Assembly (NCBI GenBank): GCA_021789935.1
Contig: JAJYIR010000003.1
Location: forward strand, 1-64,000
DNA length: 64,000 nucleotides
Origin: Nitrospirota bacterium
GTDB lineage: Bacteria > Nitrospirota > Thermodesulfovibrionia > Thermodesulfovibrionales > JdFR-88
Direction of reading: 5' to 3'
This document shows positions 1 through 64,000 of the stretch, one piece after another. Under the pieces are notes generated by a model. The model was not told the DNA's origin, did not search any database, and worked only from the letters and a program-made list of their open reading frames with translations. A program made the position numbers and the translations under genes. The stretch's first letter is position 1, and every line of letters begins with the position of its first letter.

Positions 1-129
1 CTATAACCGGATGAGAAGGCAGGCGCGGCTAGGATTCCTTTCCCCCGCCGCCTACGAACAGAAATTCTATGCCGGACAACTGGCGGCGTGAAGGGTTTGG
101 TGTCCACTATTGACATCCGACCTCAGTCA
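1..129 (+). mobile_element. Right end of an IS3-family insertion sequence (partial)
   Basis: The window opens inside an insertion sequence. The 3' end of a transposase frame (2-91) is followed by GTGTCCACTATTGACA at 100-115. This resembles the terminal repeats of the IS3 group, whose ends carry a TGGACAC block and finish in CA. The exact terminus is uncertain: CA occurs at 114-115, 124-125 and 128-129, and the left end lies outside the window. An end at 129 would make the element supply the stop codon that truncates the flanking minus-strand receptor gene. The target duplication cannot be seen from one end. Confidence 0.75.
2..91 (+). CDS. IS3-family transposase OrfB, C-terminal 29 residues (partial)
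   Basis: An open frame runs from the window edge to TGA at 89-91. It reads YNRMRRQARLGFLSPAAYE and then a short tail. The R(R/K)-x-A-LG-(F/Y)-LSP-x-x-(Y/F)E block is the characteristic end of IS3-family OrfB integrases, just after the last acidic residue of the DDE catalytic core. The catalytic residues lie outside the window, so activity cannot be judged. Identity rests on this short motif plus the IS-like terminal sequence immediately downstream. Confidence 0.75.
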   Translation, partial: YNRMRRQARLGFLSPAAYEQKFYAGQLAA

Positions 130-407
130 AAGCTTATCTCCAGATTTCCGCTGCTCATTCTATCCATTGCCTCTTCAACGCTCAGCATGGCCTTTGCGGA
201 GCTTATTATGCTCAGAGCGACAGGCACCCACAGCGCAGCGGTCAGCAGGACAATAAGGCAGCAATAGATAAACATAGACCGGTCCATTAAACCCGTTTTT
301 GACCAGTAGAAAAAAACAGACATCAACATCCCCGCACCAAAGAGGCCGATCAGCCCCATCAGAGCAATTCTGAAAACGATGTTCAATCTAGACAAAAGCC
401 GAATCAT
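123..407 (-). pseudogene. Membrane receptor (HAMP/chemoreceptor or sensor kinase) N-terminal fragment cut by IS3
   Basis: This 94-residue fragment has two hydrophobic segments (roughly residues 12-35 and 45-70). The start of a HAMP-like helix follows, ending GNLEIS, which matches the Gly-(D/N)-Leu turn of HAMP domains. It then stops abruptly at the IS boundary. Everything downstream (rest of HAMP, signalling or kinase domain) is missing from this side. The start at 405-407 is chosen because GGAGGA sits 7 nt upstream; the frame stays open further upstream (to 521) but with no ribosome-binding site. Methyl-accepting chemotaxis protein or histidine kinase cannot be told apart from what remains. 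Very probably inactivated by the insertion. Confidence 0.65.
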
Positions 408-655
408 CAACTTCCTCCGGATATTATTTAACCGGAAAACCCTGTAAAAATTGCCGGGTAAGAATTTTCCTTTACCGTATTCTAACAAGGAGGCAACCTG
501 CGATTTTGTGATTTGAATCACGGGTCGCCCGCTTTTTATGAAAATGCCGGGAATTCAGGAAGCGCTTTTCGCAAGCTGATTTTTTTCACCGGTTTCAGCA
601 TCTGATATCAACAACATGCTTAAGAAGACGGGGAATTTGCGGCTCAGGCCATTTG

Positions 656-1498
656 TCAGCGGTTCATCCGGTTTATCTTGTGCGCCAGGCAGCCCGCTCC
701 AAAGCCGTTGTCTATGTTCATTACGGCGATTCCAGGCACACAGGAGTTAAGCATCGCAAGAAGGGCGGCAAAACCGCCGAGGCTGGCCCCATAGCCCACA
801 GAGGTGGGCACCGCTATGACGGGCCTGTCCGTAAGCCCGCCAATTACCGATGGAAGCGCCCCTTCCATCCCGGCAACCACTATTATGCACCTGGCCCGCC
901 CGATTGCCTCCCTGTTCCCCAAAAGCCGGTGGAGCCCGGCCACACCCACGTCATAAAGGGTCTCCGCCCTGCTGCCAAGAAATGAGGCAGTAAGAGCAGC
1001 CTCCTCGGCAACGGGGATGTCGGCAGTCCCGGCGGAAACGACCAGCACCCTGCCCTTTCTTCCAGTCATCCCGCCGGCCATTATGATCCCGGAACGCTCA
1101 TGAAACCTGGCCTCCCTGATGCCCAACCTTTTGTAAACCTCCGCAGAGGCCTTGGTTATCAGGAAACTTCCGGATTTTTTGTACATGGCCCTTGCCACCA
1201 TGGCCACGTCATCAGCTTGTTTCCCCCTTGCCAGGATGACTTCAGGAACGCCCTGAATGCAGGCGCGGTGATGGTCCACCTTGGCCACCTCCACTTCTTC
1301 GTAGAGATGGTCTTTAAGGTGATTGAAAACGTCCTGGGCCGATATGTCCCCATTGCCCAGCCCTTCGCTGAAATTATCGAGGAGCTTTCCGAGGCCCCCG
1401 CTTTTTCCCTTGTTTTGTCTTTGCCCCGTTTCGGGTCTCGAATGTAAGGATTTCTGACTTTTCAGATTCGCCCGCTTGCCCTTATTCGCCAAACTCAT
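656..1498 (-). CDS. larB: LarB, nickel-pincer nucleotide cofactor biosynthesis (AIR-carboxylase fold)
   Basis: LarB carboxylates and hydrolyses nicotinic acid adenine dinucleotide in the first step of nickel-pincer nucleotide synthesis, the cofactor of lactate racemase and related enzymes. The 280-residue protein has a variable N-terminal helix with a GDIS element, then the PurE-like core: RVLVVSAGTADIPVAEEA, the VAGMEGALPSVIGGL segment, and the C-terminal DNGFGAG motif typical of LarB. The ATG at 1496-1498 overlaps the 3' end of gpsA by 17 nt and has only a weak ribosome-binding site, so translational coupling is likely. The N-terminal stretch (about residues 5-35) is basic and not family-like, so the true start may be later. 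No larC or larE is in the window. Confidence 0.85.
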   Translation of the reverse strand: MSLANKGKRANLKSQKSLHSRPETGQRQNKGKSGGLGKLLDNFSEGLGNGDISAQDVFNHLKDHLYEEVEVAKVDHHRACIQGVPEVILARGKQADDVAMVARAMYKKSGSFLITKASAEVYKRLGIREARFHERSGIIMAGGMTGRKGRVLVVSAGTADIPVAEEAALTASFLGSRAETLYDVGVAGLHRLLGNREAIGRARCIIVVAGMEGALPSVIGGLTDRPVIAVPTSVGYGASLGGFAALLAMLNSCVPGIAVMNIDNGFGAGCLAHKINRMNR

Positions 1499-2483
1499 GC
1501 TTGAGGGAGCGGCCCATGAGGTCTTCCACGGCCTTAATTGGGGATTTGCTTTCAAAAATGACATTGTAAACCTGTCTGGCTATAGGCATCTCAACCCTGT
1601 GCCTTTCAGCCAGCTCGACAACTGATTTCGAGGTTGCCACCCCTTCGGCAATAGTCCTGCTGGCAGCGGAGATCTGGCTGGCGGTAAGCCCTGCAGCCAG
1701 CTTTTGCCCGAATGAATAGTTCCTTGAAAGGGTGGCCGTGCAGGTAAGCACCAGGTCTCCCATCCCGCTTAATCCGAAAAACGTATGCTCCATGGCCCCC
1801 ATTGCCACACCAAGCCTCTTCATCTCGGCAAGCCCCCTGGTGATAAGGGCAGCCCTGGCATTATTGCCAAGGCCCAGGCCGTCTGAAATGCCTGCGGCTA
1901 TGGCCACCACGTTTTTCAGCGCCCCGCCCATCTCAACGCCCGTAACGTCCCCATGCGTATAGACCCTGAAATAGCTGGTATTCAAAAGCTCCTGAAGAAG
2001 AAGGGCCTCGGTCCTGTCTTTGGCCGCGAGGGTCACGGCCGTGGGCTTCCTCTCCAGCACTTCCTTTGCGAAACTGGGTCCGGAGAGGACTGCGGCGTCC
2101 CGGCCTGTGAGCTCCTTCAATATCTCGGAGGGCCTTTTGAGAGTGGTATTTTCAACCCCCTTGGATGCGCTTATCAAAGAAAAAACTTTCCTGTTTGCCA
2201 GAAAGCGGCCTGCCTGGCCAAAGACGGCCCTTATGTGCTGGGTGGGCACAACGTTAATGACATACCTTGCGCCCTCCAGGACTTCCTCCAGGCTGGAGGA
2301 TGCCCGTATGTTCGGAGGCAGCTCCGCCCCGGGCAGGTAAACACTGTTTATCCTCGTCCTTTCGATCTCAAGCGCAAGGTCTTCCTCTCGCACCCACAGG
2401 GACACATCCAGGTCCTTGCCGGCAAGCAGCGAGGCTATGGTGGTGCCCCAGCTTCCGGCCCCGATAACGGCGCTATAACTCAT
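1482..2483 (-). CDS. gpsA: NAD(P)H-dependent glycerol-3-phosphate dehydrogenase
   Basis: Reduces dihydroxyacetone phosphate to sn-glycerol 3-phosphate, the backbone for phospholipid synthesis; cytosolic. The 333-residue protein is full length. The N-terminal Rossmann motif GAGSWGTT lies at about residues 8-15, the substrate-binding KNVVAIAAGISDGLGLGNNA block near 190-210 includes the conserved Lys, and LSGMGDLVLTCT follows near 240. It overlaps gltX upstream by 11 nt and larB downstream by 17 nt, so gltX-gpsA-larB looks like one tightly packed transcript. Confidence 0.95.
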   Translation of the reverse strand: MSYSAVIGAGSWGTTIASLLAGKDLDVSLWVREEDLALEIERTRINSVYLPGAELPPNIRASSSLEEVLEGARYVINVVPTQHIRAVFGQAGRFLANRKVFSLISASKGVENTTLKRPSEILKELTGRDAAVLSGPSFAKEVLERKPTAVTLAAKDRTEALLLQELLNTSYFRVYTHGDVTGVEMGGALKNVVAIAAGISDGLGLGNNARAALITRGLAEMKRLGVAMGAMEHTFFGLSGMGDLVLTCTATLSRNYSFGQKLAAGLTASQISAASRTIAEGVATSKSVVELAERHRVEMPIARQVYNVIFESKSPIKAVEDLMGRSLKHEFGE

Positions 2484-3909
2484 ATCCGGCGAGTTTCATG
2501 GCCTTTTCAAGGCGTTTAAGGGTCCGCTCCCTGCCTATTATTTCCAGGACGTCAAAGATGCCCGGGCTTACCGTCCCGCCGGTCACGGCCACTCTCACCG
2601 GCTGGGCCACCTTGGCCAGTTTCGTGTCATGTTTGGCAACTATCTCCTGGAACACTTTTTCAAGCGCATCATGGGTGAACTCCTGGAGACCTGAAAGACC
2701 GCCCCTTACGTCCGCCAGATAATTCAGCGTCTCGCTATTTAAGAATTTTTCCCTCGCCTGCGGGTCTACCTCCACCGTATCAAGGAGATAGAATTCCATC
2801 GCGCCGGCTATCTGGACAAGTGTTTTCGAGCGTTCCGTAAGGCTTGCCACCGCCTTCCGGAGCCACTGTTTGTTGTTCGTCAGCCATGCACTGCCCTCCG
2901 GGGTCTCCGGGTCCTTTACAAGGCCCTTTGCTATCAGAAACGGCATTACTAGGTCAGTCAGCTCTTCGGGCGAGGTCTTGCGAATGTATTCACCGTTTAA
3001 CCAAAGCAGCTTTTCGGGATTGAAGACCGCCGCCGATTTCCCGATATGCTCCATGGAGAACCGGGCCTTCAGCTCCTCCCGCGTGAATATCTCCTGGTCG
3101 CCGCAGGACCAGCCGAGCCTGGCCAGATAATTTATAAGCGCATCAGGCAGGTAACCCATTTCCTTGTATGCCATTACGGAGGTCGCCCCATGCCTCTTTG
3201 AAAGCCGCGTCTTGTCATGTCCCATTATCATGGGCAGGTGGGCGAATTTTGGCGTCTCGTACCCCAGAGAGGTGTAGATGTGTATCTGCTTGGGCGTGTT
3301 GTTCAGGTGGTCGTCGCCGCGTATGACATGCGTTATCTTCATTTCAACATCGTCCACGACAACCACGAAATTATAAGTGGGCGTGCCGTCCGAGCGCGCA
3401 ATTATGAAGTCGTCCAACTGGCTGTTGTCAAAGGAGACGGGCCCGCGTATGAGATCGTTCACCACGGTCTGCCCGGTCTGCGGCATTTTGAACCTCACCG
3501 ATGGCGTACGGCCCGGGACAGGCTCTTTAAGGAGCCTGCAGCGGCCGTCATACCTGGGAGGCCTGCCTTCTGCCAGGGCCTTTTGCCTGCGCTCCTCCAG
3601 CTCCTCCGGGGTGCAATAGCAGTGATATGCCTTCCCTTCCGCAAGGAACTTGTCCACGCAGGATTTATATACGTCGAACCTGTCGGTCTGCCTGAAGGGG
3701 CCCTCGTCCCAGTCGAGATTCAGCCATTTCATGCCTTCCATGATGGACTCTATGTACTCTTCCGTCGAACGGGTCCTGTCTGTGTCTTCTATCCTCAGCA
3801 CGAAAACGCCGCCTTCGTGCCTTGCGAAAAGCCAGTTAAAAAGGGCCGTTCTGGCGCCGCCTATGTGCAGGTGCCCTGTCGGGCTTGGGGCAAACCTCAC
3901 TCTGACCAA
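2473..3909 (-). CDS. gltX: Glutamyl-tRNA synthetase
   Basis: Charges tRNA-Glu, and in bacteria without GlnRS also tRNA-Gln, with glutamate; cytosolic class I synthetase. The HIGH signature appears as HLHIGG close to the N-terminus and the KMSKS loop as KTRLSKRHGA in the middle. The anticodon-binding helical domain fills the C-terminal third. The start is taken as TTG at 3907-3909, giving MVRVRFAPSPTG, the usual family beginning. AGGAGGT lies about 10 nt upstream. An in-frame ATG 20 codons further upstream has no ribosome-binding site and adds unrelated sequence. Because gatA and gatB are also in the window, the enzyme may be non-discriminating (inference). Confidence 0.95.
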   Translation of the reverse strand: MVRVRFAPSPTGHLHIGGARTALFNWLFARHEGGVFVLRIEDTDRTRSTEEYIESIMEGMKWLNLDWDEGPFRQTDRFDVYKSCVDKFLAEGKAYHCYCTPEELEERRQKALAEGRPPRYDGRCRLLKEPVPGRTPSVRFKMPQTGQTVVNDLIRGPVSFDNSQLDDFIIARSDGTPTYNFVVVVDDVEMKITHVIRGDDHLNNTPKQIHIYTSLGYETPKFAHLPMIMGHDKTRLSKRHGATSVMAYKEMGYLPDALINYLARLGWSCGDQEIFTREELKARFSMEHIGKSAAVFNPEKLLWLNGEYIRKTSPEELTDLVMPFLIAKGLVKDPETPEGSAWLTNNKQWLRKAVASLTERSKTLVQIAGAMEFYLLDTVEVDPQAREKFLNSETLNYLADVRGGLSGLQEFTHDALEKVFQEIVAKHDTKLAKVAQPVRVAVTGGTVSPGIFDVLEIIGRERTLKRLEKAMKLAGYEL

Positions 3910-4019
3910 TTCGCGATAGACCTCCTGTGAACGTGTTTTTTTTCGTATTGCAAGCTCAAAATATAGCAAAAATAAGCGAAAAGCATCAAGTTGATAAAGG
4001 GATTTTCAATTAATTTACT

Positions 4020-5423
4020 TTATCTGGAATGGATTTCGAGCACAAGGAATTTTTTCGTCTCCGGCCCCGGCTTGAACCGGTCATCCCCTCTCAGGCCCGC
4101 AACCCATGCGATATCGCCCCCGGAGGTCAGTACGATGGGGACCCCGCCGCGCTCATCCCTCGGTATCTTTTCGTCCACGAACAGGTCCTGAAGTTTTTTC
4201 CTTCCCCGGAACCCCAGAGGATGGAAAAAATCCCCGTCCCTTCTTCCCCTGACTGCAAGGGAAAGCCCGGCTTTCTCCGCATCGAGAACAACCCTCCGTT
4301 TTCCGTCCGCGATGCCGGGCACCTCCGGTTTTTCGAAAATGCCGGCAGATATGACGGCCCCGGTCTCAGGGATGGTAACGCTGCCCGGACATGCCAGTCC
4401 GTAGGTCCCGATCTCCACTGGCGGCCTTGAAGTGATGAGCAGCGTTGAATACTTCTTTACCGCCCTGATCCCGTGCGGAAGATTAAGCCTGTCGCCTGGA
4501 CTGCCCTGTTTTATAAGGCCGATGATGTCCTCTATGTGCATGAAATCAAGCCCTCTTAACCCCTTTACAAGCTCAAGGACCATCCTGAGGGTGCGCCTTA
4601 AAAGGGCGATCTCCATCGATTCCAGAGGCACCAGATATAGCTCGGCCTCTTCGTCCTTTTTGGCCCTCATAAGCCTCATGAGCGCCTTCAGCACCGTGGA
4701 CTCGAAATACCTGTCCTCTTCGGCCAGTATCCGCGTGGTCCTTAGAATGGTTTCGGTAAGATTTGGGTTGAACTGCCTTAAAACAGGCAGAAGGTTGTGC
4801 CGTATCCTGTTTCTTTCGTAATCGTTCTTCAGGTTCGTCGGGTCCTGGACAAAGCCGGTAGACGAACCCGCTAAAAATTCTTCTATTTCAGAGCGTGAAG
4901 TCTCAATGAGCGGGCGGATTATCGTCTTTTTCCCCTTCGTCCTTCTTACCGGCGGGATGCCCCGCAGACCCTTCGCGCCCGAGCCCCTCAGAAGCCTCAT
5001 GAAAAAAGTCTCCACCTGGTCGTCGGCCGTATGCCCGAGGGCTATCTTGCCCGCGCCAAGCCTTACGGCATAGTTTTCATACGTCTCATATCTAAGCGCC
5101 CTTGCCGCCTCCTGCTTTCCCAGCCGCTCTTTTTCCGCATATCCAAGGACGTCTATTTTTTCAGTATGAAAGCCTACGCCATGGGCCTCGCATACCTGCC
5201 TGGCAAACTCTATTTCCCCGGGCGTTTCGCCGGGCCTCAAGCCGTGGTCTATGTAAATGGCGTGAAGCGCAAGGCCCAGGTCTTCCCTTAGAAACCCCGC
5301 GAGCGCCTTAAGCAGGCTAACAGAGTCCGCGCCGCCGGACAGCCCGATAAGTATGGCATCCTCCGGGGCCAGCATCCCGTATTTCCTGACTGTCTCGCGG
5401 ATCTTTTTCTCAAATTTATTCAT
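4020..5423 (-). CDS. tilS: tRNA(Ile)-lysidine synthetase
   Basis: Converts the wobble cytidine of the CAU-anticodon tRNA-Ile to lysidine, changing it from Met to Ile specificity; essential, ATP-dependent, cytosolic. The PP-loop motif LIGLSGGADSVSLL lies at about residues 26-39. The core N-type ATPase domain follows, with GHTADDQVETFFMRLLRGSG and the ERNRIRHNLLP block. A C-terminal TilS substrate-binding domain ends in a (H)PLGFRGRKKLQDLFVDEKIP motif. At 467 residues it is the long (E. coli-like) form. About 110 bp separate it from gltX downstream, with no clear terminator. Confidence 0.93.
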   Translation of the reverse strand: MNKFEKKIRETVRKYGMLAPEDAILIGLSGGADSVSLLKALAGFLREDLGLALHAIYIDHGLRPGETPGEIEFARQVCEAHGVGFHTEKIDVLGYAEKERLGKQEAARALRYETYENYAVRLGAGKIALGHTADDQVETFFMRLLRGSGAKGLRGIPPVRRTKGKKTIIRPLIETSRSEIEEFLAGSSTGFVQDPTNLKNDYERNRIRHNLLPVLRQFNPNLTETILRTTRILAEEDRYFESTVLKALMRLMRAKKDEEAELYLVPLESMEIALLRRTLRMVLELVKGLRGLDFMHIEDIIGLIKQGSPGDRLNLPHGIRAVKKYSTLLITSRPPVEIGTYGLACPGSVTIPETGAVISAGIFEKPEVPGIADGKRRVVLDAEKAGLSLAVRGRRDGDFFHPLGFRGRKKLQDLFVDEKIPRDERGGVPIVLTSGGDIAWVAGLRGDDRFKPGPETKKFLVLEIHSR

Positions 5424-5449
5424 AATCGTTTTTTGTATTTATATTGCAG

Positions 5450-5523
5450 TCATTCCCGCATGATTTTGGCGGGAATCCAGGTTTCTTAAAAAACGGATGC
5501 CCGATTGAGGTCCTCGGGCAACG
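5450..5523. repeat. REP-like palindromic repeat, copy A (divergent)
   Basis: Downstream of hisF and upstream of tilS lies a diverged copy of the palindromic element seen at 6593-6670. It has a CATTCCCGC...GGCGGGAATCCA arm, an A/T-rich middle, and a GGATGCCCGATT...CCTCGGGCA arm. The left arm can fold on itself (CCCGC/GCGGG) and so can the right (TGCCCGA/TCGGGCA). Confidence 0.7.
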
Positions 5524-5559
5524 AATAAAATATTACCGGCTGCACTTAATTAATGAGAT

Positions 5560-5608
5560 TTTTTTAACAAATAAAAAAAATAAAAATAAAAAACCGGAAA
5601 ATCAGGTT
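5560..5608 (-). terminator. Weak candidate terminator after hisF
   Basis: Read on the minus strand just past the hisF stop, AACC (from 5608) and GGTT (to 5592) form a very short stem with an 8-9 nt loop. A long T-rich tract follows, three T runs broken by single A residues. The stem is only 4-5 bp, so this is tentative. Confidence 0.3.
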
Positions 5609-5610
5609 CT

Positions 5611-6465
5611 TTAAAGCCTGACAGGCACCCCTTTATCTCTCAGGTACTCTTTTGCCTCCCTGATGGAGTGTTCCCTGAAGTGGAAGATGGAGGCCGCAAG
5701 CACCGCGTCGGCCTCGCCCCTGGAGAGCGCCTCATACAGATGTTCAAGCGTTCCGGCACCCCCGGATGCTATAACCGGGATCGAGACCGCCTCGGACACC
5801 GCCTTTGTTAGCTCGATGTCATAGCCGTCTTTTCTGCCGTCTCTGTCCATGCTGGTAAGCAGTATCTCGCCTGCCCCAAGCTCCTCCATGAACCTGGCCC
5901 AATTTACCGCGTCAAGGCCCATAGGCGTCCTGCCGCCATGGATGAACACCTCCCAGGAACTGCCGCCGTCCCCAGACAGCGGGGACGAGGAAACCATAAG
6001 CTCCGGGTGGGCTTCCGAAAAAACCCATGCGGGGGGCGCTCCGGCTTTTCCTTCAACAGGAGAGAATCTTTTGGCGTCAATCGCGACTACTATGCACTGG
6101 GAGCCAAACCTTTCAGCGGCCTGCCTGATGAACCCCGGGTCCTTTACGGCCGTTGTGTTTATGGAGACCTTGTCGCTTCCGGCCTTAAGCAGCGCCCGGA
6201 TGTCTTCCAGGTTTTTTATGCCTCCTCCCACCGTCAGGGGCATAAAAACCTCTTCGGCTGTCTTCATGACCACATCCAGTATAATGTTTCTTTTTTCGTG
6301 AGAAGCGGTGATGTCCAGGAACACGAGCTCATCCGCCCCCTGCTGGTCATAAAAAATGGCGTTTTCCACCGGGTCCCCGGCGTCTTTCAGGTTTACGAAA
6401 CTGACGCCCTTTACAACCCTTCCGTCCTTCACGTCCAGACACGGGATTATTCTTTTCGAAAACAT
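5611..6465 (-). CDS. hisF: Imidazole glycerol phosphate synthase, cyclase subunit HisF (with insertion)
   Basis: HisF closes the imidazole ring of IGP and releases AICAR, using ammonia from HisH; histidine pathway, (beta/alpha)8 barrel. The N-terminal [16 protein letters not shown] contains the catalytic Asp11-equivalent, and the second phosphate site is [18 protein letters not shown]. At 284 residues it is about 30 longer than usual. The surplus is a Pro/Ser/Gly-rich insert between VVAIDAKRF and WEVFIHGGR (about residues 135-165), the loop where many HisF proteins have only a few residues. hisA lies upstream on the same strand, separated by 228 bp holding palindromic repeats; hisH is not in the window. 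Confidence 0.95.
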
Positions 6466-6531
6466 TCCAGCCCGCCTTTTACAATCATTGATTCTCTCAT
6501 AAGCACTATCCTAAAGATTAACGGGTTCATT

Positions 6532-6560
6532 CGTCATTCCCGCGCAGGCGGGAATCCATT
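6532..6560. repeat. REP-like palindromic repeat, copy B (left arm only)
   Basis: CGTCATTCCCGCGCAGGCGGGAATCCAT is an exact copy of the left arm of the full element that begins 61 bp further on. It folds as ATTCCCGC/GCGGGAAT around CAG-like loop bases. It lies in the hisF-hisA gap. Confidence 0.8.
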
Positions 6561-6592
6561 TTCCTGAGGTCATGGAGATATTGGGGCGGATT

Positions 6593-6670
6593 CGTCATTC
6601 CCGCGCAGGCGGGAATCCATTTGCAGGCACAGTCGAAATGGATGCCCGATTACGACCTCGGGCATGACGG
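6593..6670. repeat. REP-like palindromic repeat, copy C (complete)
   Basis: Complete unit of about 78 bp. The left arm is CGTCATTCCCGC..GCGGGAATCCATTT, the right arm AAATGGATGCCCGA..TCGGGCATGACG. The outer ends (CGTCAT/ATGACG and TGGAT/ATCCA blocks) are complementary, so the whole unit can fold as a cruciform with two internal hairpins. Partial copies lie at 5450, 6532 and 48856. The type resembles REP/MITE-like elements spread in intergenic DNA of many Gram-negative genomes. Confidence 0.8.
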
Positions 6671-6693
6671 ATTGAAACCTCACCATTGCGTCC

Positions 6694-7425
6694 TTAAAAA
6701 TCTCCAGCAGCTTTTGCCAGCCTAACAGCCTCCGCTACATCCAGCCTTCCCGTGTAAATGGCCTTTCCGGTAATAGCTCCCCACAGGCCTTCTATCTGAA
6801 GAAGCCTTTTTATGTCTTCTATGCTCGAAATGCCACCGGAGGCGATAATCGGCAAGTCAACGCTTCCGGCCATTTTTTCCGTCGCCTCGAAATTGGGGCC
6901 CGTGAGCATTCCGTCCCTTGATATATCCGTATAAATAATGCCGGCTGCTCCTGCATCCTTCATCTTTTTTGCCAGCTCCGTGGCCTCCTGCTCCGTTGTC
7001 TCCACCCAGCCCTTTATGGCTACTTTGCCGTCTTTGGCGTCGATGCCTGCCACAATCTTCCCGGGGTGGCGCTCGCAGGCCCTCCTGAGAAATTCGGGGT
7101 CTTTCGCGGCCACGGTGCCCAAAATGACCCTGTCTATGCCGATGGATATCAAAAGGTCTATCGTCTCCATCGTCCTTATTCCGCCGCCGGCCTCCATGGC
7201 AATATCGACGCTCCGCCTGATGGCCTTGATGCTGTCCAGGTTTTTCTGGACCCCGGAAAAAGCCCCGTCCAGATCGACAATATGGAGTATTTCCGCCCCT
7301 TCGGCCTTCCACCTTTTTGCCATCTCCGCCGGGTTATCGGAGTACACGGTTGCGTCTTCGGCCCTCCCCTGCAGGAGCCTCACGCAGTTGCCGTCTTTCA
7401 GATCTATAGCGGGAATTATCAGCAC
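6694..7425 (-). CDS. hisA: ProFAR isomerase HisA
   Basis: Isomerises the ProFAR aminoaldose to the PRFAR aminoketose in histidine synthesis; (beta/alpha)8 barrel, 243 residues, normal length. Hallmarks are IIPAIDLKDGNCVRLLQG at the N-terminus (catalytic Asp8), YTDISRDGMLTGPN (second catalytic Asp) and the phosphate site LPIIASGGISS. The start is GTG at 7423-7425; an ATG 4 nt upstream is out of frame. No ribosome-binding site precedes it. An AT-rich stretch with a -10-like TATACT ends a few bases upstream, so the mRNA may have almost no leader. Divergent from the DUF3108 gene at 7444. Confidence 0.95.
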   Translation of the reverse strand: MLIIPAIDLKDGNCVRLLQGRAEDATVYSDNPAEMAKRWKAEGAEILHIVDLDGAFSGVQKNLDSIKAIRRSVDIAMEAGGGIRTMETIDLLISIGIDRVILGTVAAKDPEFLRRACERHPGKIVAGIDAKDGKVAIKGWVETTEQEATELAKKMKDAGAAGIIYTDISRDGMLTGPNFEATEKMAGSVDLPIIASGGISSIEDIKRLLQIEGLWGAITGKAIYTGRLDVAEAVRLAKAAGDF

Positions 7426-7443
7426 TCATTTAGTATAATATAT

Positions 7444-8199
7444 ATGTTGATGAAATATGTTTTTTCTTTAGTTTTAAGCGTCATTACGGCGGTGTTGTTG
7501 ATATGCAGCTCCGCCTATGCCCTGCCGTTCCCGGTGCCGGAACAGCTTACCTATGAGCTTGCCTGGGAGGGCGTCTACGCGGGCACATCCACTCTTTCAA
7601 TCTCATGGAACGGCAACGGATACAAAATAGTCTCCACCGCGAAGTCCGCTGACTATATATCGGTCTTCTACAAGGTGCGGGACAAGATAGAGAGTATTAC
7701 CAGCGGGGACTCGTTCGCCTCCAACTCCTATGACATTAATTCTCATGAGGGCAGGCACGTCAAGCACCTGGGGGTGCTTTTCGCAGGCGCGGGAGGAAGA
7801 GAAAAGACATCGTATATCGATTATTTCAGCAGGTCCGCAGACAGGGACAAGGAGTATAAAACACCTCCTGGCGTCATGGACCCGCTGTCCAGTTTTTTTT
7901 ATGTGCGCACCCTCCCGCTTGTGGTGGGCAAGTCCGTGCATGTGACCATCTTTGACGACGAGAAGGTCTGGAACGTGGAGGTAAAGGTCCTTAAAAAAGA
8001 GAGGGTGAAAACATGGGCGGGGACATTCAACACCATTTTGATACAGCCGCTTCTGAAATCCGGGGGCATATTCCGCAGAAACGGTGCCATATACATCTGG
8101 GTGACGGACGACGCCAGGCACATGCCCGTTATGCTCGCAAGCAAGGTGAAGGTAGGCTATATAAAGGCCATCCTGGAGAAGGCGAGTTTTGGACGGTAA
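7444..8199 (+). CDS. DUF3108 domain protein, exported
   Basis: A 251-residue protein with an N-terminal signal peptide: a hydrophobic core up to about residue 25, ending in SSAYA before LPFPVPEQL. The body matches the DUF3108 pattern: LTYELAWEGVYAGTSTLSI at the start, and a closing IYIWVTDDARHMPVMLASKVKVG. The family is periplasmic or outer-membrane-facing, beta-rich and of unknown function. It often sits beside envelope polysaccharide genes, as here, where three glycosyltransferases follow and the first overlaps its 3' end by 11 nt. ATG at 7450 is an equally plausible start; neither has a ribosome-binding site. A TATAAT at 7434-7439 may be the -10 element. Confidence 0.85.
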   Translation: MLMKYVFSLVLSVITAVLLICSSAYALPFPVPEQLTYELAWEGVYAGTSTLSISWNGNGYKIVSTAKSADYISVFYKVRDKIESITSGDSFASNSYDINSHEGRHVKHLGVLFAGAGGREKTSYIDYFSRSADRDKEYKTPPGVMDPLSSFFYVRTLPLVVGKSVHVTIFDDEKVWNVEVKVLKKERVKTWAGTFNTILIQPLLKSGGIFRRNGAIYIWVTDDARHMPVMLASKVKVGYIKAILEKASFGR

Positions 8200-9160
8200 C
8201 CGCCCGCCGCTTATCTCTTTTATAATCGTAAACCTGGACACGGAAAAACTCCTTTTGGATTGCATGGAGTCTATCCGTAGTACCGCCAAGGGCCTGGATT
8301 ACGAAATATGGGTTGTGGACAATGGAAGCAGCGATGGAAGCGTCCGGTCGGTAAAAGAATTTTTCCCGGACGTGCACATCATTGAAAACAGGCGGAATGC
8401 CGGATTTGCCAGGGCCAATAACCTTGCCATCTCAAATGCGGCCGGAACATACCTGGTCCTTCTGAACACCGACGCCATGTTGACCGTGGGGGCCGTCCGT
8501 ACCGCGATAGGGTTCATGGAGGAAAGGCCGGATATTGCGGTTTGCGGCGCCCGGCTTCTGAACGCCGACGGTACAAATCAAAATTCCATTGCGAATATGC
8601 CGGGGCTTTTGACCGAACTTAGCAACAAGAGCCTGCTCAGACGAATTTTCCCCCGCAGATTTTTGGGGAAAGAAAGTAAAATAGACGGGCCGGTGGAGGT
8701 GGAATCCGTGATAGGGGCCTTCATGGCGGTGCGTAAAAAGGCGGTCGAGGAAGCTGGCGCGATGGACGAAGATTATTTCTTTTTTCTTGAAGAGACGGAC
8801 TGGTGTCTGCGCTTTCAAAAAAAGGGCTGGAAGATATATCATCACCCCGGCGTCCGCGTGGTCCATCTTCAGGGCCAGACCGCTCAAAAAAACCTGACAA
8901 ATGCCCGTATAGAATATTGGAGGTCCAGGTATCTTTTTTTCAGGAAGAACAAACCCCTGGCTGCCAGGGCCGCGCTTCGGGCGGGGCTCTTCGCAAAACT
9001 TTCAGCGGATTTCCTCATAGCGCTGCTCGGCAACGTGCTTACCCTCTTTTTAAATGAAAAAAAGAAAGGCAGGCTCAGGATTTATTCGGCAGTGCTTTTA
9101 TGGCATTTTGCCGGATGTCCCGGTTCCCGGGGGCTCAGACCAAGAGCGCCCGGCGAGTAA
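8189..9160 (+). CDS. Family 2 glycosyltransferase (rhamnosyltransferase-like)
   Basis: Inverting GT-A glycosyltransferase, probably adding a sugar to LPS core or O-antigen at the inner membrane face. SFIIVNLDTEKLLLDCMESI opens the fold, VVDNGSSDGS binds the nucleotide, and LVLLNTDAML has the DxD-type metal site. EETDWCLRFQKKGWKIYHHP and the histidine-containing VRVVHLQGQT are typical of the WcaA/RfbN-like clan. About 323 residues; a short amphipathic, basic C-terminal segment probably touches the membrane. TTG at 8189 is the start, with GGAGAAGG upstream, and overlaps the DUF3108 stop by 11 nt. The last 20 residues are Pro/Arg-rich and not family-like. Confidence 0.9.
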   Translation: MDGNRPPLISFIIVNLDTEKLLLDCMESIRSTAKGLDYEIWVVDNGSSDGSVRSVKEFFPDVHIIENRRNAGFARANNLAISNAAGTYLVLLNTDAMLTVGAVRTAIGFMEERPDIAVCGARLLNADGTNQNSIANMPGLLTELSNKSLLRRIFPRRFLGKESKIDGPVEVESVIGAFMAVRKKAVEEAGAMDEDYFFFLEETDWCLRFQKKGWKIYHHPGVRVVHLQGQTAQKNLTNARIEYWRSRYLFFRKNKPLAARAALRAGLFAKLSADFLIALLGNVLTLFLNEKKKGRLRIYSAVLLWHFAGCPGSRGLRPRAPGE

Positions 9161-9171
9161 AAAACCTCGCC

Positions 9172-9993
9172 ATGGGAAAGACGGCAATAAAAGGAAAAAT
9201 CAAAAAGCCTGTTTCAGCTTGCATCATAGCCCACAACGAGGCCGCCCGCATCGGGAGGTGCCTCGAATCCCTCAGGGACTTTTTTGATGAAGTGATCGTT
9301 GTCATTGATTCCAGGAGCACTGACGAGACCGAATCCATAGCGCGAGGTTTCGGGTGCAAGGTCTACCTGGAGGATTGGAAGGGGTTTGGCCCTCAGAAAC
9401 AAAGCGCCGTGGATAAATGCTCGAACGACTGGGTTTTCGTGATAGATTCGGATGAAGTGCTGCCTGGAGAAACCGCAGACAAAATACAGGAGATCGCGGC
9501 CACTCCTGCGGCCCGCGCCTATGCCTTCCCCAGGAAAAACTTTTTTCACGGCAGGTGGATGAGGCATGGGGACTGGTGGCCGGACTGGCAGGTGCGCCTT
9601 GTGGACAAAAGATACGGCCGCTTCGCAGGCGCCATACATGAGGGTTGGGAAATGGAAGGCGGACAGGCGCAAAAGCTCGAATATCCGATAGAACACTACT
9701 CGTTTGAAAACTATTCCTCCATGTTAAAGACCATGGACCGCTATTCCTCCACCATTGCCGGAGACATGTTCTCAAAAGGCGCGCGCACAAACGCGCTGGA
9801 GCCGGTATATCACGGGGTCTGGATGTTCCTGAGGATTTACATCATCAAAACTGGTTTCCTTGAAGGTTTTGACGGTCTGGTTATGGCGCTTCTGAAGGCG
9901 GGAGGGTCTTTCTTTAAATATGCCAAGCTGCTGGAACTGCAGCGGGAAAAGACCGTACCCTGCCCTGTGAAAAAAGGAGATGCCGGGAAATAA
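9172..9993 (+). CDS. Family 2 glycosyltransferase, WaaE/KdtX-like LPS core glucosyltransferase
   Basis: The 273-residue protein matches the beta-1,4-glucosyltransferase branch of GT2 (WaaE/KdtX), which glucosylates heptose I of LPS inner core. Markers: SACIIAHNEAARIGRCLESL, VIDSRSTDET, FGPQKQSAVDKCSNDWVF, the VIDSDEVL metal site, and FPRKNFFHGRWMRHGDWWPD followed by RFAGAIHE. The start at 9172 (MGKTAIKG) is 11 nt past the preceding stop; an upstream in-frame ATG at 9100 would overlap the previous gene by 61 nt and adds unrelated residues. The acceptor sugar is inferred from the family only. Confidence 0.88.
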   Translation: MGKTAIKGKIKKPVSACIIAHNEAARIGRCLESLRDFFDEVIVVIDSRSTDETESIARGFGCKVYLEDWKGFGPQKQSAVDKCSNDWVFVIDSDEVLPGETADKIQEIAATPAARAYAFPRKNFFHGRWMRHGDWWPDWQVRLVDKRYGRFAGAIHEGWEMEGGQAQKLEYPIEHYSFENYSSMLKTMDRYSSTIAGDMFSKGARTNALEPVYHGVWMFLRIYIIKTGFLEGFDGLVMALLKAGGSFFKYAKLLELQREKTVPCPVKKGDAGK

Positions 9994-9997
9994 ACTG

Positions 9998-10930
9998 ATG
10001 CGGAACATTAGCGATTGCGCCTTCATTCTCGTAAATTACAATACGGGGAAATATCTTTTTGACTTATTGGATTTCCTTTCATCCTCCAGCCTGCCGTTCA
10101 CATATCGCGTAATAGTCGTGGACAACAACTCCACAGATGGCTCAGTCGAGCGCCTGATAGAAAGGGGCGGAGTCCAACTCATTAGAAACTCGGACAACCT
10201 TGGGTACGCAAAGGCTGTAAACATGGGGATAGATGCGGGCAAAAACGAATGCAAATACCTGTGTGTGCTGAACACTGATCTGGAACTTGATGAACGCACG
10301 CTGCGTTCCCTATGGAGTTTCATGGAGGCAAACCCCGCCGCCCAGATATGCTCCCCTGTGATATACAGTTCAAACGGCAAAGTGCAGGGGTTTTTTTTCA
10401 AATTAAGCCCCCTGCTCCTTCATATGGACTTTATAAAGACGATCTATTCAAGTCTCATGAAGGGGGTCATTGCCCGCTTAAAGAGGCCCATTGATGTCGA
10501 TGGCGTTGCGGGGACTTTTTTGTTCTTCAGGTCTAAACTGGTAAAACCAGGGGAAAGGTTTTTCGACGAGGATTATTTTTTCTATTTCGAGGACGCAGAT
10601 CTGGCCCTCAGGCTGAAAAAGGCAGGCATCAGGACTTATATTGTTCCGGACTCCAGGGTGGTCCATTTCGGCAGCCCAACAGACGTTGAATTCCATTGGC
10701 GCCTTTTCTACAGGAACAAATACCTTTTCCTCGAAAAAAACTACGGCCATGTCCACTCCGGACTCGCCCAGACAATGGACCGCTGGAAAGCACGGAGCAA
10801 ATTCCTTAAATATGCCCTGTTGAAACATGTTTATCCAAGCAAGCGAATGTTTGCCAAATTCGGACATTACAAGGACATGGCGGCGAGGCTTGAGGAGATA
10901 AAAGTAGGTTTTAGTCCGGGCGGGAAATAA
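9998..10930 (+). CDS. Family 2 glycosyltransferase (rhamnosyltransferase-like)
   Basis: GT-A enzyme of about 310 residues, same clan as the protein at 8189 but clearly diverged. CAFILVNYNTGKYLFDLLDF begins the fold, VVDNNSTDGS binds the nucleotide sugar, VLNTDLELDE carries the DxD-like site, and FEDADLALRLKKAGIRTY plus SRVVHFGSP complete it. The C-terminus is basic and probably membrane-associated. ATG at 9980 (overlapping the previous stop by 14 nt) is an alternative start giving 316 residues. It ends 20 nt inside the 3' end of the convergent O-antigen-ligase gene. Sugar and acceptor are unknown. Confidence 0.88.
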   Translation: MRNISDCAFILVNYNTGKYLFDLLDFLSSSSLPFTYRVIVVDNNSTDGSVERLIERGGVQLIRNSDNLGYAKAVNMGIDAGKNECKYLCVLNTDLELDERTLRSLWSFMEANPAAQICSPVIYSSNGKVQGFFFKLSPLLLHMDFIKTIYSSLMKGVIARLKRPIDVDGVAGTFLFFRSKLVKPGERFFDEDYFFYFEDADLALRLKKAGIRTYIVPDSRVVHFGSPTDVEFHWRLFYRNKYLFLEKNYGHVHSGLAQTMDRWKARSKFLKYALLKHVYPSKRMFAKFGHYKDMAARLEEIKVGFSPGGK

Positions 10931-12176
10931 CGGCGGGTATCGCCATTATCAGCCCAAGCGCGAGGGTATTGTCAAAACCCCATATAAGCGTATCGGTAAA
11001 GCTCCCAAGAAGGAATATACACATATAGCAGAGCTTGAACCACGCTTCGGGCCGCCCCCGGTTTTCCCATGCCTCCTTCGTCACTCTCCATAGAAACCAC
11101 AGCAGTATGAAAAATCCCGGAAATCCAAGATCAGCCAGATATGCCAGATAACTATTGTGAGGGTGGTCGATGAGCAAGCCCGGGGTGCCCGGTATGGCAT
11201 GGGTCCGCTGCAAACCGGCCATCGCCACGCCGTAATCCCCTGTACCAACCCCGAGCAACGGATGTTCTTCGGCCAGTTTAAGCGCTCCTTCCCAAAACAC
11301 GAAGCGCAGACCCATGCTCGTATCCACGTTACCTCTGTGATATTGGCTCAAGTCGTTTATGCCCGTCCGGATGCGCCCCTGCACCATGGGAGACAGGGAC
11401 AGGCCTATAATGCTCAATACCCCCACGGCCATCGCCAGCCTGCGCCAGCGTCCGGGGTAAAGCATCCACAGGGCCAATGGGAACAGGAGTATAAAGGCCG
11501 CCTGCCCTGCCCGTCCCCCTGTTATTATGAGCTGGGTAAAGAAAAGCAGCGCCAACACCACATTCCATGTCCGGGGCAATACAACTTTATGTTTGAAGTC
11601 ATAGGCAAGCCACAAAAGGGCATTGGCAAGCGCAAGGCTCAAAAAAATATGGTTTGAATACCCCGTGGGACCGGTACTGGCGTTTATTTCGGTGTTCACG
11701 GGCAGCCATGAATCAAGATGGGTCCACTGCAACCCTCCGACAACGGCGTTCAGGAAGAGGCCGGCCAGAAACAGGCGAACAATGAGCTTGAAACTGGAAC
11801 GGTCCCATGGCAGGGTCGCCCCGGCCCCGGCTATTAAAAAGCAGTTGAGCCTGGAAAGCACATTAAGGCCGCGGGCCGTGTCTCTGGTCCAGAGCATCCC
11901 CAGTATATTGATCGCCAGGACAGCGGCAAGAGGCCAAAACCATGGGCGCGAAAGCGTTTTTCTCAAGTTACGCCAGTAACCGCCGGCAAGCCAGACCACA
12001 GCGAAAAGCACCTTGGAGATGGCCGCGCCGGAAGTTGATATTGGCGACATGAAAAGCGGCAGTGCGAAAAAAAAGAGAATCCAGGCATCAAGTGAGGCAT
12101 TCCTGACGCACGCCGCCTCCTGTCCGGCAGGCGCAAAATTCCCGATTGTTTTTATTCCGGATCCGTTCATGGCCAT
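10911..12176 (-). CDS. O-antigen ligase / Wzy_C family membrane protein
   Basis: Polytopic inner-membrane protein of 421 residues with about 11-12 hydrophobic segments. A large periplasmic loop between about residues 265 and 345 contains HPLLGVGTGDYG and DHPHNSYLAYLADLG. The HNSYL motif is the signature of the WaaL/Wzy superfamily, whose members move O-antigen from undecaprenyl diphosphate to lipid A-core or polymerise it. Ligase and polymerase cannot be separated by sequence alone. A paralogue lies at 14048 on the other side of msbA. Its 3' end overlaps the convergent glycosyltransferase by 20 nt. Confidence 0.85.
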   Translation of the reverse strand: MAMNGSGIKTIGNFAPAGQEAACVRNASLDAWILFFFALPLFMSPISTSGAAISKVLFAVVWLAGGYWRNLRKTLSRPWFWPLAAVLAINILGMLWTRDTARGLNVLSRLNCFLIAGAGATLPWDRSSFKLIVRLFLAGLFLNAVVGGLQWTHLDSWLPVNTEINASTGPTGYSNHIFLSLALANALLWLAYDFKHKVVLPRTWNVVLALLFFTQLIITGGRAGQAAFILLFPLALWMLYPGRWRRLAMAVGVLSIIGLSLSPMVQGRIRTGINDLSQYHRGNVDTSMGLRFVFWEGALKLAEEHPLLGVGTGDYGVAMAGLQRTHAIPGTPGLLIDHPHNSYLAYLADLGFPGFFILLWFLWRVTKEAWENRGRPEAWFKLCYMCIFLLGSFTDTLIWGFDNTLALGLIMAIPAVISRPD

Positions 12177-12251
12177 TTTTTAATTATTATAGCAAAGACT
12201 TTCCTTGAAAATTGCGGACATGATGGCCTCATGGACGGGTGAAAAAGTTTT

Positions 12252-13994
12252 TTATCCAAATTGCAGCTCGTACAGACGTTTGTAAACGGGAGAATTTTGG
12301 AGCAGTTCCTCATGAGAGCCCGCCGCCAGGAGCTTCCCTTTTTCCATAACGAGTATCCTGGTTGCTTTCCTGATGGTCGACAGCCTGTGGGCGATGACGA
12401 ACGTGGTCCGCTCCTTCATAAGGTTCTCAAGCGCCATCTGCACCATCAGCTCGCTTGTGGAATCCAGTGAGGATGTGGCCTCATCAAGTATGAGTATCGG
12501 CGGACTTTTAAGAATGGCACGCGCTATGGAAAGCCTCTGCCTCTGCCCGCCGGAGAGCCTTACGCCCTTTTCCCCAACGATGGAGTCATAGCCGCCCGGC
12601 AGCTCCATTATGAAACCATGGGCATAAGCCGCCTTTGCGGCCAACATTATATCCTCTTCCGGCGCGCCCGGCCTGCCAAAAGCGATATTTGCCCTGACCG
12701 TATCGTTAAACAGGACCACCTCCTGGCTCACCATACCAAACTGAGACCTGAGCGATGTAAGGCTCGCCCTGGATATGTCGGCGCCGTCAATGAGAATGCT
12801 TCCGGACACGGGTTCGTAAAACCTGGGGATGAGGTTTGCGAGCGTAGACTTGCCGCTGCCGCTTTCCCCGACAATGGCAACGATCTCGCCCTTCGCCACC
12901 CTGAAGCTTATCCCGTCCAGGGCCTTTTGCGATTTTTCCGTGCCGGGATAGACGAAGGACACGTCTTTAAACTCTATGGATCGGCTTACAACAGGCAGGT
13001 CAATGCCGCCTTTCGGCTCCGTCTGAAGCTCCAGCATCTCGAATATCCTCTCAAGAGGGGCACTTACCCTGTGCACCTCCGCGTTTACCCTGGAGAGCCT
13101 CCTGGCCGGGGTATAAACCAGGAATATGGCCGTAAGGAAAGAGGTAAATCCCCCCGCCGTCAGACGGCCCGTAACCACAAGCCTTCCCCCGTACCATAGG
13201 ACGAAGGCAATTCCCGCCCCGCCCGCCACCTCCATAACCACAGAAGCAAACTCCCTGACCCTCACCGAGCGCATGTTTTCCCTGTAGAAATCCCAGTTCC
13301 TTTTAAGGAAGCGTTCCTTCTGGAAGTCCTCCCGTACAAAGGACTTTATTATCTTTATCCCGGTAAAACTCTCGGACAGGTCCTCAACAATGCCGGCCGC
13401 TTTTTCCTGGATGCGCTGGCTTATCCGTTTGAGCCTCCGCGCTATCTTCTCCACCCCGTAGAAAGCCGCGGGCAAAAGAAAAACGGCCAATGCCGCAAGG
13501 TCCCACCTGAGCCAGAAGGCATATCCTATGAGGCATACCGTCGTGGCGGCCTCCACGAACAATTGCCTCACCGTAAGGGAGATTATCTGCTGGACCGCCG
13601 CGGTGTCATTTACCACCCTGGATATAAGCTCTCCGCTGGAGGAGGAGTTGAAATACCCGATGGGCATATCCAGGATGCTTTCATAGAGGCGCTGCCTCAT
13701 GTCCGCAACCATCTTCTGGCTGGCGGATTGCATAAGGTATTCATAGGAAAAATTAAGAGCGGCCCTTGAAAGGAAGATCGCCATTATGGCGATGGGAATA
13801 AGGGCCAGGATGCCGGAGCTCCTGTTTACAAGTATCCCGTCGGTCACTGGTTTTACTATCCAGGCAAGAGCGCCGTTCAGTCCAGCGATGATAAGGCTTA
13901 TAAAAAGGGCGGCCGCGATCCGCCTCCAGTAAGGTTTTATAAGGCCGTAAAACCGCTTGAACTCGTTCTGGGTTTCAGGTACTTTATCAGGCAT
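12252..13994 (-). CDS. msbA: Lipid A/LPS flippase MsbA, ABC transporter (TMD-NBD)
   Basis: Homodimeric ABC exporter that flips lipid A-core across the inner membrane. The 580 residues comprise a six-helix type IV transmembrane domain (about 20-310) and an ATPase domain. In the latter, Walker A is GESGSGKST, the Q-loop lies in SQEVVLFNDT, the signature is LSGGQRQRLSIARA, Walker B is ILILDEATSSLD, and the switch His is in IAHRLSTI. The VRANIAFGRPGAPEEDI segment is typical of MsbA. It sits between two O-antigen-ligase genes on the same strand, giving a compact 'flip and ligate' module. Confidence 0.92.
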   Translation of the reverse strand: MPDKVPETQNEFKRFYGLIKPYWRRIAAALFISLIIAGLNGALAWIVKPVTDGILVNRSSGILALIPIAIMAIFLSRAALNFSYEYLMQSASQKMVADMRQRLYESILDMPIGYFNSSSSGELISRVVNDTAAVQQIISLTVRQLFVEAATTVCLIGYAFWLRWDLAALAVFLLPAAFYGVEKIARRLKRISQRIQEKAAGIVEDLSESFTGIKIIKSFVREDFQKERFLKRNWDFYRENMRSVRVREFASVVMEVAGGAGIAFVLWYGGRLVVTGRLTAGGFTSFLTAIFLVYTPARRLSRVNAEVHRVSAPLERIFEMLELQTEPKGGIDLPVVSRSIEFKDVSFVYPGTEKSQKALDGISFRVAKGEIVAIVGESGSGKSTLANLIPRFYEPVSGSILIDGADISRASLTSLRSQFGMVSQEVVLFNDTVRANIAFGRPGAPEEDIMLAAKAAYAHGFIMELPGGYDSIVGEKGVRLSGGQRQRLSIARAILKSPPILILDEATSSLDSTSELMVQMALENLMKERTTFVIAHRLSTIRKATRILVMEKGKLLAAGSHEELLQNSPVYKRLYELQFG

Positions 13995-14047
13995 CCTGAA
14001 TATTTTAATTAAAAGCGGCCTTAAAAATACAGAAGAGATACAATTTA

Positions 14048-15370
14048 TTAAGCCGCTTGCTGATACTCATTTAATTGTCGCGTAACGGGTTCTTTCTTCC
14101 CGGCCGCAAGGACGATCCCGTAAAACATGGCAAGGAGCATTCCGGACTGATGGCTCATTATCTGCGTGTCCGTGATCGAGCCCACCGTCAGGATGGCCAT
14201 GAACACCAGCATCGCAAAACCATAAACGGTGCGTCTTTTATTCCATCCCACACACAGGGGAACCGCCCACAAATATATAATTGCAAGTATCCCGAATATC
14301 CCGTAGCTGGCCGCCATATACAAAAAAGTATTCTGCGGCTGACTGAACCTTGGCAAACCGGCTTGACGGTCCTTGTTCATGAAATAGGAATAGCCACCCG
14401 TGCCCGTGCCGATGGCGGGGTGGGCCATAAATATCTTTGCCGCTCCGCGCCACATAAAATAATGGAGGCCAAAATCGGTAGCGACCTGCCCGTTATTATA
14501 GGCTGCCGTTTCACCCGATGCCTGCCTGATCCGGCCTTGCACGACGGGAGATAAAAAAAGGGCGCCCACAAGCATCAGGCTTATAGCAAAGGCTAATTTA
14601 AGTTTTTTTCTTTTTCTTCCAAGCAGGTTATAACCGATAACGGGAGAAAGCAGGATAAACGCGGCCTGCCCGCTGTCAGTGCGTATCAGCGCCAGAGATA
14701 CGAACTGCACCAGCATAAGCCCTGCGCAAAGGGCTTTATGCCGCATCTTCCCTGACTCGGCAAAATAAAAAGAAAGTAGCATGATGCTGAATGTGGTAAG
14801 CAGAGAGAGTTCAATGTGGCTGTGGTTGCCAAAAAACCCGTATGGCTCCTCTATAGAGTTCCGGTAAACATCGAAATGGCCGTGGTTGAAAAATACGTAA
14901 GGATCATTGCCGGGCCGGTAAACTATTCCCGCAAGCTGGCCAAGAAACGCAAGGGAAGTGAAAGTGACCCCGGCTATAAAGGCTTTAAAAAAGGCCCCGG
15001 CATCGGATCCCGATATCACGACACCCGCAACCATGAACGAAAACAGCCAGTAATCCGTCCTCTTGGCGAATTCGAAACCGGTCACCTTGTCACCTGAATA
15101 CAAAAGCCCTATCCACGGCAGCCCCATCATTATAAGGACCGGCCAGCCCCATTTCTGCAAGACCAGTCCGGCATCCTTCATGAACCTTCCGGAAATTATC
15201 CATGTGAACAGGAGCAGACCTTCAACTATCCCGAGAGGAGATATCGAAACCGGCAGAAAAAAGAAAAGCGCACATACGCCGTAAAACAAAATCTTATCCA
15301 ACGCCGGATGCTCCGGATTTAATATTCCAGGCCATTTCCATGGATCAAACCTCCCAGATTTTTCTCTCAA
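14048..15370 (-). CDS. O-antigen ligase / Wzy_C family membrane protein (second copy)
   Basis: 440 residues with about 11 hydrophobic segments. The layout parallels the protein at 10911: VQGRIRQASGE, then HPAIGTGTGGYSYFM in the large periplasmic loop, then QPQNTFLYMAASYGIFG in the position of the HNSYL motif. The usual His is replaced by Gln here (PQNTFL), which may matter for activity. It is the first gene of the minus-strand ligase-msbA-ligase row; the 208-bp gap to gatA probably holds promoters for both directions. Could be a polymerase (Wzy) rather than a ligase. Confidence 0.8.
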   Translation of the reverse strand: MREKSGRFDPWKWPGILNPEHPALDKILFYGVCALFFFLPVSISPLGIVEGLLLFTWIISGRFMKDAGLVLQKWGWPVLIMMGLPWIGLLYSGDKVTGFEFAKRTDYWLFSFMVAGVVISGSDAGAFFKAFIAGVTFTSLAFLGQLAGIVYRPGNDPYVFFNHGHFDVYRNSIEEPYGFFGNHSHIELSLLTTFSIMLLSFYFAESGKMRHKALCAGLMLVQFVSLALIRTDSGQAAFILLSPVIGYNLLGRKRKKLKLAFAISLMLVGALFLSPVVQGRIRQASGETAAYNNGQVATDFGLHYFMWRGAAKIFMAHPAIGTGTGGYSYFMNKDRQAGLPRFSQPQNTFLYMAASYGIFGILAIIYLWAVPLCVGWNKRRTVYGFAMLVFMAILTVGSITDTQIMSHQSGMLLAMFYGIVLAAGKKEPVTRQLNEYQQAA

Positions 15371-15509
15371 GCTGAACCGATTGGGCCTGCCATTTTCAAT
15401 GGATGCATTGAAACGATATTTATTTTAATTCAAAGCGCGCCCGAAACGTTAAAAAATTATAAATAATTTGTAAAGGGGCGCCTGGAAAATCCCCATTTTA
15501 TTTAAAACT

Positions 15510-15531
15510 TTGACATTATCCTGCTTATAAT
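15510..15531 (+). promoter_or_regulatory. Candidate gatAB promoter (TATAAT -10 element)
   Basis: TATAAT at 15526-15531 is a consensus -10 preceded by a TG two bases further than the extended -10 position. The TTGACA at 15510-15515 is only 10 bp upstream, too close to act as its -35, so the -35 is weak or replaced by the near-extended -10. Transcription would start about 40 bases before gatA. Confidence 0.4.
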
Positions 15532-15578
15532 TTATCCTTTATGTTCATAGCAGGAGGTCAGTATCTTTTATTTTTCTT

Positions 15579-17075
15579 ATGGAACTGTTTGAGCTTGGCA
15601 TAGAGGGAATAAAAGCCCTTCTGGATAAAAAAGAAGTCACTCCGCACGAGGTGCTTGACGCATTTTTTGCGCGCATAAACGCGGTTGAAGGTAAGGTCAG
15701 TGCCTATGTGACCCAGACACGGGAGAAAGCTTATGAGATGGCGGCATCCGCTGAAAAAGCGGGAAATTCTGGAATAAAAACCCTCTCCGGTATCCCCTTT
15801 GCCATAAAAGACAACCTTTGCACAAAGGGAATAAAGACCACCTGCTCCTCGAAGATGCTTGAGAATTTTATCGCCCCCTACGAAAGCACGGTCACAGAAA
15901 GGCTCTCCGGGGCGGGCGGCGTTTTTTTGGGAAAGACGAACCTTGATGAGTTCGCGATGGGCTCCTCCACCGAAAACTCCGCTTTCTTTACCACCAAAAA
16001 CCCATGGGACCTGCAACGGATACCGGGGGGAAGCAGCGGCGGTTCCGCAGCGGCGGTTGCCGCCGGGGAATGTGCTGCGGCCCTTGGTTCGGACACCGGG
16101 GGCTCAATAAGGCAGCCGGCGGCGCTGTGCGGAGTTGTGGGACTGAAACCCACATACGGCCGTGTATCAAGATACGGGCTTGTGGCCTTCGCCTCCTCGC
16201 TAGACCAGATTGGCCCCATTACAAAGACAGTCAGGGACGCCGCAATGGTCCTGAACGCGATAGCAGGGCGGGACCCGATGGACTCCACATCAGCCCCGCT
16301 TCCGGTCCCGGATTTCACGAAGGCCGCCGGAATGGACGTTAAGGGATTGAGGGTGGGCATCCCAAGGGAATATTTCATAGAGGGCATGGACCCCGAAGTG
16401 GAAAAGGCCGTCAAAGGGGCGGTTGCGCAGCTTGAGGCCATGGGCGCGATACCGGTGGAGGTGAGCCTTCCCCATACCGGTTACGCCGTAGCCGCTTATT
16501 ACATCCTTGCCACCTCGGAGGCATCATCCAACCTGGCAAGATACGACGGGGTGAAATACGGGTTCAGGGCCGCCGGTAAAGACCTTCTTGATACCTATAT
16601 GCAGACCAGGGCCCAGGGGTTCGGCCCGGAGGTAAAAAGAAGGATAATGCTTGGCACCTATGCCCTTTCAGCGGGATATTATGAGGCCTATTACGGAAGG
16701 GCGCAGCAGGTAAGGACGCTTATAAAGCGCGATTTTGAAGAGGCGTTCCGGGTGGCGGACATTATAGCAACGCCAACCTCGCCCACCGCGGCATTCAAGA
16801 TTGGTGAAAAATCGGCGGACCCGCTCCAGATGTATCTTTCGGACATCTTCACCATATCTATAAATCTGGCCGGCCTGCCGGGCATTTCCATACCTTGCGG
16901 CTTTACCGGGACAGGACTCCCGATAGGGCTCCAGCTAATAGGCAGGCATTTCGACGAGGAGATGCTTATCCGGGCGGCGTACGCATATGAGCAGTCCACG
17001 GAATGGCACAAGAGAAGGCCTGCCCTTCCATCAGATAACGGGGCGGATAAAGGGGAAGGTCCAAAAGCATTATGA
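15579..17075 (+). CDS. gatA: Aspartyl/glutamyl-tRNA amidotransferase subunit A
   Basis: Amidase subunit of GatCAB, which converts Glu-tRNA-Gln (and Asp-tRNA-Asn) to the amide form; cytosolic. 498 residues, normal length. The amidase signature is complete: catalytic Lys in GIPFAIKDN (about residue 79), the Ser-cis-Ser region [25 protein letters not shown], and nucleophile Ser in [13 protein letters not shown] (about residue 178). The start is odd: AGGAGGT lies at 15552-15558, 20 nt before the ATG, much too far; ATT at 15570 is in frame with better spacing (11 nt). gatB overlaps by 4 nt. gatC is not nearby. Confidence 0.96.
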
Positions 17076-18517
17076 GCGTCCGCTATGAAACGGTAATCGG
17101 GCTGGAGGTCCATGCCCAACTGCTCACGGAATCAAAGATATTCTGCGGGTGCTCAACGAAATTCGGTCTTCCGCCCAACTCCCAGACCTGCCCTGTCTGC
17201 ACAGGGATGCCGGGTTCGCTTCCTGTCCTTAATGAAAAGGCGCTCCTTTTTACGATAAAAACCGGCTTGGCCATGAATTGCGGCATCGCTCCTTTCAGCA
17301 GGTTCGCAAGAAAAAACTACTTCTATCCCGACCTGCCCAAAGGCTACCAGATAAGCCAGTATGAGCTTCCGGTGTGCGAGCGCGGGCACGTGGAGATAAA
17401 CACCGGAGAGGGTTTTTTAACCAGGCGGATAGGCATCACGCGCATACACCTTGAAGAGGACGCCGGCAAGAATATCCATGAAGGGGCCGGCCCATACAGC
17501 TTTGTCGACCTGAACCGTGCCGGCACTCCGCTTATGGAGATAGTCTCAGAGCCTGACTTGAGAAGCCCGAAAGAGGCCTCCGCCTATATGCGCAAACTGC
17601 GGGCGATACTCCGCTATATCGGGGTGTGCGACGGCAACATGGAACAGGGCTCTTTGCGTTGCGACGCTAACATATCCATAAGGCCGGAGGGCTCAACCAA
17701 ACTGGGCACCAAGGTGGAGCTCAAGAACATGAACTCATTCAAGTTCGTGGAGAAGGCCCTGGAGTACGAAATAAAAAGGCAGACAAGCGCGGTCAAAAAC
17801 GGCGAGGCCATTATCCAGGAAACGAGGCTCTGGGATACCTCCACCGGCAAGACGCATGCCATGCGCTCCAAAGAGGAGGCCCATGATTACCGTTATTTCC
17901 CCGAGCCGGACCTTGTCCCGTTCATGCCGGCAAGGGAGTGGGTCGAAGAGATAAAGGCCGGCATTCCGGAGCTGCCCGACGCCAGGCGGGTAAGGTTCAT
18001 CGCCGCCCACGGGCTATCCGAATATGACGCGGAAATGCTTACATCGGAGAGGGCACTGGCCGATTGGTTCGAAGAGTCCGTAAAGCTGGGGGCCCAGCCC
18101 AAGGCGGCAAGCAACTGGATAATGGGCGAGCTCATGCGCCTGCTTAACGAAGACGGGATCTCCATAGAGGAATCCCCTCTGGCTCCGGCAGGGCTCGTGG
18201 AGCTTTTAAAGCTCATGGACTCCGGGACGATAAGCGGGAAGATCGCAAAAACCGTTTTCGATGGGATGTACAGAAGCAAAAAGAGCGCGGACCAGATCAT
18301 CAAGGAACAGGGGCTCGTACAGATAAGCGGCGCCGATGAGCTTGGGGCCGTTATAGATCAGATCATAGCTGCCAACCCCGGCGAGACCGGTAGGTTCAGG
18401 GCCGGCGAGGAAAAGCTCTTCGGTTTTTTTGTGGGACAGGCCATGAAGGCCACCAGGGGCAAAGGCAACCCGGCCATGATAAACGAGCTGCTTAGAAAAA
18501 AACTCGCGGGCAATTAA
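17072..18517 (+). CDS. gatB: Aspartyl/glutamyl-tRNA amidotransferase subunit B
   Basis: Kinase and tRNA-binding subunit of GatCAB: it phosphorylates the misacylated aminoacyl group and passes ammonia from GatA. 481 residues. Key blocks are [13 protein letters not shown] at the N-terminus, the zinc-site region with [62 protein letters not shown], and the C-terminal GatB/YqeY helical tail. ATG overlaps the gatA stop (ATGA), indicating translational coupling. Confidence 0.97.
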
Positions 18518-18570
18518 GACGGAAACAGGCCCTTCGGGGAGATAGTTTTTTCATTTCATACTGTACCGGT

Positions 18571-18600
18571 CCGGTCTTTGTTAAACCGGGGAGGTTTTTT
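18571..18600 (+). terminator. Intrinsic terminator after gatAB
   Basis: CCGG-TC-TTT-GTT-AAA-CCGG forms a stem with a small bulge, followed closely by GGAGG and a run of seven T residues. It lies between the convergent gatB and nadC genes and works for the plus strand only; the T run abuts the nadC stop. Confidence 0.55.
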
Positions 18601-19436
18601 TAAACGATCCTCATGCTTATGTCGGCGGCGGGGGCGGAGTGCGTGATCGCCCCGGAGGAGATCAGGTCCACGCCTGTTTGGGCAATGCCGGGCAGGTTTT
18701 CCAGCGTTACGTTGCCAGAGGCCTCCAGCAGCGCCCTTTTGCCGCAGAGTTTAACGGCGCGTTCCATCATAGGGATGCTCATGTTGTCCAGCATGATAAC
18801 GTCCGCGCCGGCGTCCAGGGCTTCCTTAACGCCTTTCAAGTCCTCAACCTCTATCTCTATCTTCAAAAGGTGGTGCATACGCCCTTTTTTTGCAAGCTCG
18901 ACGGACTTTTTAATACCGCCTGCGGCCTTTATATGGTTGTCCTTGATGAGGATGCCGTCGTAGAGACCGAAGCGGTGGTTGCCCCCCCCGCCCATCCTGA
19001 CGGCATATTTTTCCATATAACGCATGGAAGGCATGGTCTTTCTGGTATCTACTATCCTGGCGTGTGCTGAACCTTTTATTGCGTCAACGTAGCTTTTTGT
19101 AAGGGTCGCGATCCCGCATAGGTGTTGCAGGATGTTCAAGGCCACGCGTTCAGCAGCCAGCAGAGAGGCCGTTTTCCCCGTTATCTCGGCCAGAACGGTC
19201 CTTTTTTTGATTGTGGAACCCTCTTTTACCAGAGGTTTGAACGCCGTTTCCGCATCCACTGCGTGAAAAACCTCGCGGGCGAAAGGAAGACCGGCCGCCA
19301 CGAACCCGCTTTTTGCCACGAATACGGCCTTTGATCTCTTCTCGCCTAATATAAGCCCGCTGGTTATGTCTCCCGGCCCCAGGTCCTCCTCAAGGGACAT
19401 GGCCAAAAAACGAGTAACCTGTGCGGGGATCATCAT
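18600..19436 (-). CDS. nadC: Nicotinate-nucleotide pyrophosphorylase (quinolinate phosphoribosyltransferase)
   Basis: Makes nicotinate mononucleotide from quinolinate and PRPP in de novo NAD synthesis; cytosolic. 278 residues from ATG at 19434-19436, the usual length. EEDLGPGDITS lies near the start, then RVALNILQHLCGIATLT, ARIVDTRKTMPSMRYMEKYAVRMGGGGNHRFGLYDG split across the active site, KIEIEVEDL, DVIMLDNMS, and LEASGNVTLENL. The longer in-frame ORF to 19499 would run into the preceding gene and adds non-family sequence. It starts 5 nt after the stop of the bactofilin-like gene, so valS, that gene and nadC form one operon. The ribosome-binding site is weak. Confidence 0.95.
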   Translation of the reverse strand: MMIPAQVTRFLAMSLEEDLGPGDITSGLILGEKRSKAVFVAKSGFVAAGLPFAREVFHAVDAETAFKPLVKEGSTIKKRTVLAEITGKTASLLAAERVALNILQHLCGIATLTKSYVDAIKGSAHARIVDTRKTMPSMRYMEKYAVRMGGGGNHRFGLYDGILIKDNHIKAAGGIKKSVELAKKGRMHHLLKIEIEVEDLKGVKEALDAGADVIMLDNMSIPMMERAVKLCGKRALLEASGNVTLENLPGIAQTGVDLISSGAITHSAPAADISMRIV

Positions 19437-19441
19437 CGTGG

Positions 19442-19927
19442 TTATTTTCTTAACAAAGAAATGAAGCCCAGCACGCCGCCTATCATCGCCCCCAGGCAAA
19501 GGGCCGTCTTGGCGTTAAGGAGGGTCGTGACATTGCCCTCCACCTTGCCCGCCAGCAGAAAGACAGTGGCGCTGTTTTCAAGCCTTGCCTCTTTTGCAGC
19601 CACCAGCACGGCGGCGGACCTTGTCATGGCGGCATTGTCCTTGGCAACCGTAATGGGCGAAAAGGCGAAATTAAGCTGCGTGTTGTTTCCAACGACCACC
19701 CCGGCAATGGACTGGTTGATGCTCACCTCATTTCCACGGAGTATGCCGCTTGCTCCCTGGGTTACGTCTATCTTTTCCCCATCCACGGATAAGGCAGCTA
19801 CCTGCTGCATCTCCACGTGCGAGCCTTCAATGCCGCGCACGGTTGAGTTCCTTACATTGACGAACTCCGCCTCGACAAAGCTCAGGTCCTCGCCTTCAAG
19901 TTCTCTTGAAAATGTCTCTTCAGCCAT
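19442..19927 (-). CDS. Bactofilin-like repetitive beta protein with C-terminal membrane anchor
   Basis: I do not recognise a named family. The 161-residue protein alternates short beta-type segments with Asn/Gly turns, and hydrophobic residues recur about every two positions (VEAEFVNVRNSTVRGIEGSHVEM..., then VEGNVTTLLNAKTALCLGAM). This pattern suggests a small right-handed beta-helix like those of bactofilins or polymer-forming proteins. A hydrophobic helix at about residues 140-158 followed by LLRK suggests a single C-terminal membrane anchor. ATG lies inside the end of valS (8-nt overlap), and nadC begins 5 nt after its stop. Role unknown; operon position does not explain it. Confidence 0.75.
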   Translation of the reverse strand: MAEETFSRELEGEDLSFVEAEFVNVRNSTVRGIEGSHVEMQQVAALSVDGEKIDVTQGASGILRGNEVSINQSIAGVVVGNNTQLNFAFSPITVAKDNAAMTRSAAVLVAAKEARLENSATVFLLAGKVEGNVTTLLNAKTALCLGAMIGGVLGFISLLRK

Positions 19928-22592
19928 TTTCCGCCTCCTGGAAGATGCTTTTTAACCGGTTTATGCTGTCCTCTATGTTGGCCTTCTTGCCCTCAAGCTC
20001 CTGGCACTTGGCCCTCTCCTTGGCCACTACCTGTTGCGGGGCTCTGCTCACGAAATCCTGGTCCATCAGCTTCCTCAGGCAAAACGAAAGCTCATCGTCA
20101 GTCTTTCGGATCTCTTTTCCCAGTCTCTCAAGTTCCGCCTTCACGTCAACAAGCCCCTCCACCGGGACGTAAACCTCCAGCCTGGACATAACATTGACGG
20201 CCGCCTTTTGCGGCGCGGAAAGCCCCTTCCCAACAAGTATACTCTCTGCCCCGGCCAGCCGCTTTATATAAGGCAGATTGCCCTGAAGAGTCCTGGCCGC
20301 ATCCTCCGAACCGGCGTTCACAAGCACTTTCAGCTTGACGCCCGGCTGGACATTAAGCTCTCCCCGGATATTCCGTACTCCGGAGATGGCCTCTATAACC
20401 GTTTCCATCCGGTCCTCCGCCGCCCGGTCTTGAGGAAGACCGGCAGGATAGGCCGCAATCATAATGCTTTCCGCGTCCCTGAATGCAGGCGGCATCGTTT
20501 GCCATATCTCCTCCGTCACGAACGGCATGAACGGATGCAGCAGCCTTAAAACACCGTTAAGAGTACAAAGGAGGCTCCAGCGTATGCCGGGGGCCTGTTC
20601 CTCATTTTCCATCCCGGTCTTGGCCAGCTCTATATACCAGTCGCAGAACTCGCGCCACAGGAACTGGTAGACCCTGTTTGCCGCGTCGTTGAAACGATAT
20701 TCCTCAAGCGCGCTGTTAACCTCATCTGCGGTATTGGCAAGCCTGCTTAATATCCAGAGGCTTGGCAGGTCCGTTACGTCATCTTTCCCGGCCGCAACCG
20801 CCCTGTCCTCCGTGTTCATCGAAATGAACTTGGCGGCGTTCCACAGCTTGTTTATGAAATGCCTGTAGCCCTTTACGCGCTCCTCCGAGAATTTAATGTC
20901 CCTGCCCTGGGCGGCAAACGCGGCAAGGGTGAATCTGAAGGCGTCCGCGCCGTATTTGTCCACTATCAAAAGCGGGTCAATCACATTGCCCTTGGACTTG
21001 CTCATCTTCTGCCCTTCCTCATCGCGCACAAGGGCATGAATGTAAACGTTCCTGAAGGGCACATCTTCCATGAATTTAAGTCCCATCATTATCATCCTGG
21101 CAACCCAGAAAAAAAGGATGTCGAAGGCGGTCACCAGCGCGTCCGTGGGATAAAAGGCCCTCATGTCTTCCGGCATCTGCGGCCATCCAAGCGTAGAGAA
21201 AGGCCACAGCGCGGACGAAAACCAGGTGTCAAGCACGTCCGGGTCCTGTTTGAGCTCAGCCCCGCCGCAACGCGGGCATTTCTCCGGCGTTTCCATGGAC
21301 ACTATCGTCTGCCCGCACTCGCAGTACCATACGGGTATCCGGTGCCCCCACCATATCTGCCTGGATATGCACCAGTCCTTTATGTTTTCCATCCATGCAA
21401 AATAGCTGTTCTCCCAGCCCTCGGGGATTATCCTCACCCTTCCCTCTCGCACCGCCTTTACCGCCTCGTGCGCCATGGGCCCTATTTTCACGTACCATTG
21501 CGGGGTGGCCAGGGGCTCTATCACCGTCTTGCACCTGTAGCAGTGCCCTATCGAATGGGCGTACTTCTCCTCTTTTTCAATGAGTCCCTGTTTCTTAAGG
21601 TCCTCCACCACAAGTCTTCTGCATTCGTAGCGGTCAAGCCCCTCGTATCTTGCCCCTGCCTGGGCCGTCATTTTTCCGTCTGCGCCGATAACGGTCATGG
21701 ATGGGAGAGCGGGATTCTGCCTTTTGGCTATCTCCTCGTCATTAAAATCGTGGGCCGGGGTGACCTTGACCGCTCCAGTACCGAATTCCATCTCCACCGC
21801 AGTGTCACCCACTATAGGGATCTGCCTGCAGGTAAGGGGCAAATCTATCATCCTGCCTATGAACTCCCTGTATCTTTCGTCGCCGGGATTTACCGCCACC
21901 CCCGTGTCGCCGAGCATCGTCTCCGGCCTGGTGGTTGCGACCACCAGATGGCCCTTACCCCCCTCAAGCGGATATCTTATGTAAGTGAGGAGACCTTCTT
22001 CTTCCTCGTGCTCCACCTCCAGGTCCGACAATGCCGTAAGGCAGCGAGGGCACCAGTTTATGAGCCTTGTCGAGCGGTATATCAGCCCCTCTTCGTAAAG
22101 TCTCACAAAAACGGTCCTCACCGCCAGGGAAAGTCCGTCATCCAGGGTGAAACGCTCTCTTGACCAGTCGCAGGACGCGCCCATCTTTTTAAGCTGGTGG
22201 ATGATCCTGCCGCCGTATTCGCCCTTCCATTTCCACACCCTGTTTATGAACTCGTCCCTGCCGACCTGGTGCCGGTCCTTATTCTCCTTCGCTATCTCCC
22301 TTTCCACAACGTTCTGCGTGGCGATGCCGGCATGGTCGGTGCCCGGTATCCAGAGCGCCCTGTAACCATGCATCCGTTTCCATCTGACAAGCACGTCCTG
22401 AAGGGTCGCGTTAAGGGCATGGCCCATGTGCAGCTGGCCGGTGACATTTGGCGGAGGGATCACGATGCAGTAAGGTTTTCCCGAAGGGTTCACCTCAGGC
22501 CTGAAAAGGCCTTTCCTGAGCCAGAAATCGTACCATTTCTGCTCAATAGTCTTTGGCTCGTAGCTTTTTTTGCCAGATTCAGGTTCGGGCAT
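19920..22592 (-). CDS. valS: Valyl-tRNA synthetase
   Basis: Charges tRNA-Val; class I synthetase with editing domain, 890 residues, full length. HIGH motif: PPPNVTGQLHMGHAL at about residues 47-61. The editing (CP1) domain contains VVATTRPETMLGDTGVAVNP and GTGAVKVTPAHDFND. A Zn-knuckle-like CECGQT..CPRCGG follows. KMSKS is seen as GQKMSKSKGNVIDP near residue 535. The anticodon-binding domain follows, then the C-terminal coiled coil (about 820-885) typical of ValRS. Overlaps the next gene by 8 nt. Confidence 0.97.
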   Translation of the reverse strand: MPEPESGKKSYEPKTIEQKWYDFWLRKGLFRPEVNPSGKPYCIVIPPPNVTGQLHMGHALNATLQDVLVRWKRMHGYRALWIPGTDHAGIATQNVVEREIAKENKDRHQVGRDEFINRVWKWKGEYGGRIIHQLKKMGASCDWSRERFTLDDGLSLAVRTVFVRLYEEGLIYRSTRLINWCPRCLTALSDLEVEHEEEEGLLTYIRYPLEGGKGHLVVATTRPETMLGDTGVAVNPGDERYREFIGRMIDLPLTCRQIPIVGDTAVEMEFGTGAVKVTPAHDFNDEEIAKRQNPALPSMTVIGADGKMTAQAGARYEGLDRYECRRLVVEDLKKQGLIEKEEKYAHSIGHCYRCKTVIEPLATPQWYVKIGPMAHEAVKAVREGRVRIIPEGWENSYFAWMENIKDWCISRQIWWGHRIPVWYCECGQTIVSMETPEKCPRCGGAELKQDPDVLDTWFSSALWPFSTLGWPQMPEDMRAFYPTDALVTAFDILFFWVARMIMMGLKFMEDVPFRNVYIHALVRDEEGQKMSKSKGNVIDPLLIVDKYGADAFRFTLAAFAAQGRDIKFSEERVKGYRHFINKLWNAAKFISMNTEDRAVAAGKDDVTDLPSLWILSRLANTADEVNSALEEYRFNDAANRVYQFLWREFCDWYIELAKTGMENEEQAPGIRWSLLCTLNGVLRLLHPFMPFVTEEIWQTMPPAFRDAESIMIAAYPAGLPQDRAAEDRMETVIEAISGVRNIRGELNVQPGVKLKVLVNAGSEDAARTLQGNLPYIKRLAGAESILVGKGLSAPQKAAVNVMSRLEVYVPVEGLVDVKAELERLGKEIRKTDDELSFCLRKLMDQDFVSRAPQQVVAKERAKCQELEGKKANIEDSINRLKSIFQEAENG

Positions 22593-22617
22593 TTTCCGTT
22601 TTCTGTTTTTTCTTATT

Positions 22618-23979
22618 TCAAATCGCCGACTTGATGGCTTCTATCTCTTTTTTTATGATGGGGAGGGCAACATCGGCGACGGATTCCCGGACAATTCCCG
22701 CGATCTCTTTCTGCACATCCGAGGCCGCCGATTGGGCCACTTGAAGGGCGGTTGACGCCATGACGGACTTTATAATTCCGGGCAGTTCATCCCTGACCGC
22801 TTTTTTCACTTCCAGCTCGACCGCGCCGGCCACAACGGCCTTGATTTCCGGTATCACGGACTCCATGAAGGCGGGTTTTATATCCGGCAGGACCAGGTCT
22901 ATTATCTCTGCCTTGAGTTCCTTGCCGACCCCGGCCGTTTTTATTCCTTCTATAACGGCATCGGCCGCCGCGGCTTTGGTTTCCTGCCCTATCCGGGCCG
23001 TTTTGATCTCGGCTTCAATCGCCTCCGCAGCCGACGTTTTCATCCCCGTTTTAACTTCGGACATGAATGGCTCAATGATCGCTGTTTTCATCCCGGACAC
23101 GACGGAGTCAATGATGGCCGCCTTAATATCCGGCACCAGGGCACTTGTAATGGCTGTCTTCACTTCATTCCTTATCGCTTCCGTAAGGGTTGTCTTCACC
23201 TCGGGCACAAGGGAATTCACCGGGGCGGCCAGACCTTCGAGCACAGCGGTTTTGATCTCCGGCGCCAGGTACTGCGATATTATCCGAGCAAGATCCAGCC
23301 CGCCGATAGCATCCTGGATGCCCTTGGAAACCCGCGCCCCGACTTCCTCTTTTATCTCTTCGGAGGAGATGGCCACGGGCCTGGCATTGATTTTTTCAGG
23401 AGGCGTTTCATGTTTTTTTGCGGGATTTCCGCCAGCGGGTGTTTTTTCTTCGAGGGGCGGAACCGCAACCTCTTCCACGTACTGCTCCGGCACCAGGTGT
23501 TCGTGCCCGATCCCGCCTGGCCGTTCCTCATGCGCGGACTCCGCCCTGACCGTCTCCAGACCCGGCATTTCCTGGAAACCGGCGTCTGCCCAGGCGGCCT
23601 CCCTGGCGGAAAGCGCGTTCCTGAGCTTTGTAATGAGGTCATTGGACTCAAAAGGCTTTATTATGTAATCGTCCGCCCCGGTCTTTTTTATGAGGTCCTC
23701 GTCCACGGATTCGAAGGCCCCCACCATCAATATAACCGGGATCGAACGGGTGGCGGGGCTGTTTTTTACCGTCTCGGCAAGCTGGTAGCCGCTCAGGCCG
23801 GGCATATCGACATCGGCAAGTATGATGTCCGGCCTGAAAGAGGAAACCGCATCCAGGGCCTCCGCTCCGTCACTCGTGAGCTTCAGTTCGAACCCTTCAT
23901 CGGCAAGTACCAGTTCAACGACTTTCCGGATGGTAATGCTGTCGTCAGCAAGAAGGAGCTTTTGTTTATTCATCCCCAT
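22618..23979 (-). CDS. Response regulator with long repetitive helical tail
   Basis: Residues 1-130 form a receiver domain: LLLADDSITIRKVV (acidic pair), IILADVDMPGLSG (phospho-Asp about residue 57), and DDYIIKPFESNDLITKL (conserved Lys). A Pro/Glu-rich linker (about 135-215) follows. The rest (about 230-450) is a string of degenerate 12-18-residue units of the type (E/D)-(I/V)-K-(T/A)-A-(I/V)-x3-(L/V), often ending in Pro, with more than ten visible. No HTH, GGDEF, PilZ or kinase domain is seen, so the output is probably protein-protein binding or oligomerisation. GAGG 4-5 nt before ATG supports the start at 23979; ATG at 23973 is possible. Confidence 0.85.
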   Translation of the reverse strand: MGMNKQKLLLADDSITIRKVVELVLADEGFELKLTSDGAEALDAVSSFRPDIILADVDMPGLSGYQLAETVKNSPATRSIPVILMVGAFESVDEDLIKKTGADDYIIKPFESNDLITKLRNALSAREAAWADAGFQEMPGLETVRAESAHEERPGGIGHEHLVPEQYVEEVAVPPLEEKTPAGGNPAKKHETPPEKINARPVAISSEEIKEEVGARVSKGIQDAIGGLDLARIISQYLAPEIKTAVLEGLAAPVNSLVPEVKTTLTEAIRNEVKTAITSALVPDIKAAIIDSVVSGMKTAIIEPFMSEVKTGMKTSAAEAIEAEIKTARIGQETKAAAADAVIEGIKTAGVGKELKAEIIDLVLPDIKPAFMESVIPEIKAVVAGAVELEVKKAVRDELPGIIKSVMASTALQVAQSAASDVQKEIAGIVRESVADVALPIIKKEIEAIKSAI

Positions 23980-24067
23980 TGAGCCTCGATTTTATTGATT
24001 TAACATTTAAAATGTCAAGGACACCGCGGCGTTTTTTGGCCGGCAGGATATATCTCCCTGAAAAAAC

Positions 24068-24127
24068 AAAAAACCCCGGCTTGCTTCCATGAATTACTGG
24101 CGGCCCTTAACATAGCCCGGGGTTTTT
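24068..24127 (-). terminator. Intrinsic terminator after the FmdB gene
   Basis: Read on the minus strand, AAACCCCGGGCT pairs with AGCCGGGGTTT (one bulged base) and is followed by TTTTTTGTTTTTT. It lies about 50 bp past the FmdB-type gene and isolates it from the response regulator downstream. Confidence 0.8.
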
Positions 24128-24178
24128 CTGAATTAAATTAATTGAAATTGCCGAGGACACGCCTCAGCGGGAGGGGCT

Positions 24179-24376
24179 TCAGCAGCCGCCGCCATGGCCT
24201 AAACCCGAGCCAAAACCTGAACCGGGAAATCCGCCGCCAGAGCAGGAGAAGCTGGATATCTTCTTCGTCACATCCCTGGACTTGCAGGCCGGGCAGAGCG
24301 GTTCGTCATCCACCCTCAATTTAAGATAGGTGAACTCGGCCTTGCATTTGTTGCATTTGTATTCATAAACGGGCAT
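24179..24376 (-). CDS. FmdB-type zinc-ribbon protein
   Basis: 65-residue protein starting MPVYEYKCNKC. The four cysteines (CNKC near residue 8 and CPACKS near 34) form the zinc ribbon of the FmdB family, found as a putative regulator in formamidase and many other operons; the function is unknown. After the ribbon comes a Gly/Ser-rich tail ending GGGC. Start chosen at 24374-24376 because AAGGAGC lies 9 nt upstream and family members start there; the frame is open further upstream without support. Monocistronic, divergent from glyQ. Confidence 0.85.
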   Translation of the reverse strand: MPVYEYKCNKCKAEFTYLKLRVDDEPLCPACKSRDVTKKISSFSCSGGGFPGSGFGSGLGHGGGC

Positions 24377-24457
24377 TTTTCTGGAGCTCCTTTCTTTCAA
24401 GTCTCGCTTTAAAATTATAAACCACGCAGCCTTTATCTGGCAAATCAATCAGCTAAT

Positions 24458-24487
24458 TTGACAAACGGGCGTGATGTCCATTATTAT
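24458..24487 (+). promoter_or_regulatory. Sigma-70 promoter of glyQS
   Basis: Consensus TTGACA at 24458-24463, an 18-bp spacer, and TATTAT at 24482-24487. The predicted start site is close to 24494, only a few bases before the glyQ ATG at 24497, so the transcript may be leaderless. The 15-mer TTTGACAAACGGGCG (24457-24471) recurs exactly in the tRNA-Asn promoter at 27577. Confidence 0.65.
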
Positions 24488-24496
24488 TCAAATTCA

Positions 24497-25393
24497 ATGT
24501 ATTTTCAAGAACTTATAATGAAGCTCCAGGAATACTGGTCCGGAAAGGGATGTGCCATATTGCAGCCCTATGACATGGAGGTCGGGGCCGGCACTTTCCA
24601 TCCCGCCACCTTCTTCAGGGTGCTGGGGCCAGAGCCATGGAAGGCCGCTTACGTGGAGCCCTCCAGGAGGCCCACTGACGGCCGCTACGGAGAAAACCCG
24701 AACAGGCTTCAACACTATTACCAGTTCCAGACCATACTGAAACCGTCTCCGGCAAACAGCCAGGAGCTTTATCTCGAAAGCCTTGTGGGCCTGGGCATAG
24801 AGCCTCTCAGACACGACATACGCTTTGTGGAGGACGACTGGGAATCCCCCACGCTTGGCGCCTGGGGGCTTGGCTGGGAGGTCTGGCTGGACGGGATGGA
24901 AATAACCCAGTTTACGTATTTTCAGCAAGTGGGCGGGATTGAACTGAAATCCGTCCCGGTGGAGATAACCTACGGGCTGGAGCGCATAGCCATGTACCTC
25001 CAGGAAGTGGACAGCGTCTACCAGCTTGAGTGGGCAAAGGGGATAAAATACGGGGACATCCACCACATCTCCGAGGTGGAGTTCTCAAAATTCAATTTCG
25101 AGCTGGCCAACACAGGGCTCCTGTTTGCACTGTTCGATTCCTTCGAGGGCGAGTGCGCGAGGCTTGAAAAAGAGGGGCTTGTTCTCCCTGCTTACGAATA
25201 CTGCCTTAAATGTTCACATACTTTCAATCTTTTGGATGCCAGGGGTGTGCTCTCCGTTACGGAAAGGACCGGCTTTATAGCCAGGGTCAGGAACCTGGCG
25301 AGGCTTTGTGCAAGGGCCTATCTGCGGCAGCGCGAGGAGATGGGCTATCCGCTTTTGAAGGACGGCGGCGAAAGTGAAACTCTTTTACAATGA
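24497..25393 (+). CDS. glyQ: Glycyl-tRNA synthetase alpha subunit
   Basis: Catalytic subunit of the bacterial alpha2beta2 GlyRS (class II). 298 residues from ATG 24497 ([14 protein letters not shown]), which matches the family start. Diagnostic blocks: [51 protein letters not shown], and [18 protein letters not shown]. No ribosome-binding site precedes the ATG, consistent with a leaderless transcript from the promoter just upstream; an upstream TTG (24458) is in frame but falls in the -35 element. glyS overlaps the stop by 4 nt. Confidence 0.96.
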
Positions 25394-27486
25394 AAAAACA
25401 AAAACTTCTCTTTGAGCTAGGGATCGAGGAAGTCCCGGCGAGGTTTCTGTCCCAGGGCATCGAAAACCTGAACAATCTGGCCGCCCAGCGGTTTGCGGAA
25501 AACGGCATACCGGTTGGCGAAATAACGGTTTTTGCCACACCCAGGCGTCTTGCCCTGCTGGCAGAGGGCATGCCGGAAAACCAGCCGGACCGCATCAAGG
25601 AGGTCTTCGGCCCCCCGGAAAAGATCGCTTTCGATAAGGATGGGAATCCCACGAAAGCCCTGGCCGGTTTTGCCAAAGGGCTCGGCCTCAAGCCGGAGCA
25701 GCTTACTGTCCGGGAAAAAAATTCCGGCCGGTACTTGGCGGCTGTCATAGAGGAGAAGGGAAGCCCTTTAAAGGCAGTGCTTCCAGGCCTGCTCAGGGAA
25801 ATTGCTCTTTCGCTTCCATTCCCCAAATCGATGAGATGGGGAAACGGGAACATGAGGTTTGTCAGGCCCATACGGTGGATTGCCGCCCTCTTTGACTCCG
25901 AGACCCTGCAGATGGACATGGACGGCATAAAGAGCGGCAATATCACAAGGGGACACAGGTTCCTCTCCCCGGGGGCCTTCCAGATAAAAGACCCGGGGGC
26001 CTATGAAAAAACCCTCCAGGCGAATTTTGTTATCGTAAACCAGCACAAGAGACGGGAGATCATACTGGCAGACCTCCAGAGACTGGCCTCCACCGTGGGC
26101 GGCCATCCGGTGATAGATGAGGGGCTGTTGAATACGGTCGTCTATCTGGTGGAGTACCCTGTAGGGATGCTCTGCGAGTTCCCCACGGAGTATCTGGAAC
26201 TCCCCGAGGAGCTCCTGATCACGGTCATGCAGGACCACCAGAAATACTTCGCGATAAAGGACGGCAAGGACAGGCTCATCAACCATTTCGCGGTGATAAG
26301 CAACACGCTGAAAGAAAACTATTTTGTCGTAAAGGCGGGCTCCGAGCGCGTTATAAGGGCGCGCTTCGAAGACGCCAGGTTCTACTATCATGAAGACCGC
26401 AGGCGCCCGCTTTCCGCAAGGGTCGAGGACCTCAAAAAAGTGGCCTTCCACGAGCGTCTTGGGAGCCTTCATGACAAGCTTATGCGCATTGAAAGCCTGG
26501 TGGCCCACATAGCAGGGCGGATCTGCCCCGATGAAAACAAAAAAAACTTTCTGGATCTCGCCAGGCGGGCCGCAGTCCTCTCAAAGTCCGACCTCGTCAC
26601 CGGAGTGGTCAGGGAGTTTCCGGAACTGCAGGGCGTAATGGGCAGATACTATGCCCTCCGCGATGGAGAGCCCCCTCAGGTGGCGGAGGCCATACAGGAG
26701 CAGTACCTTCCCAGGCATATGGGTGACACCCTGCCCTCCACGGTTTTAGGCGCGGCCCTCGCCCTTGCCGACAGGCTGGACAACATAGCCGCTTTCTTCC
26801 AGCTCGGGCTGGCCCCGACAGGTTCCGAAGACCCATTCGCCCTGAGGAGGCAGTCAATCGCCGTGGCCCAGATACTCATCGAAGGCGGTTATGGACTTTC
26901 GCTGGATGAGCTTGTGGAAAAGGCCATTGCGCCGCTTTTAAAAGACCGGGAGAAAAACGAAGAAACGAAGTTTGCGGTCCTCAGATTTTTTGAGTCAAGG
27001 CTCCCCCAGATATTCGAGGCAAGGGGTTTTGAAACAGATATAGCGGAATCTCTGCTTGGCATGGCCCTCCATGTCCCGCTCAAACACATTATCGACAGAC
27101 GGGATGCCATAAAGCGGTTCAAGCAGACACCGGGCTATAACCCATTCCTGCTTGCCATAAAAAGGGTAAAAAACATCCTGCCGGCGGAAACAAAACTTCC
27201 TTCCGTGGCCCCCGGACTTTTCCGGGAAAAGGCGGAAGTTGATTTGTATGAAAAAATAGCGTCCGTGGAATCTCTGGAGACGTTTGCCCGTCTCGCTTCG
27301 GAACATCTTTATGAGGAAGCCCTGAATGAGCTCTCCAAACTGACGGGGCCGGTAAACGGCTTCTTCGAAGCGGTGCTCGTCATGGACAAGGACGAGTCCG
27401 TGAAACAAAACAGGCTTGCCCTGCTTGGCTCGTTATGGGCCCTTGCGAGCAGGATCTGCGATTTCTCAAAACTCTCTGAAGTTTGA
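25390..27486 (+). CDS. glyS: Glycyl-tRNA synthetase beta subunit
   Basis: tRNA-binding subunit of GlyRS, 698 residues, normal length. [15 protein letters not shown] opens the protein. [20 protein letters not shown] and RGHRFLSPG follow, then an HD-like domain with [28 protein letters not shown], and finally a C-terminal DALR-type anticodon-binding domain with [27 protein letters not shown] overlaps glyQ (ATGA). The sequence just past its stop starts the promoter region of tRNA-Asn. Confidence 0.97.
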
Positions 27487-27577
27487 CAAGATAGCCTGAT
27501 TTTTCATGCAGGTTGCCAGAGTTGTATCTTGCTGCCAAAATGGAATATAACTTCGCTCGTGAGAGGAGCGGAGAAGT

Positions 27578-27607
27578 TTGACAAACGGGCGATTTTTCTG
27601 ATATAAA
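27578..27607 (+). promoter_or_regulatory. Sigma-70 promoter of tRNA-Asn
   Basis: TTGACA at 27578-27583, 18-bp spacer, TATAAA at 27602-27607; start predicted near 27614, about 20 bases before the mature tRNA. It shares TTTGACAAACGGGCG exactly with the glyQ promoter, and GAAGTTTGACAA (27573-27584) also occurs at the glyS stop (27478-27489). Confidence 0.7.
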
Positions 27608-27633
27608 ATTACTTGTGCTTTTTTGAGTCCGGT

Positions 27634-27706
27634 TCCTGGGTAGCTCAGTCGGCAGAGCGGGTGGCTGTTAACCACCATGTCGGGGGTTCGAATCCCTCCC
27701 CAGGAG
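27634..27706 (+). tRNA. tRNA-Asn (GTT)
   Basis: A 73-nt cloverleaf. Acceptor TCCTGGG/CCCAGGA with discriminator G; D-arm GCTC..GAGC; anticodon stem GGTGG/CCACC with loop CTGTTAA, anticodon GTT (Asn); variable loop ATGTC; T-arm GGGGG-TTCGAAT-CCCTC (one G-T pair). The 3' CCA is not encoded (TTTC follows), so it must be added by the CCA enzyme. Single gene, own promoter, downstream of glyS. Confidence 0.97.
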
Positions 27707-27811
27707 TTTCACTTTCCTCCCCACATGCTGCCTCTGCAAAACAAAACAAAACGAAAAAACAAAATAAGATAAAAAATGTTCCCCCGGCGAATATAATAAA
27801 TAAGAGATAGC

Positions 27812-28543
27812 ATGAAAAAAAGACTGTCCGCCAGGATAAAATGGTCGCACATACGGCGCCTCTACGAGGCATTGGAACCAGACCTCAAGGCTTCTCCCAT
27901 GAAGACAGAGAATCCTGAAAGCGGGCGGGCGCTCGTGCTTGCCCCCCATATTGACGACGACGTTATCGGCTGCGGAGGCACGCTCGCCAAACATGCGGAG
28001 GCCGGGGATGAAGTTGCCGCCCTCTATTTTGCAGACTGCACGGAAGAACGCATCGGCGAAGCGCGCGAGGCCGCCCGGGTTATAGGCATCGGAAAGCTGG
28101 AGTTTCTTGGCTATCCCTCAAAGACACTCCTGAGACAGAAAGACGCGGCCCGAAGGCTCAAAGAGGTCCTCGATGAGTACAGGCCGCACACGGTGTATCT
28201 GCCCTCGCTGTTTGACCGCCATAACGACCATCTGGCATTGAATCACATCCTCGCGGGCCTTCACAAGGAAAACCATTATGGTTTTACCGTCTGCGCTTAT
28301 GAGGTCTGGACGGCGCTGGTACCCAATCTGGTGGTGGACGTCTCCTCCACCTTCCCAAAAAAGGCCGAGGCCCTGTCGAGATACAAAAGCCAGCTTGGTG
28401 CGAATGACTGGGTGGACGCCGCGGCCTCGCTTAACCGCTACAGGGCCGTCGTCAGCGGCGCGGGACGGTACGCCGAGGGTTTTATGCGGTATTCCATGGG
28501 AAAATATTTTGAGCTCTGGCAAAGTGTCTATTCCGGCAAGTAG
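27812..28543 (+). CDS. PIG-L family deacetylase (LmbE-like)
   Basis: Zn-dependent N-deacetylase of the GlcNAc-PI de-N-acetylase family, 243 residues. The metal motif reads APHIDDDVIGCGGT (family PH-P-DD-E/D; Pro is replaced by Ile here), and the third ligand lies in FDRHNDHLALN. Such enzymes deacetylate N-acetyl sugars on lipids, thiols or glycans. The next gene, a glycosyltransferase, overlaps by 20 nt, so the pair probably acts on one glycoconjugate, plausibly LPS/O-antigen. A BshB/BshA (bacillithiol) pairing was considered, but the glycosyltransferase is not BshA-like. The substrate is unknown. Confidence 0.88.
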   Translation: MKKRLSARIKWSHIRRLYEALEPDLKASPMKTENPESGRALVLAPHIDDDVIGCGGTLAKHAEAGDEVAALYFADCTEERIGEAREAARVIGIGKLEFLGYPSKTLLRQKDAARRLKEVLDEYRPHTVYLPSLFDRHNDHLALNHILAGLHKENHYGFTVCAYEVWTALVPNLVVDVSSTFPKKAEALSRYKSQLGANDWVDAAASLNRYRAVVSGAGRYAEGFMRYSMGKYFELWQSVYSGK

Positions 28544-29708
28544 GAAAAACAGCTTACGAAGGCCGCTTCGCCTGATGACCCTGCTTTCCGGCACCGGCAT
28601 GGGCGGAGCGGACATACTGGCGCTCGATTTCTCCATAAGGCTGCACAAAATGGGCCATCACGTAATATTCTGCTGCCCATCGGACAACGCCCTGATAAAT
28701 ACCGCAAAGGAAGCCGGGCTGGAGATAAAACTGCTGGACCGCCAGTCCGCTTCCGACACCGGCAGCTTGCGGGAGTTCGTAAGATACTGCGTCCGGGAAA
28801 AAATAGACATCGTAAACGCACACCATTCACAGGGAAGGCACTTCCTTTCCGCCGCCAGTTTTTTCCCTTTTTCCTTCCGCGGTCCCGGATACAAAACAGT
28901 ATTCACAAGGCACTGCCTGCGCGGCGGGGTCCCGTTTACCGGGTTTTTCGATAATTTCGCTTCTGATTTAAGCGTCGCGGTAAGCGACGCCGTGAGAAAG
29001 AGCTTCCTGCTTGGCGGCATGCTTCCCGGAAAGATAGTGACCGTCCACGGGGGCATAGAGATTGAAAAATTCGAAAACGTGCCGGCGGAAAAAATAGAGC
29101 AAGTCCGGGAAAAATACGCAAAAAAAAGTCCCGGGACATTCAATATAGGCATCGTCGGCAGGTTCCGCGAGACCCGGTTAAAACCGGGCAAGCCTTCCAT
29201 CAAAAGGCATGAGGTCCTTTTCCGCGCGCTGGCGAACATCAGAGACCGGGACCTCAACCTGCTTGTCGTCGGCCCCTCGGACCCCCGCTCGATAGGGATA
29301 ATGAAAGAGGTCGCAAGGGCAAACGGACTTGATGAAAGCGCTCTCACCGTGTGCGGGTTCCAGGAAGACGTCTCCCCGTTCTACAAGGTCATGGATATAA
29401 ACGTCCTTCCATCCCCAAGGGAGGGCCTTGGGCTTGCCGTGGTTGAGGCAATGGCCGCGGGCGTGCCGGTTATCGGCGCCAACGGGGGCGGCATTTCTGA
29501 GATAATCACGGACGGCGTTGACGGTTTCCTCTTCAGGCCCGGCAGCAGCGATGAACTGGCCCGCAAAATAAAAATTCTTATGGATGATGCTCGGTTAAGT
29601 GCCCTGTTTGCCCAAAAAGGCAGGCAAAAGGTGAAAGTGTCTTTCGACATCGGGAAAAATTCAAGGAGGCTAGAAGAGGTTTTTTATCGCATGCTCCCGT
29701 TGGCGTAG
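28524..29708 (+). CDS. Family 4 glycosyltransferase (GT-B)
   Basis: Retaining GT-B enzyme of about 394 residues. The N-terminal acceptor domain begins LMTLLSGTGMGGADILALDFSIRL, and a mid-protein VTVHGGIEIEKF follows. The donor domain has NIGIVGRFRE, LNLLVVGPSD, VCGFQEDVSPFYKVMDINVLPS and the family EX7E motif region SPREGLGLAVVEAMAAGVPVIGANGGGISEII. GTG at 28524 is taken as the start (20-nt overlap with the deacetylase); ATG at 28575 is an alternative with GAAGG upstream. Probably transfers a sugar to a lipid-linked or LPS acceptor. Confidence 0.88.
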   Translation: MSIPASRKNSLRRPLRLMTLLSGTGMGGADILALDFSIRLHKMGHHVIFCCPSDNALINTAKEAGLEIKLLDRQSASDTGSLREFVRYCVREKIDIVNAHHSQGRHFLSAASFFPFSFRGPGYKTVFTRHCLRGGVPFTGFFDNFASDLSVAVSDAVRKSFLLGGMLPGKIVTVHGGIEIEKFENVPAEKIEQVREKYAKKSPGTFNIGIVGRFRETRLKPGKPSIKRHEVLFRALANIRDRDLNLLVVGPSDPRSIGIMKEVARANGLDESALTVCGFQEDVSPFYKVMDINVLPSPREGLGLAVVEAMAAGVPVIGANGGGISEIITDGVDGFLFRPGSSDELARKIKILMDDARLSALFAQKGRQKVKVSFDIGKNSRRLEEVFYRMLPLA

Positions 29709-29716
29709 AGCCGGCA

Positions 29717-29757
29717 TGCCCAGGGTATGGACCGGGCACCCTTTTTTTATTTTTTCC
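29717..29757 (+). terminator. Intrinsic terminator after the PIG-L/GT4 pair
   Basis: TGCCC (29717-29721) pairs with GGGCA (29734-29738) around a 12-nt loop that can extend pairing through GGG/CC bases. CCCTTTTTTTATTTTTTCC follows. Eight bases after the stop codon. Confidence 0.65.
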
Positions 29758-29923
29758 TTTGTTTTTACGGATTGAGATTTTGATTTGTATTAGGTTATTC
29801 TAATTTCAGGGTGCGGATTTCCTGGTATGACCGCCGGAGTTTCTTTGCAAAATAAAATACTTTTGGTTTTGAGGCACTGGTCTTTTTAAAAAATCCGGTG
29901 CCGGAGCAATTCAAAGATCGGTC

Positions 29924-32248
29924 ATGGAAACGAATAGGGAAATAGGGCTGAGGGAAGCCGGGGAATTTCTACAGGCCTTTGTGTGGGCCGCCCCGGACGC
30001 TATTGTCCATATCGACGGAGAGGGCCGGATAATGTTCTGGAACAGGGCCGCCGAGCAATTGTTCGGTTACAGTTCCGCGGAGATACGCGGAAAAGACCTG
30101 CACCTGCTGCTGGCTGCCCCTGAATATCATAATGCCTGCAGCTCCGGGATAAAGATGTTTGCCGAAACCGGGGAAGGACCCGTTATCGGAAATATATTCG
30201 AATCGGTAGCGGTAAAGAAAGACAAGACCCGGGTACAGGTTGAGATTTCCACCACGGCCGTAAAGATAGACGGCAAGTGGCATGCCATCGCCCTGGTCAG
30301 GGACATATCCCAGAGGAAGGCCATCGAACAGAACCTCAGGGAATCCAATATGCTTTTAATGCGCGAGATAAAGAAAAGGGACGAGACCGAGGAGTTCCTT
30401 CGGGAAAGCCAGCGTTTTGTCCAGAGCATCGCCGATCTGAGCCCGAATGTGCATTATATCTACGATTTGGCCGGGCACCAGGTTGTCTACTCCAACCGCG
30501 AGATGCTCAAGATAATGGGCTATGACCCCGCTCAAATAAAGAAGTTCGACAACTGGGCGCTTCTCAAACTTATACACCCGGATGACCTGCCCGCCCTCTC
30601 CCGCATAAAAGAGCGCTTCCTTACGCTTAAGGACGGAGAGATACTGGAGGTCGAATACCGCATGAGAGACTCGCTGGGCCAGTGGCGCTGGCTGATGAGC
30701 CGGGACACGGTATTTACAAGAAATCCGGACGGGTCTCCCTGCCAGATACTTGGCGCGGCGGTGGACGTAACGGCCCAGAAGTCTGTTGAAAAGGCCCTCA
30801 TCGAACGTGAGGAGCGCTTCAGGAAGGTGTTCGAGGAGGGCCCTATCGGGATGGCGATCTCCAGCCTGGACGGACGCTACATAAAGGTAAACCCGGCGCT
30901 GTCCCGCATGCTTGGGTTCACTGAAGAGGAGTTCGTCTCCATGGGCGTGAATGACGTCACCCACCCTGATGACCGGCATCCAAACGCTGACCTCCGCGGA
31001 CTCCTTTTCAAGGGCGAGGTGCCGTTTTTCCAGATGGAAAAACGCTTCATAAGAAAAGACGGCTCCCTGATGTGGGGGAACCTGACGGTATCTCTCGTGC
31101 GGGATGAAAAAGGCGCTCCCTTATACTATATTGGGATGGTCGAGGACATCGAGGCCAGAAAGCAGGCAGAGGAAGATAAGGCGCTCCTTGCCGCGGCGGT
31201 AGAATCCACGGCCGACGCAATGACCGTAACCGGCCTGGACGGAAAGATACAGTATGTGAACGAAAGCTTCGAAAACATCACCGGTATCACAAAAAAAGAG
31301 GCCCTGGGGACAAACATAAAGGACATGGACAGAAAGAATCCCGGGCCGGATTATTTTCACTTCGGGAAGGCCTTCGACGACACCATCAGGACCGGCAGCC
31401 CCTGGACCGGCAGATTCTCCATGACCGGCAAAAACGGCGTTTTGCTCCAGGTGGAAGAGACGATCGCCCCCGTCAGGGACCGTTCAGGCAAGGTAACAAA
31501 CGTTGTGGTCATAGACAGGGACATAACGGAAAAGCTAAGGCTTGAATCCATAGCTGAGGCCGTCAACACCATGGACAACATCGGATATGTGTTCTCAGGC
31601 ATAAGACATGAGATCGGAAACCCGGTGAGTTCCATAAAAATGGCCTTAAGCGTTCTTAAGAACAAGCTGGAAGGGGGCTGCAACAGGGAAGTGGTGGACA
31701 CCTACCTGGACAGGGCAATTTCGGAGCTCGCCAGGATGGAATACCTGCTCAGGATGCTTAAAAGCTTTAATGTCCACGAGTCCCCGGAGCTGAAGGACAT
31801 AAATATGGTCTCTTTCACCAACAACTTCAAGTCCCTCGTTTCGGAGGACTTCAAGAACAAGGGCATATCCGTGGGGGTGTACGTCCAGCCGGAGGCGAAA
31901 TACTGCCGGGCAGACCCCAGGGCGCTTCAGCAGGTCATGCTGAATATCATGACTAACGCGGCCGACGCACTTAAAGACAGGCCGGCCCCGAGGATCGACA
32001 TAAAGATACTGAAGATGGCGGGAAACATCCTTATACATATAGAGGACAACGGTTGCGGCATGACGCCCGATCAGCTAAAAGACGCCTTCAGGCCGTTCTA
32101 CACCACCAAGCCCGAAGGCACGGGGTTGGGGCTCATGCTGGCAAGAAAAATGATGACCAGGATGAATGGCACCGTAGAGATATCCAGCGAGCTGGGCGTG
32201 GGCACTGCCGTAGACATATTCATTCCGGAGGGCACGCATGGAAAATAA
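29924..32248 (+). CDS. PAS-domain sensor histidine kinase
   Basis: 774-residue soluble kinase with four PAS/PAC modules at about 15-130, 150-285, 290-405 and 410-535 (VHIDGEGRIMFWNRAAEQLFGYS; VHYIYDLAGHQVVYSN; LDGRYIKVNPALSRMLGFT; TGLDGKIQYVNESFENITG). The transmitter follows: H-box SGIRHEIGNPVSS (His about 562), N-box NIMTNAADAL, G1 DNGCGM, and G2 GTGLGL. There are no transmembrane segments, so it senses a cytosolic signal. The H-box with HEIGNP and no classic HisKA phospho-site spacing is typical of kinases paired with NtrC-like regulators. It overlaps the activator gene by 11 nt; the two are a cognate pair. Confidence 0.93.
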   Translation: METNREIGLREAGEFLQAFVWAAPDAIVHIDGEGRIMFWNRAAEQLFGYSSAEIRGKDLHLLLAAPEYHNACSSGIKMFAETGEGPVIGNIFESVAVKKDKTRVQVEISTTAVKIDGKWHAIALVRDISQRKAIEQNLRESNMLLMREIKKRDETEEFLRESQRFVQSIADLSPNVHYIYDLAGHQVVYSNREMLKIMGYDPAQIKKFDNWALLKLIHPDDLPALSRIKERFLTLKDGEILEVEYRMRDSLGQWRWLMSRDTVFTRNPDGSPCQILGAAVDVTAQKSVEKALIEREERFRKVFEEGPIGMAISSLDGRYIKVNPALSRMLGFTEEEFVSMGVNDVTHPDDRHPNADLRGLLFKGEVPFFQMEKRFIRKDGSLMWGNLTVSLVRDEKGAPLYYIGMVEDIEARKQAEEDKALLAAAVESTADAMTVTGLDGKIQYVNESFENITGITKKEALGTNIKDMDRKNPGPDYFHFGKAFDDTIRTGSPWTGRFSMTGKNGVLLQVEETIAPVRDRSGKVTNVVVIDRDITEKLRLESIAEAVNTMDNIGYVFSGIRHEIGNPVSSIKMALSVLKNKLEGGCNREVVDTYLDRAISELARMEYLLRMLKSFNVHESPELKDINMVSFTNNFKSLVSEDFKNKGISVGVYVQPEAKYCRADPRALQQVMLNIMTNAADALKDRPAPRIDIKILKMAGNILIHIEDNGCGMTPDQLKDAFRPFYTTKPEGTGLGLMLARKMMTRMNGTVEISSELGVGTAVDIFIPEGTHGK

Positions 32249-33632
32249 TCGCGAAAAAAACAAAAAAATAAGAAAACTGCTCATAATTGATGACGATAAG
32301 ACTTTCTGCCAGAGTCTGAAGGAATACCTGGAGGGGGAATCCATGGAAGTCCGGGTGGCCAATACCGGTGCCGACGGGCTTGCCGCCAGCTCCAGGGGCG
32401 AAACGGACGTGGTGCTGCTGGACCAGAGGCTGCCCGATGTGGAGGGAGATTCGCTCTGCACATCCATCCTGAAATACAACGACCAGACAAAGATCATCTT
32501 CATCACGGCCCACGCAAGCTATGACGGGGCGGTCAAGGCCATGAAATCAGGCGCGTTCAATTACCTCTCAAAGCCCTTCGATCTGGAGGAGATGGACCAC
32601 GCGATAGAGCAGGCAATGAGGACGATAGAGCTTGAAAGGATTGAGCAATTACAGAGATACCACAGCGCCAGGGAAAGCGAAGCTGCCATCCTGATAGGGG
32701 AAGAAGGCGGACTTGCCCCCATCTCGAAGCTCCTTGAGTCGGCCGCCTCCACCGATGCCCCCGTCCTCATCACCGGGGAGACCGGCACCGGCAAAAACGT
32801 GATAGCCAAGGCCATACACTATAAAAGTCACCTGCGCCGCGCGCCTTTCATAAGCATAAACTGCGCGGCTCTTCCTGAAAACCTGATAGAGGCCGAGCTT
32901 TTCGGTTATGAAAAAGGCGCTTTCACCGGGGCCATTTCCGCAAAGAAAAGCATCTTTGAGATGGCCGAGGGCGGCACCCTCCTCCTGGATGAGATAGGTG
33001 AGATGCCCCTGCACCTGCAATCAAAGCTCCTCGGGGTCCTTGAAGACCATAAGATACGCAGGCTGGGCAGCGAACAGGTCAAGACCATAAACGTGCGCAT
33101 CGTGGCCGCCACCGGCAAGGACCTGGAGAAAATGCTCGACACCGGCTTCAGGAAAGACCTCTATTTCCGTTTAAGCGTAATAAGGATCCATGTGCCGACC
33201 CTCCATGAAAGAAAAGAAGACATTCCAGGTCTCTGCAAATACTTCCTGGAGAAGATACCCGGCGGCAGGGAAATGGCTTTCCCGGATTCCGAGATTCAAA
33301 AATGCATGGAATACCGGTGGCCGGGCAATATCAGGGAGCTTAAAAATATCATTGAGCGCGCCGTCATACTTCAGAGGGAATCAGGGGTGCTCAGGCCTTC
33401 CGACATGCTCATGAAACCATCCGGCCCTAAAATCCCGTGCCCTGAACGGGAGCTTGACTTGCCCGCCGGGGAGCTGTTGCCCCTTTCCGAAATGGAAAAA
33501 AACTACATAAGTCACGCCCTCTCCCTCCTCGCGGACAATTACACCAGGACCTCCAAGGCCCTGGGCATCTCCCTTTCTACCCTGAAAAGAAAAGTAAAGG
33601 AATACGGGCTAAAAAGAACCACTGGCTCATAA
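32238..33632 (+). CDS. NtrC-family sigma-54-dependent response regulator
   Basis: 464 residues. Receiver at 12-125 (IIDDDKTF, VVLLDQRLPDVEGD with phospho-Asp near 60, LSKPFDLEE). AAA+ sigma-54 interaction domain at about 150-375: Walker A GETGTGKNV (the usual Ser/Thr is Asn here), GAFTGA loop at about 227, GGTLLLDEIGEMP as Walker B, and RWPGNIRELKN sensor II. The C-terminal Fis-type HTH (about 420-462) has TRTSKALGISLSTLKRKVKEYG. It should activate sigma-54 promoters. One lies 95 bp downstream of its stop, at 33727, the obvious candidate target. Confidence 0.94.
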   Translation: MENNREKNKKIRKLLIIDDDKTFCQSLKEYLEGESMEVRVANTGADGLAASSRGETDVVLLDQRLPDVEGDSLCTSILKYNDQTKIIFITAHASYDGAVKAMKSGAFNYLSKPFDLEEMDHAIEQAMRTIELERIEQLQRYHSARESEAAILIGEEGGLAPISKLLESAASTDAPVLITGETGTGKNVIAKAIHYKSHLRRAPFISINCAALPENLIEAELFGYEKGAFTGAISAKKSIFEMAEGGTLLLDEIGEMPLHLQSKLLGVLEDHKIRRLGSEQVKTINVRIVAATGKDLEKMLDTGFRKDLYFRLSVIRIHVPTLHERKEDIPGLCKYFLEKIPGGREMAFPDSEIQKCMEYRWPGNIRELKNIIERAVILQRESGVLRPSDMLMKPSGPKIPCPERELDLPAGELLPLSEMEKNYISHALSLLADNYTRTSKALGISLSTLKRKVKEYGLKRTTGS

Positions 33633-33726
33633 TGAACTATTCATAAAGTATATTCGCGATTAAACATCCAGCCCTACTCTTAGTTAAGTCCCCGTATTTG
33701 AATCATTTTGTCAATCGTCTTATGCC

Positions 33727-33742
33727 TGGCATCTTCCTTGCA
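33727..33742 (+). promoter_or_regulatory. Sigma-54 (-24/-12) promoter
   Basis: TGGCATCTTCCTTGCA matches the consensus TGGCAC-N5-TTGCA, with one mismatch (T for C at the last base of the -24 block) and the required GG-N10-GC spacing. The predicted start is about 12 bp beyond the GC, near 33752, just before the ATG at 33757. It lies between an NtrC-type activator gene and a receiver-only regulator gene, a position that strongly supports function. Confidence 0.8.
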
Positions 33743-33756
33743 ATATAAAGAACATC

Positions 33757-34224
33757 ATGAACGGGTACACAAAGAAAAAGAATATCCTGCTTGTAGATGA
33801 CGAAAAGGCTTTTCTGTTAAGCCTTTCTGAAGGCTTGATCAGTTGCGAGGAGAACTTCAAAGTCTTCACGGCTGAAAACGGCAGATATGCGCTTGAGGTG
33901 CTCAGGGGCGGCCCCAGGATAGACGTTCTTGTCACTGACCTCAAAATGCCGGAGATGGACGGGTTCGAGCTTCTTCAAAACATCAGCAGGGATTTCCCGG
34001 AGATCAGGGCAATCGTCCTTACAGCTTTCATAACGCCTGATATAGAAGGGCAGATCAGTGCCATCGGCGATTATGTCTGCATGGAGAAGCCTCTGGAATT
34101 TGAAGAACTGAAAGACAGGATTATGGGGATGCTGGATTGCCCTGGGGGGACAGGGAGTTACCTCGGCATCGATTACGCACTTGAAAAAGACGGTCTTCTG
34201 ACCGGTAGATTTCTGGCGTCCTAA
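33757..34224 (+). CDS. Receiver-only response regulator
   Basis: 155 residues. The receiver fold is complete: ILLVDDEKAFLLSL (acidic pair), VLVTDLKMPEMDG (phospho-Asp about residue 61), IVLTAF (Thr), and CMEKPLEFEEL (Lys). After residue 128 there is only a short tail (SYLGIDYALEKDGLLTGRFLAS) with no known output domain. It starts directly behind a sigma-54 promoter with almost no leader and no clear ribosome-binding site. It probably acts as a phosphate sink or a protein-binding regulator in the PAS kinase/NtrC circuit next to it (inference). Confidence 0.9.
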   Translation: MNGYTKKKNILLVDDEKAFLLSLSEGLISCEENFKVFTAENGRYALEVLRGGPRIDVLVTDLKMPEMDGFELLQNISRDFPEIRAIVLTAFITPDIEGQISAIGDYVCMEKPLEFEELKDRIMGMLDCPGGTGSYLGIDYALEKDGLLTGRFLAS

Positions 34225-34252
34225 ACGCCGCACAAAACCAAGGAGGCTTCAG

Positions 34253-34531
34253 ATGAAAGAAACCTATGCAGGGAATTTTGCACTTTTGGAACGCAATGAC
34301 GGGCATCATCGGGGAACAGATTACAGGAAAAGCGTAAAGAGTCTGGCCGAGGCGATAATCCTTCAGTCGATGGAGGATTTCTGGGGCAACGCTTACAAGG
34401 AAGAAAGCATCGAATTTTTCAAGGGGGAAGGTTTCAGGGTCTGCGCCGAGATAGCCGGCATGGGCCATGAAGACCAGTCGAAGGTGCTTGAGATGCTCTC
34501 TCTGAATGGGGAGCAGCCGTTCGCCTACTGA
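34253..34531 (+). CDS. Hypothetical 92-residue protein
   Basis: Not recognised. A small, acidic, probably helical cytosolic protein without signal peptide or membrane segment. Residues 25-60 (SVKSLAEAIILQSMEDFWGNAYKEE) look amphipathic; one Cys near residue 64. AAGGAGG lies 7 nt before the ATG, a strong ribosome-binding site, so it is very likely translated. Third position after the sigma-54 promoter at 33727, between a receiver-only regulator and a two-CW protein, which suggests a role in the same signalling output. Confidence 0.7.
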   Translation: MKETYAGNFALLERNDGHHRGTDYRKSVKSLAEAIILQSMEDFWGNAYKEESIEFFKGEGFRVCAEIAGMGHEDQSKVLEMLSLNGEQPFAY

Positions 34532-34592
34532 TCAGGTAAACAAAAGGGACGCACTATTACATAAAAAACTTCATGGAGGATTTACGGGACTG

Positions 34593-34799
34593 ATGATAAA
34601 GATGAACTGCTGGGACTACAAGAAATGCACAAGGGAATTGAGGAACGGCTGCCCGGCCTATCCAAACGCGGGGCGCGTCTGTTTCGTCGTCGAGGGCACC
34701 AGGTGCGACGGCGGGATGCAGGGCGCGTATGCACAGAAGATACAGGATTGCCGGGGATGCGATTTTTACAGGGGCATGGTACTCACGAAGAGCATATGA
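34593..34799 (+). CDS. Two-CW domain Cys-rich small protein
   Basis: 68 residues from ATG 34593. MNCWDYKKC...GCPAYPNAGRVCF...GTRCDGGMQG...CRGCDFY matches the two-CW domain that also appears fused to receptors and regulators in deltaproteobacteria and related phyla. Cysteines at 6, 12, 20, 30, 38, 53 and 56 suggest a metal (Zn) or Fe-S site; the ligand is unproven. GGAGGA lies 12 nt upstream and GGGAC closer. Last gene of the short sigma-54-controlled row (33757-34799). Confidence 0.8.
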   Translation: MIKMNCWDYKKCTRELRNGCPAYPNAGRVCFVVEGTRCDGGMQGAYAQKIQDCRGCDFYRGMVLTKSI

Positions 34800-34881
34800 C
34801 AGCTGACATGCCCCTGCTCTTCCGTATGTAAGATTTTATAGCCGGAAACAAGAATAAAAAAAAACAAAAACAAAAATAAAA

Positions 34882-34905
34882 AACCTGGTTTGCGCTGCTC
34901 AGGTT
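34882..34905 (-). terminator. Minus-strand terminator-like hairpin in the 34800-35058 gap
   Basis: AACCTG (34882-34887) pairs with CAGGTT (34900-34905). On the minus strand it is followed by TTTTTATTTTTGTTTTTG. No minus-strand gene lies within 1.7 kb upstream, so it may stop antisense transcription, or be chance. Confidence 0.35.
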
Positions 34906-34970
34906 TGCGAAAGGTCCGGCCTGTTTTCAGGTCCCGGGAAGGGGAGCTGTTTTTTCTGTGCGCCAGGCCC

Positions 34971-34999
34971 TTGACGCGCCTGGATGTTTTCAGTACTAT
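34971..34999 (+). promoter_or_regulatory. Sigma-70 promoter of the PA2779/PA2778/TPR operon
   Basis: TTGACG at 34971-34976, 17-bp spacer, TACTAT at 34994-34999; start near 35006, about 50 bases before the ATG at 35059, which has AAGGAGG upstream. Confidence 0.6.
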
Positions 35000-35058
35000 G
35001 TCCTGAAAGGCCGGACAGTCCTTTTATTATTTTTTTCCATGTTCAAGGAGGGTTGGAA

Positions 35059-35448
35059 ATGAGGGTTCTTTTTATGAGGCATATTTCGTGGTATCTTATT
35101 GCCGCAATGTTCGTGATCGGGATAGCACCAAGGGCGGAGGCCAGTTTTTCGCCGTCTGGCGTAATCGCTCTGCCCCACACTGACAGAGCGCAGGATTTAA
35201 ACAGGATACAGCAGACGCTTGAAAACAAGATGGTTGCCGGGAGGCTTGCGGACCTCGGGTTTTCCCAGAAAGACATAAACTCCAGGCTCTCCCAGTTGAG
35301 CGACCAGCAGATCCACCAGCTGGCGCAGAAGCTTGGAAGCCTCAAGGTAGGCGGAGACGGCGTGGGATTCGTGATCGCCCTGCTGGTGGTTGTGATCCTT
35401 GTGATACTGATATTGCAGATGACAGGGCACAAGGTCATTGTAAGATAG
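35059..35448 (+). CDS. PA2779-family exported protein
   Basis: 129 residues. A signal peptide (hydrophobic to about residue 25, ending RAEAS) precedes a short helical domain with the family pattern DLNRIQQTLENKMVAGRLADLGFSQKDINSRLSQLSDQQIHQLAQ. A Gly-rich turn (LKVGGDGVG) and a C-terminal hydrophobic helix (GFVIALLVVVILVILILQM) follow. This is the layout of PA2779-family proteins, which travel with PA2778-type peptidases as here. Function unknown. Start fixed by AAGGAGG 9 nt upstream. Confidence 0.88.
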   Translation: MRVLFMRHISWYLIAAMFVIGIAPRAEASFSPSGVIALPHTDRAQDLNRIQQTLENKMVAGRLADLGFSQKDINSRLSQLSDQQIHQLAQKLGSLKVGGDGVGFVIALLVVVILVILILQMTGHKVIVR

Positions 35449-35461
35449 TCCGGATTTTTTA

Positions 35462-36139
35462 TTGTTGAAAACGGCATTTTCAGTTTTTGTTTTTTCTGAA
35501 CGAACTTCAAGCGGAAAAGCGGGCGCCCCGGGCAGGTTTTCGGGGCGCCCGTCGGCGTTTCTGCTGCCCCCTCTGCTTCTGACATTGCTGCTGTTTTCCT
35601 CCTGTGCAGGCACAACGGGGGGGGCGCGGGCAGGCGGGAACGATTTTGAAAACCCCGTAAGCCGCGTTCTGCGAAAAGTCCCTTTTTACCCCCAGGCGGA
35701 CCACCAGTGCGGCCCCGCATCCATGGCCGAAGTTCTTGATTATTACGGCTCCAAAGCCACCCCGGAATCCATAGCCGCCTCCATATACAGCAAAACGGCA
35801 AAGGGCACCCTTGGCATAGACATGCTCATCTATCCGGGCCGCGCCGGGTTTAAGGCCAGACAGTACAGCGGCAGCAAGAGGGACATCAGGAAAGAGATAG
35901 ACCTGGGACGGCCCCTGATAGTCTTTGTGGACTACGGGTTCTGGGTTTACCAGCGCGGCCATTTCATGGTAGTGGCCGGATACGACTCAAACGGCCCTGT
36001 CGTCCATTCCGTGGATGGGCCCTTTGAGCATATCCCGTGGGATGAGTTCATGGGCCCATGGAATAGGACCGGCCGCTGGACCCTTCTCATCACCCCTGGA
36101 AAAAATAAAAATACACCTGCCGAAAGGGCAAATCAATGA
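35462..36139 (+). CDS. PA2778-family C39-like cysteine peptidase, lipoprotein
   Basis: 225 residues. After a Ser/Arg-rich start comes a hydrophobic stretch ending in the lipobox LLFSSC (Cys about 48). The peptidase C39-like domain follows: catalytic Cys in DHQCGPASMAEVLDYYG, His in RGHFMVVAGYD, and Asp in VVHSVDGP. It probably acts in the periplasm, anchored by lipid. The start codon is unclear: TTG at 35462 gives an unusually long leader before the lipobox and has no ribosome-binding site. In Pseudomonas-type relatives the peptidase often carries TPRs; here these sit in the next gene, which overlaps by 4 nt. Confidence 0.85.
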   Translation: MLKTAFSVFVFSERTSSGKAGAPGRFSGRPSAFLLPPLLLTLLLFSSCAGTTGGARAGGNDFENPVSRVLRKVPFYPQADHQCGPASMAEVLDYYGSKATPESIAASIYSKTAKGTLGIDMLIYPGRAGFKARQYSGSKRDIRKEIDLGRPLIVFVDYGFWVYQRGHFMVVAGYDSNGPVVHSVDGPFEHIPWDEFMGPWNRTGRWTLLITPGKNKNTPAERANQ

Positions 36140-36681
36140 AGAAATACGGACCGGCCGCCAAGCTTGCATGTTTTTTCCTTTTCCTTTTTCTTTTCCTTGC
36201 CCTTTCCGCGTGCTCAGCTTTGCCAAGGATAATCATATTGCACGACGCGCTCACGCCGGAGGAGCACATGAACCTTGGGGTCGCCTATGAGAGGAAGGGC
36301 GAATACGGCCCCGCGATGAAGCAGTACAGGGAAGCCTCAAAAAAACTGCCCGCGGCGTGGGTCTACATGGGGAATGTCTGCTATGAGACAGGCGATATGG
36401 GCAGGGCCGAAAAATATTACAAAAAAGCCATAGACAAGAACAAAAAAGACCCTGACGCCTACAATAACCTGGCCTGGCTCTATTACACGGAGAGGCAAAA
36501 GCTGGACAAGGCCGAAACCCTCGCGGGCAAGGCCGTCCGGTTGAGCACGAGCGACCCCGACAAAGAGGCCACCTATGAAGACACGCTGAACAAGATAAAG
36601 GCCCTTAAGGCGGAGGACGGCAAAAAGATAAAAACGCTTAAAGGGGAACCGGATGCAGGGGCAAAGAAGAACCTGCTATAA
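36136..36681 (+). CDS. TPR-repeat lipoprotein
   Basis: 181 residues. Signal peptide with lipobox LALSAC (Cys about 26), then about three tetratricopeptide repeats: EEHMNLGVAYERKGEYGPAMKQY, AAWVYMGNVCYETGDMGRAEKYY, DAYNNLAWLYYTERQKLDKAE. A Lys-rich tail ends it. ATG overlaps the peptidase stop (ATGA), so the two are co-translated and likely partners at the membrane. It ends 6 nt inside the convergent outer-membrane-factor gene. Confidence 0.87.
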   Translation: MKKYGPAAKLACFFLFLFLFLALSACSALPRIIILHDALTPEEHMNLGVAYERKGEYGPAMKQYREASKKLPAAWVYMGNVCYETGDMGRAEKYYKKAIDKNKKDPDAYNNLAWLYYTERQKLDKAETLAGKAVRLSTSDPDKEATYEDTLNKIKALKAEDGKKIKTLKGEPDAGAKKNLL

Positions 36682-38178
36682 AACGCCCGGAATTTTTCCC
36701 TTCCCGTTCCACCAGCCCCCGCCCAGCGAGACAAAAAGCGCCACAGTGTCCTGAAGCCGTCCGGCCTGCGCCTGCAGATAACCGATCTTTGCCTGATAAT
36801 ACTGGTTGTCGGCGACAAGGACCTGAAGATAATTGACGGTCCCGGCCCGGTAATTGGCCTGTATAAGTTCAAGGGCCTCTTTAGAAGCCCTGAGCGCCTT
36901 TGATTGGGCATTCAGGGCTTCGGCGTCATGTTCAAGGGCCCAAAGGGTATCGGCCACCTGCTCCAGCGCATTCAGGACGGTCTGGCGGTAGTTTGCCATG
37001 GATTGCCTGTAGGCCTCCATCGCTGCCCGCCTCTGGGCGCTTAATGTGCCGCCGTGAAACAAAGGGGCGGCTGCGTCCGCGCCCAGGCCCCAGATGCTGC
37101 TGGTCTTTTTTAGGAGATTGCCCATAGACGTGCTTTCAAAACCGTATGAGCCGCTCAGCGTGAAACTGGGGAACATGGCCGCCGTCGCCACCCCGATATT
37201 TGCGCTTGCGCCATGCAGTTGGGCCTCGGAGGCCAGGATATCAGGGCGTTGCCGCACAAGGTTTGAGGGAATGGACAGAGGCAGCTCTCCGGGGAGCGAA
37301 AGCTCCGCCATGCTGACGTCAGGCGGGGTCCATTCCGAGGGCTCATGGCCTGTCAGGACGGCCAGAAGATGATTGGCCTGCACCAGTTTTTGCTTAAGCG
37401 GAGGAAGAGTTGCCAGGATGGCCGCAAGCTGGCTTTGCAGGCTGAGCACGTTTGAATACGGCACGGTCCCTGCCTCCGCCTGCGCCTCCGTGATCCTGAC
37501 CTGTTCGCTCTGAAAAGCGGCAAGTTTGACGGTCGCGTCAAACTCCTCCCGGTAGGCCGCCCGGGCGATCATGGCATTTATGATATTGCCGGACAAGGCA
37601 ATATAAGTTCCAAGCACAAGATAACGCTGATAATCCACCTGCGCCCCAAGGCCCTCCACCGCCCTTCGCTGCCCCCCGAATACATCAAGGGCATAGCTCA
37701 CCGTGGACGTGAGGGTGTAGAGGTTGAAGATGCTGCTTTCGGCGCTCCCACCGAACCTCGAAGGGGAGAATTTCTGCCTGGCGGCGGAAAAATCCGCGTC
37801 AACCTGGGGATAGAAAACGCCTTCACCCGCCCTGAGGATTTCCCGGCTCTGGCGCAAACCGGCCTGCGCGGACTGAAGGCTTGGGCTGTTGATGACGGCC
37901 TCTTTTATCACGGCATCGATTTTTGGAGATTTGAAGAGATGCCACCAATCGGCGGCGATTTTGGCCCCAGTTTTAAATTGCTGTGCCAGGCCGTCCGCGC
38001 GGACTGTCGCGGCAGGCTGAACGCGGTAAGTGTACGCGCGGGATGAGGGGGGTGCCGGGCGTTTAAAATCCGGCCCCAGTGTGCACCCGGCAATGAGGAA
38101 AAGCACAGCCAGGCAAAAAAACACTCCCGATGAACGCCGGCGCCGGTTTTCCTTACTTTTCAGCGACGTATACATCAA
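36676..38178 (-). CDS. NodT-family outer-membrane efflux lipoprotein (TolC-like)
   Basis: 500 residues. Lipobox LIAGC (Cys about 32) followed by TLGPDFKRPAPP, the typical NodT/OprM start. Two OEP domains are visible: the first has WWHLFKSPKIDAVIKEA.., YALDVFGGQRRAVEG and ITEAQAEAGTVPYSNVLSLQSQLA; the second has VRQRPDILASEAQLHGASANIGVATAAMFPS and ALELIQANYRAGTVNYLQVL. It forms the outer-membrane channel of a tripartite pump. It overlaps the adaptor gene by 26 nt on the same strand, the last gene of a four-gene minus-strand operon. Confidence 0.93.
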   Translation of the reverse strand: MMYTSLKSKENRRRRSSGVFFCLAVLFLIAGCTLGPDFKRPAPPSSRAYTYRVQPAATVRADGLAQQFKTGAKIAADWWHLFKSPKIDAVIKEAVINSPSLQSAQAGLRQSREILRAGEGVFYPQVDADFSAARQKFSPSRFGGSAESSIFNLYTLTSTVSYALDVFGGQRRAVEGLGAQVDYQRYLVLGTYIALSGNIINAMIARAAYREEFDATVKLAAFQSEQVRITEAQAEAGTVPYSNVLSLQSQLAAILATLPPLKQKLVQANHLLAVLTGHEPSEWTPPDVSMAELSLPGELPLSIPSNLVRQRPDILASEAQLHGASANIGVATAAMFPSFTLSGSYGFESTSMGNLLKKTSSIWGLGADAAAPLFHGGTLSAQRRAAMEAYRQSMANYRQTVLNALEQVADTLWALEHDAEALNAQSKALRASKEALELIQANYRAGTVNYLQVLVADNQYYQAKIGYLQAQAGRLQDTVALFVSLGGGWWNGKGKIPGVL

Positions 38179-39238
38179 CCAGTTGCCCCGGATACAGATT
38201 TACATTTTCCGGCTTCTCAAACCCGAATATTACAGGCAGCACCCTTACGTCCACTCTTTCGGTCCTCTGGTCTGAGAGTTCGATCTTTGGGGACACGTAG
38301 GGTTGCACCCGTTCATACTTCAGGGGGATGCTTATGTTAGTGCCCCTGATGAACATTTGAGCGTGCATCTGAGAGGGCGGAGGCAGCCTGTGCACAAGTA
38401 TCTCGTCAATATAGCATCTGACCTCCAGATGGGACTGCGGGCTCCCCATGACCACGACGGGATCATATCCCTGGGTATATGTGCCGTAGGCGCCCTGCGA
38501 AGATATATAGCTGCCGACCGCAGGTTTTATGGACATTACGATGCCGTCCGTGGGGGCCTTGATGGTGTACTTGTCCAGCAGGGCCTTTGATGCCATGTAT
38601 GCCTTTGCCATCGCCCTGTATTGTTTTTCCTGGTTCCTTATGTCATATATCCACGCGCCGGCCCTGGTTAGAGCGTACTGTTTCCTTGCCACTTCAAGGT
38701 TGGCTTTTGCGGCTTTTACGGCGTCCCTTGAGCTGTCCAGGGCGTCCTTGCTGACGGATTTAGGGTTAAGCTCATAAGATTTCCTCTGCTTGTCATACTG
38801 GTCCCGCGAGGTTTTGAGATTGGCGTTTGCGAGGTCTACCTGGGATTTTGACACCTCAAGGTTTTCCTTCCTGGGTTGCGCTCTTAGCTCTTCCAGCAGG
38901 GCCAGGGCCGCTTCTGCTTGGGACCTTTGCTGCTCGACTATCGCCCTCTGAACAGAATCATCCATCCTGAGCAATGGCATGCCCTCATGGACAGCCTGGC
39001 CCTCCGAAACAAGGATTTGAGTGACCACCCCTGAAACCTCGGGATATATATTTATATTCTCCCCGTTTTCCTGGTAGCTTTCCACAATCCCGTTTGCGTA
39101 TACCCCTTTTGGGTACGGATTGGAGGCCGGGCTGAAGACAGGGGGGAGAGGCTTTTCCTGTATTCCGTAAATGTGGGCGCTGATCAGGCCCGCCAAAATG
39201 CCCGCAGCCGAAAGAATGAACAATAGCTTATTTCTCAT
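38153..39238 (-). CDS. HlyD/MacA-like periplasmic adaptor
   Basis: 361 residues, membrane fusion protein. An N-terminal transmembrane anchor (about 5-23) precedes the biotinyl-lipoyl half INIYPEVSGVVTQILVSEGQAVHEGMPLLRMD. A long alpha-helical hairpin (about 95-215; Gln/Lys/Ala-rich coiled coil) follows, then the second half YTIKAPTDGIVMSIKPAVGSYI, then beta-barrel sequence ending LYPGQLVDVYV. It overlaps the ABC ATPase gene by 11 nt. It links the FtsX-like permease to the NodT channel. Confidence 0.9.
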   Translation of the reverse strand: MRNKLLFILSAAGILAGLISAHIYGIQEKPLPPVFSPASNPYPKGVYANGIVESYQENGENINIYPEVSGVVTQILVSEGQAVHEGMPLLRMDDSVQRAIVEQQRSQAEAALALLEELRAQPRKENLEVSKSQVDLANANLKTSRDQYDKQRKSYELNPKSVSKDALDSSRDAVKAAKANLEVARKQYALTRAGAWIYDIRNQEKQYRAMAKAYMASKALLDKYTIKAPTDGIVMSIKPAVGSYISSQGAYGTYTQGYDPVVVMGSPQSHLEVRCYIDEILVHRLPPPSQMHAQMFIRGTNISIPLKYERVQPYVSPKIELSDQRTERVDVRVLPVIFGFEKPENVNLYPGQLVDVYVAEK

Positions 39239-39944
39239 TTCCTCCCTTTTCCACCCCTTTGATCATCCCGTCTTCCATCCTCATTATCCTGTCCGCGTAT
39301 TCAAATATCCGGTTGTCGTGGGTGACTATCAGGATGCACCGTTTGTCATTTAAAATGTTTTTCTTGACGAAGTCCACAATTCTCCTTCCGGTGTCCCCGT
39401 CCAGGGAAGCGGTCGGCTCATCGAATATAAGAAGGTCCGGACGGCTTGCGATCGCCCTCGCAATTGCCACGCGCTGCTGCTCCCCGCCGCTTAATTTGAC
39501 CGGCTGGAGGTGCGCCCTCTCTTTAAGCCCCACCACTTCCAGGTACTCCGAGGCCCTGTCCATGGCCTCGTTCCAGTCATGCTTCTTAAGTATCAGAGGG
39601 ATCGCCACGTTTTCCTGGGTTGTCAGCCTTGGGAAAAGATGATAGTCCTGGAACACAAACCCCACCGTGTTCAACCGGAAATCCGCCAGTTGGTCGGCCG
39701 TCAGTCTCCAGATATCCTTGTCCTCCACTTTGACACTGCCGGAATTTGGTCTGAGGATACCCGATATCATGCTAAGCAATGTGGTCTTGCCGCTTCCAGA
39801 CGGGCCTTCTATATAGAGCATTTCCCCGAAATAAGCCTCAAAACTCACTCCTCTTACGGCAAGCGTTTTGGCCTCGCCCTCTCCGAACCATTTGACCAGT
39901 CCGCTTGCTTTCAACGCCATGTTTCCCATTCCCGCCTCTGCCAT
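39228..39944 (-). CDS. ABC transporter ATPase (MacB/LolD type)
   Basis: 238 residues. Walker A is EGPSGSGKTTLL; the Q-loop is in GFVFQDYHLFPRLT; the signature is [15 protein letters not shown]; Walker B is LLIFDEPTASLD; the switch His is in VTHDNRIFEYADRI. The family drives FtsX-like permeases in mechanotransmission rather than classical transport. The start at 39942-39944 is preferred because AGGGGGT lies 6 nt before it; upstream ATG codons lie inside the permease gene. Confidence 0.93.
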   Translation of the reverse strand: MAEAGMGNMALKASGLVKWFGEGEAKTLAVRGVSFEAYFGEMLYIEGPSGSGKTTLLSMISGILRPNSGSVKVEDKDIWRLTADQLADFRLNTVGFVFQDYHLFPRLTTQENVAIPLILKKHDWNEAMDRASEYLEVVGLKERAHLQPVKLSGGEQQRVAIARAIASRPDLLIFDEPTASLDGDTGRRIVDFVKKNILNDKRCILIVTHDNRIFEYADRIMRMEDGMIKGVEKGGNEK

Positions 39945-39945
39945 C

Positions 39946-41082
39946 CTACCCCCTGAAAATATCAAAAGGCTCTATCTTTATGACTTTTCTTATCCCAATA
40001 TAGCTTGAAATGCCGGCGATAACGAGCACCATGATAAAAGCAAGCCCAAGATTTTGGTATGTCACCGTAGCGGCATAGCTGGAGATCCTCAGTTTCGCGA
40101 GCAATATGACCATAGAGGACAGCCCTATGCCTATGCCGTAACCGGTCATTGCTGTGAAAGCCGCCTGGAACAGGATCATGTATATGAGTTCGCGCCCTCT
40201 GGCGCCTATCGCCTTCAGTGCCCCGAACCTGTCAAGATTCTCCAGTATGAACGTATAAAAGGTCTGCCCGGAAATTGACAGCCCCACTATGAAGCTTATT
40301 ATCGTCATTAAAAAAACATTGGTCCCAAGCCCCGTCTGGTACATATAAAAGTTGGAGATTTTTTTCATGAACTCATTTTTAGTCAGGGCCTCGTAGCCAA
40401 GCGCCCTCACCTGCTGCTGGATGTACGGCACGGCAGCAGGGACCTTTGGCTCGATAAGGATATATGAGATGGTATATCTTGTGCTGGGTATGTACTGGAT
40501 GGCCCTTTCGTATGTCGTGTAAAGCGTAGGGACACCAAACAGGCCGCTGGTAGTGACTTTGGCTATGCCGGTGATAACTACCCGGTGATCGTTCAGCTCA
40601 AATTCCGTCCCCAGTTTCGGACTGCCCAGCTTCGGAAATTCCGAGTCTTTGACCACAAGAAAAGAGTTTTCTGAATATATGTCTTCGATGTTCCCTTGAA
40701 TGAGCTTTGGTCTTCCAAAAAGACTGGTATCATCAAGTCCCAGAACGGTCACGGATTGATATGCGCCGTTTCCAAGTTTCACAAGCGCCCCTCCCGAATA
40801 CAAAGGCACGGCATACTTTACCCCGTTTATGCTCCGCACCGCGTCAAGAATATAATCCGGCATGGGGATGCTGTTGGCCACGGTATTTACATTCGGGTCC
40901 ATCACCCAGACCTTGGCCCCTATATTTATCACGGTGGCGGATGACTTGTGCAAAATGCCGGCAAACATTGATGTCATCATATTCATCAGGAAAACGGCAA
41001 ATGTAATGCCGACAAGCAGAGCGGCAAACTTCCCCTTGTCGTTCACAAGCAGCTTGTATGCTATTTTAAGGACGCCTTTCAC
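39946..41082 (-). CDS. FtsX-like ABC permease (DevC/MacB type)
   Basis: 378 residues with four transmembrane helices. One follows the N-terminal amphipathic segment (FAALLVGITFAVFLMNMMTS), then a large periplasmic domain (about 50-250), then three clustered helices at the C-terminus around FLMTIISFIVGLSISG, AAFTAMTGYGIGIG and GLAFIMVLVIAGISSYIG. LKAIGARGRELIYMILFQA is the FtsX/MacB coupling motif. GTG at 41080-41082 is chosen: GGAGGGG lies 8 nt upstream, and the upstream ATG at 41139 lacks a site. First gene of the permease-ATPase-adaptor-channel operon; the substrate is unknown. Confidence 0.9.
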   Translation of the reverse strand: MKGVLKIAYKLLVNDKGKFAALLVGITFAVFLMNMMTSMFAGILHKSSATVINIGAKVWVMDPNVNTVANSIPMPDYILDAVRSINGVKYAVPLYSGGALVKLGNGAYQSVTVLGLDDTSLFGRPKLIQGNIEDIYSENSFLVVKDSEFPKLGSPKLGTEFELNDHRVVITGIAKVTTSGLFGVPTLYTTYERAIQYIPSTRYTISYILIEPKVPAAVPYIQQQVRALGYEALTKNEFMKKISNFYMYQTGLGTNVFLMTIISFIVGLSISGQTFYTFILENLDRFGALKAIGARGRELIYMILFQAAFTAMTGYGIGIGLSSMVILLAKLRISSYAATVTYQNLGLAFIMVLVIAGISSYIGIRKVIKIEPFDIFRG

Positions 41083-41507
41083 GCTCTGTACCCCTCCGAA
41101 TAAAGGAAGGCTGCCTTTCTCATGCAAACTGATGTTCACCCGGGCCTTTTTTGCCGCAGGCCTATTATCCCTAATTCATACCTCAATATTGATGTAAGGT
41201 CAAGAAATGGCGTCCCTGGGGGCTGTTGTTAAAGGTCTCCTGATAGTAGTTTCAGATTTCGTTTTCCCGGAATTGCCGCAAGGGAAGTCCGGGATGTTTT
41301 AAGACCGTCAACGACTCCTTCCGGTTCCAATCCGGAATACAATCCGGAATAGTTTTTTCGTGGGAAAATATGATATCATTTCGCAGTTCAACCAGGGTCA
41401 GGCTTGAAAAGGACGGGATGAACGCCGGCTTTGTTTAACGGCAATCTGCTCCTGCTGGTTTTAATTGAAAGACAAACAGGTTTTGACTTAAAGAAAACAA
41501 CACTGAT
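41083..41507. other. Intergenic, no gene seen
   Basis: 425 bp between the divergent permease and hybrid-kinase genes; no open frame with a ribosome-binding site. It contains a 12-bp tandem duplication AATCCGGAATAC/AATCCGGAATAG (41329-41352) with an overlapping TTCCGG..CCGGAA palindrome and a T run after it (terminator-like). The outward promoters could not be placed with confidence. Confidence 0.5.
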
Positions 41508-43784
41508 ATGGAAAAATCATCCCCCTATGACGCTGGAATAAAATATAAAGTCCTGTTCGAGCAGTCTCCCTATGGCATTGTCACCATTGATCTTCGCGGT
41601 AAATTCCTGGACTTCAACGAGAGAGCGCATTGCGAACTCGGATATGCGAGGGAGGAGTTCGGGAAGCTTTCGATCTACGATATAGACCTGGATGTATCAC
41701 GTGAAGCCGCACCAGTCCGGGCAAGACAGATACTAGAGGAAGGCGGGGCCGAATTCGAGGCCAGGCACAGGACCAGACAGGGCGAGATAAGAAATGTCCA
41801 CGTTATTGTGAGGCCGGTGGCCTTACCGGGACAAACTGTCCTCCATTCTATATGGCAGGACATCACCGAGCGCAAAAAAGCCGAGGAAACGATACGAAAA
41901 TTCGCCGAAGTCGTCCAGCACACAAGGATAGGGATGGCCATCGGCACCCCGGAAGGCAAGCTTGGGTTAATGAATCCCGCTTTTGCCGAAATGCATGGCT
42001 ATGCGATGGATGAGCTTTCCGGAAGGCCCATTGCGGATGTTTATGCCCCCCAGGTGCGGACCAGCCTTCCGGGATATATCGACGCGATCAATAAAAATGA
42101 GTATTACGAGTTTGAGACGCTGCGCCTTCGCAAAGACGGCTCCGTTTTTCCTGCCGAGGTCCAGGCCTATGCCATAAAAGACGAGGAAGGAAGGGTGCTT
42201 TACCGCATTACGAACGTCCAGGACATAACCGCGCGCAAGAAAGCGGAAGAGGCTCTCCTTTACAGTGAGGAATTCATAAGAAACATCCTGGATACTGTTG
42301 ACGAATCCTTTATGGTCATAGACCGGGATTTCAGGATACTGGCGGCAAACAAGACTTTTTGCGTATGGAACAATATCGACCGCCATTCTATCGCGGGCAG
42401 ACATTGCTACGAAGTAATCCATAAAATGGAGCGGCCTTGCCATGAGTCCGGAGGACAAAACTGTGTCATGAAACTTGTTTTCGAAACCGGTGAACCATGT
42501 ACAGTCACGGATAGACATGAGACCGCCGAAGGGAATTTCCTGGATACCGAAAAAAGTGCATTTCCTTTCCGGAACTCATCCGGCGCCGTCATAGCGGCAA
42601 TTGAAACGGTCCATGATATCACCGAAAGGCGCCTCCTGGAGAAAGAACAGCTTCAGTCCGAGAAATTAAAAGCGATAGGGACGCTGGCCGGAGGCATCGC
42701 TCATGATTTCAACAATCTTCTGCAAGGGGTGTTCGGTTACGTATCACTGACCAAAATGAACCTGGACCCGAAGGGAAAAGCATTCGCCAATCTTGAAAAA
42801 GTGGAAAAGGCGCTCAATATGTCGATGAGCCTCGCCAATCAGCTCCTGACGTTTTCCAAAGGAGGGAAGCCGGTTAAAAAACGGGTGGCACTGCTCCCGA
42901 TTGTTGAAAGCTCGGCCGGTTTCGCGCTGAGCGGTTCCCGTTCCGTATGCCGGATGACTTCCGGCAAAGACCTTTGGGACATCGAAGCCGATGAGGGCCA
43001 GATAGAGCAGGTGGTCCAGAACATTGTCCTTAACGCCAGCGAAGCAATGCCTGATGGCGGGACCGTGGAGATCAACATAACAAATGCGGAAATCCCGAAG
43101 GCAATCAAGCCCTCGCTTCCCGATGGGGGAAAATTCATAAGGCTTGAAATCAGGGACTCTGGTATCGGGATACCTGAACACTATCTTCCCAAGATATTCG
43201 ATCCTTATTTCACCACCAAGCAGAAAGGCAGCGGACTGGGTTTGGCAACGTCGTATTCTATCATTCGGAACCACGGCGGAATAATAGATATAGCGTCCGA
43301 AGCAAACAAAGGCAGTATTTTTTCCATTTACCTTCCCGCCCTGGAATCCTGCGTGGAAAAGGAAGTCCGGGTATCCCTTCCACCCGTTAAACGGAAAGCC
43401 AGGGTCCTGGTGATGGATGATGAAGAGATCATCAGGGATGTGGCAATGATGATGATAAGGGAGCTCGGCCACGAGGGGGAATCCGCCCATGATGGTGCGG
43501 ATGCAATTGAGAAGTTCCGGCAGGCGGCAGACACCGGAAAACCGTTTGATGTGGTGGTCCTGGACCTCACAGTCAAGAGAGGCATGGGCGGAGAGCGGGT
43601 CATAGCGAAACTTCGTGAAATGGAGCCGGGAATAAAAGCGATAGTATCCAGCGGGTACTCCGATAACCCGGTAATATCGGATTACAAGTGCCACGGATTT
43701 TCCGCTTTTCTTAACAAACCTTACAGGATCAGCGCACTGAAGGACAGCCTGGATGCCCTGCTGCGTACCGGAGAGGTAATTTAA
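41508..43784 (+). CDS. Hybrid sensor histidine kinase (PAS x3, transmitter, receiver)
   Basis: 758-residue soluble hybrid kinase. PAS/PAC modules at about 10-120, 128-245 and 255-375 (VTIDLRGKFLDFNERAHCEL; GTPEGKLGLMNPAFAEMHGY; DRDFRILAANKTFCVW). Transmitter: GGIAHDFNNLLQGVFGYV (phospho-His about 399), NIVLNASEAMPDGG, DSGIGIPEHYLPKIFDPYFTTK, GSGLGLATS. The C-terminal receiver (about 630-750) has VLVMDDEEIIRD and VVVLDLTVKRGMGGE (Asp about 686). The third PAS holds a Cys-bearing GRHCYEVIHKMERPCHESGGQNC stretch, found in PAS modules that may bind metal or sense redox (inference). Not part of an obvious operon; receiver-only regulator at 46611 may be a partner. Confidence 0.93.
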   Translation: MEKSSPYDAGIKYKVLFEQSPYGIVTIDLRGKFLDFNERAHCELGYAREEFGKLSIYDIDLDVSREAAPVRARQILEEGGAEFEARHRTRQGEIRNVHVIVRPVALPGQTVLHSIWQDITERKKAEETIRKFAEVVQHTRIGMAIGTPEGKLGLMNPAFAEMHGYAMDELSGRPIADVYAPQVRTSLPGYIDAINKNEYYEFETLRLRKDGSVFPAEVQAYAIKDEEGRVLYRITNVQDITARKKAEEALLYSEEFIRNILDTVDESFMVIDRDFRILAANKTFCVWNNIDRHSIAGRHCYEVIHKMERPCHESGGQNCVMKLVFETGEPCTVTDRHETAEGNFLDTEKSAFPFRNSSGAVIAAIETVHDITERRLLEKEQLQSEKLKAIGTLAGGIAHDFNNLLQGVFGYVSLTKMNLDPKGKAFANLEKVEKALNMSMSLANQLLTFSKGGKPVKKRVALLPIVESSAGFALSGSRSVCRMTSGKDLWDIEADEGQIEQVVQNIVLNASEAMPDGGTVEINITNAEIPKAIKPSLPDGGKFIRLEIRDSGIGIPEHYLPKIFDPYFTTKQKGSGLGLATSYSIIRNHGGIIDIASEANKGSIFSIYLPALESCVEKEVRVSLPPVKRKARVLVMDDEEIIRDVAMMMIRELGHEGESAHDGADAIEKFRQAADTGKPFDVVVLDLTVKRGMGGERVIAKLREMEPGIKAIVSSGYSDNPVISDYKCHGFSAFLNKPYRISALKDSLDALLRTGEVI

Positions 43785-43850
43785 AAAATATTTAACGGCA
43801 ATCCAAACCTCTCCCCTCTCCATTTATGCGTGCGCCGTCCTTTTTTTATC

Positions 43851-43859
43851 TGGTATAAT
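43851..43859 (+). promoter_or_regulatory. Extended -10 promoter of tex
   Basis: TGGTATAAT at 43851-43859 is a perfect extended -10 (TGnTATAAT). No -35 match is visible at 17 bp, which extended -10 promoters tolerate. The start would be near 43866, giving a leader of about 125 nt before tex. Confidence 0.55.
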
Positions 43860-43920
43860 CGTTCAGACCTCAGGTTGTTAATTGTCTTAAAATAGACCGG
43901 ACGTTATGCCGTCATAACCC

Positions 43921-43972
43921 GAAAAAACAACAGGTAAAAAAACGGGAGTTTTTTGTTTTTTCAGCGCTCCCG
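43921..43972 (+). promoter_or_regulatory. tex leader with two mutually exclusive hairpins
   Basis: GAAAAAACAA (43921-43930) is exactly complementary to TTGTTTTTTC (43953-43962). CGGGAG (43943-43948) is exactly complementary to CTCCCG (43967-43972). The two stems interleave, so only one can form unless a pseudoknot is made. The second ends 18 nt before the tex ATG. Candidate RNA switch or autoregulatory site; regulation is inferred. Confidence 0.45.
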
Positions 43973-43990
43973 AAAAGGACATATACAGGA

Positions 43991-46321
43991 ATGAAAGAGA
44001 AAGAAACCCATATTTCGATTATCGCGAAAGAGCTTGAAATAAAACCCGCGCAGGTAATGTCCGCCGCCTCTTTGCTGGACGGCGGGGCAACAGTGCCGTT
44101 TATCGCAAGGTACAGAAAAGAGGCGACAGGCAGCCTGGACGAAGTTGCCGTGGCCGCAGTCAGGGACAGGCTTGAACAGCTGGACGAGCTGGACAAGAGG
44201 CGTGAGACCATTTTAAAGTCGCTTGAGGAGCGGGGGTTGCTTTCGGAAGAGTTGAAGGCCAAAATCGAACAGGCCGCTTCCGTGACAGTCCTTGAAGACA
44301 TCTATCTGCCTTTCCGCCCGAAACGCCGCACAAGGGCAACGATAGCAAAGGAGAAGGGACTGGAACCCCTTGCCTCGATCATATTTGCGCAGGAGCGGAT
44401 GGACCTGGAAGGCGCCGCGGCCCCGTTCGTCGATGCCGGGAAGGGCGTTGCTTCCGTGGAAGAAGCTCTCTCTGGGGCAAGGGACATCATTGCAGAATGG
44501 ATAAGCGAGGACCAGAAAGCAAGGGAGAGGTTACGGGAGCTCTATTGGACGCGGGGCGTCATCCGGTCCAGGGTCATCCGGGGCAAAGAGGAAGAAGGGA
44601 TCAAGTACAGGGACTATTACGAGTGGGAAGAACCTGTCTCGAAGGCCCCGGCCCACAGGGTGCTTGCGATACGCAGGGGAGAAAGCGAAGGGGTCCTCAT
44701 TCACCGGGTATTGCCGCCAGAGGAGGAAGCCCTCGCCCTGCTTGAATCTGTTTTCATAAAAGGCGCCGGCCCTGCATCGGAGCAGGTGAAAATGGCCGCC
44801 CATGACAGTTACAAACGTCTGCTTGGCTCTTCCATTGAGGGTGAGGTCCGTCTGGCGGTCAAAAAGCGGTCGGATGAGGAAGCCATACGTGTTTTTGCCG
44901 CAAATATAAGACAGCTTCTTCTGGCCCCGCCACTGGGCGGAAAAGCGGTCCTTGCTATAGATCCGGGCTTCAGGACCGGCTGCAAGGTGGCGTGTCTGGA
45001 CCGGCAGGGCAAACTGCTCCACAATGACACCATATTCCCCCATTTTGGAGACAAGGGGGCTTCGGAAGCCGCTGAAAAGGTAAACAGATTATGCGGCCTT
45101 TTCGCCGTAGAGGCCATCGCGATAGGCAACGGGACCGCCGGGAGGGAGACGGAATCGTTCATCAAAGGACTGTGCCTTCCGGCAGCAATAAATGTTGTCA
45201 TGGTAAATGAAAGCGGGGCGTCGATTTATTCAGCCTCCGAGGCGGCGCGCGAGGAATTCCCCGATCATGACGTTACCGTGCGGGGTTCGGTTTCGATAGG
45301 CCGCAGGCTCATGGACCCGTTGGCCGAACTGGTTAAGATAGATCCCAAATCGATTGGAGTTGGCCAGTATCAGCACGATGTGGACCAGACCGCGCTTAAA
45401 AAGAGCCTTGATGATGCCGTGGTAAGTTGCGTAAGCGGCGTCGGTGTGGATGTCAACACCGCAAGCAGACAGCTTCTCACGTACGTCTCCGGACTGGGGC
45501 CCCAGCTGGCAAAGGCAATCGTGGATTACAGGAATGAGCATGGCCCCTTCACTTCCCGTGAGGACCTGAAGAAGGTCTCTCGCCTGGGGCCCAAGGCATT
45601 TGAGCAGGCCGCCGGATTTCTTCGGATCCGGGACGGGGAAAACCCTCTGGACAGAAGCGCCGTACACCCGGAAAGCTATCACATAATTTACGGCATGGCG
45701 CGGGACCTTGGCTGTTCGCCGGAGGGCCTGATACAAAGCGCTGACTTGAGAAAAAAAATCGACCTTTCGCGTTATGTGACGGACAATGCCGGAATGCCCA
45801 CCCTGAATGACATCATGGCCGAACTGGCAAGGCCCGGGCGGGACCCAAGGGAGCAATTCGAGGCTTTCGAGTTCGACAGCGGCATATCGAAGATAGAAGA
45901 TGTGAAGCCCGGCATGAGGCTGCCCGGCATTGTCACAAATATCACCGCTTTCGGTGTCTTTGTGGACATCGGCGTGCACCAGGACGGACTGGTCCATATA
46001 AGTGAACTGTCCGGCAGATTTGTTAAAGACCCGGCCCAGATAGTGAAAGTCCATCAGCGGGTAACCGTAACTGTGCTGGAAGTCGATGTCCAGAGGAAGC
46101 GCATCGCCTTGTCAATGAGAGGCGCCGGACAATCCAGGACGGAAGAAATCCCGGCCAGGACGGAAGAACTCCCGGGGAAAAATAATACGGACACAAAAAA
46201 AGAAAAAGCTCCGCCGGCCGGGTCAAAAGTTGTTGAAAGGTCTGAAAAAAGGCCAGCGAGGTTTTCAAACAACCCTTTTTACGATGCATTCAGAAAGAAA
46301 AACCAGAAGGACAACACCTGA
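43991..46321 (+). CDS. tex: Tex, S1-domain RNA-binding transcription accessory protein
   Basis: 776 residues, the usual Tex length. N-terminal helical domain: GGATVPFIARYRKEATGSLDEVAVAAVRDR split by helices. Then VLEDIYLPFRPKRRTRATIAKEKGLEPLA, the YqgF-like domain AIDPGFRTGCKVACLDRQGKLL, helix-hairpin-helix TASRQLLTYVSGLGPQLAKAIVDYRNEHGPF, and the S1 domain GIVTNITAFGVFVDIGVHQDGLVHISELS. A Lys/Glu-rich tail (about 700-776) is not conserved. Tex binds nucleic acid and affects transcription and stress survival. AGGA lies just upstream of the ATG; the leader carries alternative hairpins. Confidence 0.95.
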   Translation: MKEKETHISIIAKELEIKPAQVMSAASLLDGGATVPFIARYRKEATGSLDEVAVAAVRDRLEQLDELDKRRETILKSLEERGLLSEELKAKIEQAASVTVLEDIYLPFRPKRRTRATIAKEKGLEPLASIIFAQERMDLEGAAAPFVDAGKGVASVEEALSGARDIIAEWISEDQKARERLRELYWTRGVIRSRVIRGKEEEGIKYRDYYEWEEPVSKAPAHRVLAIRRGESEGVLIHRVLPPEEEALALLESVFIKGAGPASEQVKMAAHDSYKRLLGSSIEGEVRLAVKKRSDEEAIRVFAANIRQLLLAPPLGGKAVLAIDPGFRTGCKVACLDRQGKLLHNDTIFPHFGDKGASEAAEKVNRLCGLFAVEAIAIGNGTAGRETESFIKGLCLPAAINVVMVNESGASIYSASEAAREEFPDHDVTVRGSVSIGRRLMDPLAELVKIDPKSIGVGQYQHDVDQTALKKSLDDAVVSCVSGVGVDVNTASRQLLTYVSGLGPQLAKAIVDYRNEHGPFTSREDLKKVSRLGPKAFEQAAGFLRIRDGENPLDRSAVHPESYHIIYGMARDLGCSPEGLIQSADLRKKIDLSRYVTDNAGMPTLNDIMAELARPGRDPREQFEAFEFDSGISKIEDVKPGMRLPGIVTNITAFGVFVDIGVHQDGLVHISELSGRFVKDPAQIVKVHQRVTVTVLEVDVQRKRIALSMRGAGQSRTEEIPARTEELPGKNNTDTKKEKAPPAGSKVVERSEKRPARFSNNPFYDAFRKKNQKDNT

Positions 46322-46610
46322 AATATTCCCGGGGCCGCCGGGGTCCATCATTTTCCAGAGACATTATCATTAAAGGCCTCATATGGGGCATAAAGACCAG
46401 TCCTGTTTTGTGATGCAAAACACAACTCCGCAACAAATAGGACCGGAAATAGCGAAGGCGTGCAAAAAGACTTGAAACGAGAGTTACAATATGCAATCAT
46501 CCTTTAAACAGCTCCTGCATAATTCAAAAAACATGGCTGAACTCCGCGGGAACTCTCATGGTTTTTTAATGTGCGGTCTTTCAGACTGGCATCAAAAGGA
46601 GGGGAATGAT

Positions 46611-46988
46611 ATGAAGACACCCGGAAAAAGAGTTCTGCTCGTTGATGATGAACTTTCTGTCAGCAGCAGTCTTGCAGATCTGCTGGAGCTTTGGGGGTAT
46701 GAGGTTTGCAGTTCCGTAACTTCCGGAGAAGATGCCATTTTAACAACGAGATCGGAAAAACCGGACCTGGTGCTGATGGACATCCAGCTGAAAGGCAGCA
46801 TGAACGGCATCGAATCGGCAAGGGAAATAAAAAAACATAACGACGCCTCCATCATTTTCATGACCGGTTACATAAGTGAAAAATTGAAGCGTGAGGCTGA
46901 AATGCTCCGGCCTCTCGCATACCTGACAAAACCTTTTGAATTGGACGAATTGAAGTCTGCCCTGGATTCGGCCAGCCAGGCAAAATAA
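46611..46988 (+). CDS. Receiver-only response regulator
   Basis: 125 residues, CheY-like. VLLVDDELSVSSSLADLLELWGY (acidic pair), DLVLMDIQLKGSMNG (phospho-Asp near residue 56), IIFMTGY (Thr), and YLTKPFELDEL (Lys). The LKGSMNGIESAREIKK form is typical of receivers fed by hybrid PAS kinases, such as the one at 41508 (inference). ATG at 46611 has AAGGAGGGG upstream; the longer frame to 46491 is unsupported. A 12-bp inverted repeat flanks the gene (46426-46437 and 47030-47041). Confidence 0.88.
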   Translation: MKTPGKRVLLVDDELSVSSSLADLLELWGYEVCSSVTSGEDAILTTRSEKPDLVLMDIQLKGSMNGIESAREIKKHNDASIIFMTGYISEKLKREAEMLRPLAYLTKPFELDELKSALDSASQAK

Positions 46989-47344
46989 TCCATACAAACA
47001 CACCTGATTACACCATGACTCTGCAATTGTTTGTTGCGGAGAATGGCGCCCTGAACACCTTTCAATTCATTCAATAACTACTGTTCCACCCGAAAAAAAA
47101 ATTCTTCAATTTATAAACCTATTGACAAGTTTACATACCCATGAAAGGATGGATATGTAAAGATTTAAGCGGTTGGCCGTAAAAAACAGAAGCTCCCTCG
47201 CTTCATTCCACGGCAGTACCGGAAATCAAAGGGTCTTTTTGTGGCCCGGTGTAACTCTTGCAGCCCAGTCTAACTCGGGCCACACAATTCAAACTGAATT
47301 TCATTTCTATCCGGAAGTGAATTCATTTAAGGAGAGAAAAAATC
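46989..47344. other. Intergenic, no gene seen; inverted repeat at 47130-47161
   Basis: 356 bp. It holds TTGACA at 47122, with no -10 at normal spacing, and TTTACATA (47130-47137) inverted as TATGTAAA (47154-47161), which resembles an operator built from GTAAA half-sites. CGGTGTAACTCTTGCA (47247-47262) is a poor sigma-54-like match. The downstream lipoprotein gene has GGAG 7 nt before its start region. Confidence 0.45.
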
Positions 47345-48787
47345 ATGCGCACAGAAAAAAAAGGGGTCATAGCCGTTTTGTTTTTGATCATTGCCGCCGG
47401 AGCCATGCTGGCCAATTGCGGCGGAGGGGGCGGCAGCGCTCCGGGGACAAGCGCAACGGCCGCAGGCAGTCCTTCAGGTGGAAGCGCTTCCGGGGCCTCA
47501 CAGGCCGCGTCTGTGGGCCTGTTCATGACGGATGACGCATCCGGCTTTCAGCAGGTATCGGCGGTAATAAACGCGGTGACCCTCCTTAATACCGCAACCG
47601 GGCAATCCTGCACAGTCCTTTCCAGCCCGGTCAACATAAACCTCGCAAACCTTGCTGACGTTATGGAACTCGTAAGGACATCCAACTGTCCGGCAGGCTC
47701 ATTCGATACGGTGAGAATGGCCTTCAGCAATGCGGCCGGACTCACTGATTCAAACGGGACAAGCGATACCTGCGCGTTTACTTCTTTCAGCCCGGGGCAG
47801 CCTTCTCCGGACACGCTGTCCTGCAGCGGAGCAAACTGCACCATGGATTTAAGCAGCCCGGTAAGCGCCGCTGCCGGCCAGAACAATCGCGTCGGTCTGG
47901 ATTTCGACCTCAAGAACTTCAATGTCACCGGGTTCGGCAACGGGGCCTGCTCCATGACGATGAGGGTAAACTCTCTTAGCGCCTCGCAGATGGACGCAAA
48001 GGGGTTCCATCCCGGCATAAGCGGGATGGTCGCAAACGCCACCGGTAGCACCGTAACTATAAATACCGGGACAAGGTCCTTTATTGTGAACGCGGCGTCA
48101 ATGGGTCATCCGGATTTCCAGGGTTTCATGCAGACGGCCCAGACAAAAGGGATACCGGCACTGGCAGACTGCACGAATTTCGATTTCAATGCCGGCACAT
48201 GCCAGGCCAGCCAAGTGACGGCCATCGCAGCGGGCAGAATATCCAATCTTGATCCCTCCAATCATACGTTCATGCTTACTCTGAATGACGGGACCCAATT
48301 AAATGTGGCCTTCCCCAACGCCAGCGTAAAAGGCATGCCGGAAAACGGCCAGCTTTCAGTTGTTAATCTCCTAAACCTGAACGCCTCCGCAGGCTCGATG
48401 AGTGACGCCTCCGAGGTGGACAATATCCCTGCCGGAATGGGTCTGAATGGAATGGCGGGTAACAATACGCCGGCGGGTGGCAATAACGGGCCGGCCGGCG
48501 GAAACACGGGGTCTTCTGGCGGAGACAATACCGTATCGTCCGGCAGTGGAAGCACCGGGATGCCTGACAGCGGAAATACAGCCCCTACTGGCGGAAGCAC
48601 ATCCACCTCCGGCAGTGGGAATATAGGTTCTTCTGGCGGCGGGAATACCGTATCGTCCGGCAGTGGCAGCGCCGGGATGCCTGACAGTGGAAATACAGCC
48701 CCTACTGGCGGAAGCACATCCACCTCCGGCAGTGGGAATATGGGTTCTTCTGGCGGCGGGAATACCGGTCCATCCGGGAGGATGTGA
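47345..48787 (+). CDS. DUF4382-like lipoprotein with Gly/Ser repeat tail
   Basis: 480 residues. Signal peptide with lipobox AMLANC (Cys about 24) followed by a Gly/Ser/Ala-rich linker. The folded part (about 55-205) starts VGLFMTDDASGFQQVSAVINAVTL and continues with INLANLADVMELV, a DUF4382-type pattern (G-x-(V/F)-x-(L/M)-TD-x-P/A). Paired cysteines may form disulfides. A second beta domain (about 215-350) has TVTINTGTRSFIVN and HTFMLTLNDGTQLNV, resembling DUF5666-type repeats. The C-terminal 110 residues are low-complexity Gly/Ser/Asn/Thr with two 39-residue repeats. Probably exposed at the cell surface or in the periplasm; function unknown. Confidence 0.8.
   Translation: MRTEKKGVIAVLFLIIAAGAMLANCGGGGGSAPGTSATAAGSPSGGSASGASQAASVGLFMTDDASGFQQVSAVINAVTLLNTATGQSCTVLSSPVNINLANLADVMELVRTSNCPAGSFDTVRMAFSNAAGLTDSNGTSDTCAFTSFSPGQPSPDTLSCSGANCTMDLSSPVSAAAGQNNRVGLDFDLKNFNVTGFGNGACSMTMRVNSLSASQMDAKGFHPGISGMVANATGSTVTINTGTRSFIVNAASMGHPDFQGFMQTAQTKGIPALADCTNFDFNAGTCQASQVTAIAAGRISNLDPSNHTFMLTLNDGTQLNVAFPNASVKGMPENGQLSVVNLLNLNASAGSMSDASEVDNIPAGMGLNGMAGNNTPAGGNNGPAGGNTGSSGGDNTVSSGSGSTGMPDSGNTAPTGGSTSTSGSGNIGSSGGGNTVSSGSGSAGMPDSGNTAPTGGSTSTSGSGNMGSSGGGNTGPSGRM
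48512..48779 (+). repeat. 117-bp in-frame tandem repeat (two copies plus a partial third)
   Basis: The unit begins TCTTCTGGCGG at 48512, 48629 and 48746, exactly 117 bp (39 codons) apart. Copies 1 and 2 differ at only a few positions; the third stops after about 34 bp. Encoded unit: SSGG-x-NTVSSGSGS and so on up to GSGN(I/M)G. Likely to vary in number between strains. Confidence 0.92.
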
Positions 48788-48855
48788 GTTTAAAAAAAAC
48801 TCCGCGATTGACGGCAGGCCTGATTCGCCCGCCAAAATAGCCCGGAACCATTACC

Positions 48856-48900
48856 CGTCATTCCCGTTTAGAGGGAATCCACGTTAAAATGTATGTCCGG
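48856..48900. repeat. REP-like palindromic repeat, copy D (degenerate)
   Basis: CGTCATTCCCGTTTAGAGGGAATCCACGTT matches the left arm of the 6593 element, and GTATGTCCGG is a decayed right arm. It lies between the two lipoprotein genes just before the terminator. Confidence 0.6.
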
Positions 48901-48914
48901 TCAAGAAAAAGAAA

Positions 48915-48966
48915 AAAGTAAGGACGGTTGAAGCCTACTGAGACACGCTTCAACCGTCCTTACTTT
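48915..48966 (-). terminator. Strong intrinsic terminator, 20-bp perfect stem
   Basis: Bases 48915-48934 and 48947-48966 are perfectly complementary over 20 bp with a 12-nt loop. On the minus strand the stem is followed by TTTTTTCTTTTTCTT, so it ends the 48989 lipoprotein transcript. The plus strand lacks a T run, though the stem may still stop read-through from 48787. Confidence 0.92.
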
Positions 48967-48988
48967 AATCAGAGGATGTCCAAGGCCA

Positions 48989-49735
48989 TTATGGACTACT
49001 TGTATTTATGATCGCGCTCCATGTCCCTGCTTCTTTGGCCGAATTCTCCCACGCTCCAGACATGGCACCTGCGGCGGTCAGCGTCCCGGTAAACACATAG
49101 ACATCCGTATTGCCGCTATCTGTCAGGTAAAAAACGATGTGCGGGGTCCCGCCCCCCTCGTTTATGTTCCCGCTGATACTGTTATCAATACTGGTAACGG
49201 TGTTGGCATCGGGTTGATTGAGAGTGAACAAAACCGGCAGGCCGGTATTGTCTCCCGTATAGCTCGCTTTCCATTCCCCTGCAAAGTTCACCCCTGAAAA
49301 GACAGGCTGCTGGTTCAGCGCGTTCCAGACGCCGGATTGCCCGTTGTTACTGGTCCACGTGCCGACCATCGTGGATGCACTGTTCGATGTGCCCGTGAAA
49401 GTATAAGTAATACCGGTATTTGTGTCCTCCATGGTAAAACTGATGTTGCCGGAGCTGTCCTCACTGCCGCCCCCGCTGGTATAGGCATCCCCGTTAGTCG
49501 CATTGGTAAGCCAGGTCATGCCGAAACTGTTTGACTGCGTCGCCATATCTATTGCAACCGTATGGACTACTTCAGGAGTATTGGCAGCATACGAGGTCTG
49601 ATAAATATACCAGTTACCGGCCAATTCATATTCGCCGAAATTGCTGCTTCCGCAACCGGCCAGCAGCAAAGGTAAAATCAGTAAAAAAAGAGGACAACCG
49701 CCCCTTAACAACATTTTTGCAATGCCCTTTTTCAT
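48989..49735 (-). CDS. Lipoprotein with two internal beta repeats
   Basis: 248 residues. Signal peptide with lipobox LLLAGC (Cys about 28). The mature part consists of two related halves of about 100 residues: LAGNWYIYQTSY...YTFTGTSNSASTMVGTWTSNNGQSGVW and FAGEWKASYTGD...YVFTGTLTAAGAMSGAWENSAKEAGTW. Each fits a small up-and-down beta barrel. Not assigned to a named family. TTGGAGG lies 6 nt before ATG. The CpxR-type box at 49895 lies about 160 bp upstream, and a strong terminator follows. Confidence 0.85.
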   Translation of the reverse strand: MKKGIAKMLLRGGCPLFLLILPLLLAGCGSSNFGEYELAGNWYIYQTSYAANTPEVVHTVAIDMATQSNSFGMTWLTNATNGDAYTSGGGSEDSSGNISFTMEDTNTGITYTFTGTSNSASTMVGTWTSNNGQSGVWNALNQQPVFSGVNFAGEWKASYTGDNTGLPVLFTLNQPDANTVTSIDNSISGNINEGGGTPHIVFYLTDSGNTDVYVFTGTLTAAGAMSGAWENSAKEAGTWSAIINTSSP

Positions 49736-49894
49736 TCTGCCTCCAATCTTATCCGCTTATAAATTATTGGAACTGTTTTTTTTGCTCCGGTTTACCCTTT
49801 GCCGCTACATCAAACCCGCGCCAGCACCCCTTTTTCAAGGGGATTGGCCGACTTTTTAGAATACAACAAATTCACTTTAAATGTGGATTAAGAC

Positions 49895-49912
49895 TTGTAA
49901 AGAATTGTAAAG
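49895..49912. promoter_or_regulatory. CpxR-like box (GTAAA-N5-GTAAA)
   Basis: TTGTAAAGAATTGTAAAG, identical over 18 bases to 60428-60445 between the CpxRA-like system and the TolC-MacAB operon. The nearest suitably placed gene is the lipoprotein starting at 49735 on the minus strand. Confidence 0.6.
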
Positions 49913-49949
49913 GCTCGACGGAACAGGGGTCTGACCAGAGTAGGAGCAA

Positions 49950-50005
49950 AAACAAAAAACAAAAAAACAAAAAAACAGCGGGAGGGCCGGGACCGGCACT
50001 CCCGC
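49950..50005 (-). terminator. Intrinsic terminator after the Ser/Gln-rich small protein
   Basis: GCGGGAG (49978-49984) pairs with CTCCCGC (49999-50005), with an inner GCC/GGC extension. Read on the minus strand it runs into TTTTTTTGTTTTTTTGTTTTTTG. It lies 24 bp past the stop of the 50029 gene. Confidence 0.9.
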
Positions 50006-50028
50006 CTGCCAGTACGGTCCCTTACAAC

Positions 50029-50448
50029 TTATGACACAATATTGCCGTCGTTATTGCCGCCGGCATCTCCGGTCTGGCCCTGCGTAAAATAAGAAAGGTC
50101 GTTCAGCACATTGTTCAGCGCCGTCGTCATAGTCGAAGTTGAGGAGGAAGCGCTCTGGGTGCCATTGGCCGAAGTCAATGCGCTCTGGAGCGTCTGCAGA
50201 TCATTCAGAAAAGCCTGCATCGGGTCCGTATTGCCGCTTGCGCTGGAAGACTGCCCCTGGGCATTGGTTGCGTTAATAAAAAGCGGGCCCAATGCCTGCT
50301 GTAAGGCGCTTTCCGACAATGTTACCTGGTCCTGGTTCCCGGAATTCAATGCGCTCTGGAGATTTTTAGCGGCTGCGCTGAAATTCTGGAAATCCGTCCT
50401 CATGGGACCCATCGTCTGCTGAATACTGCCGATAGACTGTATACTCAT
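50029..50448 (-). CDS. Small Ser/Gln/Asn-rich helical protein
   Basis: 139 residues starting MSIQSIGSIQQTM, with GGAGGG 7 nt upstream. Two similar helical segments (FQNFSAAAKNLQSALNSGNQDQVTLSESALQQALG at 20-54, and AFLNDLQTLQSALTSANG at about 79-96) carry the F-x2-L-x2-AL-x-SGN motif. Small proteins of unknown function with this motif occur in several soil and subsurface phyla. The rest is Ser/Asn/Gly-rich. No signal peptide. Single gene with its own terminator. Confidence 0.7.
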   Translation of the reverse strand: MSIQSIGSIQQTMGPMRTDFQNFSAAAKNLQSALNSGNQDQVTLSESALQQALGPLFINATNAQGQSSSASGNTDPMQAFLNDLQTLQSALTSANGTQSASSSTSTMTTALNNVLNDLSYFTQGQTGDAGGNNDGNIVS

Positions 50449-50679
50449 GCTGTCACCCTCCTCTAAGCCGGATTTCAACTCCGGACAAAGAAAGAGCAAT
50501 CCTTATGCCAAGCAGCCCATTCAGTCTATAATTGATGAAAAACCGACAACATGCAAAACTTTGTTAAAGAATCACTTCAAGGGTCAGCCCCGGCAATATT
50601 TTCCCGCTATTCGCCATCAAACCGGCAATTTCTTCCCGCCATGACAGGTGTTTTCATCAGTCCTCTCCTGCTCATTTTT

Positions 50680-51255
50680 CTACCAGTTCTCCCCCAACAG
50701 CTCGAAATGCGCCCTGGGGTGGTCGCAAGCGGGGCATTTGTCCGGTGAATCCGCGCCCTCATGGATATAGCCGCAATTCCTGCACTTCCATCTCTGCGGG
50801 TTTTCACGGCTAAAGACCCGGCCCTTCCCGATATTTTCCAACAGGTCAAGGTAGCGTTTCTCATGCTGGGTCTCGGCCACGGCTATCGCCCTGAAGACCG
50901 CAGCGATAGCGGCAAAACCCTCTGTGGAGGCCACCTTTGCAAATTCGGGGTACATCACCGTATGCTCATGGTTTTCCCCAGACGCCGCCTCCCTCAGGTT
51001 TGCACCGGTGTCCCCAATCATTCCGGCGGGGAAAACCGCATGTACTTCCGCCTCTCCGCCTTCAAGGAACTTGAAAAGCCGCTTGGCGTGCTCCTTTTCG
51101 TTGTCCGCTGTCTCCAGGAAGATGGCCGCTATCTGTTCATAGCCTTCCTTCTTTGCCTGGGAGGCAAAATATGTGTACCGGTTCCTGGCCTGGGATTCTC
51201 CGGCAAAGGCGGTCAGCAGGTTCTTTTCCGTCTTTGTCCCTTTAACGCTTTTCAT
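50680..51255 (-). CDS. Rubrerythrin
   Basis: Non-haem diiron peroxidase, 191 residues; reduces hydrogen peroxide in the cytosol of anaerobes and microaerophiles. The ferritin-like four-helix domain (1-145) has EKNLLTAFAGESQARNRYTYFA, ETADNEKEHAKRLF, FAAIAAVFRAIAVAETQHEKRY, supplying the ExxH iron ligands. The C-terminal rubredoxin domain (about 150-191) has CRNCGYIHEG and CPACDHPRAHFE, binding Fe(SCys)4. Divergent from the DUF2892 gene with a 118-bp gap. The neighbourhood, with two TGA-containing redox-type genes, suggests an oxidative-stress or thiol/selenol setting. Confidence 0.96.
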   Translation of the reverse strand: MKSVKGTKTEKNLLTAFAGESQARNRYTYFASQAKKEGYEQIAAIFLETADNEKEHAKRLFKFLEGGEAEVHAVFPAGMIGDTGANLREAASGENHEHTVMYPEFAKVASTEGFAAIAAVFRAIAVAETQHEKRYLDLLENIGKGRVFSRENPQRWKCRNCGYIHEGADSPDKCPACDHPRAHFELLGENW

Positions 51256-51373
51256 CCATCACCTCGGCAATTTATTTTCACCATATTTTACTTAACACAG
51301 CCCGTTCTTTGAAAGGTACATAAAGCCATACCGCCCGTCTTTTTTTGTGCTATCCTGCAAGAAGGAGGCATAT

Positions 51374-51580
51374 ATGAAAAACGTAGGAGGCGTCGACAAG
51401 GTTTTCAGGATAGCAGCCGGGATCATCCTTGCACTGCTTGCGGCATTTGCCGCGATGGCCCCCGGGGTCAGAATTATTCTCATTGCGCTTGCCGTCATTG
51501 CGCTATTTACGGGGATCTTCGGATTTTGACCGCTGTGGAAGGTGCTCGGGATAAGCACCTACAAAAAGAAACAAGCCTGA
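51374..51580 (+). CDS. DUF2892/YgaP-like membrane protein, candidate selenoprotein (in-frame TGA at 51527)
   Basis: Read conventionally the gene stops at TGA 51527-51529 after 51 residues. Family members continue GFCPLYxLLGIxT; here the frame reads GF-TGA-PLWKVLGISTYKKKQA and ends at TGA 51578-51580, total 68 residues, the usual size. TGA therefore replaces the conserved Cys (residue 52), the classic sign of selenocysteine. A 7-bp hairpin follows at 51540-51560. Two hydrophobic helices (about 12-30 and 32-50) put residue 52 just at the membrane face. AAGGAGG precedes ATG by 6 nt. Alternatives are a nonsense mutation of TGC/TGT or a read error; intact downstream codons argue against old decay. 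Function of DUF2892 proteins is unknown; some are fused to rhodanese. Confidence 0.7.
51540..51560 (+). promoter_or_regulatory. SECIS-like hairpin in the DUF2892 gene
   Basis: AGGTGCT (51540-51546) pairs perfectly with AGCACCT (51554-51560); the 7-nt loop is CGGGATA. The loop begins 18 nt after the TGA (17 nt between), and G is the second loop base. This fits the published bacterial SECIS model (loop 16-37 nt from UGA, small loop, G in the first two loop bases). The T run starts 24 nt later, so it is not a normal terminator. Confidence 0.6.
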
Positions 51581-51701
51581 AGCATTTTTTGTTTTTTTTA
51601 TTTTTTTTTGCAGGCGGTCATGTTTTTCTTCCCGCCCGATTTTGCCGTCAACTGGGCACGGACCGTAAATTCCCGGTCCATACTTGCGTTCAGCCTGAAA
51701 C

Positions 51702-52091
51702 ATGAAGGGCACCCAAGGGATTTACGGGACGCTGGCGGACGCGGTGGTGTTTACTCATTTCCTGTGGATAATCTTTCTCTTTACAGGCGGCATCTGGGGA
51801 AGAAAATACGTGTCCGTGAAGGTCTTTCATATCTTCGGGCTGGCCCTGGCCTTCGTGGTGCAGGTCTTTGGCCTGTATTGTCCGCTAACCTATCTGGAGG
51901 TATATCTTAGGCAAAAGGCCAACCCATACGGGGTCTACGCAGGCTCCTTCCTGGCCCACTACGCGGAAAAATTGATATACATAAACCTTCCGAGGGGGCT
52001 CGTGGTCTTTTTAACAATCCTGCTTTGCGGGTTAAATGCTTTTTTGTATCTGGGATGGGGCAAAAAGAGGCCCCGCGCCGCCCGGTGTTAA
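51702..52091 (+). CDS. DUF2784 membrane protein
   Basis: 129 residues, three to four hydrophobic helices: ADAVVFTHFLWIIFLFTGGIWG, VFHIFGLALAFVVQVFGLYCPLTYLE, and GLVVFLTILLCGLNAFLYLGW. The THFLW, CPLTYLE and AHYAEKLIY elements are those of the DUF2784 family (unknown function). The Cys in CPLT is conserved in the family and here is a normal TGT. No clear ribosome-binding site at ATG 51702. It lies between the two TGA-containing genes on the same strand. Confidence 0.85.
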   Translation: MKGTQGIYGTLADAVVFTHFLWIIFLFTGGIWGRKYVSVKVFHIFGLALAFVVQVFGLYCPLTYLEVYLRQKANPYGVYAGSFLAHYAEKLIYINLPRGLVVFLTILLCGLNAFLYLGWGKKRPRAARC

Positions 52092-52164
52092 TGAATGTCC
52101 TTTAAAACACCTGCCTTATAGGGTAAGATTTTAGTTCACAAAAACGTGAGGAGGACGATTCAAA

Positions 52165-52500
52165 TTGCCCATGAAGATTGCCCTGCAAATTGATTGCTAC
52201 CTTTCCTCCGGGTGCGGCTCGAAGGAGGCCCTGCGTGAAAATATCAGCCGGGCACTGGCCCTGGAAGGAGTTTTTCCTTTTCCGGCGGAGGTGAAATTCC
52301 ACCTGCTCGATAACGAAAAGGCGCTTGCCATGGGGTTGACCGGCTCGCCCTCCGTCATCATCAACGGGGAGCAGTTGCAAAAAACCGCAGGCGCTGCCGG
52401 TTCCACATGAAGGATGTTCATCGACGGGTCTGGAAGACTCTCCAATGTGCCTTCGGTTGACACGCTGCGGCAGGCAATAAGGAAAACAAAAATGCCGTAA
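52165..52500 (+). CDS. Thioredoxin-fold protein, candidate selenoprotein (in-frame TGA at 52408)
   Basis: Conventional reading stops at TGA 52408-52410 after 81 residues. The frame continues RMFIDGSGRLSNVPSVDTLRQAIRK to TAA 52498-52500 (111 residues). The family, small thioredoxin-fold proteins often labelled alkylmercury-lyase-like or thioredoxin family, reads GSPTI..VNG..., then S-x-SCR-(L/V)-Y, then a PSVE-LR-AL helix. TGA sits exactly at the SCR cysteine (residue 82). The N-terminal DCYLSSGC replaces the usual GCPN site. Start TTG 52165 is 8 nt after GGAGGAC; ATG 52171 is possible. A second SECIS-like hairpin lies at 52426. The extension ends 7 nt before the next gene, filling an otherwise empty gap. 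Confidence 0.68.
52426..52440 (+). promoter_or_regulatory. SECIS-like hairpin in the thioredoxin-fold gene
   Basis: GGGTCT (52426-52431) pairs with AGACTC (52435-52440), six pairs including one G-T, around the loop GGA. The loop starts 22 nt after the TGA (21 nt between) and begins with GG, fitting the bacterial SECIS model. The stem is short, so the evidence is weaker than for the hairpin at 51540. Confidence 0.5.
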
Positions 52501-52506
52501 GAAAGG

Positions 52507-55215
52507 TCAGGCCTCCGGCTGTATAAGAATCCTTGCATCCACGGCCGCCACACCTTTGCCCTCATCGAACACCAGCAGAGGGTTTATCTCCATCTGCCTT
52601 ATCTCCGGGAAGTCCTCTATCAGCACGGAAAACCGCAGTATCGCCTCCACAAGGGCGCTCATGTCCCTGGGCGGCCGTCCGCGCCAGCCTTTAAGCAGTG
52701 GGAGGCTCTTGAGCCCCCCCAGCATACGTTCAGGGTCCAGTTCGGTCAGGGGGTGAAGGGAAAAAGATACGTCCTTCATCAGCTCCACCTGTATGCCCCC
52801 AAGCCCCACCATCACAAGAGGCCCGAACGTGGGATCGAGCGTCATTCCCAGTATCACCTCCTGGCCGCCGTATAGCATGGGCTGAAGCACCGCCCCTTCC
52901 ATTTGGCCCCCCAATCTTTCCTTGAGGGCATTGAAATGCCGTATCACCTCTTCTTCCGAATGCAGGTCCAGGGCCACGCCGTCCACATCCGTCTTATGGA
53001 TAATGGTGGAAGAGCGAAGTTTCAGGACAACCGGGAAACCGAGCTCCGCAGCCTTCTTCGCGGCTTCCTCTGCGGTAAAGGCCACCTCTATCCGGGGCGC
53101 CGGTATTCCGTAATGGCTAAGGAGCACGGATCCTTCCTCCGGCATAAGCCATACGCCGTACGGGCCTCCTGCCCCGGCCCTTTTGGCCGCACCGGAAACA
53201 AGCCTGCCCGCCTCTTCGTCTCTTATGTCGGGGAACTTTGGTGCCCTTCCCTCTTCCGTCTTTAAAAACTGCGCGTAAAGATACGCCCTTGCCAGGGACT
53301 CTATGGCGTCTTCCGGGAATATATATGAAGGGACATACCTGCCCTGAGCTATCTCAAGGTTTACCATCTTTTGTTCTCCCATGGTCATAAAACAGGCTAT
53401 TACAGGCTTTTGCCCCTGGTAGGCGGCCATGACCTCGCGCACCGCCTTTGCCACATCCTCCGGGCGCGTCACAAGCGGCGGGATGTAGATGACCACCAGG
53501 GAATCAATGGCGGGGTCTGCCAGCATCGCCTCCATGGCCCTTCTGAAGGATTCTGCCGGGGCCGAGGCTATCATGTCCACCGGGTTTCCGAGCGCGGCCT
53601 CCTCCGGCAGGAATTCCCTGAGCCTCTCAAGCGTGGCGGACGATAGCGGAGGCACCTTCAGCCCCCAGTCCTCGCAGGCGTCGGCGGCAAGCACTCCGGG
53701 GCCCCCGGCATTGGTCAGTATGCCGGCATTGGGGCCGAGCGGCAGCGGCTGGTTGGACAGGAACTTCGTAATGTTGAACATCTCCTCTATCTTGTCCACG
53801 CGTATCACGCCGGCCTGCCTGAACATGGCCTCCACGGCTACTTCCGCGGCGGCAAGCGCTCCCGTATGAGAGGTCGCCGCCCTGGCCCCCACCTCGGACT
53901 TGCCTCCCTTTACCGCCACTACCGGCTTTTTCCTGGAAACCCTCCGCGCGATGCGGCTGAATTTCCTGGGGTTGCCGAAGGATTCCATATAGAGGGCGAT
54001 AATGTCCGTGTTCTCATCGTCCTCCCAGAACTCAAGAAGGTCGTTGCTGGATATGTCCATGCGGTTGCCGATGCTCACGAAGGAGCTTATGCCAAGCGAC
54101 ATGCTCTTGGCGTAATCCAGGAGCGCAAGCCCCAGTGCCCCGCTCTGGGAGCCGATGCTTATCCTGCCGCAGGGGGGCATGTTCGGGGAGAAAGTGGCGT
54201 TAAGGCTCATGTCCGGATGGCAGTTGAGAATGCCCAGGCAGTTGGGTCCTATCACCCTCATCCCGTAGGAAAGGACTTTTTCAAGGAGCCTTTTTTCCCT
54301 CCGTTTGCCCTCGCTTCCCGCCTCGCCAAAGCCCGCCGAGATAACAACGAGGCCCCATATGCCCCTTTTGCCGCATTCCTCCACGACGTCCAGCACCATC
54401 GGCGCGGGCACCACTATTACCGCAAGATCGATGTCTCCGGGCACAGCCAGGACAGAAGGGTATGAAAGCACCCCGTCAATGGATGCGGCATTCGGGTTTA
54501 CGGGAAATACAGTCCCCTTGTAAGAGCTCCGCAAAAAATTCCGGAAGATTGCCCCTCCAACGTTCGTGGGGTTCCTGGAGGCCCCTATTACGGCCACCGT
54601 ATGCGGGTACAGCAGCTTCTTTACCCCGGCGGAGCGGGCTATGTGCTCCCTGTATGCCTGCCTTTTTGAAAATTCCTCCTGCCCTCTCAGGTCTATCGAA
54701 TACTCATAGGTCCCCTCGTCAAAGACCTTCTGGAATTTGAACCCGCTTTCCTCAAACACCTCTATCATCCTGGTGTTTTCCGGTATCACCCGGGCAACGA
54801 AACGGTTTATCTTGTAGTGCGCGGCGGTGGAGGCAAGCTGTTCCAGCAGGGCGGTCCCTATGCCGCGCACCTGTATATTGTCTTCCACAACGAAGGCAAC
54901 CTCGGCGGTCTTCTCTCCCGCCATCAGGAACCACCGCCCGACGGCCACTATCCTTTCCTGCTCCTGCTGGCCCATGGTCCCCACATAGGCGTATTTGCGC
55001 GGAGGGTCCATCTCCGTGTAATAGCCAAGCTCTACATCGGTTATCTGCTTCTTCGTGTATCCGAAACGCAGGTACCTGGACCATTCGCTCAGGCGGTAAA
55101 AAAGCTCCTCTATCCTTTTTTTGTCGTCCGGGCGTATGGGCCGGACCTTGAGGCTCTGGCCGTTCCTGAGCACCACGTCCACGACCTCGGGGTTATGATT
55201 GGCCATGTCTATCAT
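52507..55215 (-). CDS. GNAT acetyltransferase-acyl-CoA synthetase (NDP-forming) fusion, Pat-like
   Basis: 902 residues. The N-terminal GNAT domain (about 1-170) has VRPIRPDDKKRIEELFYRLS and the acetyl-CoA loop VEDNIQVRGIGTALLEQLA. Then come CoA-binding (VAVIGASRNPTNVGGAIFRNF), succinyl-CoA ligase-like (GPNCLGILN, ISIGSQSGALG, TSHTGALAAAE, TNAGGPGVLAADACEDWGL) and an ATP-grasp domain (LKLRSSTIIHKTDVDGVAL, PMLYGGQEVILGM, MEINPLLV). The parts are those of protein lysine acetyltransferases of the PatZ class, with the GNAT domain at the N-terminus instead of the C-terminus. Either a metabolic ADP-forming acyl-CoA synthetase or a regulatory acetylase. Start may be ATG 55206. Confidence 0.9.
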   Translation of the reverse strand: MIDMANHNPEVVDVVLRNGQSLKVRPIRPDDKKRIEELFYRLSEWSRYLRFGYTKKQITDVELGYYTEMDPPRKYAYVGTMGQQEQERIVAVGRWFLMAGEKTAEVAFVVEDNIQVRGIGTALLEQLASTAAHYKINRFVARVIPENTRMIEVFEESGFKFQKVFDEGTYEYSIDLRGQEEFSKRQAYREHIARSAGVKKLLYPHTVAVIGASRNPTNVGGAIFRNFLRSSYKGTVFPVNPNAASIDGVLSYPSVLAVPGDIDLAVIVVPAPMVLDVVEECGKRGIWGLVVISAGFGEAGSEGKRREKRLLEKVLSYGMRVIGPNCLGILNCHPDMSLNATFSPNMPPCGRISIGSQSGALGLALLDYAKSMSLGISSFVSIGNRMDISSNDLLEFWEDDENTDIIALYMESFGNPRKFSRIARRVSRKKPVVAVKGGKSEVGARAATSHTGALAAAEVAVEAMFRQAGVIRVDKIEEMFNITKFLSNQPLPLGPNAGILTNAGGPGVLAADACEDWGLKVPPLSSATLERLREFLPEEAALGNPVDMIASAPAESFRRAMEAMLADPAIDSLVVIYIPPLVTRPEDVAKAVREVMAAYQGQKPVIACFMTMGEQKMVNLEIAQGRYVPSYIFPEDAIESLARAYLYAQFLKTEEGRAPKFPDIRDEEAGRLVSGAAKRAGAGGPYGVWLMPEEGSVLLSHYGIPAPRIEVAFTAEEAAKKAAELGFPVVLKLRSSTIIHKTDVDGVALDLHSEEEVIRHFNALKERLGGQMEGAVLQPMLYGGQEVILGMTLDPTFGPLVMVGLGGIQVELMKDVSFSLHPLTELDPERMLGGLKSLPLLKGWRGRPPRDMSALVEAILRFSVLIEDFPEIRQMEINPLLVFDEGKGVAAVDARILIQPEA

Positions 55216-55610
55216 TTCAAGAAAAAGTCTATCAGTTGGGTGGGACTTTTCAAGTTTTAATGCCGGCTCGCGCCTGACCCGGTTCCGGGATTTCGGGCGG
55301 GCGGATTCCCATCGGAACAGGAACTAAAAGGCTGTTATCTCCTCTCCCTTGAGGGGAGAGACAGGGAGAGGGTGCATATCCCCTCCCTTCAAGGGAGGGG
55401 GGGAATACCCACAGAAAACCCGGTAGAGCCAAAAAGTTAGGGTTTTCCGATTTCGTGGCGAAAATTAAATCTTTCATGCATTAGTAATGCCTGCCTGTTT
55501 AAAGCCGCCAGCCTGGAGTATACTTTAAATGGGAAACCTCTTTTTAATTAAAAAAACGCCTTTTCATATCCGCAGAGATGCGGCCTTTACGGGAAAGGAG
55601 GTGTCTTGTA
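55216..55610. other. Intergenic, no gene seen; palindromic CCCTTGAGGGG repeats
   Basis: 395 bp between the divergent Pat-like and cydA genes. It contains CTCTCCCTTGAGGGGAGAG (55342-55360) and CCCTCCCTTCAAGGGAGGG (55383-55401), two near-palindromes of a type common in intergenic DNA. TATACT at 55519-55524 may be the cydA -10. No clear FNR or ArcA site was found by eye. Confidence 0.5.
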
Positions 55611-56972
55611 ATGGACACTTTGGCCCTGAGCAGGTTGCAGTTTGCGATCACAGCCATGTTCCATTTCATCTTTGTCCCCCTCACCCTTGGCCTCTCCATT
55701 CTCATTGCCTGGATGGAGTCGCGGTATTTGGCCACCGGGGACCAGACCTTCCTGAGGATGACAAAATTTTGGGGAAAGCTCTTCCTCATTAATTTTGTTC
55801 TGGGGGTGGTAACGGGCATCACCATGGAATTCCAGTTTGGAATGAACTGGTCCGCGTACTCCAAATACGTGGGCGACATCTTCGGCGCACCCCTGGCCAT
55901 TGAGGCCACCGTCGCTTTTTTCCTGGAATCCACGTTCATAGGCCTCTGGGTTTTCGGATGGGACAAGGTCTCCAAAAAGACGCATGCCGTCTCCATCTGG
56001 CTCGTGGCGCTGGCCACCAATCTTTCAGCCCTGTGGATACTGCTTGCCAACGGATGGATGCAGCATCCAACCGGATACGTGATCAGGAACGGCAGGGCGG
56101 AAATGACCAACTTCCTGGCGGTGGTCACCAATAGCTACGGATGGCTCAAGTTCCTGCACACCGTCCTTTCAGGTTATGTGATCGCGGCATTCTTCGTAAT
56201 GGGCATCTCCGCCTGGCACCTGCTTAAGAAAAACGAAACGGATTTCTTCAGGCGTTCATTCCGCATAGGGGCAGCCTTCGGGCTTGCGGCCTCCCTGCTT
56301 GTGGTCTTTGCGGGGGACTTTCACGCCAGGGAAGTGGCGGAGACGCAACCCTCAAAATTCGCCGCCATAGAGGCCAACTGGCAAACCGCCAGCGATTGCG
56401 CCTATAGCCTGATCTGTGTGCCGGATGTCAAGCACGAGCGTAATTTCATTAACACCCTGAAGATTCCCGGCCTTCTCAGCCTCCTTGCCTTTGGCAGCAC
56501 AAAGGCCAGTATCACAGGGCTGAAGGACATCCCAAAAGACCTGCGGCCCCCGGTCATGAGCACGTTTCTCAGTTTCAGGGCAATGATAACACTGGGGTTT
56601 CTGTTCATAATTCTCGCCGCATTTGCTTTTATCTATTCCAGGCGAAAGGGGCTTGAGTCCAGGCGGACGTTCCTCAGGATAATGCTTTATGCGATACCGC
56701 TGCCCTATATAGCGGCCCAGCTTGGCTGGATTGTGGCCGAAGTGGGCAGACAGCCATGGATAGTTTACGGGGTCCTGAAGACGAAAGACGCCGTCTCCGG
56801 GGCGGTGAGCCCCGCGCAGGCGTGGGCCTCCCTGGCCGCTTTCACTCTGGGCTACGGAGCGCTGGCCGTGGTGGACATATACCTGCTTGGCAGGGCGGCC
56901 AAAAAAGGCCCCGATGAAGATATTGGTGCGGGCTACGGCGGCGTTATGCCGTCAAGGGAGGATGTATCATGA
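55611..56972 (+). CDS. cydA: Cytochrome bd quinol oxidase subunit I
   Basis: Oxidises quinol and reduces O2 to water with haems b558, b595 and d; inner membrane, high O2 affinity. 453 residues, about nine helices. RLQFAITAMFHFIFVPLTLGL carries the haem b595 His near residue 18. GITMEFQFGMNWSAYSKYVGDIFG and EATVAFFLESTFIGLW carry the conserved Glu residues. LKFLHTVLSGYVIAAFF holds a haem b558 His; GWIVAEVGRQPWIVYG is the family signature. The Q-loop is short, the non-E. coli (CIO-like) type. AAGGAGG precedes ATG 55611. cydB overlaps by 4 nt. Confidence 0.96.
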   Translation: MDTLALSRLQFAITAMFHFIFVPLTLGLSILIAWMESRYLATGDQTFLRMTKFWGKLFLINFVLGVVTGITMEFQFGMNWSAYSKYVGDIFGAPLAIEATVAFFLESTFIGLWVFGWDKVSKKTHAVSIWLVALATNLSALWILLANGWMQHPTGYVIRNGRAEMTNFLAVVTNSYGWLKFLHTVLSGYVIAAFFVMGISAWHLLKKNETDFFRRSFRIGAAFGLAASLLVVFAGDFHAREVAETQPSKFAAIEANWQTASDCAYSLICVPDVKHERNFINTLKIPGLLSLLAFGSTKASITGLKDIPKDLRPPVMSTFLSFRAMITLGFLFIILAAFAFIYSRRKGLESRRTFLRIMLYAIPLPYIAAQLGWIVAEVGRQPWIVYGVLKTKDAVSGAVSPAQAWASLAAFTLGYGALAVVDIYLLGRAAKKGPDEDIGAGYGGVMPSREDVS

Positions 56973-58027
56973 TATTCCAGGTAATATGGTTCATTCTATG
57001 GGCTGTCCTGTGGGCTGTCTACTTCATGCTGGACGGGTTCGACCTTGGCGCAGGCATGATCTATCCGTTTTTTGCCTCGGATGAAAACCTGAAAAAAGAC
57101 GTTCTGAACACCATAGGGCCGGTTTGGGACGGAAACGAAGTATGGCTGATTACCGCGGGCGGGGCCACGTTCGCGGCATTCCCCACCACATACGCCCTGA
57201 TGTTCAGCTATCTGTATTCGGCCATGCTCCTTCTGCTGTTTTCCCTGATTATCAGGGGAGTGTCGCTGGAGTTCAGGGAAAAGGCCGAAGGCGAAAGGTG
57301 GAAGAAAGGCTGGGACAAGGCCTTTTTTTTGGGGAGTTTCCTTGCCTCATTGCTCCTGGGGGTGGCCTTCGGCAACATATTCCAGGGATTGCCGATGGAC
57401 GCAAGCGGTTACCACGGCAGTCTGCTGGGGCTTCTGAACCCTTACGGCCTTCTGACGGGCGTTTTTTTTGTCCTGCTGTTTGCGGTGCATGGCGCTTTAT
57501 GGCTTTCCATAAGGCTGTCCGGCGGCCCCGGCAAAAACAAAAAGGCCTCCGCGCTGGCAGGGGCCCTGTGGTATCCTCTTTTGCTTGCGGCCGTGGGCTT
57601 CCTGGTTTACACGGCCTTTGCCACGCATCTGTACACCAATTATCTGGACCATCCGCTCCTTATCGTCCTGCCGGCCATCGCCGTGATATCACTCCTGGGG
57701 ATAAAGTACCTCAGTATGACCGGGCGGCTGCCGCAGGCCTTTTTCGCCTCCTGCCTGACGATAGTCTCGGTGGTTTTCACTGGGGTGGCGGGGCTTTACC
57801 CGAACCTGATCCCTTCCAGCCTGGACCCGGCTTACAGCCTCACGCTGTTCAACTCCTCCTCCAGCGTATACACACTGCGGATAATGACAGTGGTTGCCGT
57901 TGTCTTTGTGCCTGTGGTCATCGTTTACCAGTTCTGGATTTACCGCATATTCGGCCGCATAAAGGCGCCGATTGGAGAAGGAACGGGGGCCGCGGTTGAA
58001 GGCGGAAAAGAAAAAACCGCGTATTAA
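56969..58027 (+). CDS. cydB: Cytochrome bd quinol oxidase subunit II
   Basis: 352 residues, about eight to nine transmembrane helices. WFILWAVLWAVYFMLDGFDLGAGM and GPVWDGNEVWLITAGGATFAAFPTTYA are the CydB signatures. LLGVAFGNIFQGLP and FVLLFAVHGALWLSIRLSG follow, then the C-terminal LYPNLIPSSLDPAYSLTLFNSSSS. ATG overlaps the cydA stop. No small CydX gene follows. The bd oxidase suits a microaerophilic host, in line with rubrerythrin nearby. Confidence 0.96.
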   Translation: MIFQVIWFILWAVLWAVYFMLDGFDLGAGMIYPFFASDENLKKDVLNTIGPVWDGNEVWLITAGGATFAAFPTTYALMFSYLYSAMLLLLFSLIIRGVSLEFREKAEGERWKKGWDKAFFLGSFLASLLLGVAFGNIFQGLPMDASGYHGSLLGLLNPYGLLTGVFFVLLFAVHGALWLSIRLSGGPGKNKKASALAGALWYPLLLAAVGFLVYTAFATHLYTNYLDHPLLIVLPAIAVISLLGIKYLSMTGRLPQAFFASCLTIVSVVFTGVAGLYPNLIPSSLDPAYSLTLFNSSSSVYTLRIMTVVAVVFVPVVIVYQFWIYRIFGRIKAPIGEGTGAAVEGGKEKTAY

Positions 58028-58048
58028 AAAGCCGGTCTTTTTTCCGGC
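58026..58048 (-). terminator. Intrinsic terminator of the CpxRA-like operon
   Basis: On the minus strand, GCCGG-AAAAAAGA-CCGGC followed by TTTTTAA. It overlaps the cydB stop codon on the other strand and lies 33 bp past the kinase stop. Confidence 0.75.
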
Positions 58049-58080
58049 AGCCGCTTTACAGAAACAGTGTCCTTAAGGAA

Positions 58081-59583
58081 TCAGGAACCGATAAGGGGAA
58101 GAAATATCTCAACCGCCAGTCCGCCATCGGGGGCGTTGGACGCGTTGACTTCTCCGCCGTGCAGATGGACGGCCCTCTCGGTTATTGCAAGGCCGACACC
58201 CGTCCCTCCGCTTGCCCTCTCCCGGGCGTCCGCCACTCTGTAAAAAGGCTTGAACAGGTGGGCAAGCGCCGCCTCCGGGACGCCCGGCCCGTGGTCCCGG
58301 ACCCTTATGGTCGCGCCGGGCCTGCCGTCTTTGGCGGTGCGCCTCAGGGTTATCTCAACCTCCGAGCCACTGGGGGTGTAACGGACGGCGTTACGCACCA
58401 CGTTTTCTATCGCGCTTCTGAGCATCTCCGGGGAGCCGTTCACCACCGCATCCTCCTCCATTGAAAGCACGCTCACCCGGCGGCCGGCGCCCGACGCCTC
58501 GTAACCGGCGTCGTCGGCAATGCTCATAACCAGCGGCGCAAGGGCGACGGGGATTTTTGTTTTTTCAAACCTTTCGGGCCCGCTTTCAAGAAGCGTCAGT
58601 GTGACAAGCTGCGCTATCAGGTCATTGAGCCTGTCAGACTCCTTCTCTATCCTGCCCAGAGGCCCCCCGGCGTTTTCTCCGGCGCTGCGCTTCGCCAGCT
58701 CCAGCGCCACATTCAGCCTGGCAAGCGGGGAACGGAGCTCATGGGATATGTCCCGGATAAGGCGCTGCTGGGCATCGAGGAGAGCTTCTATCCTTTCGGC
58801 CATGCTGTCAAAATCCCTGCCCAGGGCGGCTATCTCGTCCCCTCCTCTGCCGGGAGACTGCCCTACCCTAGCCTTGAGGTCACCGGCGGCCAGCCTTTGG
58901 GTGGCCTGCCTGAGGCGGCGTATCGGCGCGGTCAGCTGCCAGGCAAGAACATAGCATATGCACCCGCCCACGATAATATAGATGAGCTGACGGAACCCGA
59001 AGATCAATGGGAAAAGATGGCCCGGCTTGCCCTTGCTGGCTGCCCTGAAGGGCACATAGGGCCATTCCCCCGCTATTACATATTCATGCTCCTTCTGTTT
59101 CGCATAGCGACCGCTTGCGCTAAATGGCAGGGCAACAAGAAATTTTTTGCCCCAAACGGCGGACTGTATGCGTCCCGCGTTTGCATGGAGGGCCTTCCCA
59201 GCGATGTCCAGCACCTGGGCTCCGGGGGTTTCCCCTCCAAGAGGAAGTGCCCGCTTTTCACCTTCGAACAGATACAGGCGGATGCCGGATGACGATTCCA
59301 CGTTCCCGGTAAAGGCCCGCAGAGCGGCCTGTCCCCCGCGCCCGTAAGTCTCGGCAGCGGATTGGCCGTATAAAAGGAGAGCATCGCCCAGCAGCCGGTC
59401 CCGGTGCATCTCGATCTCACGGTGGAGCGTGGCTATCGGCCCTATCTGGGCGGTCGCCGTAAGCAGGAAGATAACCCCGCCCGAAAGCGCCATCGCCAGC
59501 CAGAACCACAGGAATATCTTTACAAAAAGGGTCTTCACCGCCCCTTTGCCCGCGGAAAATTTCGGTGAGTCAAGGAAAGACAC
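58081..59583 (-). CDS. CpxA-like sensor histidine kinase
   Basis: 500 residues. An N-terminal helix (KTLFVKIFLWFWLAMALSGGVIFLLTA), then a periplasmic sensor of about 130 residues, then a second helix (LIYIIVGGCICYVLAWQLT). HAMP follows (PIRRLRQATQRLAAGDLKARVG), HisKA with RDISHELRSPLARLNVALEL (His about 285), and HATPase with NVVRNAVRYTP, DHGPGVPE and GTGVGLAI. The layout and IFLWFWLAM start are CpxA-like. GTG at 59581-59583 is chosen: it lies 1 nt after the regulator stop with GGAGAAGG upstream; ATG 59619 would overlap. It should sense envelope state and phosphorylate the regulator encoded just upstream. Confidence 0.9.
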   Translation of the reverse strand: MSFLDSPKFSAGKGAVKTLFVKIFLWFWLAMALSGGVIFLLTATAQIGPIATLHREIEMHRDRLLGDALLLYGQSAAETYGRGGQAALRAFTGNVESSSGIRLYLFEGEKRALPLGGETPGAQVLDIAGKALHANAGRIQSAVWGKKFLVALPFSASGRYAKQKEHEYVIAGEWPYVPFRAASKGKPGHLFPLIFGFRQLIYIIVGGCICYVLAWQLTAPIRRLRQATQRLAAGDLKARVGQSPGRGGDEIAALGRDFDSMAERIEALLDAQQRLIRDISHELRSPLARLNVALELAKRSAGENAGGPLGRIEKESDRLNDLIAQLVTLTLLESGPERFEKTKIPVALAPLVMSIADDAGYEASGAGRRVSVLSMEEDAVVNGSPEMLRSAIENVVRNAVRYTPSGSEVEITLRRTAKDGRPGATIRVRDHGPGVPEAALAHLFKPFYRVADARERASGGTGVGLAITERAVHLHGGEVNASNAPDGGLAVEIFLPLIGS

Positions 59584-59584
59584 G

Positions 59585-60349
59585 TCAGGCCTTCTCCTTT
59601 TTGGCAGGGCTTTTTCCACCGGGGAAATCCTGGGTGCGGGTATATAGATATCCCATGCCGCGAACAGTCTTTATGCGTTCCATTCCTTCGGCATCGCGGC
59701 CCAGCTTTTTTCTTAAGTTGCTTATATGCACGTCTATGCTCCGGTCGTAGGGGGAAAGGCCATGGCCCAGGACCTTTCTACAGAGCTCGTCGCGGCTGAC
59801 AAGCTGCCCGGCGTTGATGAGGAGCTCTTCAAGGACATTGAACTCCACCGCGGTCAATTCGATGTCCTGCCCGGAGCTCAATACCCTCCGGCTTGCCCTG
59901 TCCAAATCCATGTCGCCGACGGTTACCCTGTCCGTCCCCCCGTTTGCATGGCCCGCCTCCGCTTTGACCGCGCCCGGCGCCGTGCGGCGTTTGATGGCCC
60001 GCACCCGCGCAACAAGCTCCCTGGGGTTGAACGGTTTCGGGAGGTAATCATCCGCACCCATCTCCAGGCCTACGATGCGGTCCACATCATCGCCGCGGGC
60101 GGTAAGCATCAGGACAGGTATGCTTGAGCTCTCCCTGATGCGGCGCAGAACTTCAAAACCGCTTATTCCCGGCAGCATAACATCAAGCACCACAAGCACA
60201 TGCTCTCCGGAGAGCGCCCTCTGGACCCCGATGCCGGCATTGTAAACAGCCTCCACCTCGAAACCCTCGAGCTTCAGATAATCCTTCAGTAGTTCGCAGA
60301 GCTCTGTGTCGTCATCGATTACCAGAATCCTGTTGGCGGAGCTGTCCAT
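59585..60349 (-). CDS. CpxR-like OmpR-family response regulator
   Basis: 254 residues. Receiver 8-122 (ILVIDDDTELCELL, VVLDVMLPGISGFEVLRRI with phospho-Asp about 55, LMLTARGDD, DYLPKPFNPRELVARV). A 25-residue Gly/Ala-rich linker follows, then a winged-helix domain (about 155-245) with IELTAVEFNVLEELLINAGQLVSRDEL, YDRSIDVHISNLRKKLG and IKTVRGMGYLY. Forms an operon with the kinase. The divergent intergenic region holds a CpxR-type GTAAA-N5-GTAAA box 80-95 bp upstream, so it probably regulates itself and the efflux operon. Confidence 0.93.
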   Translation of the reverse strand: MDSSANRILVIDDDTELCELLKDYLKLEGFEVEAVYNAGIGVQRALSGEHVLVVLDVMLPGISGFEVLRRIRESSSIPVLMLTARGDDVDRIVGLEMGADDYLPKPFNPRELVARVRAIKRRTAPGAVKAEAGHANGGTDRVTVGDMDLDRASRRVLSSGQDIELTAVEFNVLEELLINAGQLVSRDELCRKVLGHGLSPYDRSIDVHISNLRKKLGRDAEGMERIKTVRGMGYLYTRTQDFPGGKSPAKKEKA

Positions 60350-60427
60350 GCTATAACATCCCCAAAACGGATTTATAACCCGAATTGAAAATCATTAATT
60401 TATTTTAGCTGAAAGGCTTCGAGGCAT

Positions 60428-60473
60428 TTGTAAAGAATTGTAAAGAAACCTCGGGCGCCCATTTACAATTCTT
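60428..60473. promoter_or_regulatory. CpxR-like operator with inverted second site
   Basis: TTGTAAAGAATTGTAAAG at 60428-60445 contains GTAAA-N5-GTAAA, the CpxR consensus. AAGAATTGTAAA (60433-60444) recurs inverted as TTTACAATTCTT (60462-60473), 17 bp away. It sits between the divergent regulator (60349) and TolC (60579) genes and so can serve both. Binding is inferred from the consensus and the adjacent CpxR-like gene. Confidence 0.65.
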
Positions 60474-60578
60474 ATCCATTTTTAATGTCCCCTTAACTCA
60501 TATTTAGGGGCGTTCAATGTATTATAAAAAGGGATGTGTTTTTGAATTTATTTTAAAAAAAAGGAGTTCCATTACCAT

Positions 60579-61925
60579 ATGGGTTGCAAAGAAACAATAT
60601 CGCTCGGAAAAATCACTTGCCTTTTGTTTTTGGCTTGCCTGGTTGCTGCCGCGGCACCGCAGCCTCTGCATGCCCAGACCCGGGGGCCGCAGGGACCGAT
60701 GGCCATTAAAAAGGGTTCTGTCCTGACGCTTCAGCAATGCCAGAGCATCGCGCTCTCGACAAACCCGCAGGTCTCCGCAGCCCAAAACACATTCTTCGCC
60801 GCTCAAAGCAGGATCGGCGAGGCACAGTCCAATTATTACCCTCAGGCGCAATGGCAAACCGATATTAACCATTTTTCCTCTACCACCGTTCAGAATCAGC
60901 TTGTCGGCGGCACGCGTACGAACAATTTTGCAAATTTTGAAACAGGGCCGTCCATCACCCAGAACATATATGATTTCGGAAGGACCTCAAGCCAGGTAAA
61001 TGCCGCCAGGTTCAACAGCGAGGCCTCTCATCAGGGCCTTGAAAACGTGTATCTTCAAATAGTCCTCAACGTAAAGACCTCCTATTACGGCGTACTTCAG
61101 GCCCAGAGGAACGTGAGCGCCGCCCGGTTTATGGTCACGCAGGCCAAGCAGCATCTTAATCAGGCCCAGGGCTTTTTCGAGACCGGCACAGCGCCCAAAA
61201 TAGACGTAACAAATGCCGAAGTGACATTGAGCAACGCCCAGCTGAGCCTCATACAGGCACAAAACGCGCTTCAGATTGCATGGCAAAACCTGAACAATGC
61301 TATGGGAATTCCCGATGCTCCGGAGTACATAATCGAAGATAACCTGGCCTATAAACCTTATCCGATAACCTTCGATTATGCCCTTCAGGCCGCTTATAAA
61401 AACAGGCCGGACCTTAAATCTCTTTTGGCCACGGAAAAGGCTTCAGAGCAGTCCCTGAGGCTTGCAAAAGCGGGTTTTGATCCGGCCCTTTCAGGAAGTG
61501 CGGGCTATACCTGGAGCGGGGACAGCTTGCCTCTGGATCATGGCTGGAACGTCGGAGCATCGGTCATAATGCCCATATTCAGCGGATTTCTTACAAAAAA
61601 GCAGGTTGATGAGGCAACCGCGAACTTAAACGCCTCTTCAGCGAATGTGGAGACCCTGAAGCAGCAGATATATTTTCAAAACAAGCAGGCCTTCCTGAAT
61701 TTGAAGCAGGCTGAAAGCAGTGTTGCCACCGCAGCGGTCGGCCTGAGACAGGCCAAGGAAAACCTTGACCTTGCCAACGGAAGATACGCCGCCGGAGTTG
61801 GAAGTAATTTGGAGGTCACCGACGCGCTTACCACTTTCAGCAACGCCCAAACATCTTATATAAATGCACTTTACAGCCACAAGCTGGCGGAAGCAAACCT
61901 TGAAAACGCAATGGGGGCCAAATAA
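60579..61925 (+). CDS. TolC-family outer-membrane efflux protein
   Basis: 448 residues. Signal peptide ending PLHAQ (about 32), then two OEP repeats: LTLQQCQSIALSTNPQVSAAQNTFFAA, QNIYDFGRTSSQVNAARF, AQGFFETGTAPKIDVTNAEVTLSNAQLSL in the first; LQAAYKNRPDLKSLLATEKASEQSLRLAKAGFDP, VIMPIFSGFLTKKQVDEATANL, ANGRYAAGVGSNLEVTDALTTFSNAQ in the second. It forms the channel of the tripartite pump with the next three genes. AAAGGAG is 12 nt before ATG. Unlike the channel at 36676 it is not a lipoprotein. Confidence 0.93.
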   Translation: MGCKETISLGKITCLLFLACLVAAAAPQPLHAQTRGPQGPMAIKKGSVLTLQQCQSIALSTNPQVSAAQNTFFAAQSRIGEAQSNYYPQAQWQTDINHFSSTTVQNQLVGGTRTNNFANFETGPSITQNIYDFGRTSSQVNAARFNSEASHQGLENVYLQIVLNVKTSYYGVLQAQRNVSAARFMVTQAKQHLNQAQGFFETGTAPKIDVTNAEVTLSNAQLSLIQAQNALQIAWQNLNNAMGIPDAPEYIIEDNLAYKPYPITFDYALQAAYKNRPDLKSLLATEKASEQSLRLAKAGFDPALSGSAGYTWSGDSLPLDHGWNVGASVIMPIFSGFLTKKQVDEATANLNASSANVETLKQQIYFQNKQAFLNLKQAESSVATAAVGLRQAKENLDLANGRYAAGVGSNLEVTDALTTFSNAQTSYINALYSHKLAEANLENAMGAK

Positions 61926-61929
61926 AAAA

Positions 61930-63111
61930 ATGAAAAAAAATACAAATACAAAAAAAATAGCTGGCCTGCTGATCTTGGTCCTGCTCATCATTGCGGCCGC
62001 CTTGATATTTATGGGCAAAAAAGACAAAGGTCCTGCCTATAAGACCGTCTCGGTCTCAACGGGCAGTATAATGTCCTCCATTACGGCAACAGGCACGGTA
62101 AACCCAGTGACAACCGTTCTGGTGGGCACCCAGGTTTCCGGCACTATAAAGAGCATCAACGCCGATTTCAACTCCGTGGTCAGGAAGGGCCAGCTGCTTG
62201 CCCTGATTGACCCAACCACTTTCGATGCCCAGCTAAGTGAGGCACAGGCCAACTACTTTTCCGCCAAAGCCAACCTGGACAAGGCTATTGCCACAGAAGT
62301 AGACGCCAAAAGAACAATGGGCCGTAACAAAAAACTGATTTCAGAAAACCTGATAGCCCAAAGCGATTTCGATACCTCGGAGACCAATTACGAAACGGCT
62401 GCGGCATCCGTGGAAGCCGCCAAAGGGCAGGTCGCCCAGACGCTGGCAGCCATGAAATTCGCCGAGACCAATGTGAAGAACACGCGCATCATTTCTCCTG
62501 TGAACGGCACCGTTGTGGCCAGGAATGTCGATGTGGGCCAGACAGTGGCGGCGAGTTTCCAGACCCCAACCCTTTTTTCCGTGGCGCAGGACCTCAAAAA
62601 AATGCAGATAGACACCAGTGTGGACGAGGCTGATATCGGCAATGTTAAAACCGGGCAGGATGTGGAATTCACGGTAGATGCCTACCCGGATACCACGTTC
62701 AAAGGGAAAGTCACACAGGTCAGGATAAACCCGACCATAGTGCAGAATGTCGTTACATACGACGTGGTAATCGGGGTGGACAACAAGGATTTATTGTTAA
62801 AACCGGGAATGACCGCAAACGTGGAGGTCATCACAGCGGTAAAAAAGGGGGTACTCAGAGTCCCTAATGCCGCCCTGCGCTTCCGTCTGCCCGGCTACGA
62901 GGCAACCGCCAAAGGGAGAAAAGGCGGCCCCGGAGTCTGGGTGCTTGAGCAGGGCAAGCCAGAACGCGTTACCGTGAAACCCGGACTTACCGATGGCAAT
63001 TACACCGAGGTCACGTCCGGGGAACTCGAACAGGGGGATACGGTGATAGTGGAAGCGCTTGGAAAATCTAAGGACAAGGCTTCCTTTGGGCATGGTCCCA
63101 GGATGTTTTAG
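61930..63111 (+). CDS. MacA-like periplasmic adaptor
   Basis: 393 residues. N-terminal anchor (about 10-30), first lipoyl half SSITATGTVNPVTTVLVGTQVSGTIKSINADFNSVVRKGQLLALIDP, helical hairpin (about 100-185), and second half NTRIISPVNGTVVARNVDVGQTVAASFQTPTLFSVA. Beta-barrel and membrane-proximal parts follow with GNVKTGQDVEFTVDAYPDTTFKGKVTQVR and LLKPGMTANVEV. Typical MacA. ATG 61930 starts 4 nt after the tolC stop, and macB ATPase follows 12 nt later. Confidence 0.93.
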   Translation: MKKNTNTKKIAGLLILVLLIIAAALIFMGKKDKGPAYKTVSVSTGSIMSSITATGTVNPVTTVLVGTQVSGTIKSINADFNSVVRKGQLLALIDPTTFDAQLSEAQANYFSAKANLDKAIATEVDAKRTMGRNKKLISENLIAQSDFDTSETNYETAAASVEAAKGQVAQTLAAMKFAETNVKNTRIISPVNGTVVARNVDVGQTVAASFQTPTLFSVAQDLKKMQIDTSVDEADIGNVKTGQDVEFTVDAYPDTTFKGKVTQVRINPTIVQNVVTYDVVIGVDNKDLLLKPGMTANVEVITAVKKGVLRVPNAALRFRLPGYEATAKGRKGGPGVWVLEQGKPERVTVKPGLTDGNYTEVTSGELEQGDTVIVEALGKSKDKASFGHGPRMF

Positions 63112-63123
63112 GTCTTTTCTGAA

Positions 63124-63822
63124 ATGGCACTGATAGAAGCAGATAAAATAAGCAAGAAGTACACACTGGGAGATGTAGAGGTAAACGCATTGCGCGACGT
63201 TTCCCTGACCATCGATAAGGGGGAATTCGTTTCGATAATGGGCGCCTCCGGTTCAGGCAAATCCACTTTTATGAACATATTGGGCTGCCTGGACAAACCC
63301 ACTTCCGGAAGGTATCTTTTGGAGGGCATTGATATCTCCGGCCTGGACCGTGATGAACTGGCGGAGATAAGAAACGTCAAAATAGGTTTTGTCTTCCAGG
63401 GTTTTAACCTGCTTCCCAGGACTCAGGCCATAGAAAACGTGGAGCTTCCGATGTTCTATAAGGGAGTGGCCACCCAGGAGAGGGCGGAACGCGCCATGGA
63501 TGCCCTGTCAATGGTCGGTCTTGAAACGAGGGCAAAGCATTACCCCAATCAGCTTTCGGGAGGGCAGCAGCAGCGGGTGGCCATAGCCAGGGCCCTTGTA
63601 AACGAAGCTCCCATAATCCTTGCCGATGAGCCAACCGGAAACCTGGACACCAAGACCAGCGTTGAGATCATGGACCTTTTTCAGCGTTTGAACGTGGAAA
63701 ATGGCATTACTATCATCCTTGTCACTCACGAGTCTGATATCGCGGAATGGAGCAGGCGCACGATCAGGTTCATGGACGGCCAGCTCATGCTGGATGAAGA
63801 GAGGAAAGCGACCCATGGTTAA
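63124..63822 (+). CDS. MacB-type ABC ATPase (separate subunit)
   Basis: 232 residues, single NBD: Walker [20 protein letters not shown]-loop [12 protein letters not shown], signature [16 protein letters not shown], Walker [17 protein letters not shown], and switch His in [10 protein letters not shown]. Very close to the MacB ATPase domain but encoded apart from its permease, which starts 8 nt before its end. Energises the tripartite exporter. Confidence 0.95.
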
Positions 63823-64000
63823 CGTTCCGTGGACGGCAAGGCTTGCCCTGCGCGCCCTTAAGGCAAACAAGATGCGTACCCTCCTTACAATGCTCGGAAT
63901 CATTATCGGAGTGGCCGCCGTTATTGCCATGCTCGCGGTGGGCACCGGGGCCACTCAGCAGCTAACCGAACAGATATCCAGCATGGGAAGCAACCTGCTC
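63815..64000 (+). CDS. MacB-type FtsX-like permease (partial, cut by window end)
   Basis: First 62 residues only. [43 protein letters not shown] is the standard MacB permease start, with an amphipathic elbow helix and the first transmembrane helix, then the periplasmic domain start IS-SMGSNLL ([11 protein letters not shown] motif). The ATG overlaps the ATPase stop by 8 nt; GAGAGGAAA lies upstream. Confidence 0.93.

Follow-up and report, generated by a model that had tools for sequence, protein, structure and literature searches.

A putative self-contained sigma-54 circuit in a Nitrospirota genome, with its promoter set close against the start codon of a receiver gene

On the forward strand of a 64,000-nucleotide stretch of Nitrospirota DNA, here called the window (contig C14 of a 2.47 Mb genome in 60 contigs), a sigma-54-type -24/-12 element, TGGCATCTTCCTTGCA, lies between the gene of an NtrC-type activator and that of a receiver-only protein, whose ATG follows 16 nt after the -12 C. 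This raises the question of whether the element is a true promoter, whether it forms a circuit of its own with the neighbouring activator, and how the receiver gene would be transcribed and translated from it. The features of the locus are the following (coordinates of the window):

29924–32248, + strand: PAS-domain sensor histidine kinase (HisKA and HATPase_c)
32238–33632, + strand: NtrC-type response regulator (receiver, AAA+ domain with GAFTGA, Fis-type HTH)
33606–33620, no strand assigned: putative enhancer copy 1, GGGCTAAAAAGAACC, within the final codons of the activator gene
33624–33638, no strand assigned: putative enhancer copy 2, GGCTCATAATGAACT, holding the activator TAA stop (33630–33632)
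33638–33652, no strand assigned: possible third, weak enhancer half-site (TTCA at 33640)
33727–33742, + strand: sigma-54 promoter TGGCATCTTCCTTGCA (-24/-12)
33752–33757, + strand: predicted transcription start (spacing rule)
33757–34224, + strand: receiver-only protein, 155 aa, lacking a Shine-Dalgarno (SD) sequence
34240–34246, + strand: AAGGAGG Shine-Dalgarno of the 92-aa gene
34253–34531, + strand: 92-aa helical protein of a Nitrospirota family
34593–34799, + strand: two-CW domain Cys-rich protein

The sensor kinase was assigned by Pfam (PAS_9; HisKA, 7e-8; HATPase_c, 8.3e-25), with its phosphorylation histidine in RHEIGNP. The regulator matched Response_reg (9.7e-27), Sigma54_activat (PF00158, 1.6e-63) and HTH_8 (1.1e-5), with Walker A GETGTGK at residue 180 and GAFTGA at residue 227; its best NCBIfam match was AtoC (373 bits), and it remained under the equivalog cut-offs of AtoC (373.4 against 714 bits), NtrC (352.3 against 558.6) and PrsR (339.6 against 502.6). 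The receiver-only protein (Response_reg, PF00072, 1.6e-19) keeps its phosphorylation residues, DDE at 14–16, D61, T89 and K111. The last protein matched the two-CW family NF045718 with 58 bits (cut-off 35), its second CW reading CF, and has orthologs in L088–L092; its gene is preceded by GGAGG at 34575–34579, and we prefer the start at 34593 over that at 34506. A literature search for "two-CW domain" returned no paper. After the operon, a PA2779-family membrane protein, a PA2778-type C39 peptidase and a TPR protein (34984–36681) follow in an order that is syntenic in L089–L092, which suggests a longer functional neighbourhood. Between the two, 34800–35060 holds an A-rich stretch and then, 5' of the PA2779-family gene, a strongly folding segment (34895–35040, MFE -49.2 kcal/mol), with no Rfam match and no simple terminator on the + strand.

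Transcription from sigma-54 promoters is silent without an ATP-driven activator. TGGCATCTTCCTTGCA departs from TGGCAYRN4TTGCW by one mismatch (C for R), keeps the GG-N10-GC spacing exactly and begins 94 nt after the end of the activator ORF, in agreement with the preliminary description, which had called it a near-perfect sigma-54 site following a GAFTGA-bearing activator. The motif alone was dropped as evidence for a promoter: with up to one mismatch it occurs four times in the window against 2.29 expected, and 17 of 100 shuffles reach at least four. The picture differs at genome scale, where the scan proposed earlier was carried out: TGGCAN6TTGCW matched 26 times in the genome of the window and its reversed control three times, and TGGCAYN5TTGCW matched 182 times against 28 in the 12 genomes of the family. 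The genome carries rpoN (PF04552, E=1.3e-61, 207.6 bits, cut-off 22.8), on whose presence the preliminary description had made its reading depend; sigma-54-like sites are thus overrepresented in a genome that bears rpoN. A scan for sigma-70 promoters gave no excess (3 found, 2.2 expected), and the Rfam search matched only one tRNA there, so that no known riboswitch lies between the genes.

Conservation of the site was followed by a receiver search over 101 genomes; every genome has some receiver, and the best hits alone are informative. Eighteen regions were fetched around high-scoring hits and, together with the window, gave 19 orthologous loci of one Nitrospirota order. A promoter-like site, defined by at least 6 of 8 matching positions beyond the GG and GC, stands directly before the receiver gene in 16 of the 18 fetched loci as well as in the window (17/19), and is absent only in L102 and L103, where the receiver gene directly follows the kinase. 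In the alignment the element is kept while the flanking intergenic DNA diverges. The regulator is found directly upstream of the receiver in 14 of the 19 loci and is interrupted in L096; it lies 3 kb upstream in L095 and was not seen within 5.5 kb in L097 and L099, the promoter being still present in all of the last three. In L097 (1906–5173) and L099, HEAT-repeat and HD-domain genes take the place of kinase and regulator before a gene for a receiver-DUF4388-Roadblock protein. Further receiver paralogs lie in G001, G009, G011 and G023; the check covered three non-syntenic ones of the family (L006, L007 and L008), which had no promoter before the receiver. The kinase, regulator, receiver, 92-aa and two-CW genes are contiguous in the window and in L088, L089, L090, L091 and L092, so that the co-conservation proposed as a check was indeed found; L093 breaks off inside the 92-aa gene, and L101 and L104 hold the receiver and 92-aa genes without the two-CW gene.

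The search for enhancer repeats upstream of 33727, also proposed earlier, revealed tandem palindromes, predicted to be bound by the regulator, that span the activator's stop codon, with the consensus GGNCTAAAATGAACC-N3-GGTTCAAAATGAACC-ATTCATAATG in nine aligned loci. In the window, copy 1 matches at 9 of 12 arm positions and aligns with CTAAAATGAACC of the relatives, copy 2 matches at 10 of 12 (shuffle p 0.003), and the possible third half-site, aligned by eye with the relatives' ATTCATAATG, is 14 bp from copy 2. Perfect copies of GGTTCAAAATGAACC occur in L089 and L091. The best match reached p ≤ 0.05 against dinucleotide shuffles in 12 of the 19 loci, these p-values being descriptive since the motif was read off the same loci; no significant match was obtained in L096, L098, L099, L100 and L105 despite a good promoter, nor in L102 and L103, which have no promoter. 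In a more independent test, GGTTCAAAATGAACC was sought across the 12 family genomes: allowing up to one mismatch gives three places (G005, G007 and G009), all at this locus, and two mismatches give 36 further places, G008 and G010 contributing the two that lie at this locus. The reversed control gives 25 places at up to two mismatches. The copy in the window differs from the perfect palindrome at three positions and is hence absent from this list. When up to 200 bp upstream of 145 sigma-54-like sites were scanned, only three scored at least 10/12, all at this locus. Since the matches with at most one mismatch are confined to this locus, the regulator seems dedicated to one promoter. A looser pattern, GGNTCANNNTGANCC, gave 80 places with one mismatch against 18 for its control and was dropped, the control containing CTAG-like words, which bacteria avoid. 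Conservation and enhancer together raise TGGCATCTTCCTTGCA above chance as a candidate promoter, and the adjacent activator, enhancer repeats, rpoN, co-conserved genes and locus-restricted palindrome all support the earlier suggestion of a self-contained circuit, which by its sequence looks to have an activator dedicated to this one promoter.

The most interesting part of the locus is the distance of about 5 nt between the predicted transcription start and the ATG. The receiver ATG at 33757 lies at C+16, counted from the C of the -12 element, and is the only in-frame start after the promoter; if transcription began at C+12 (33753), the predicted leader would be 4 nt, consistent with the distance of about 5 nt predicted before, and the spacing recurs in the family. 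All 17 promoter loci have an in-frame start 13–19 nt after the -12 C, with predicted leaders of 1–7 nt under the same rule; in 8 of them, window included, this is the only in-frame start beyond C+10, whereas in the other 9 a later one exists and the near start is not forced. Sigma-54 starts in C. jejuni are reported to scatter 8–13 nt after the tTGCTt motif (PMC3847290), and because of such scatter transcription may begin on the A of the ATG itself. Among the 45 window genes of at least 150 aa, 39 show an SD-like word ahead of a plausible start, and the receiver gene is one of the six that have none. The window holds a second strong sigma-54 site, TGGCATAAGGATTGCT (50495–50510, - strand), which lies 48 nt before an SD-led ORF beginning MSIQSIGSIQQTM and is a leadered counterpart.

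The same arrangement recurs at other sigma-54-like sites of the family. A total of 145 of the 182 sites were read (18 from the window's genome, 27 from loci already fetched and 100 newly fetched), the 37 left out being mostly in the genomes listed last. For 119 sites an ORF of 80 aa or longer has an ATG between C+5 and C+160, and the first such ATG was taken as start; it falls at C+13, C+14 or C+15 in 30 of the 119 (8, 11 and 11), where a uniform spread would put 2.3 in the three positions; C+12, C+16 and C+17 hold 1, 2 and 2. An earlier histogram of listed ATGs (145 rows), in which some sites were counted more than once, agreed in tendency, with 49 at gaps 10–14, but also had 13 at gap 7. The close spacing is coupled to a lack of SD sequences: a 4-nt SD-like word precedes none of the 35 genes at C+12 to C+18, against 55 of the 73 at C+25 or more, with 37 sites fitting neither class. 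Many of the 35 close-set sites are orthologous and amount to eight families, not to 35 independent cases: LpxC (9), FlgF/G-like (8), a 108–130-aa family (5), NusG-like (4), a TPR protein (3), this receiver (3), PEP-CTERM (2) and radical SAM (1). In Pfam runs on one or two members of each, the domain begins at residue 4 in LpxC, 5 in the FlgF/G-like and 7 in the NusG-like proteins; for this reason the close starts of LpxC and of the rod protein (residues 4 and 5) are very likely true. The PEP-CTERM and radical SAM members may use a later start.

Close spacing is preferred most strongly in the family of the window, more weakly in the order, and not beyond it. An ATG was found 11–13 nt after TTGCW 42 times in the 12 family genomes, 236 times in 137 other genomes of the order and 79 times in 90 genomes from other classes of the phylum, against 4, 119 and 79 times, respectively, at 21–23 nt, a gap that is not a neutral control as real gene starts fall there too. 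The spacing peak and SD absence in the family predict a lineage-specific class of leaderless sigma-54 mRNAs, of which this locus would be one member. We lean towards the stricter view that a class of sigma-54 mRNAs in one Nitrospirota order, above all in the window's family, is truly leaderless, with the -12 element 13–15 nt before the AUG and the A as +1. If so, a promoter gated by an ATP-driven activator would control lpxC, a flagellar rod gene, a gene for a NusG-like antiterminator and this receiver gene, all being translated without a Shine-Dalgarno sequence; the most tightly gated mode of bacterial transcription would be joined to the simplest translation start, leaving no 5' UTR for post-transcriptional control. 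As a practical rule, a -24/-12 element could mark the true start codon in this lineage. The lpxC gene of the window's genome (L064:1530–2408) has TGGCACGCTCATTGCA 15 nt before its ATG, nine LpxC genes of the family sample doing likewise, and sigma-54 control of the essential LpxC would be notable by itself. The 108–130-aa family (MxxVLFCTHDPVLAKSLYGMLRQEGY...; L306:229–618, L062), also behind close-set sites in several genomes, had no Pfam match and by eye resembles a degenerate receiver.

Two other explanations of the site and its spacing were weighed. The promoter may be real and yet the receiver mRNA come mainly by read-through or from another upstream promoter, the spacing then reflecting compact genome design without leaderless translation; the activator-promoter gap of only 94 nt would allow this, and no terminator-like site was found on the + strand between the activator and receiver genes. 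The peak at 13–15 nt, on the contrary, is narrow, lineage-specific and coupled to the missing SD (0/35), and a read-through mRNA without an SD explains initiation no better, so that we regard this explanation as distinctly unlikely. That TGGCATCTTCCTTGCA is a chance GG-N10-GC match without promoter function would fit the non-significant motif count in the window, and is very improbable for a site that is conserved amid diverged intergenic DNA, adjoins both a sigma-54 activator and an enhancer, and is lost where the receiver directly follows the kinase (L102 and L103).

A further alternative accepts both promoter and dedicated circuit and concerns the role of the receiver, which the preliminary description had proposed to be a phosphate sink. 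As a feedback competitor for the PAS kinase the protein would have what it needs, namely all phosphorylation residues and a place in an operon controlled by the kinase's partner. The orthologs of sister families point elsewhere: the L094 product is Response_reg + DUF4388 + Robl_LC7 by Pfam, and it belongs to a cluster of about 400-aa proteins that holds the receiver gene of nine of the 19 loci, eight of which were assigned by sequence clustering. At seven of the nine it stands behind the same promoter, the other two being L102 and L103. Because these orthologs fuse the receiver to DUF4388 (PATAN) and to Roadblock, an output protein with the receiver as its input domain is the more likely picture; as judged from these fusions, the window's receiver is most likely itself the output protein, and the sink, while possible, is unlikely. 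In seven loci the receiver-DUF4388-Roadblock gene is followed by that of a conserved 205-aa protein (MTEGKILDIAHISFLDMIKVMITLS..., L094:8350–8964), with no Pfam match for the L094 member and no NCBIfam match for those of L094 and L097.

The 92-aa protein, previously taken for an orphan, is not one: the family has the core motif LAEAIILQSxEDLW..ESxEFFxGEGFxxCAEIAGM, and homologs were found in 39 of the 101 relatives and at 68 loci of public genomes, the latter all with Nitrospirota titles except one, "Bacterium BMS3Bbin08", whose title names no phylum. Its AlphaFold2 model consists of helices only (mean pLDDT 81.4). No credible match resulted from sequence comparison with the PDB (best E 1.8), Foldseek gave nothing under E 0.001, and a PHROGs search returned nothing useful. 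The best VIA-align score (Z 6.4) is within the range expected for helical bundles, and the fold was therefore left unassigned; the missing match is no evidence for a new fold. The family as a general partner of receivers holds only in part, an upstream receiver gene being present at 13 of the 68 named loci. A paralog exists in the same genome (C24:64898–65068), and some relatives stand alone behind a sigma-54-like site of their own (L167, L180 and L185).

Returning to the preferred reading, the locus quite probably encodes a self-contained two-component circuit with a leaderless or near-leaderless first cistron and the receiver as likely output protein. The PAS kinase would phosphorylate the NtrC-type regulator, which would bind the tandem palindromic enhancers that cover the 3'-terminal part of its own gene with the stop codon, some 90–120 bp upstream of the promoter, and through its GAFTGA AAA+ domain remodel sigma-54 RNA polymerase at 33727–33742. 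The predicted transcription start coincides with the receiver ATG or lies no more than about 5 nt from it, and the first cistron would be translated with little or no leader, those of the 92-aa and two-CW proteins via their Shine-Dalgarno sites. The receiver would then act in place of the receiver-DUF4388-Roadblock product that the same promoter serves in sister families, and the spacing would be part of a lineage class of sigma-54 promoters built against the start codon. The locus would thus be a compact circuit, its enhancer encoded within the gene of its activator.

Compared with DUF4388 and Roadblock/LC7 regulators, whose receiver, DUF4388 and Robl_LC7 domains are all found in the sister-family orthologs, the window protein is a receiver alone, followed by the 92-aa helical and two-CW proteins. 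With NtrC/AtoC/ZraR-type systems the locus shares the -24/-12 element, a palindromic enhancer at about -120, an adjacent kinase and a GAFTGA activator with receiver and Fis-type HTH. It differs from them in an enhancer that lies within the activator gene's 3' end, stop codon included, in an activator far under the NCBIfam equivalog cut-offs, and in a promoter that abuts the start codon with a leader predicted to be almost absent.

A leaderless sigma-54 class is not described among the literature matches listed, from a search that did not extend to subscription journals and supplements. In the accessible excerpts, papers on transcription starts in S. meliloti, Caulobacter and Leptospira report leaderless mRNAs, and two of them sigma-54 sites, with no link drawn between the two (PMC3616915, PMC4117421, PMC5243855); single leaderless sigma-54 cases may be contained in such tables, for example of S. 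meliloti or Bradyrhizobium. The sigma-54 regulon survey of Francke et al. 2011 sorts promoter-to-start distances into 100-nt bins (PMC3162934), too coarse for a 13–15 nt class to be visible; its link of sigma-54 to LPS and flagellar genes agrees with the LpxC and FlgF/G-like promoters reported here. Leaderless genes have so far been tied to sigma-70-type -10 boxes adjoining the ORF, as in the consulted parts of reports on Deinococcus-Thermus (-10 box beside the ORF, PMC12340547), Bradyrhizobium (extended -10, PMC4842269) and Campylobacter (sigma-70, PMC3847290). The present locus resembles these genes in having the promoter against the start codon, no SD and an AUG start, and differs from them, as far as those excerpts describe them, in that its promoter is of the sigma-54 -24/-12 type, which needs an ATP-driven activator.

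Follow-up and report, generated by a model that had tools for sequence, protein, structure and literature searches.

The 64,000-nt window analysed here (contig JAJYIR010000003.1 of a Nitrospirota bacterium, positions 1 to 64,000) carries a short gene of the DUF2892 family that is almost certainly a genuine selenoprotein gene, in which the UGA at codon 52 would be decoded as selenocysteine (Sec). The preliminary description of this DNA had proposed it as a candidate new selenoprotein, and this proposal is now supported by a conserved TGA, its exchange for Cys in homologues, a hairpin kept beside it and the presence of selA, selB and selD. Given that the TGA and the hairpin are both kept in related genomes, the gene looks like a member of a real selenoprotein family. 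The features concerned are the following.

51362-51368, plus strand: Shine-Dalgarno-like AAGGAGG just 5' of the ATG, read directly (aagaaggaggcatatATG).
51374-51580, plus strand: putative Sec-DUF2892 gene (PF11127, YgaP-like_TM), 68 aa, with two predicted membrane helices.
51527-51529, plus strand: in-frame TGA, codon 52, the proposed selenocysteine codon.
51540-51560, plus strand: predicted bSECIS hairpin, AGGUGCU-CGGGAUA-AGCACCU.

The gene begins with the ATG at 51374 and its final stop is the TGA at 51578-51580. Read with the internal TGA as Sec, its product would be MKNVGGVDKVFRIAAGIILALLAAFAAMAPGVRIILIALAVIALFTGIFGF-U-PLWKVLGISTYKKKQA, where PLWKVLGISTYKKKQA is the tail after the TGA and Sec lies 16 codons before the end of the 68-aa product. 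Using a profile search, we found that this read-through product matches PF11127 over all 66 positions with 67.9 bits (E 8e-19), above the curated cut-off of 25.3 bits; the frame thus behaves as first described, meeting a TGA after 51 residues and then running through the normal family C-terminus to a second stop. The same genome carries two further, ordinary PF11127 genes with no such stop, on contigs C26 and C23. Searches of Rfam with positions 51300-51700 gave no meaningful match, sequence and fold searches of the PDB with the window protein gave nothing usable, and the phage records searched held no homologue of it. In the structure model, the protein forms helices at residues 4-25 and 30-48 and a short helix at 54-58, with Sec52 just after the second helix. 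The earlier placement of Sec52 at the membrane face is plausible from the two long predicted helices, although the confidence of the model is modest (mean pLDDT 67.6).

To describe the distribution of the TGA, we considered the family, the order and 396 genomes sampled from the phylum. A TGA at the same column was found in 17 genomes representing 12 genera and six families of one class, either within the order (G000, G006, G009, G010, G011, G023, G040, G068, G109, G144, G159, G160, G161, G162 and G163) or in the class beyond it (G321 and G397); G178, G187 and a second G397 copy also have one TGA each in the search table, which may be merely the final stop. Protein identity to the window protein ranges from 44 to 74% among 13 aligned orthologues, so the TGA orthologues are not near-copies. 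When the loci were read, the TGA was followed by PLW[K/A/S]VLG[I/V/F]ST in all 17 genomes except G006, a congener in which the TGA and the protein upstream of it remain but the canonical hairpin has been lost, its tail being altered and longer. This copy, the sole misfit among the 17 TGA loci, may be decaying. At the Sec column, 35 homologue sequences (including loci L103 and L056) have Cys. The Cys homologues read G[FWY]C-P-[LA]-[WY]...[LF]G[IF]-[SN]-T, so that both the family motif given at the outset, with Cys at the TGA column, and the exchange of Cys and TGA between relatives were found.

The first two codons after the TGA vary only synonymously (CCG, CCT, CCC or CCA for Pro; CTG, CTT or CTC for Leu), which argues that the region past the TGA is translated. 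Synonymous identity was 33% upstream (906/2733 same-residue codon pairs, from 48 to 4 codons before the TGA) and 90% over the hairpin codons +4 to +10 (649/720 same-residue codon pairs). Moreover, Val GTG, Ser AGC and Thr ACC are each written with one codon in 16/16 hairpin-bearing sequences. Over the same codon columns, the 35 Cys homologues showed a synonymous identity of 37% (908/2464). Such a silent-codon pattern is expected of a putative SECIS element that overlaps coding sequence, and the downstream codons are held in relatives rather than drifting.

The hairpin starts 10 nt after the TGA, with its loop 17 nt after it, and comprises a 7-bp stem and a 7-nt loop that begins with CG, i.e., with G at loop position 2, all as initially stated; its energy is about -10 kcal/mol. 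The published rules for bSECIS elements call for a loop of 3-9 nt, a stem of 4-16 bp, a G within the first two loop positions, a distance of 16-37 nt between the loop and the UGA, and an MFE <= -7.5 (PMC13188914), and the hairpin of the window falls within every one of these limits. Taken alone, its fold is only modestly unusual (z = -0.93); when the tail was recoded at random with synonymous codons 20,000 times, 4.8% of the sequences reached -7.5 kcal/mol and 2.3% matched the energy of the real hairpin. Such a hairpin by itself is therefore not rare by chance, but the comparative evidence puts the predicted element far beyond chance. A hairpin that conforms to these rules is kept directly 3' of the TGA in 16 of the 17 TGA loci, the exception being G006. 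Its six core stem pairs are invariant, while the optional pair that closes the loop base reads C.A in many loci, C-G in L032 and A-U in L046. Since an invariant stem yields little covariation, the case for the structure is based on the codon constraint together with the published bSECIS rules.

These observations bear on the question of which product matters. The 51-aa truncated protein could be the main one, with readthrough giving a minor isoform or acting as a selenium switch, in which the Sec form is made with selenium and the truncated form otherwise. Sec decoding generally competes with termination, and both predicted helices are still present in the 51-aa form. We nevertheless regard this as quite improbable, because the 10 codons past the TGA are strongly conserved, which shows the extended form to be under selection.

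The genome from which the window derives encodes selA (594 bits), selB (368 bits) and selD (356 bits), so that three of the four genes looked for as a check on the candidate are in place, whereas selC was not found in the draft. Covariance model, pattern and DNA searches of the 60 contigs detected no tRNA-Sec, the covariance hits being tRNA-Ser and other ordinary tRNAs, and none was found beside selA, selB and selD or inside selB. In one lineage of Nitrospirae, tRNA-Sec is reported to overlap selB (PMC8124441). Of 12 family genomes, 8 carry a tRNA-Sec with anticodon TCA and G73, among them two of the three congeners (G006 and G007), and tRNA-Sec is also present in G040, within the order. The simplest reading is that the absence of selC from this draft may reflect an assembly gap.

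Three further observations were made on these genes. The selD of the window genome (G000:C40:37940-38863, L018) contains one in-frame TGA, and selD is therefore probably a selenoprotein gene too. In G009, only the 3' 29 bases of a tRNA-Sec were seen, followed by unrelated sequence (L094, C27:8649-8677), possibly an integration-site remnant. In G004, a tRNA-Sec-like RNA (L082, 1501-1596) has the anticodon GCA and T73 and fits the description of the selC* tRNA-Cys, which occurs in Nitrospirae and other bacteria (PMC7609411).

If the UGA stood for an ordinary amino acid, it would be read either as Trp through a code change or as Cys through a selC*-type opal tRNA-Cys. Decoding as Cys is favoured by the selC*-like tRNA of the relative G004 and by the selC* tRNA-Cys with UCA anticodon known in other bacteria (PMC7609411); however, the TCA-anticodon tRNAs of the family carry G73, which is of the Ser/Sec type, selA and selD are present, and SelB is indicated by the codon constraint specific to the hairpin. 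As for Trp, the window gene ends at TGA and its own Trp is TGG, so that the code is not reassigned genome-wide. Overall, we hold decoding as an ordinary residue to be very improbable. A pseudogene or sequencing error, with the TGA as a recent nonsense mutation or a misread TGC/TGT and the C-terminus still recognisable, is scarcely credible: although most homologues have Cys there, the gene is short and the G006 copy looks partly eroded, this explanation is effectively refuted by sequence conservation. Seventeen genomes from 12 genera share the TGA, the sequence 3' of it shows purifying selection with synonymous variation, and the hairpin is retained in 16/17.

Within the tree, all Sec forms fall in one clade (99/99 support), set apart from the window genome's own Cys paralogue, and within it are nested L056, L103 and a set of Cys forms from the same phylum. 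L103 comes from G417, of the same genus as the Sec-bearing G321; its codon is TGT and its stem is broken. L056 (G065) has TGC with the SECIS-like hairpin intact, and may represent a recent Sec-to-Cys change or a relic. The Sec clade appears to contain Sec-to-Cys changes, whose number and direction are inferred, given that the tree has 68 columns and weak branching and is midpoint-drawn. Changes of this kind are rare in bacteria according to a 2026 review (PMC13188914).

For the selenoprotein reading, we propose that the hairpin starting 10 nt after the UGA would recruit SelB with Sec-tRNA-Sec, and that Sec would be inserted at codon 52 by the standard bacterial route. The product would be a 68-aa two-helix membrane protein with Sec just after the second helix, where other homologues carry Cys. 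Since Sec would stand at a column where homologues have Cys, the residue is marked as reactive and is probably catalytic, and the whole DUF2892 domain would thereby gain a testable chemistry. Tentatively, Sec would most likely serve as a reactive membrane-face selenol that performs thiol/peroxide or persulfide (sulfur/selenium) chemistry.

Published hints on DUF2892 and YgaP concern sulfur. The membrane sulfurtransferase YgaP carries C64 and, within its TM domain, C159 (PMC4730233), and a DUF2892 gene of Azospira suillum is up about 10-fold during sulfide oxidation, with a minor mutant phenotype (PMC5358917). E. coli YgaP (PF11127) has the two-helix membrane domain in common with the window protein and carries a Cys (C159) within it, a likeness at the level of the domain. 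The window protein differs from YgaP in having no N-terminal rhodanese domain (68 aa, PF11127 only) and in carrying Sec instead of Cys.

With the catalogued bacterial selenoproteins (PMC13188914), the window gene shares the in-frame UGA, a bSECIS just downstream, Cys homologues and, in its genome, selA, selB and selD. PF11127/DUF2892 is, however, absent from the 119 prokaryotic selenoprotein families/subfamilies of this 2026 catalogue (PMC13188914). No model of NCBIfam 20.0 matches the Sec-DUF2892 protein, and none of the open-access papers searched mentions both a selenoprotein and DUF2892. The YeeE/YedE transporter, the MerT-like mercuric transport protein and TsoB, all in the catalogue, resemble the window protein as membrane or sulfur/metal-handling proteins with Sec, but their listed domain IDs place them in other families. 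Sec-DUF2892 thus appears to be a previously unlisted selenoprotein family that uses an already known mechanism. It would add a selenoprotein family within a domain that is widespread among bacteria and whose function is not settled, and its 68 aa illustrate that very small selenoproteins can still escape detection.

Two genes flank this locus.

50680-51255, minus strand: rubrerythrin gene, divergent, in an oxidative-stress context.
52171-52500, plus strand: second TGA-containing gene, for a thioredoxin-like GSP...U-RMF protein, with the TGA at 52408-52410.

The second TGA gene, which is strongly conserved, starts about 590 nt downstream of the Sec-DUF2892 gene. After its TGA the frame goes on with RMFIDGSGRLSNVPSVDTLRQAIRK, and the protein reads GSPSV...U-RMF. 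Matches occur in 43 of the order's 176 genomes, almost always with an in-frame TGA, and in the loci that were read the TGA lies within GF[S]-U-R[M/L][F/Y] or close variants. The best NCBIfam hit of this protein (P0002) and its orthologues is the DF family (seleno)protein NF049942, matched over nearly the full model at 36.5-55 bits, under the 70-bit cut-off. The gene at 52171-52500 probably encodes a second selenoprotein, related to NF049942. Given that a DF-family selenoprotein was predicted earlier (PMC12013277), the DUF2892 case is the newer of the two. In a more specific scheme, which we consider rather unlikely, Sec-DUF2892 would act through its membrane-face selenol on persulfide, selenide or peroxide, either at the inner membrane or across it, and would form a redox pair with this thioredoxin-like selenoprotein.

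Across the Sec loci, no family recurs in at least 3 loci, bar frames overlapping the gene itself; with a neighbourhood that is not conserved, no operon partner could be named. Several individual neighbours are oxidative-stress or redox genes. Besides the rubrerythrin gene of the window, G023 has a Fur-family regulator, catalase, nitroreductase and superoxide dismutase, G144 has superoxide dismutase and DsrC, and both G109 and G040 have DJ-1/PfpI.
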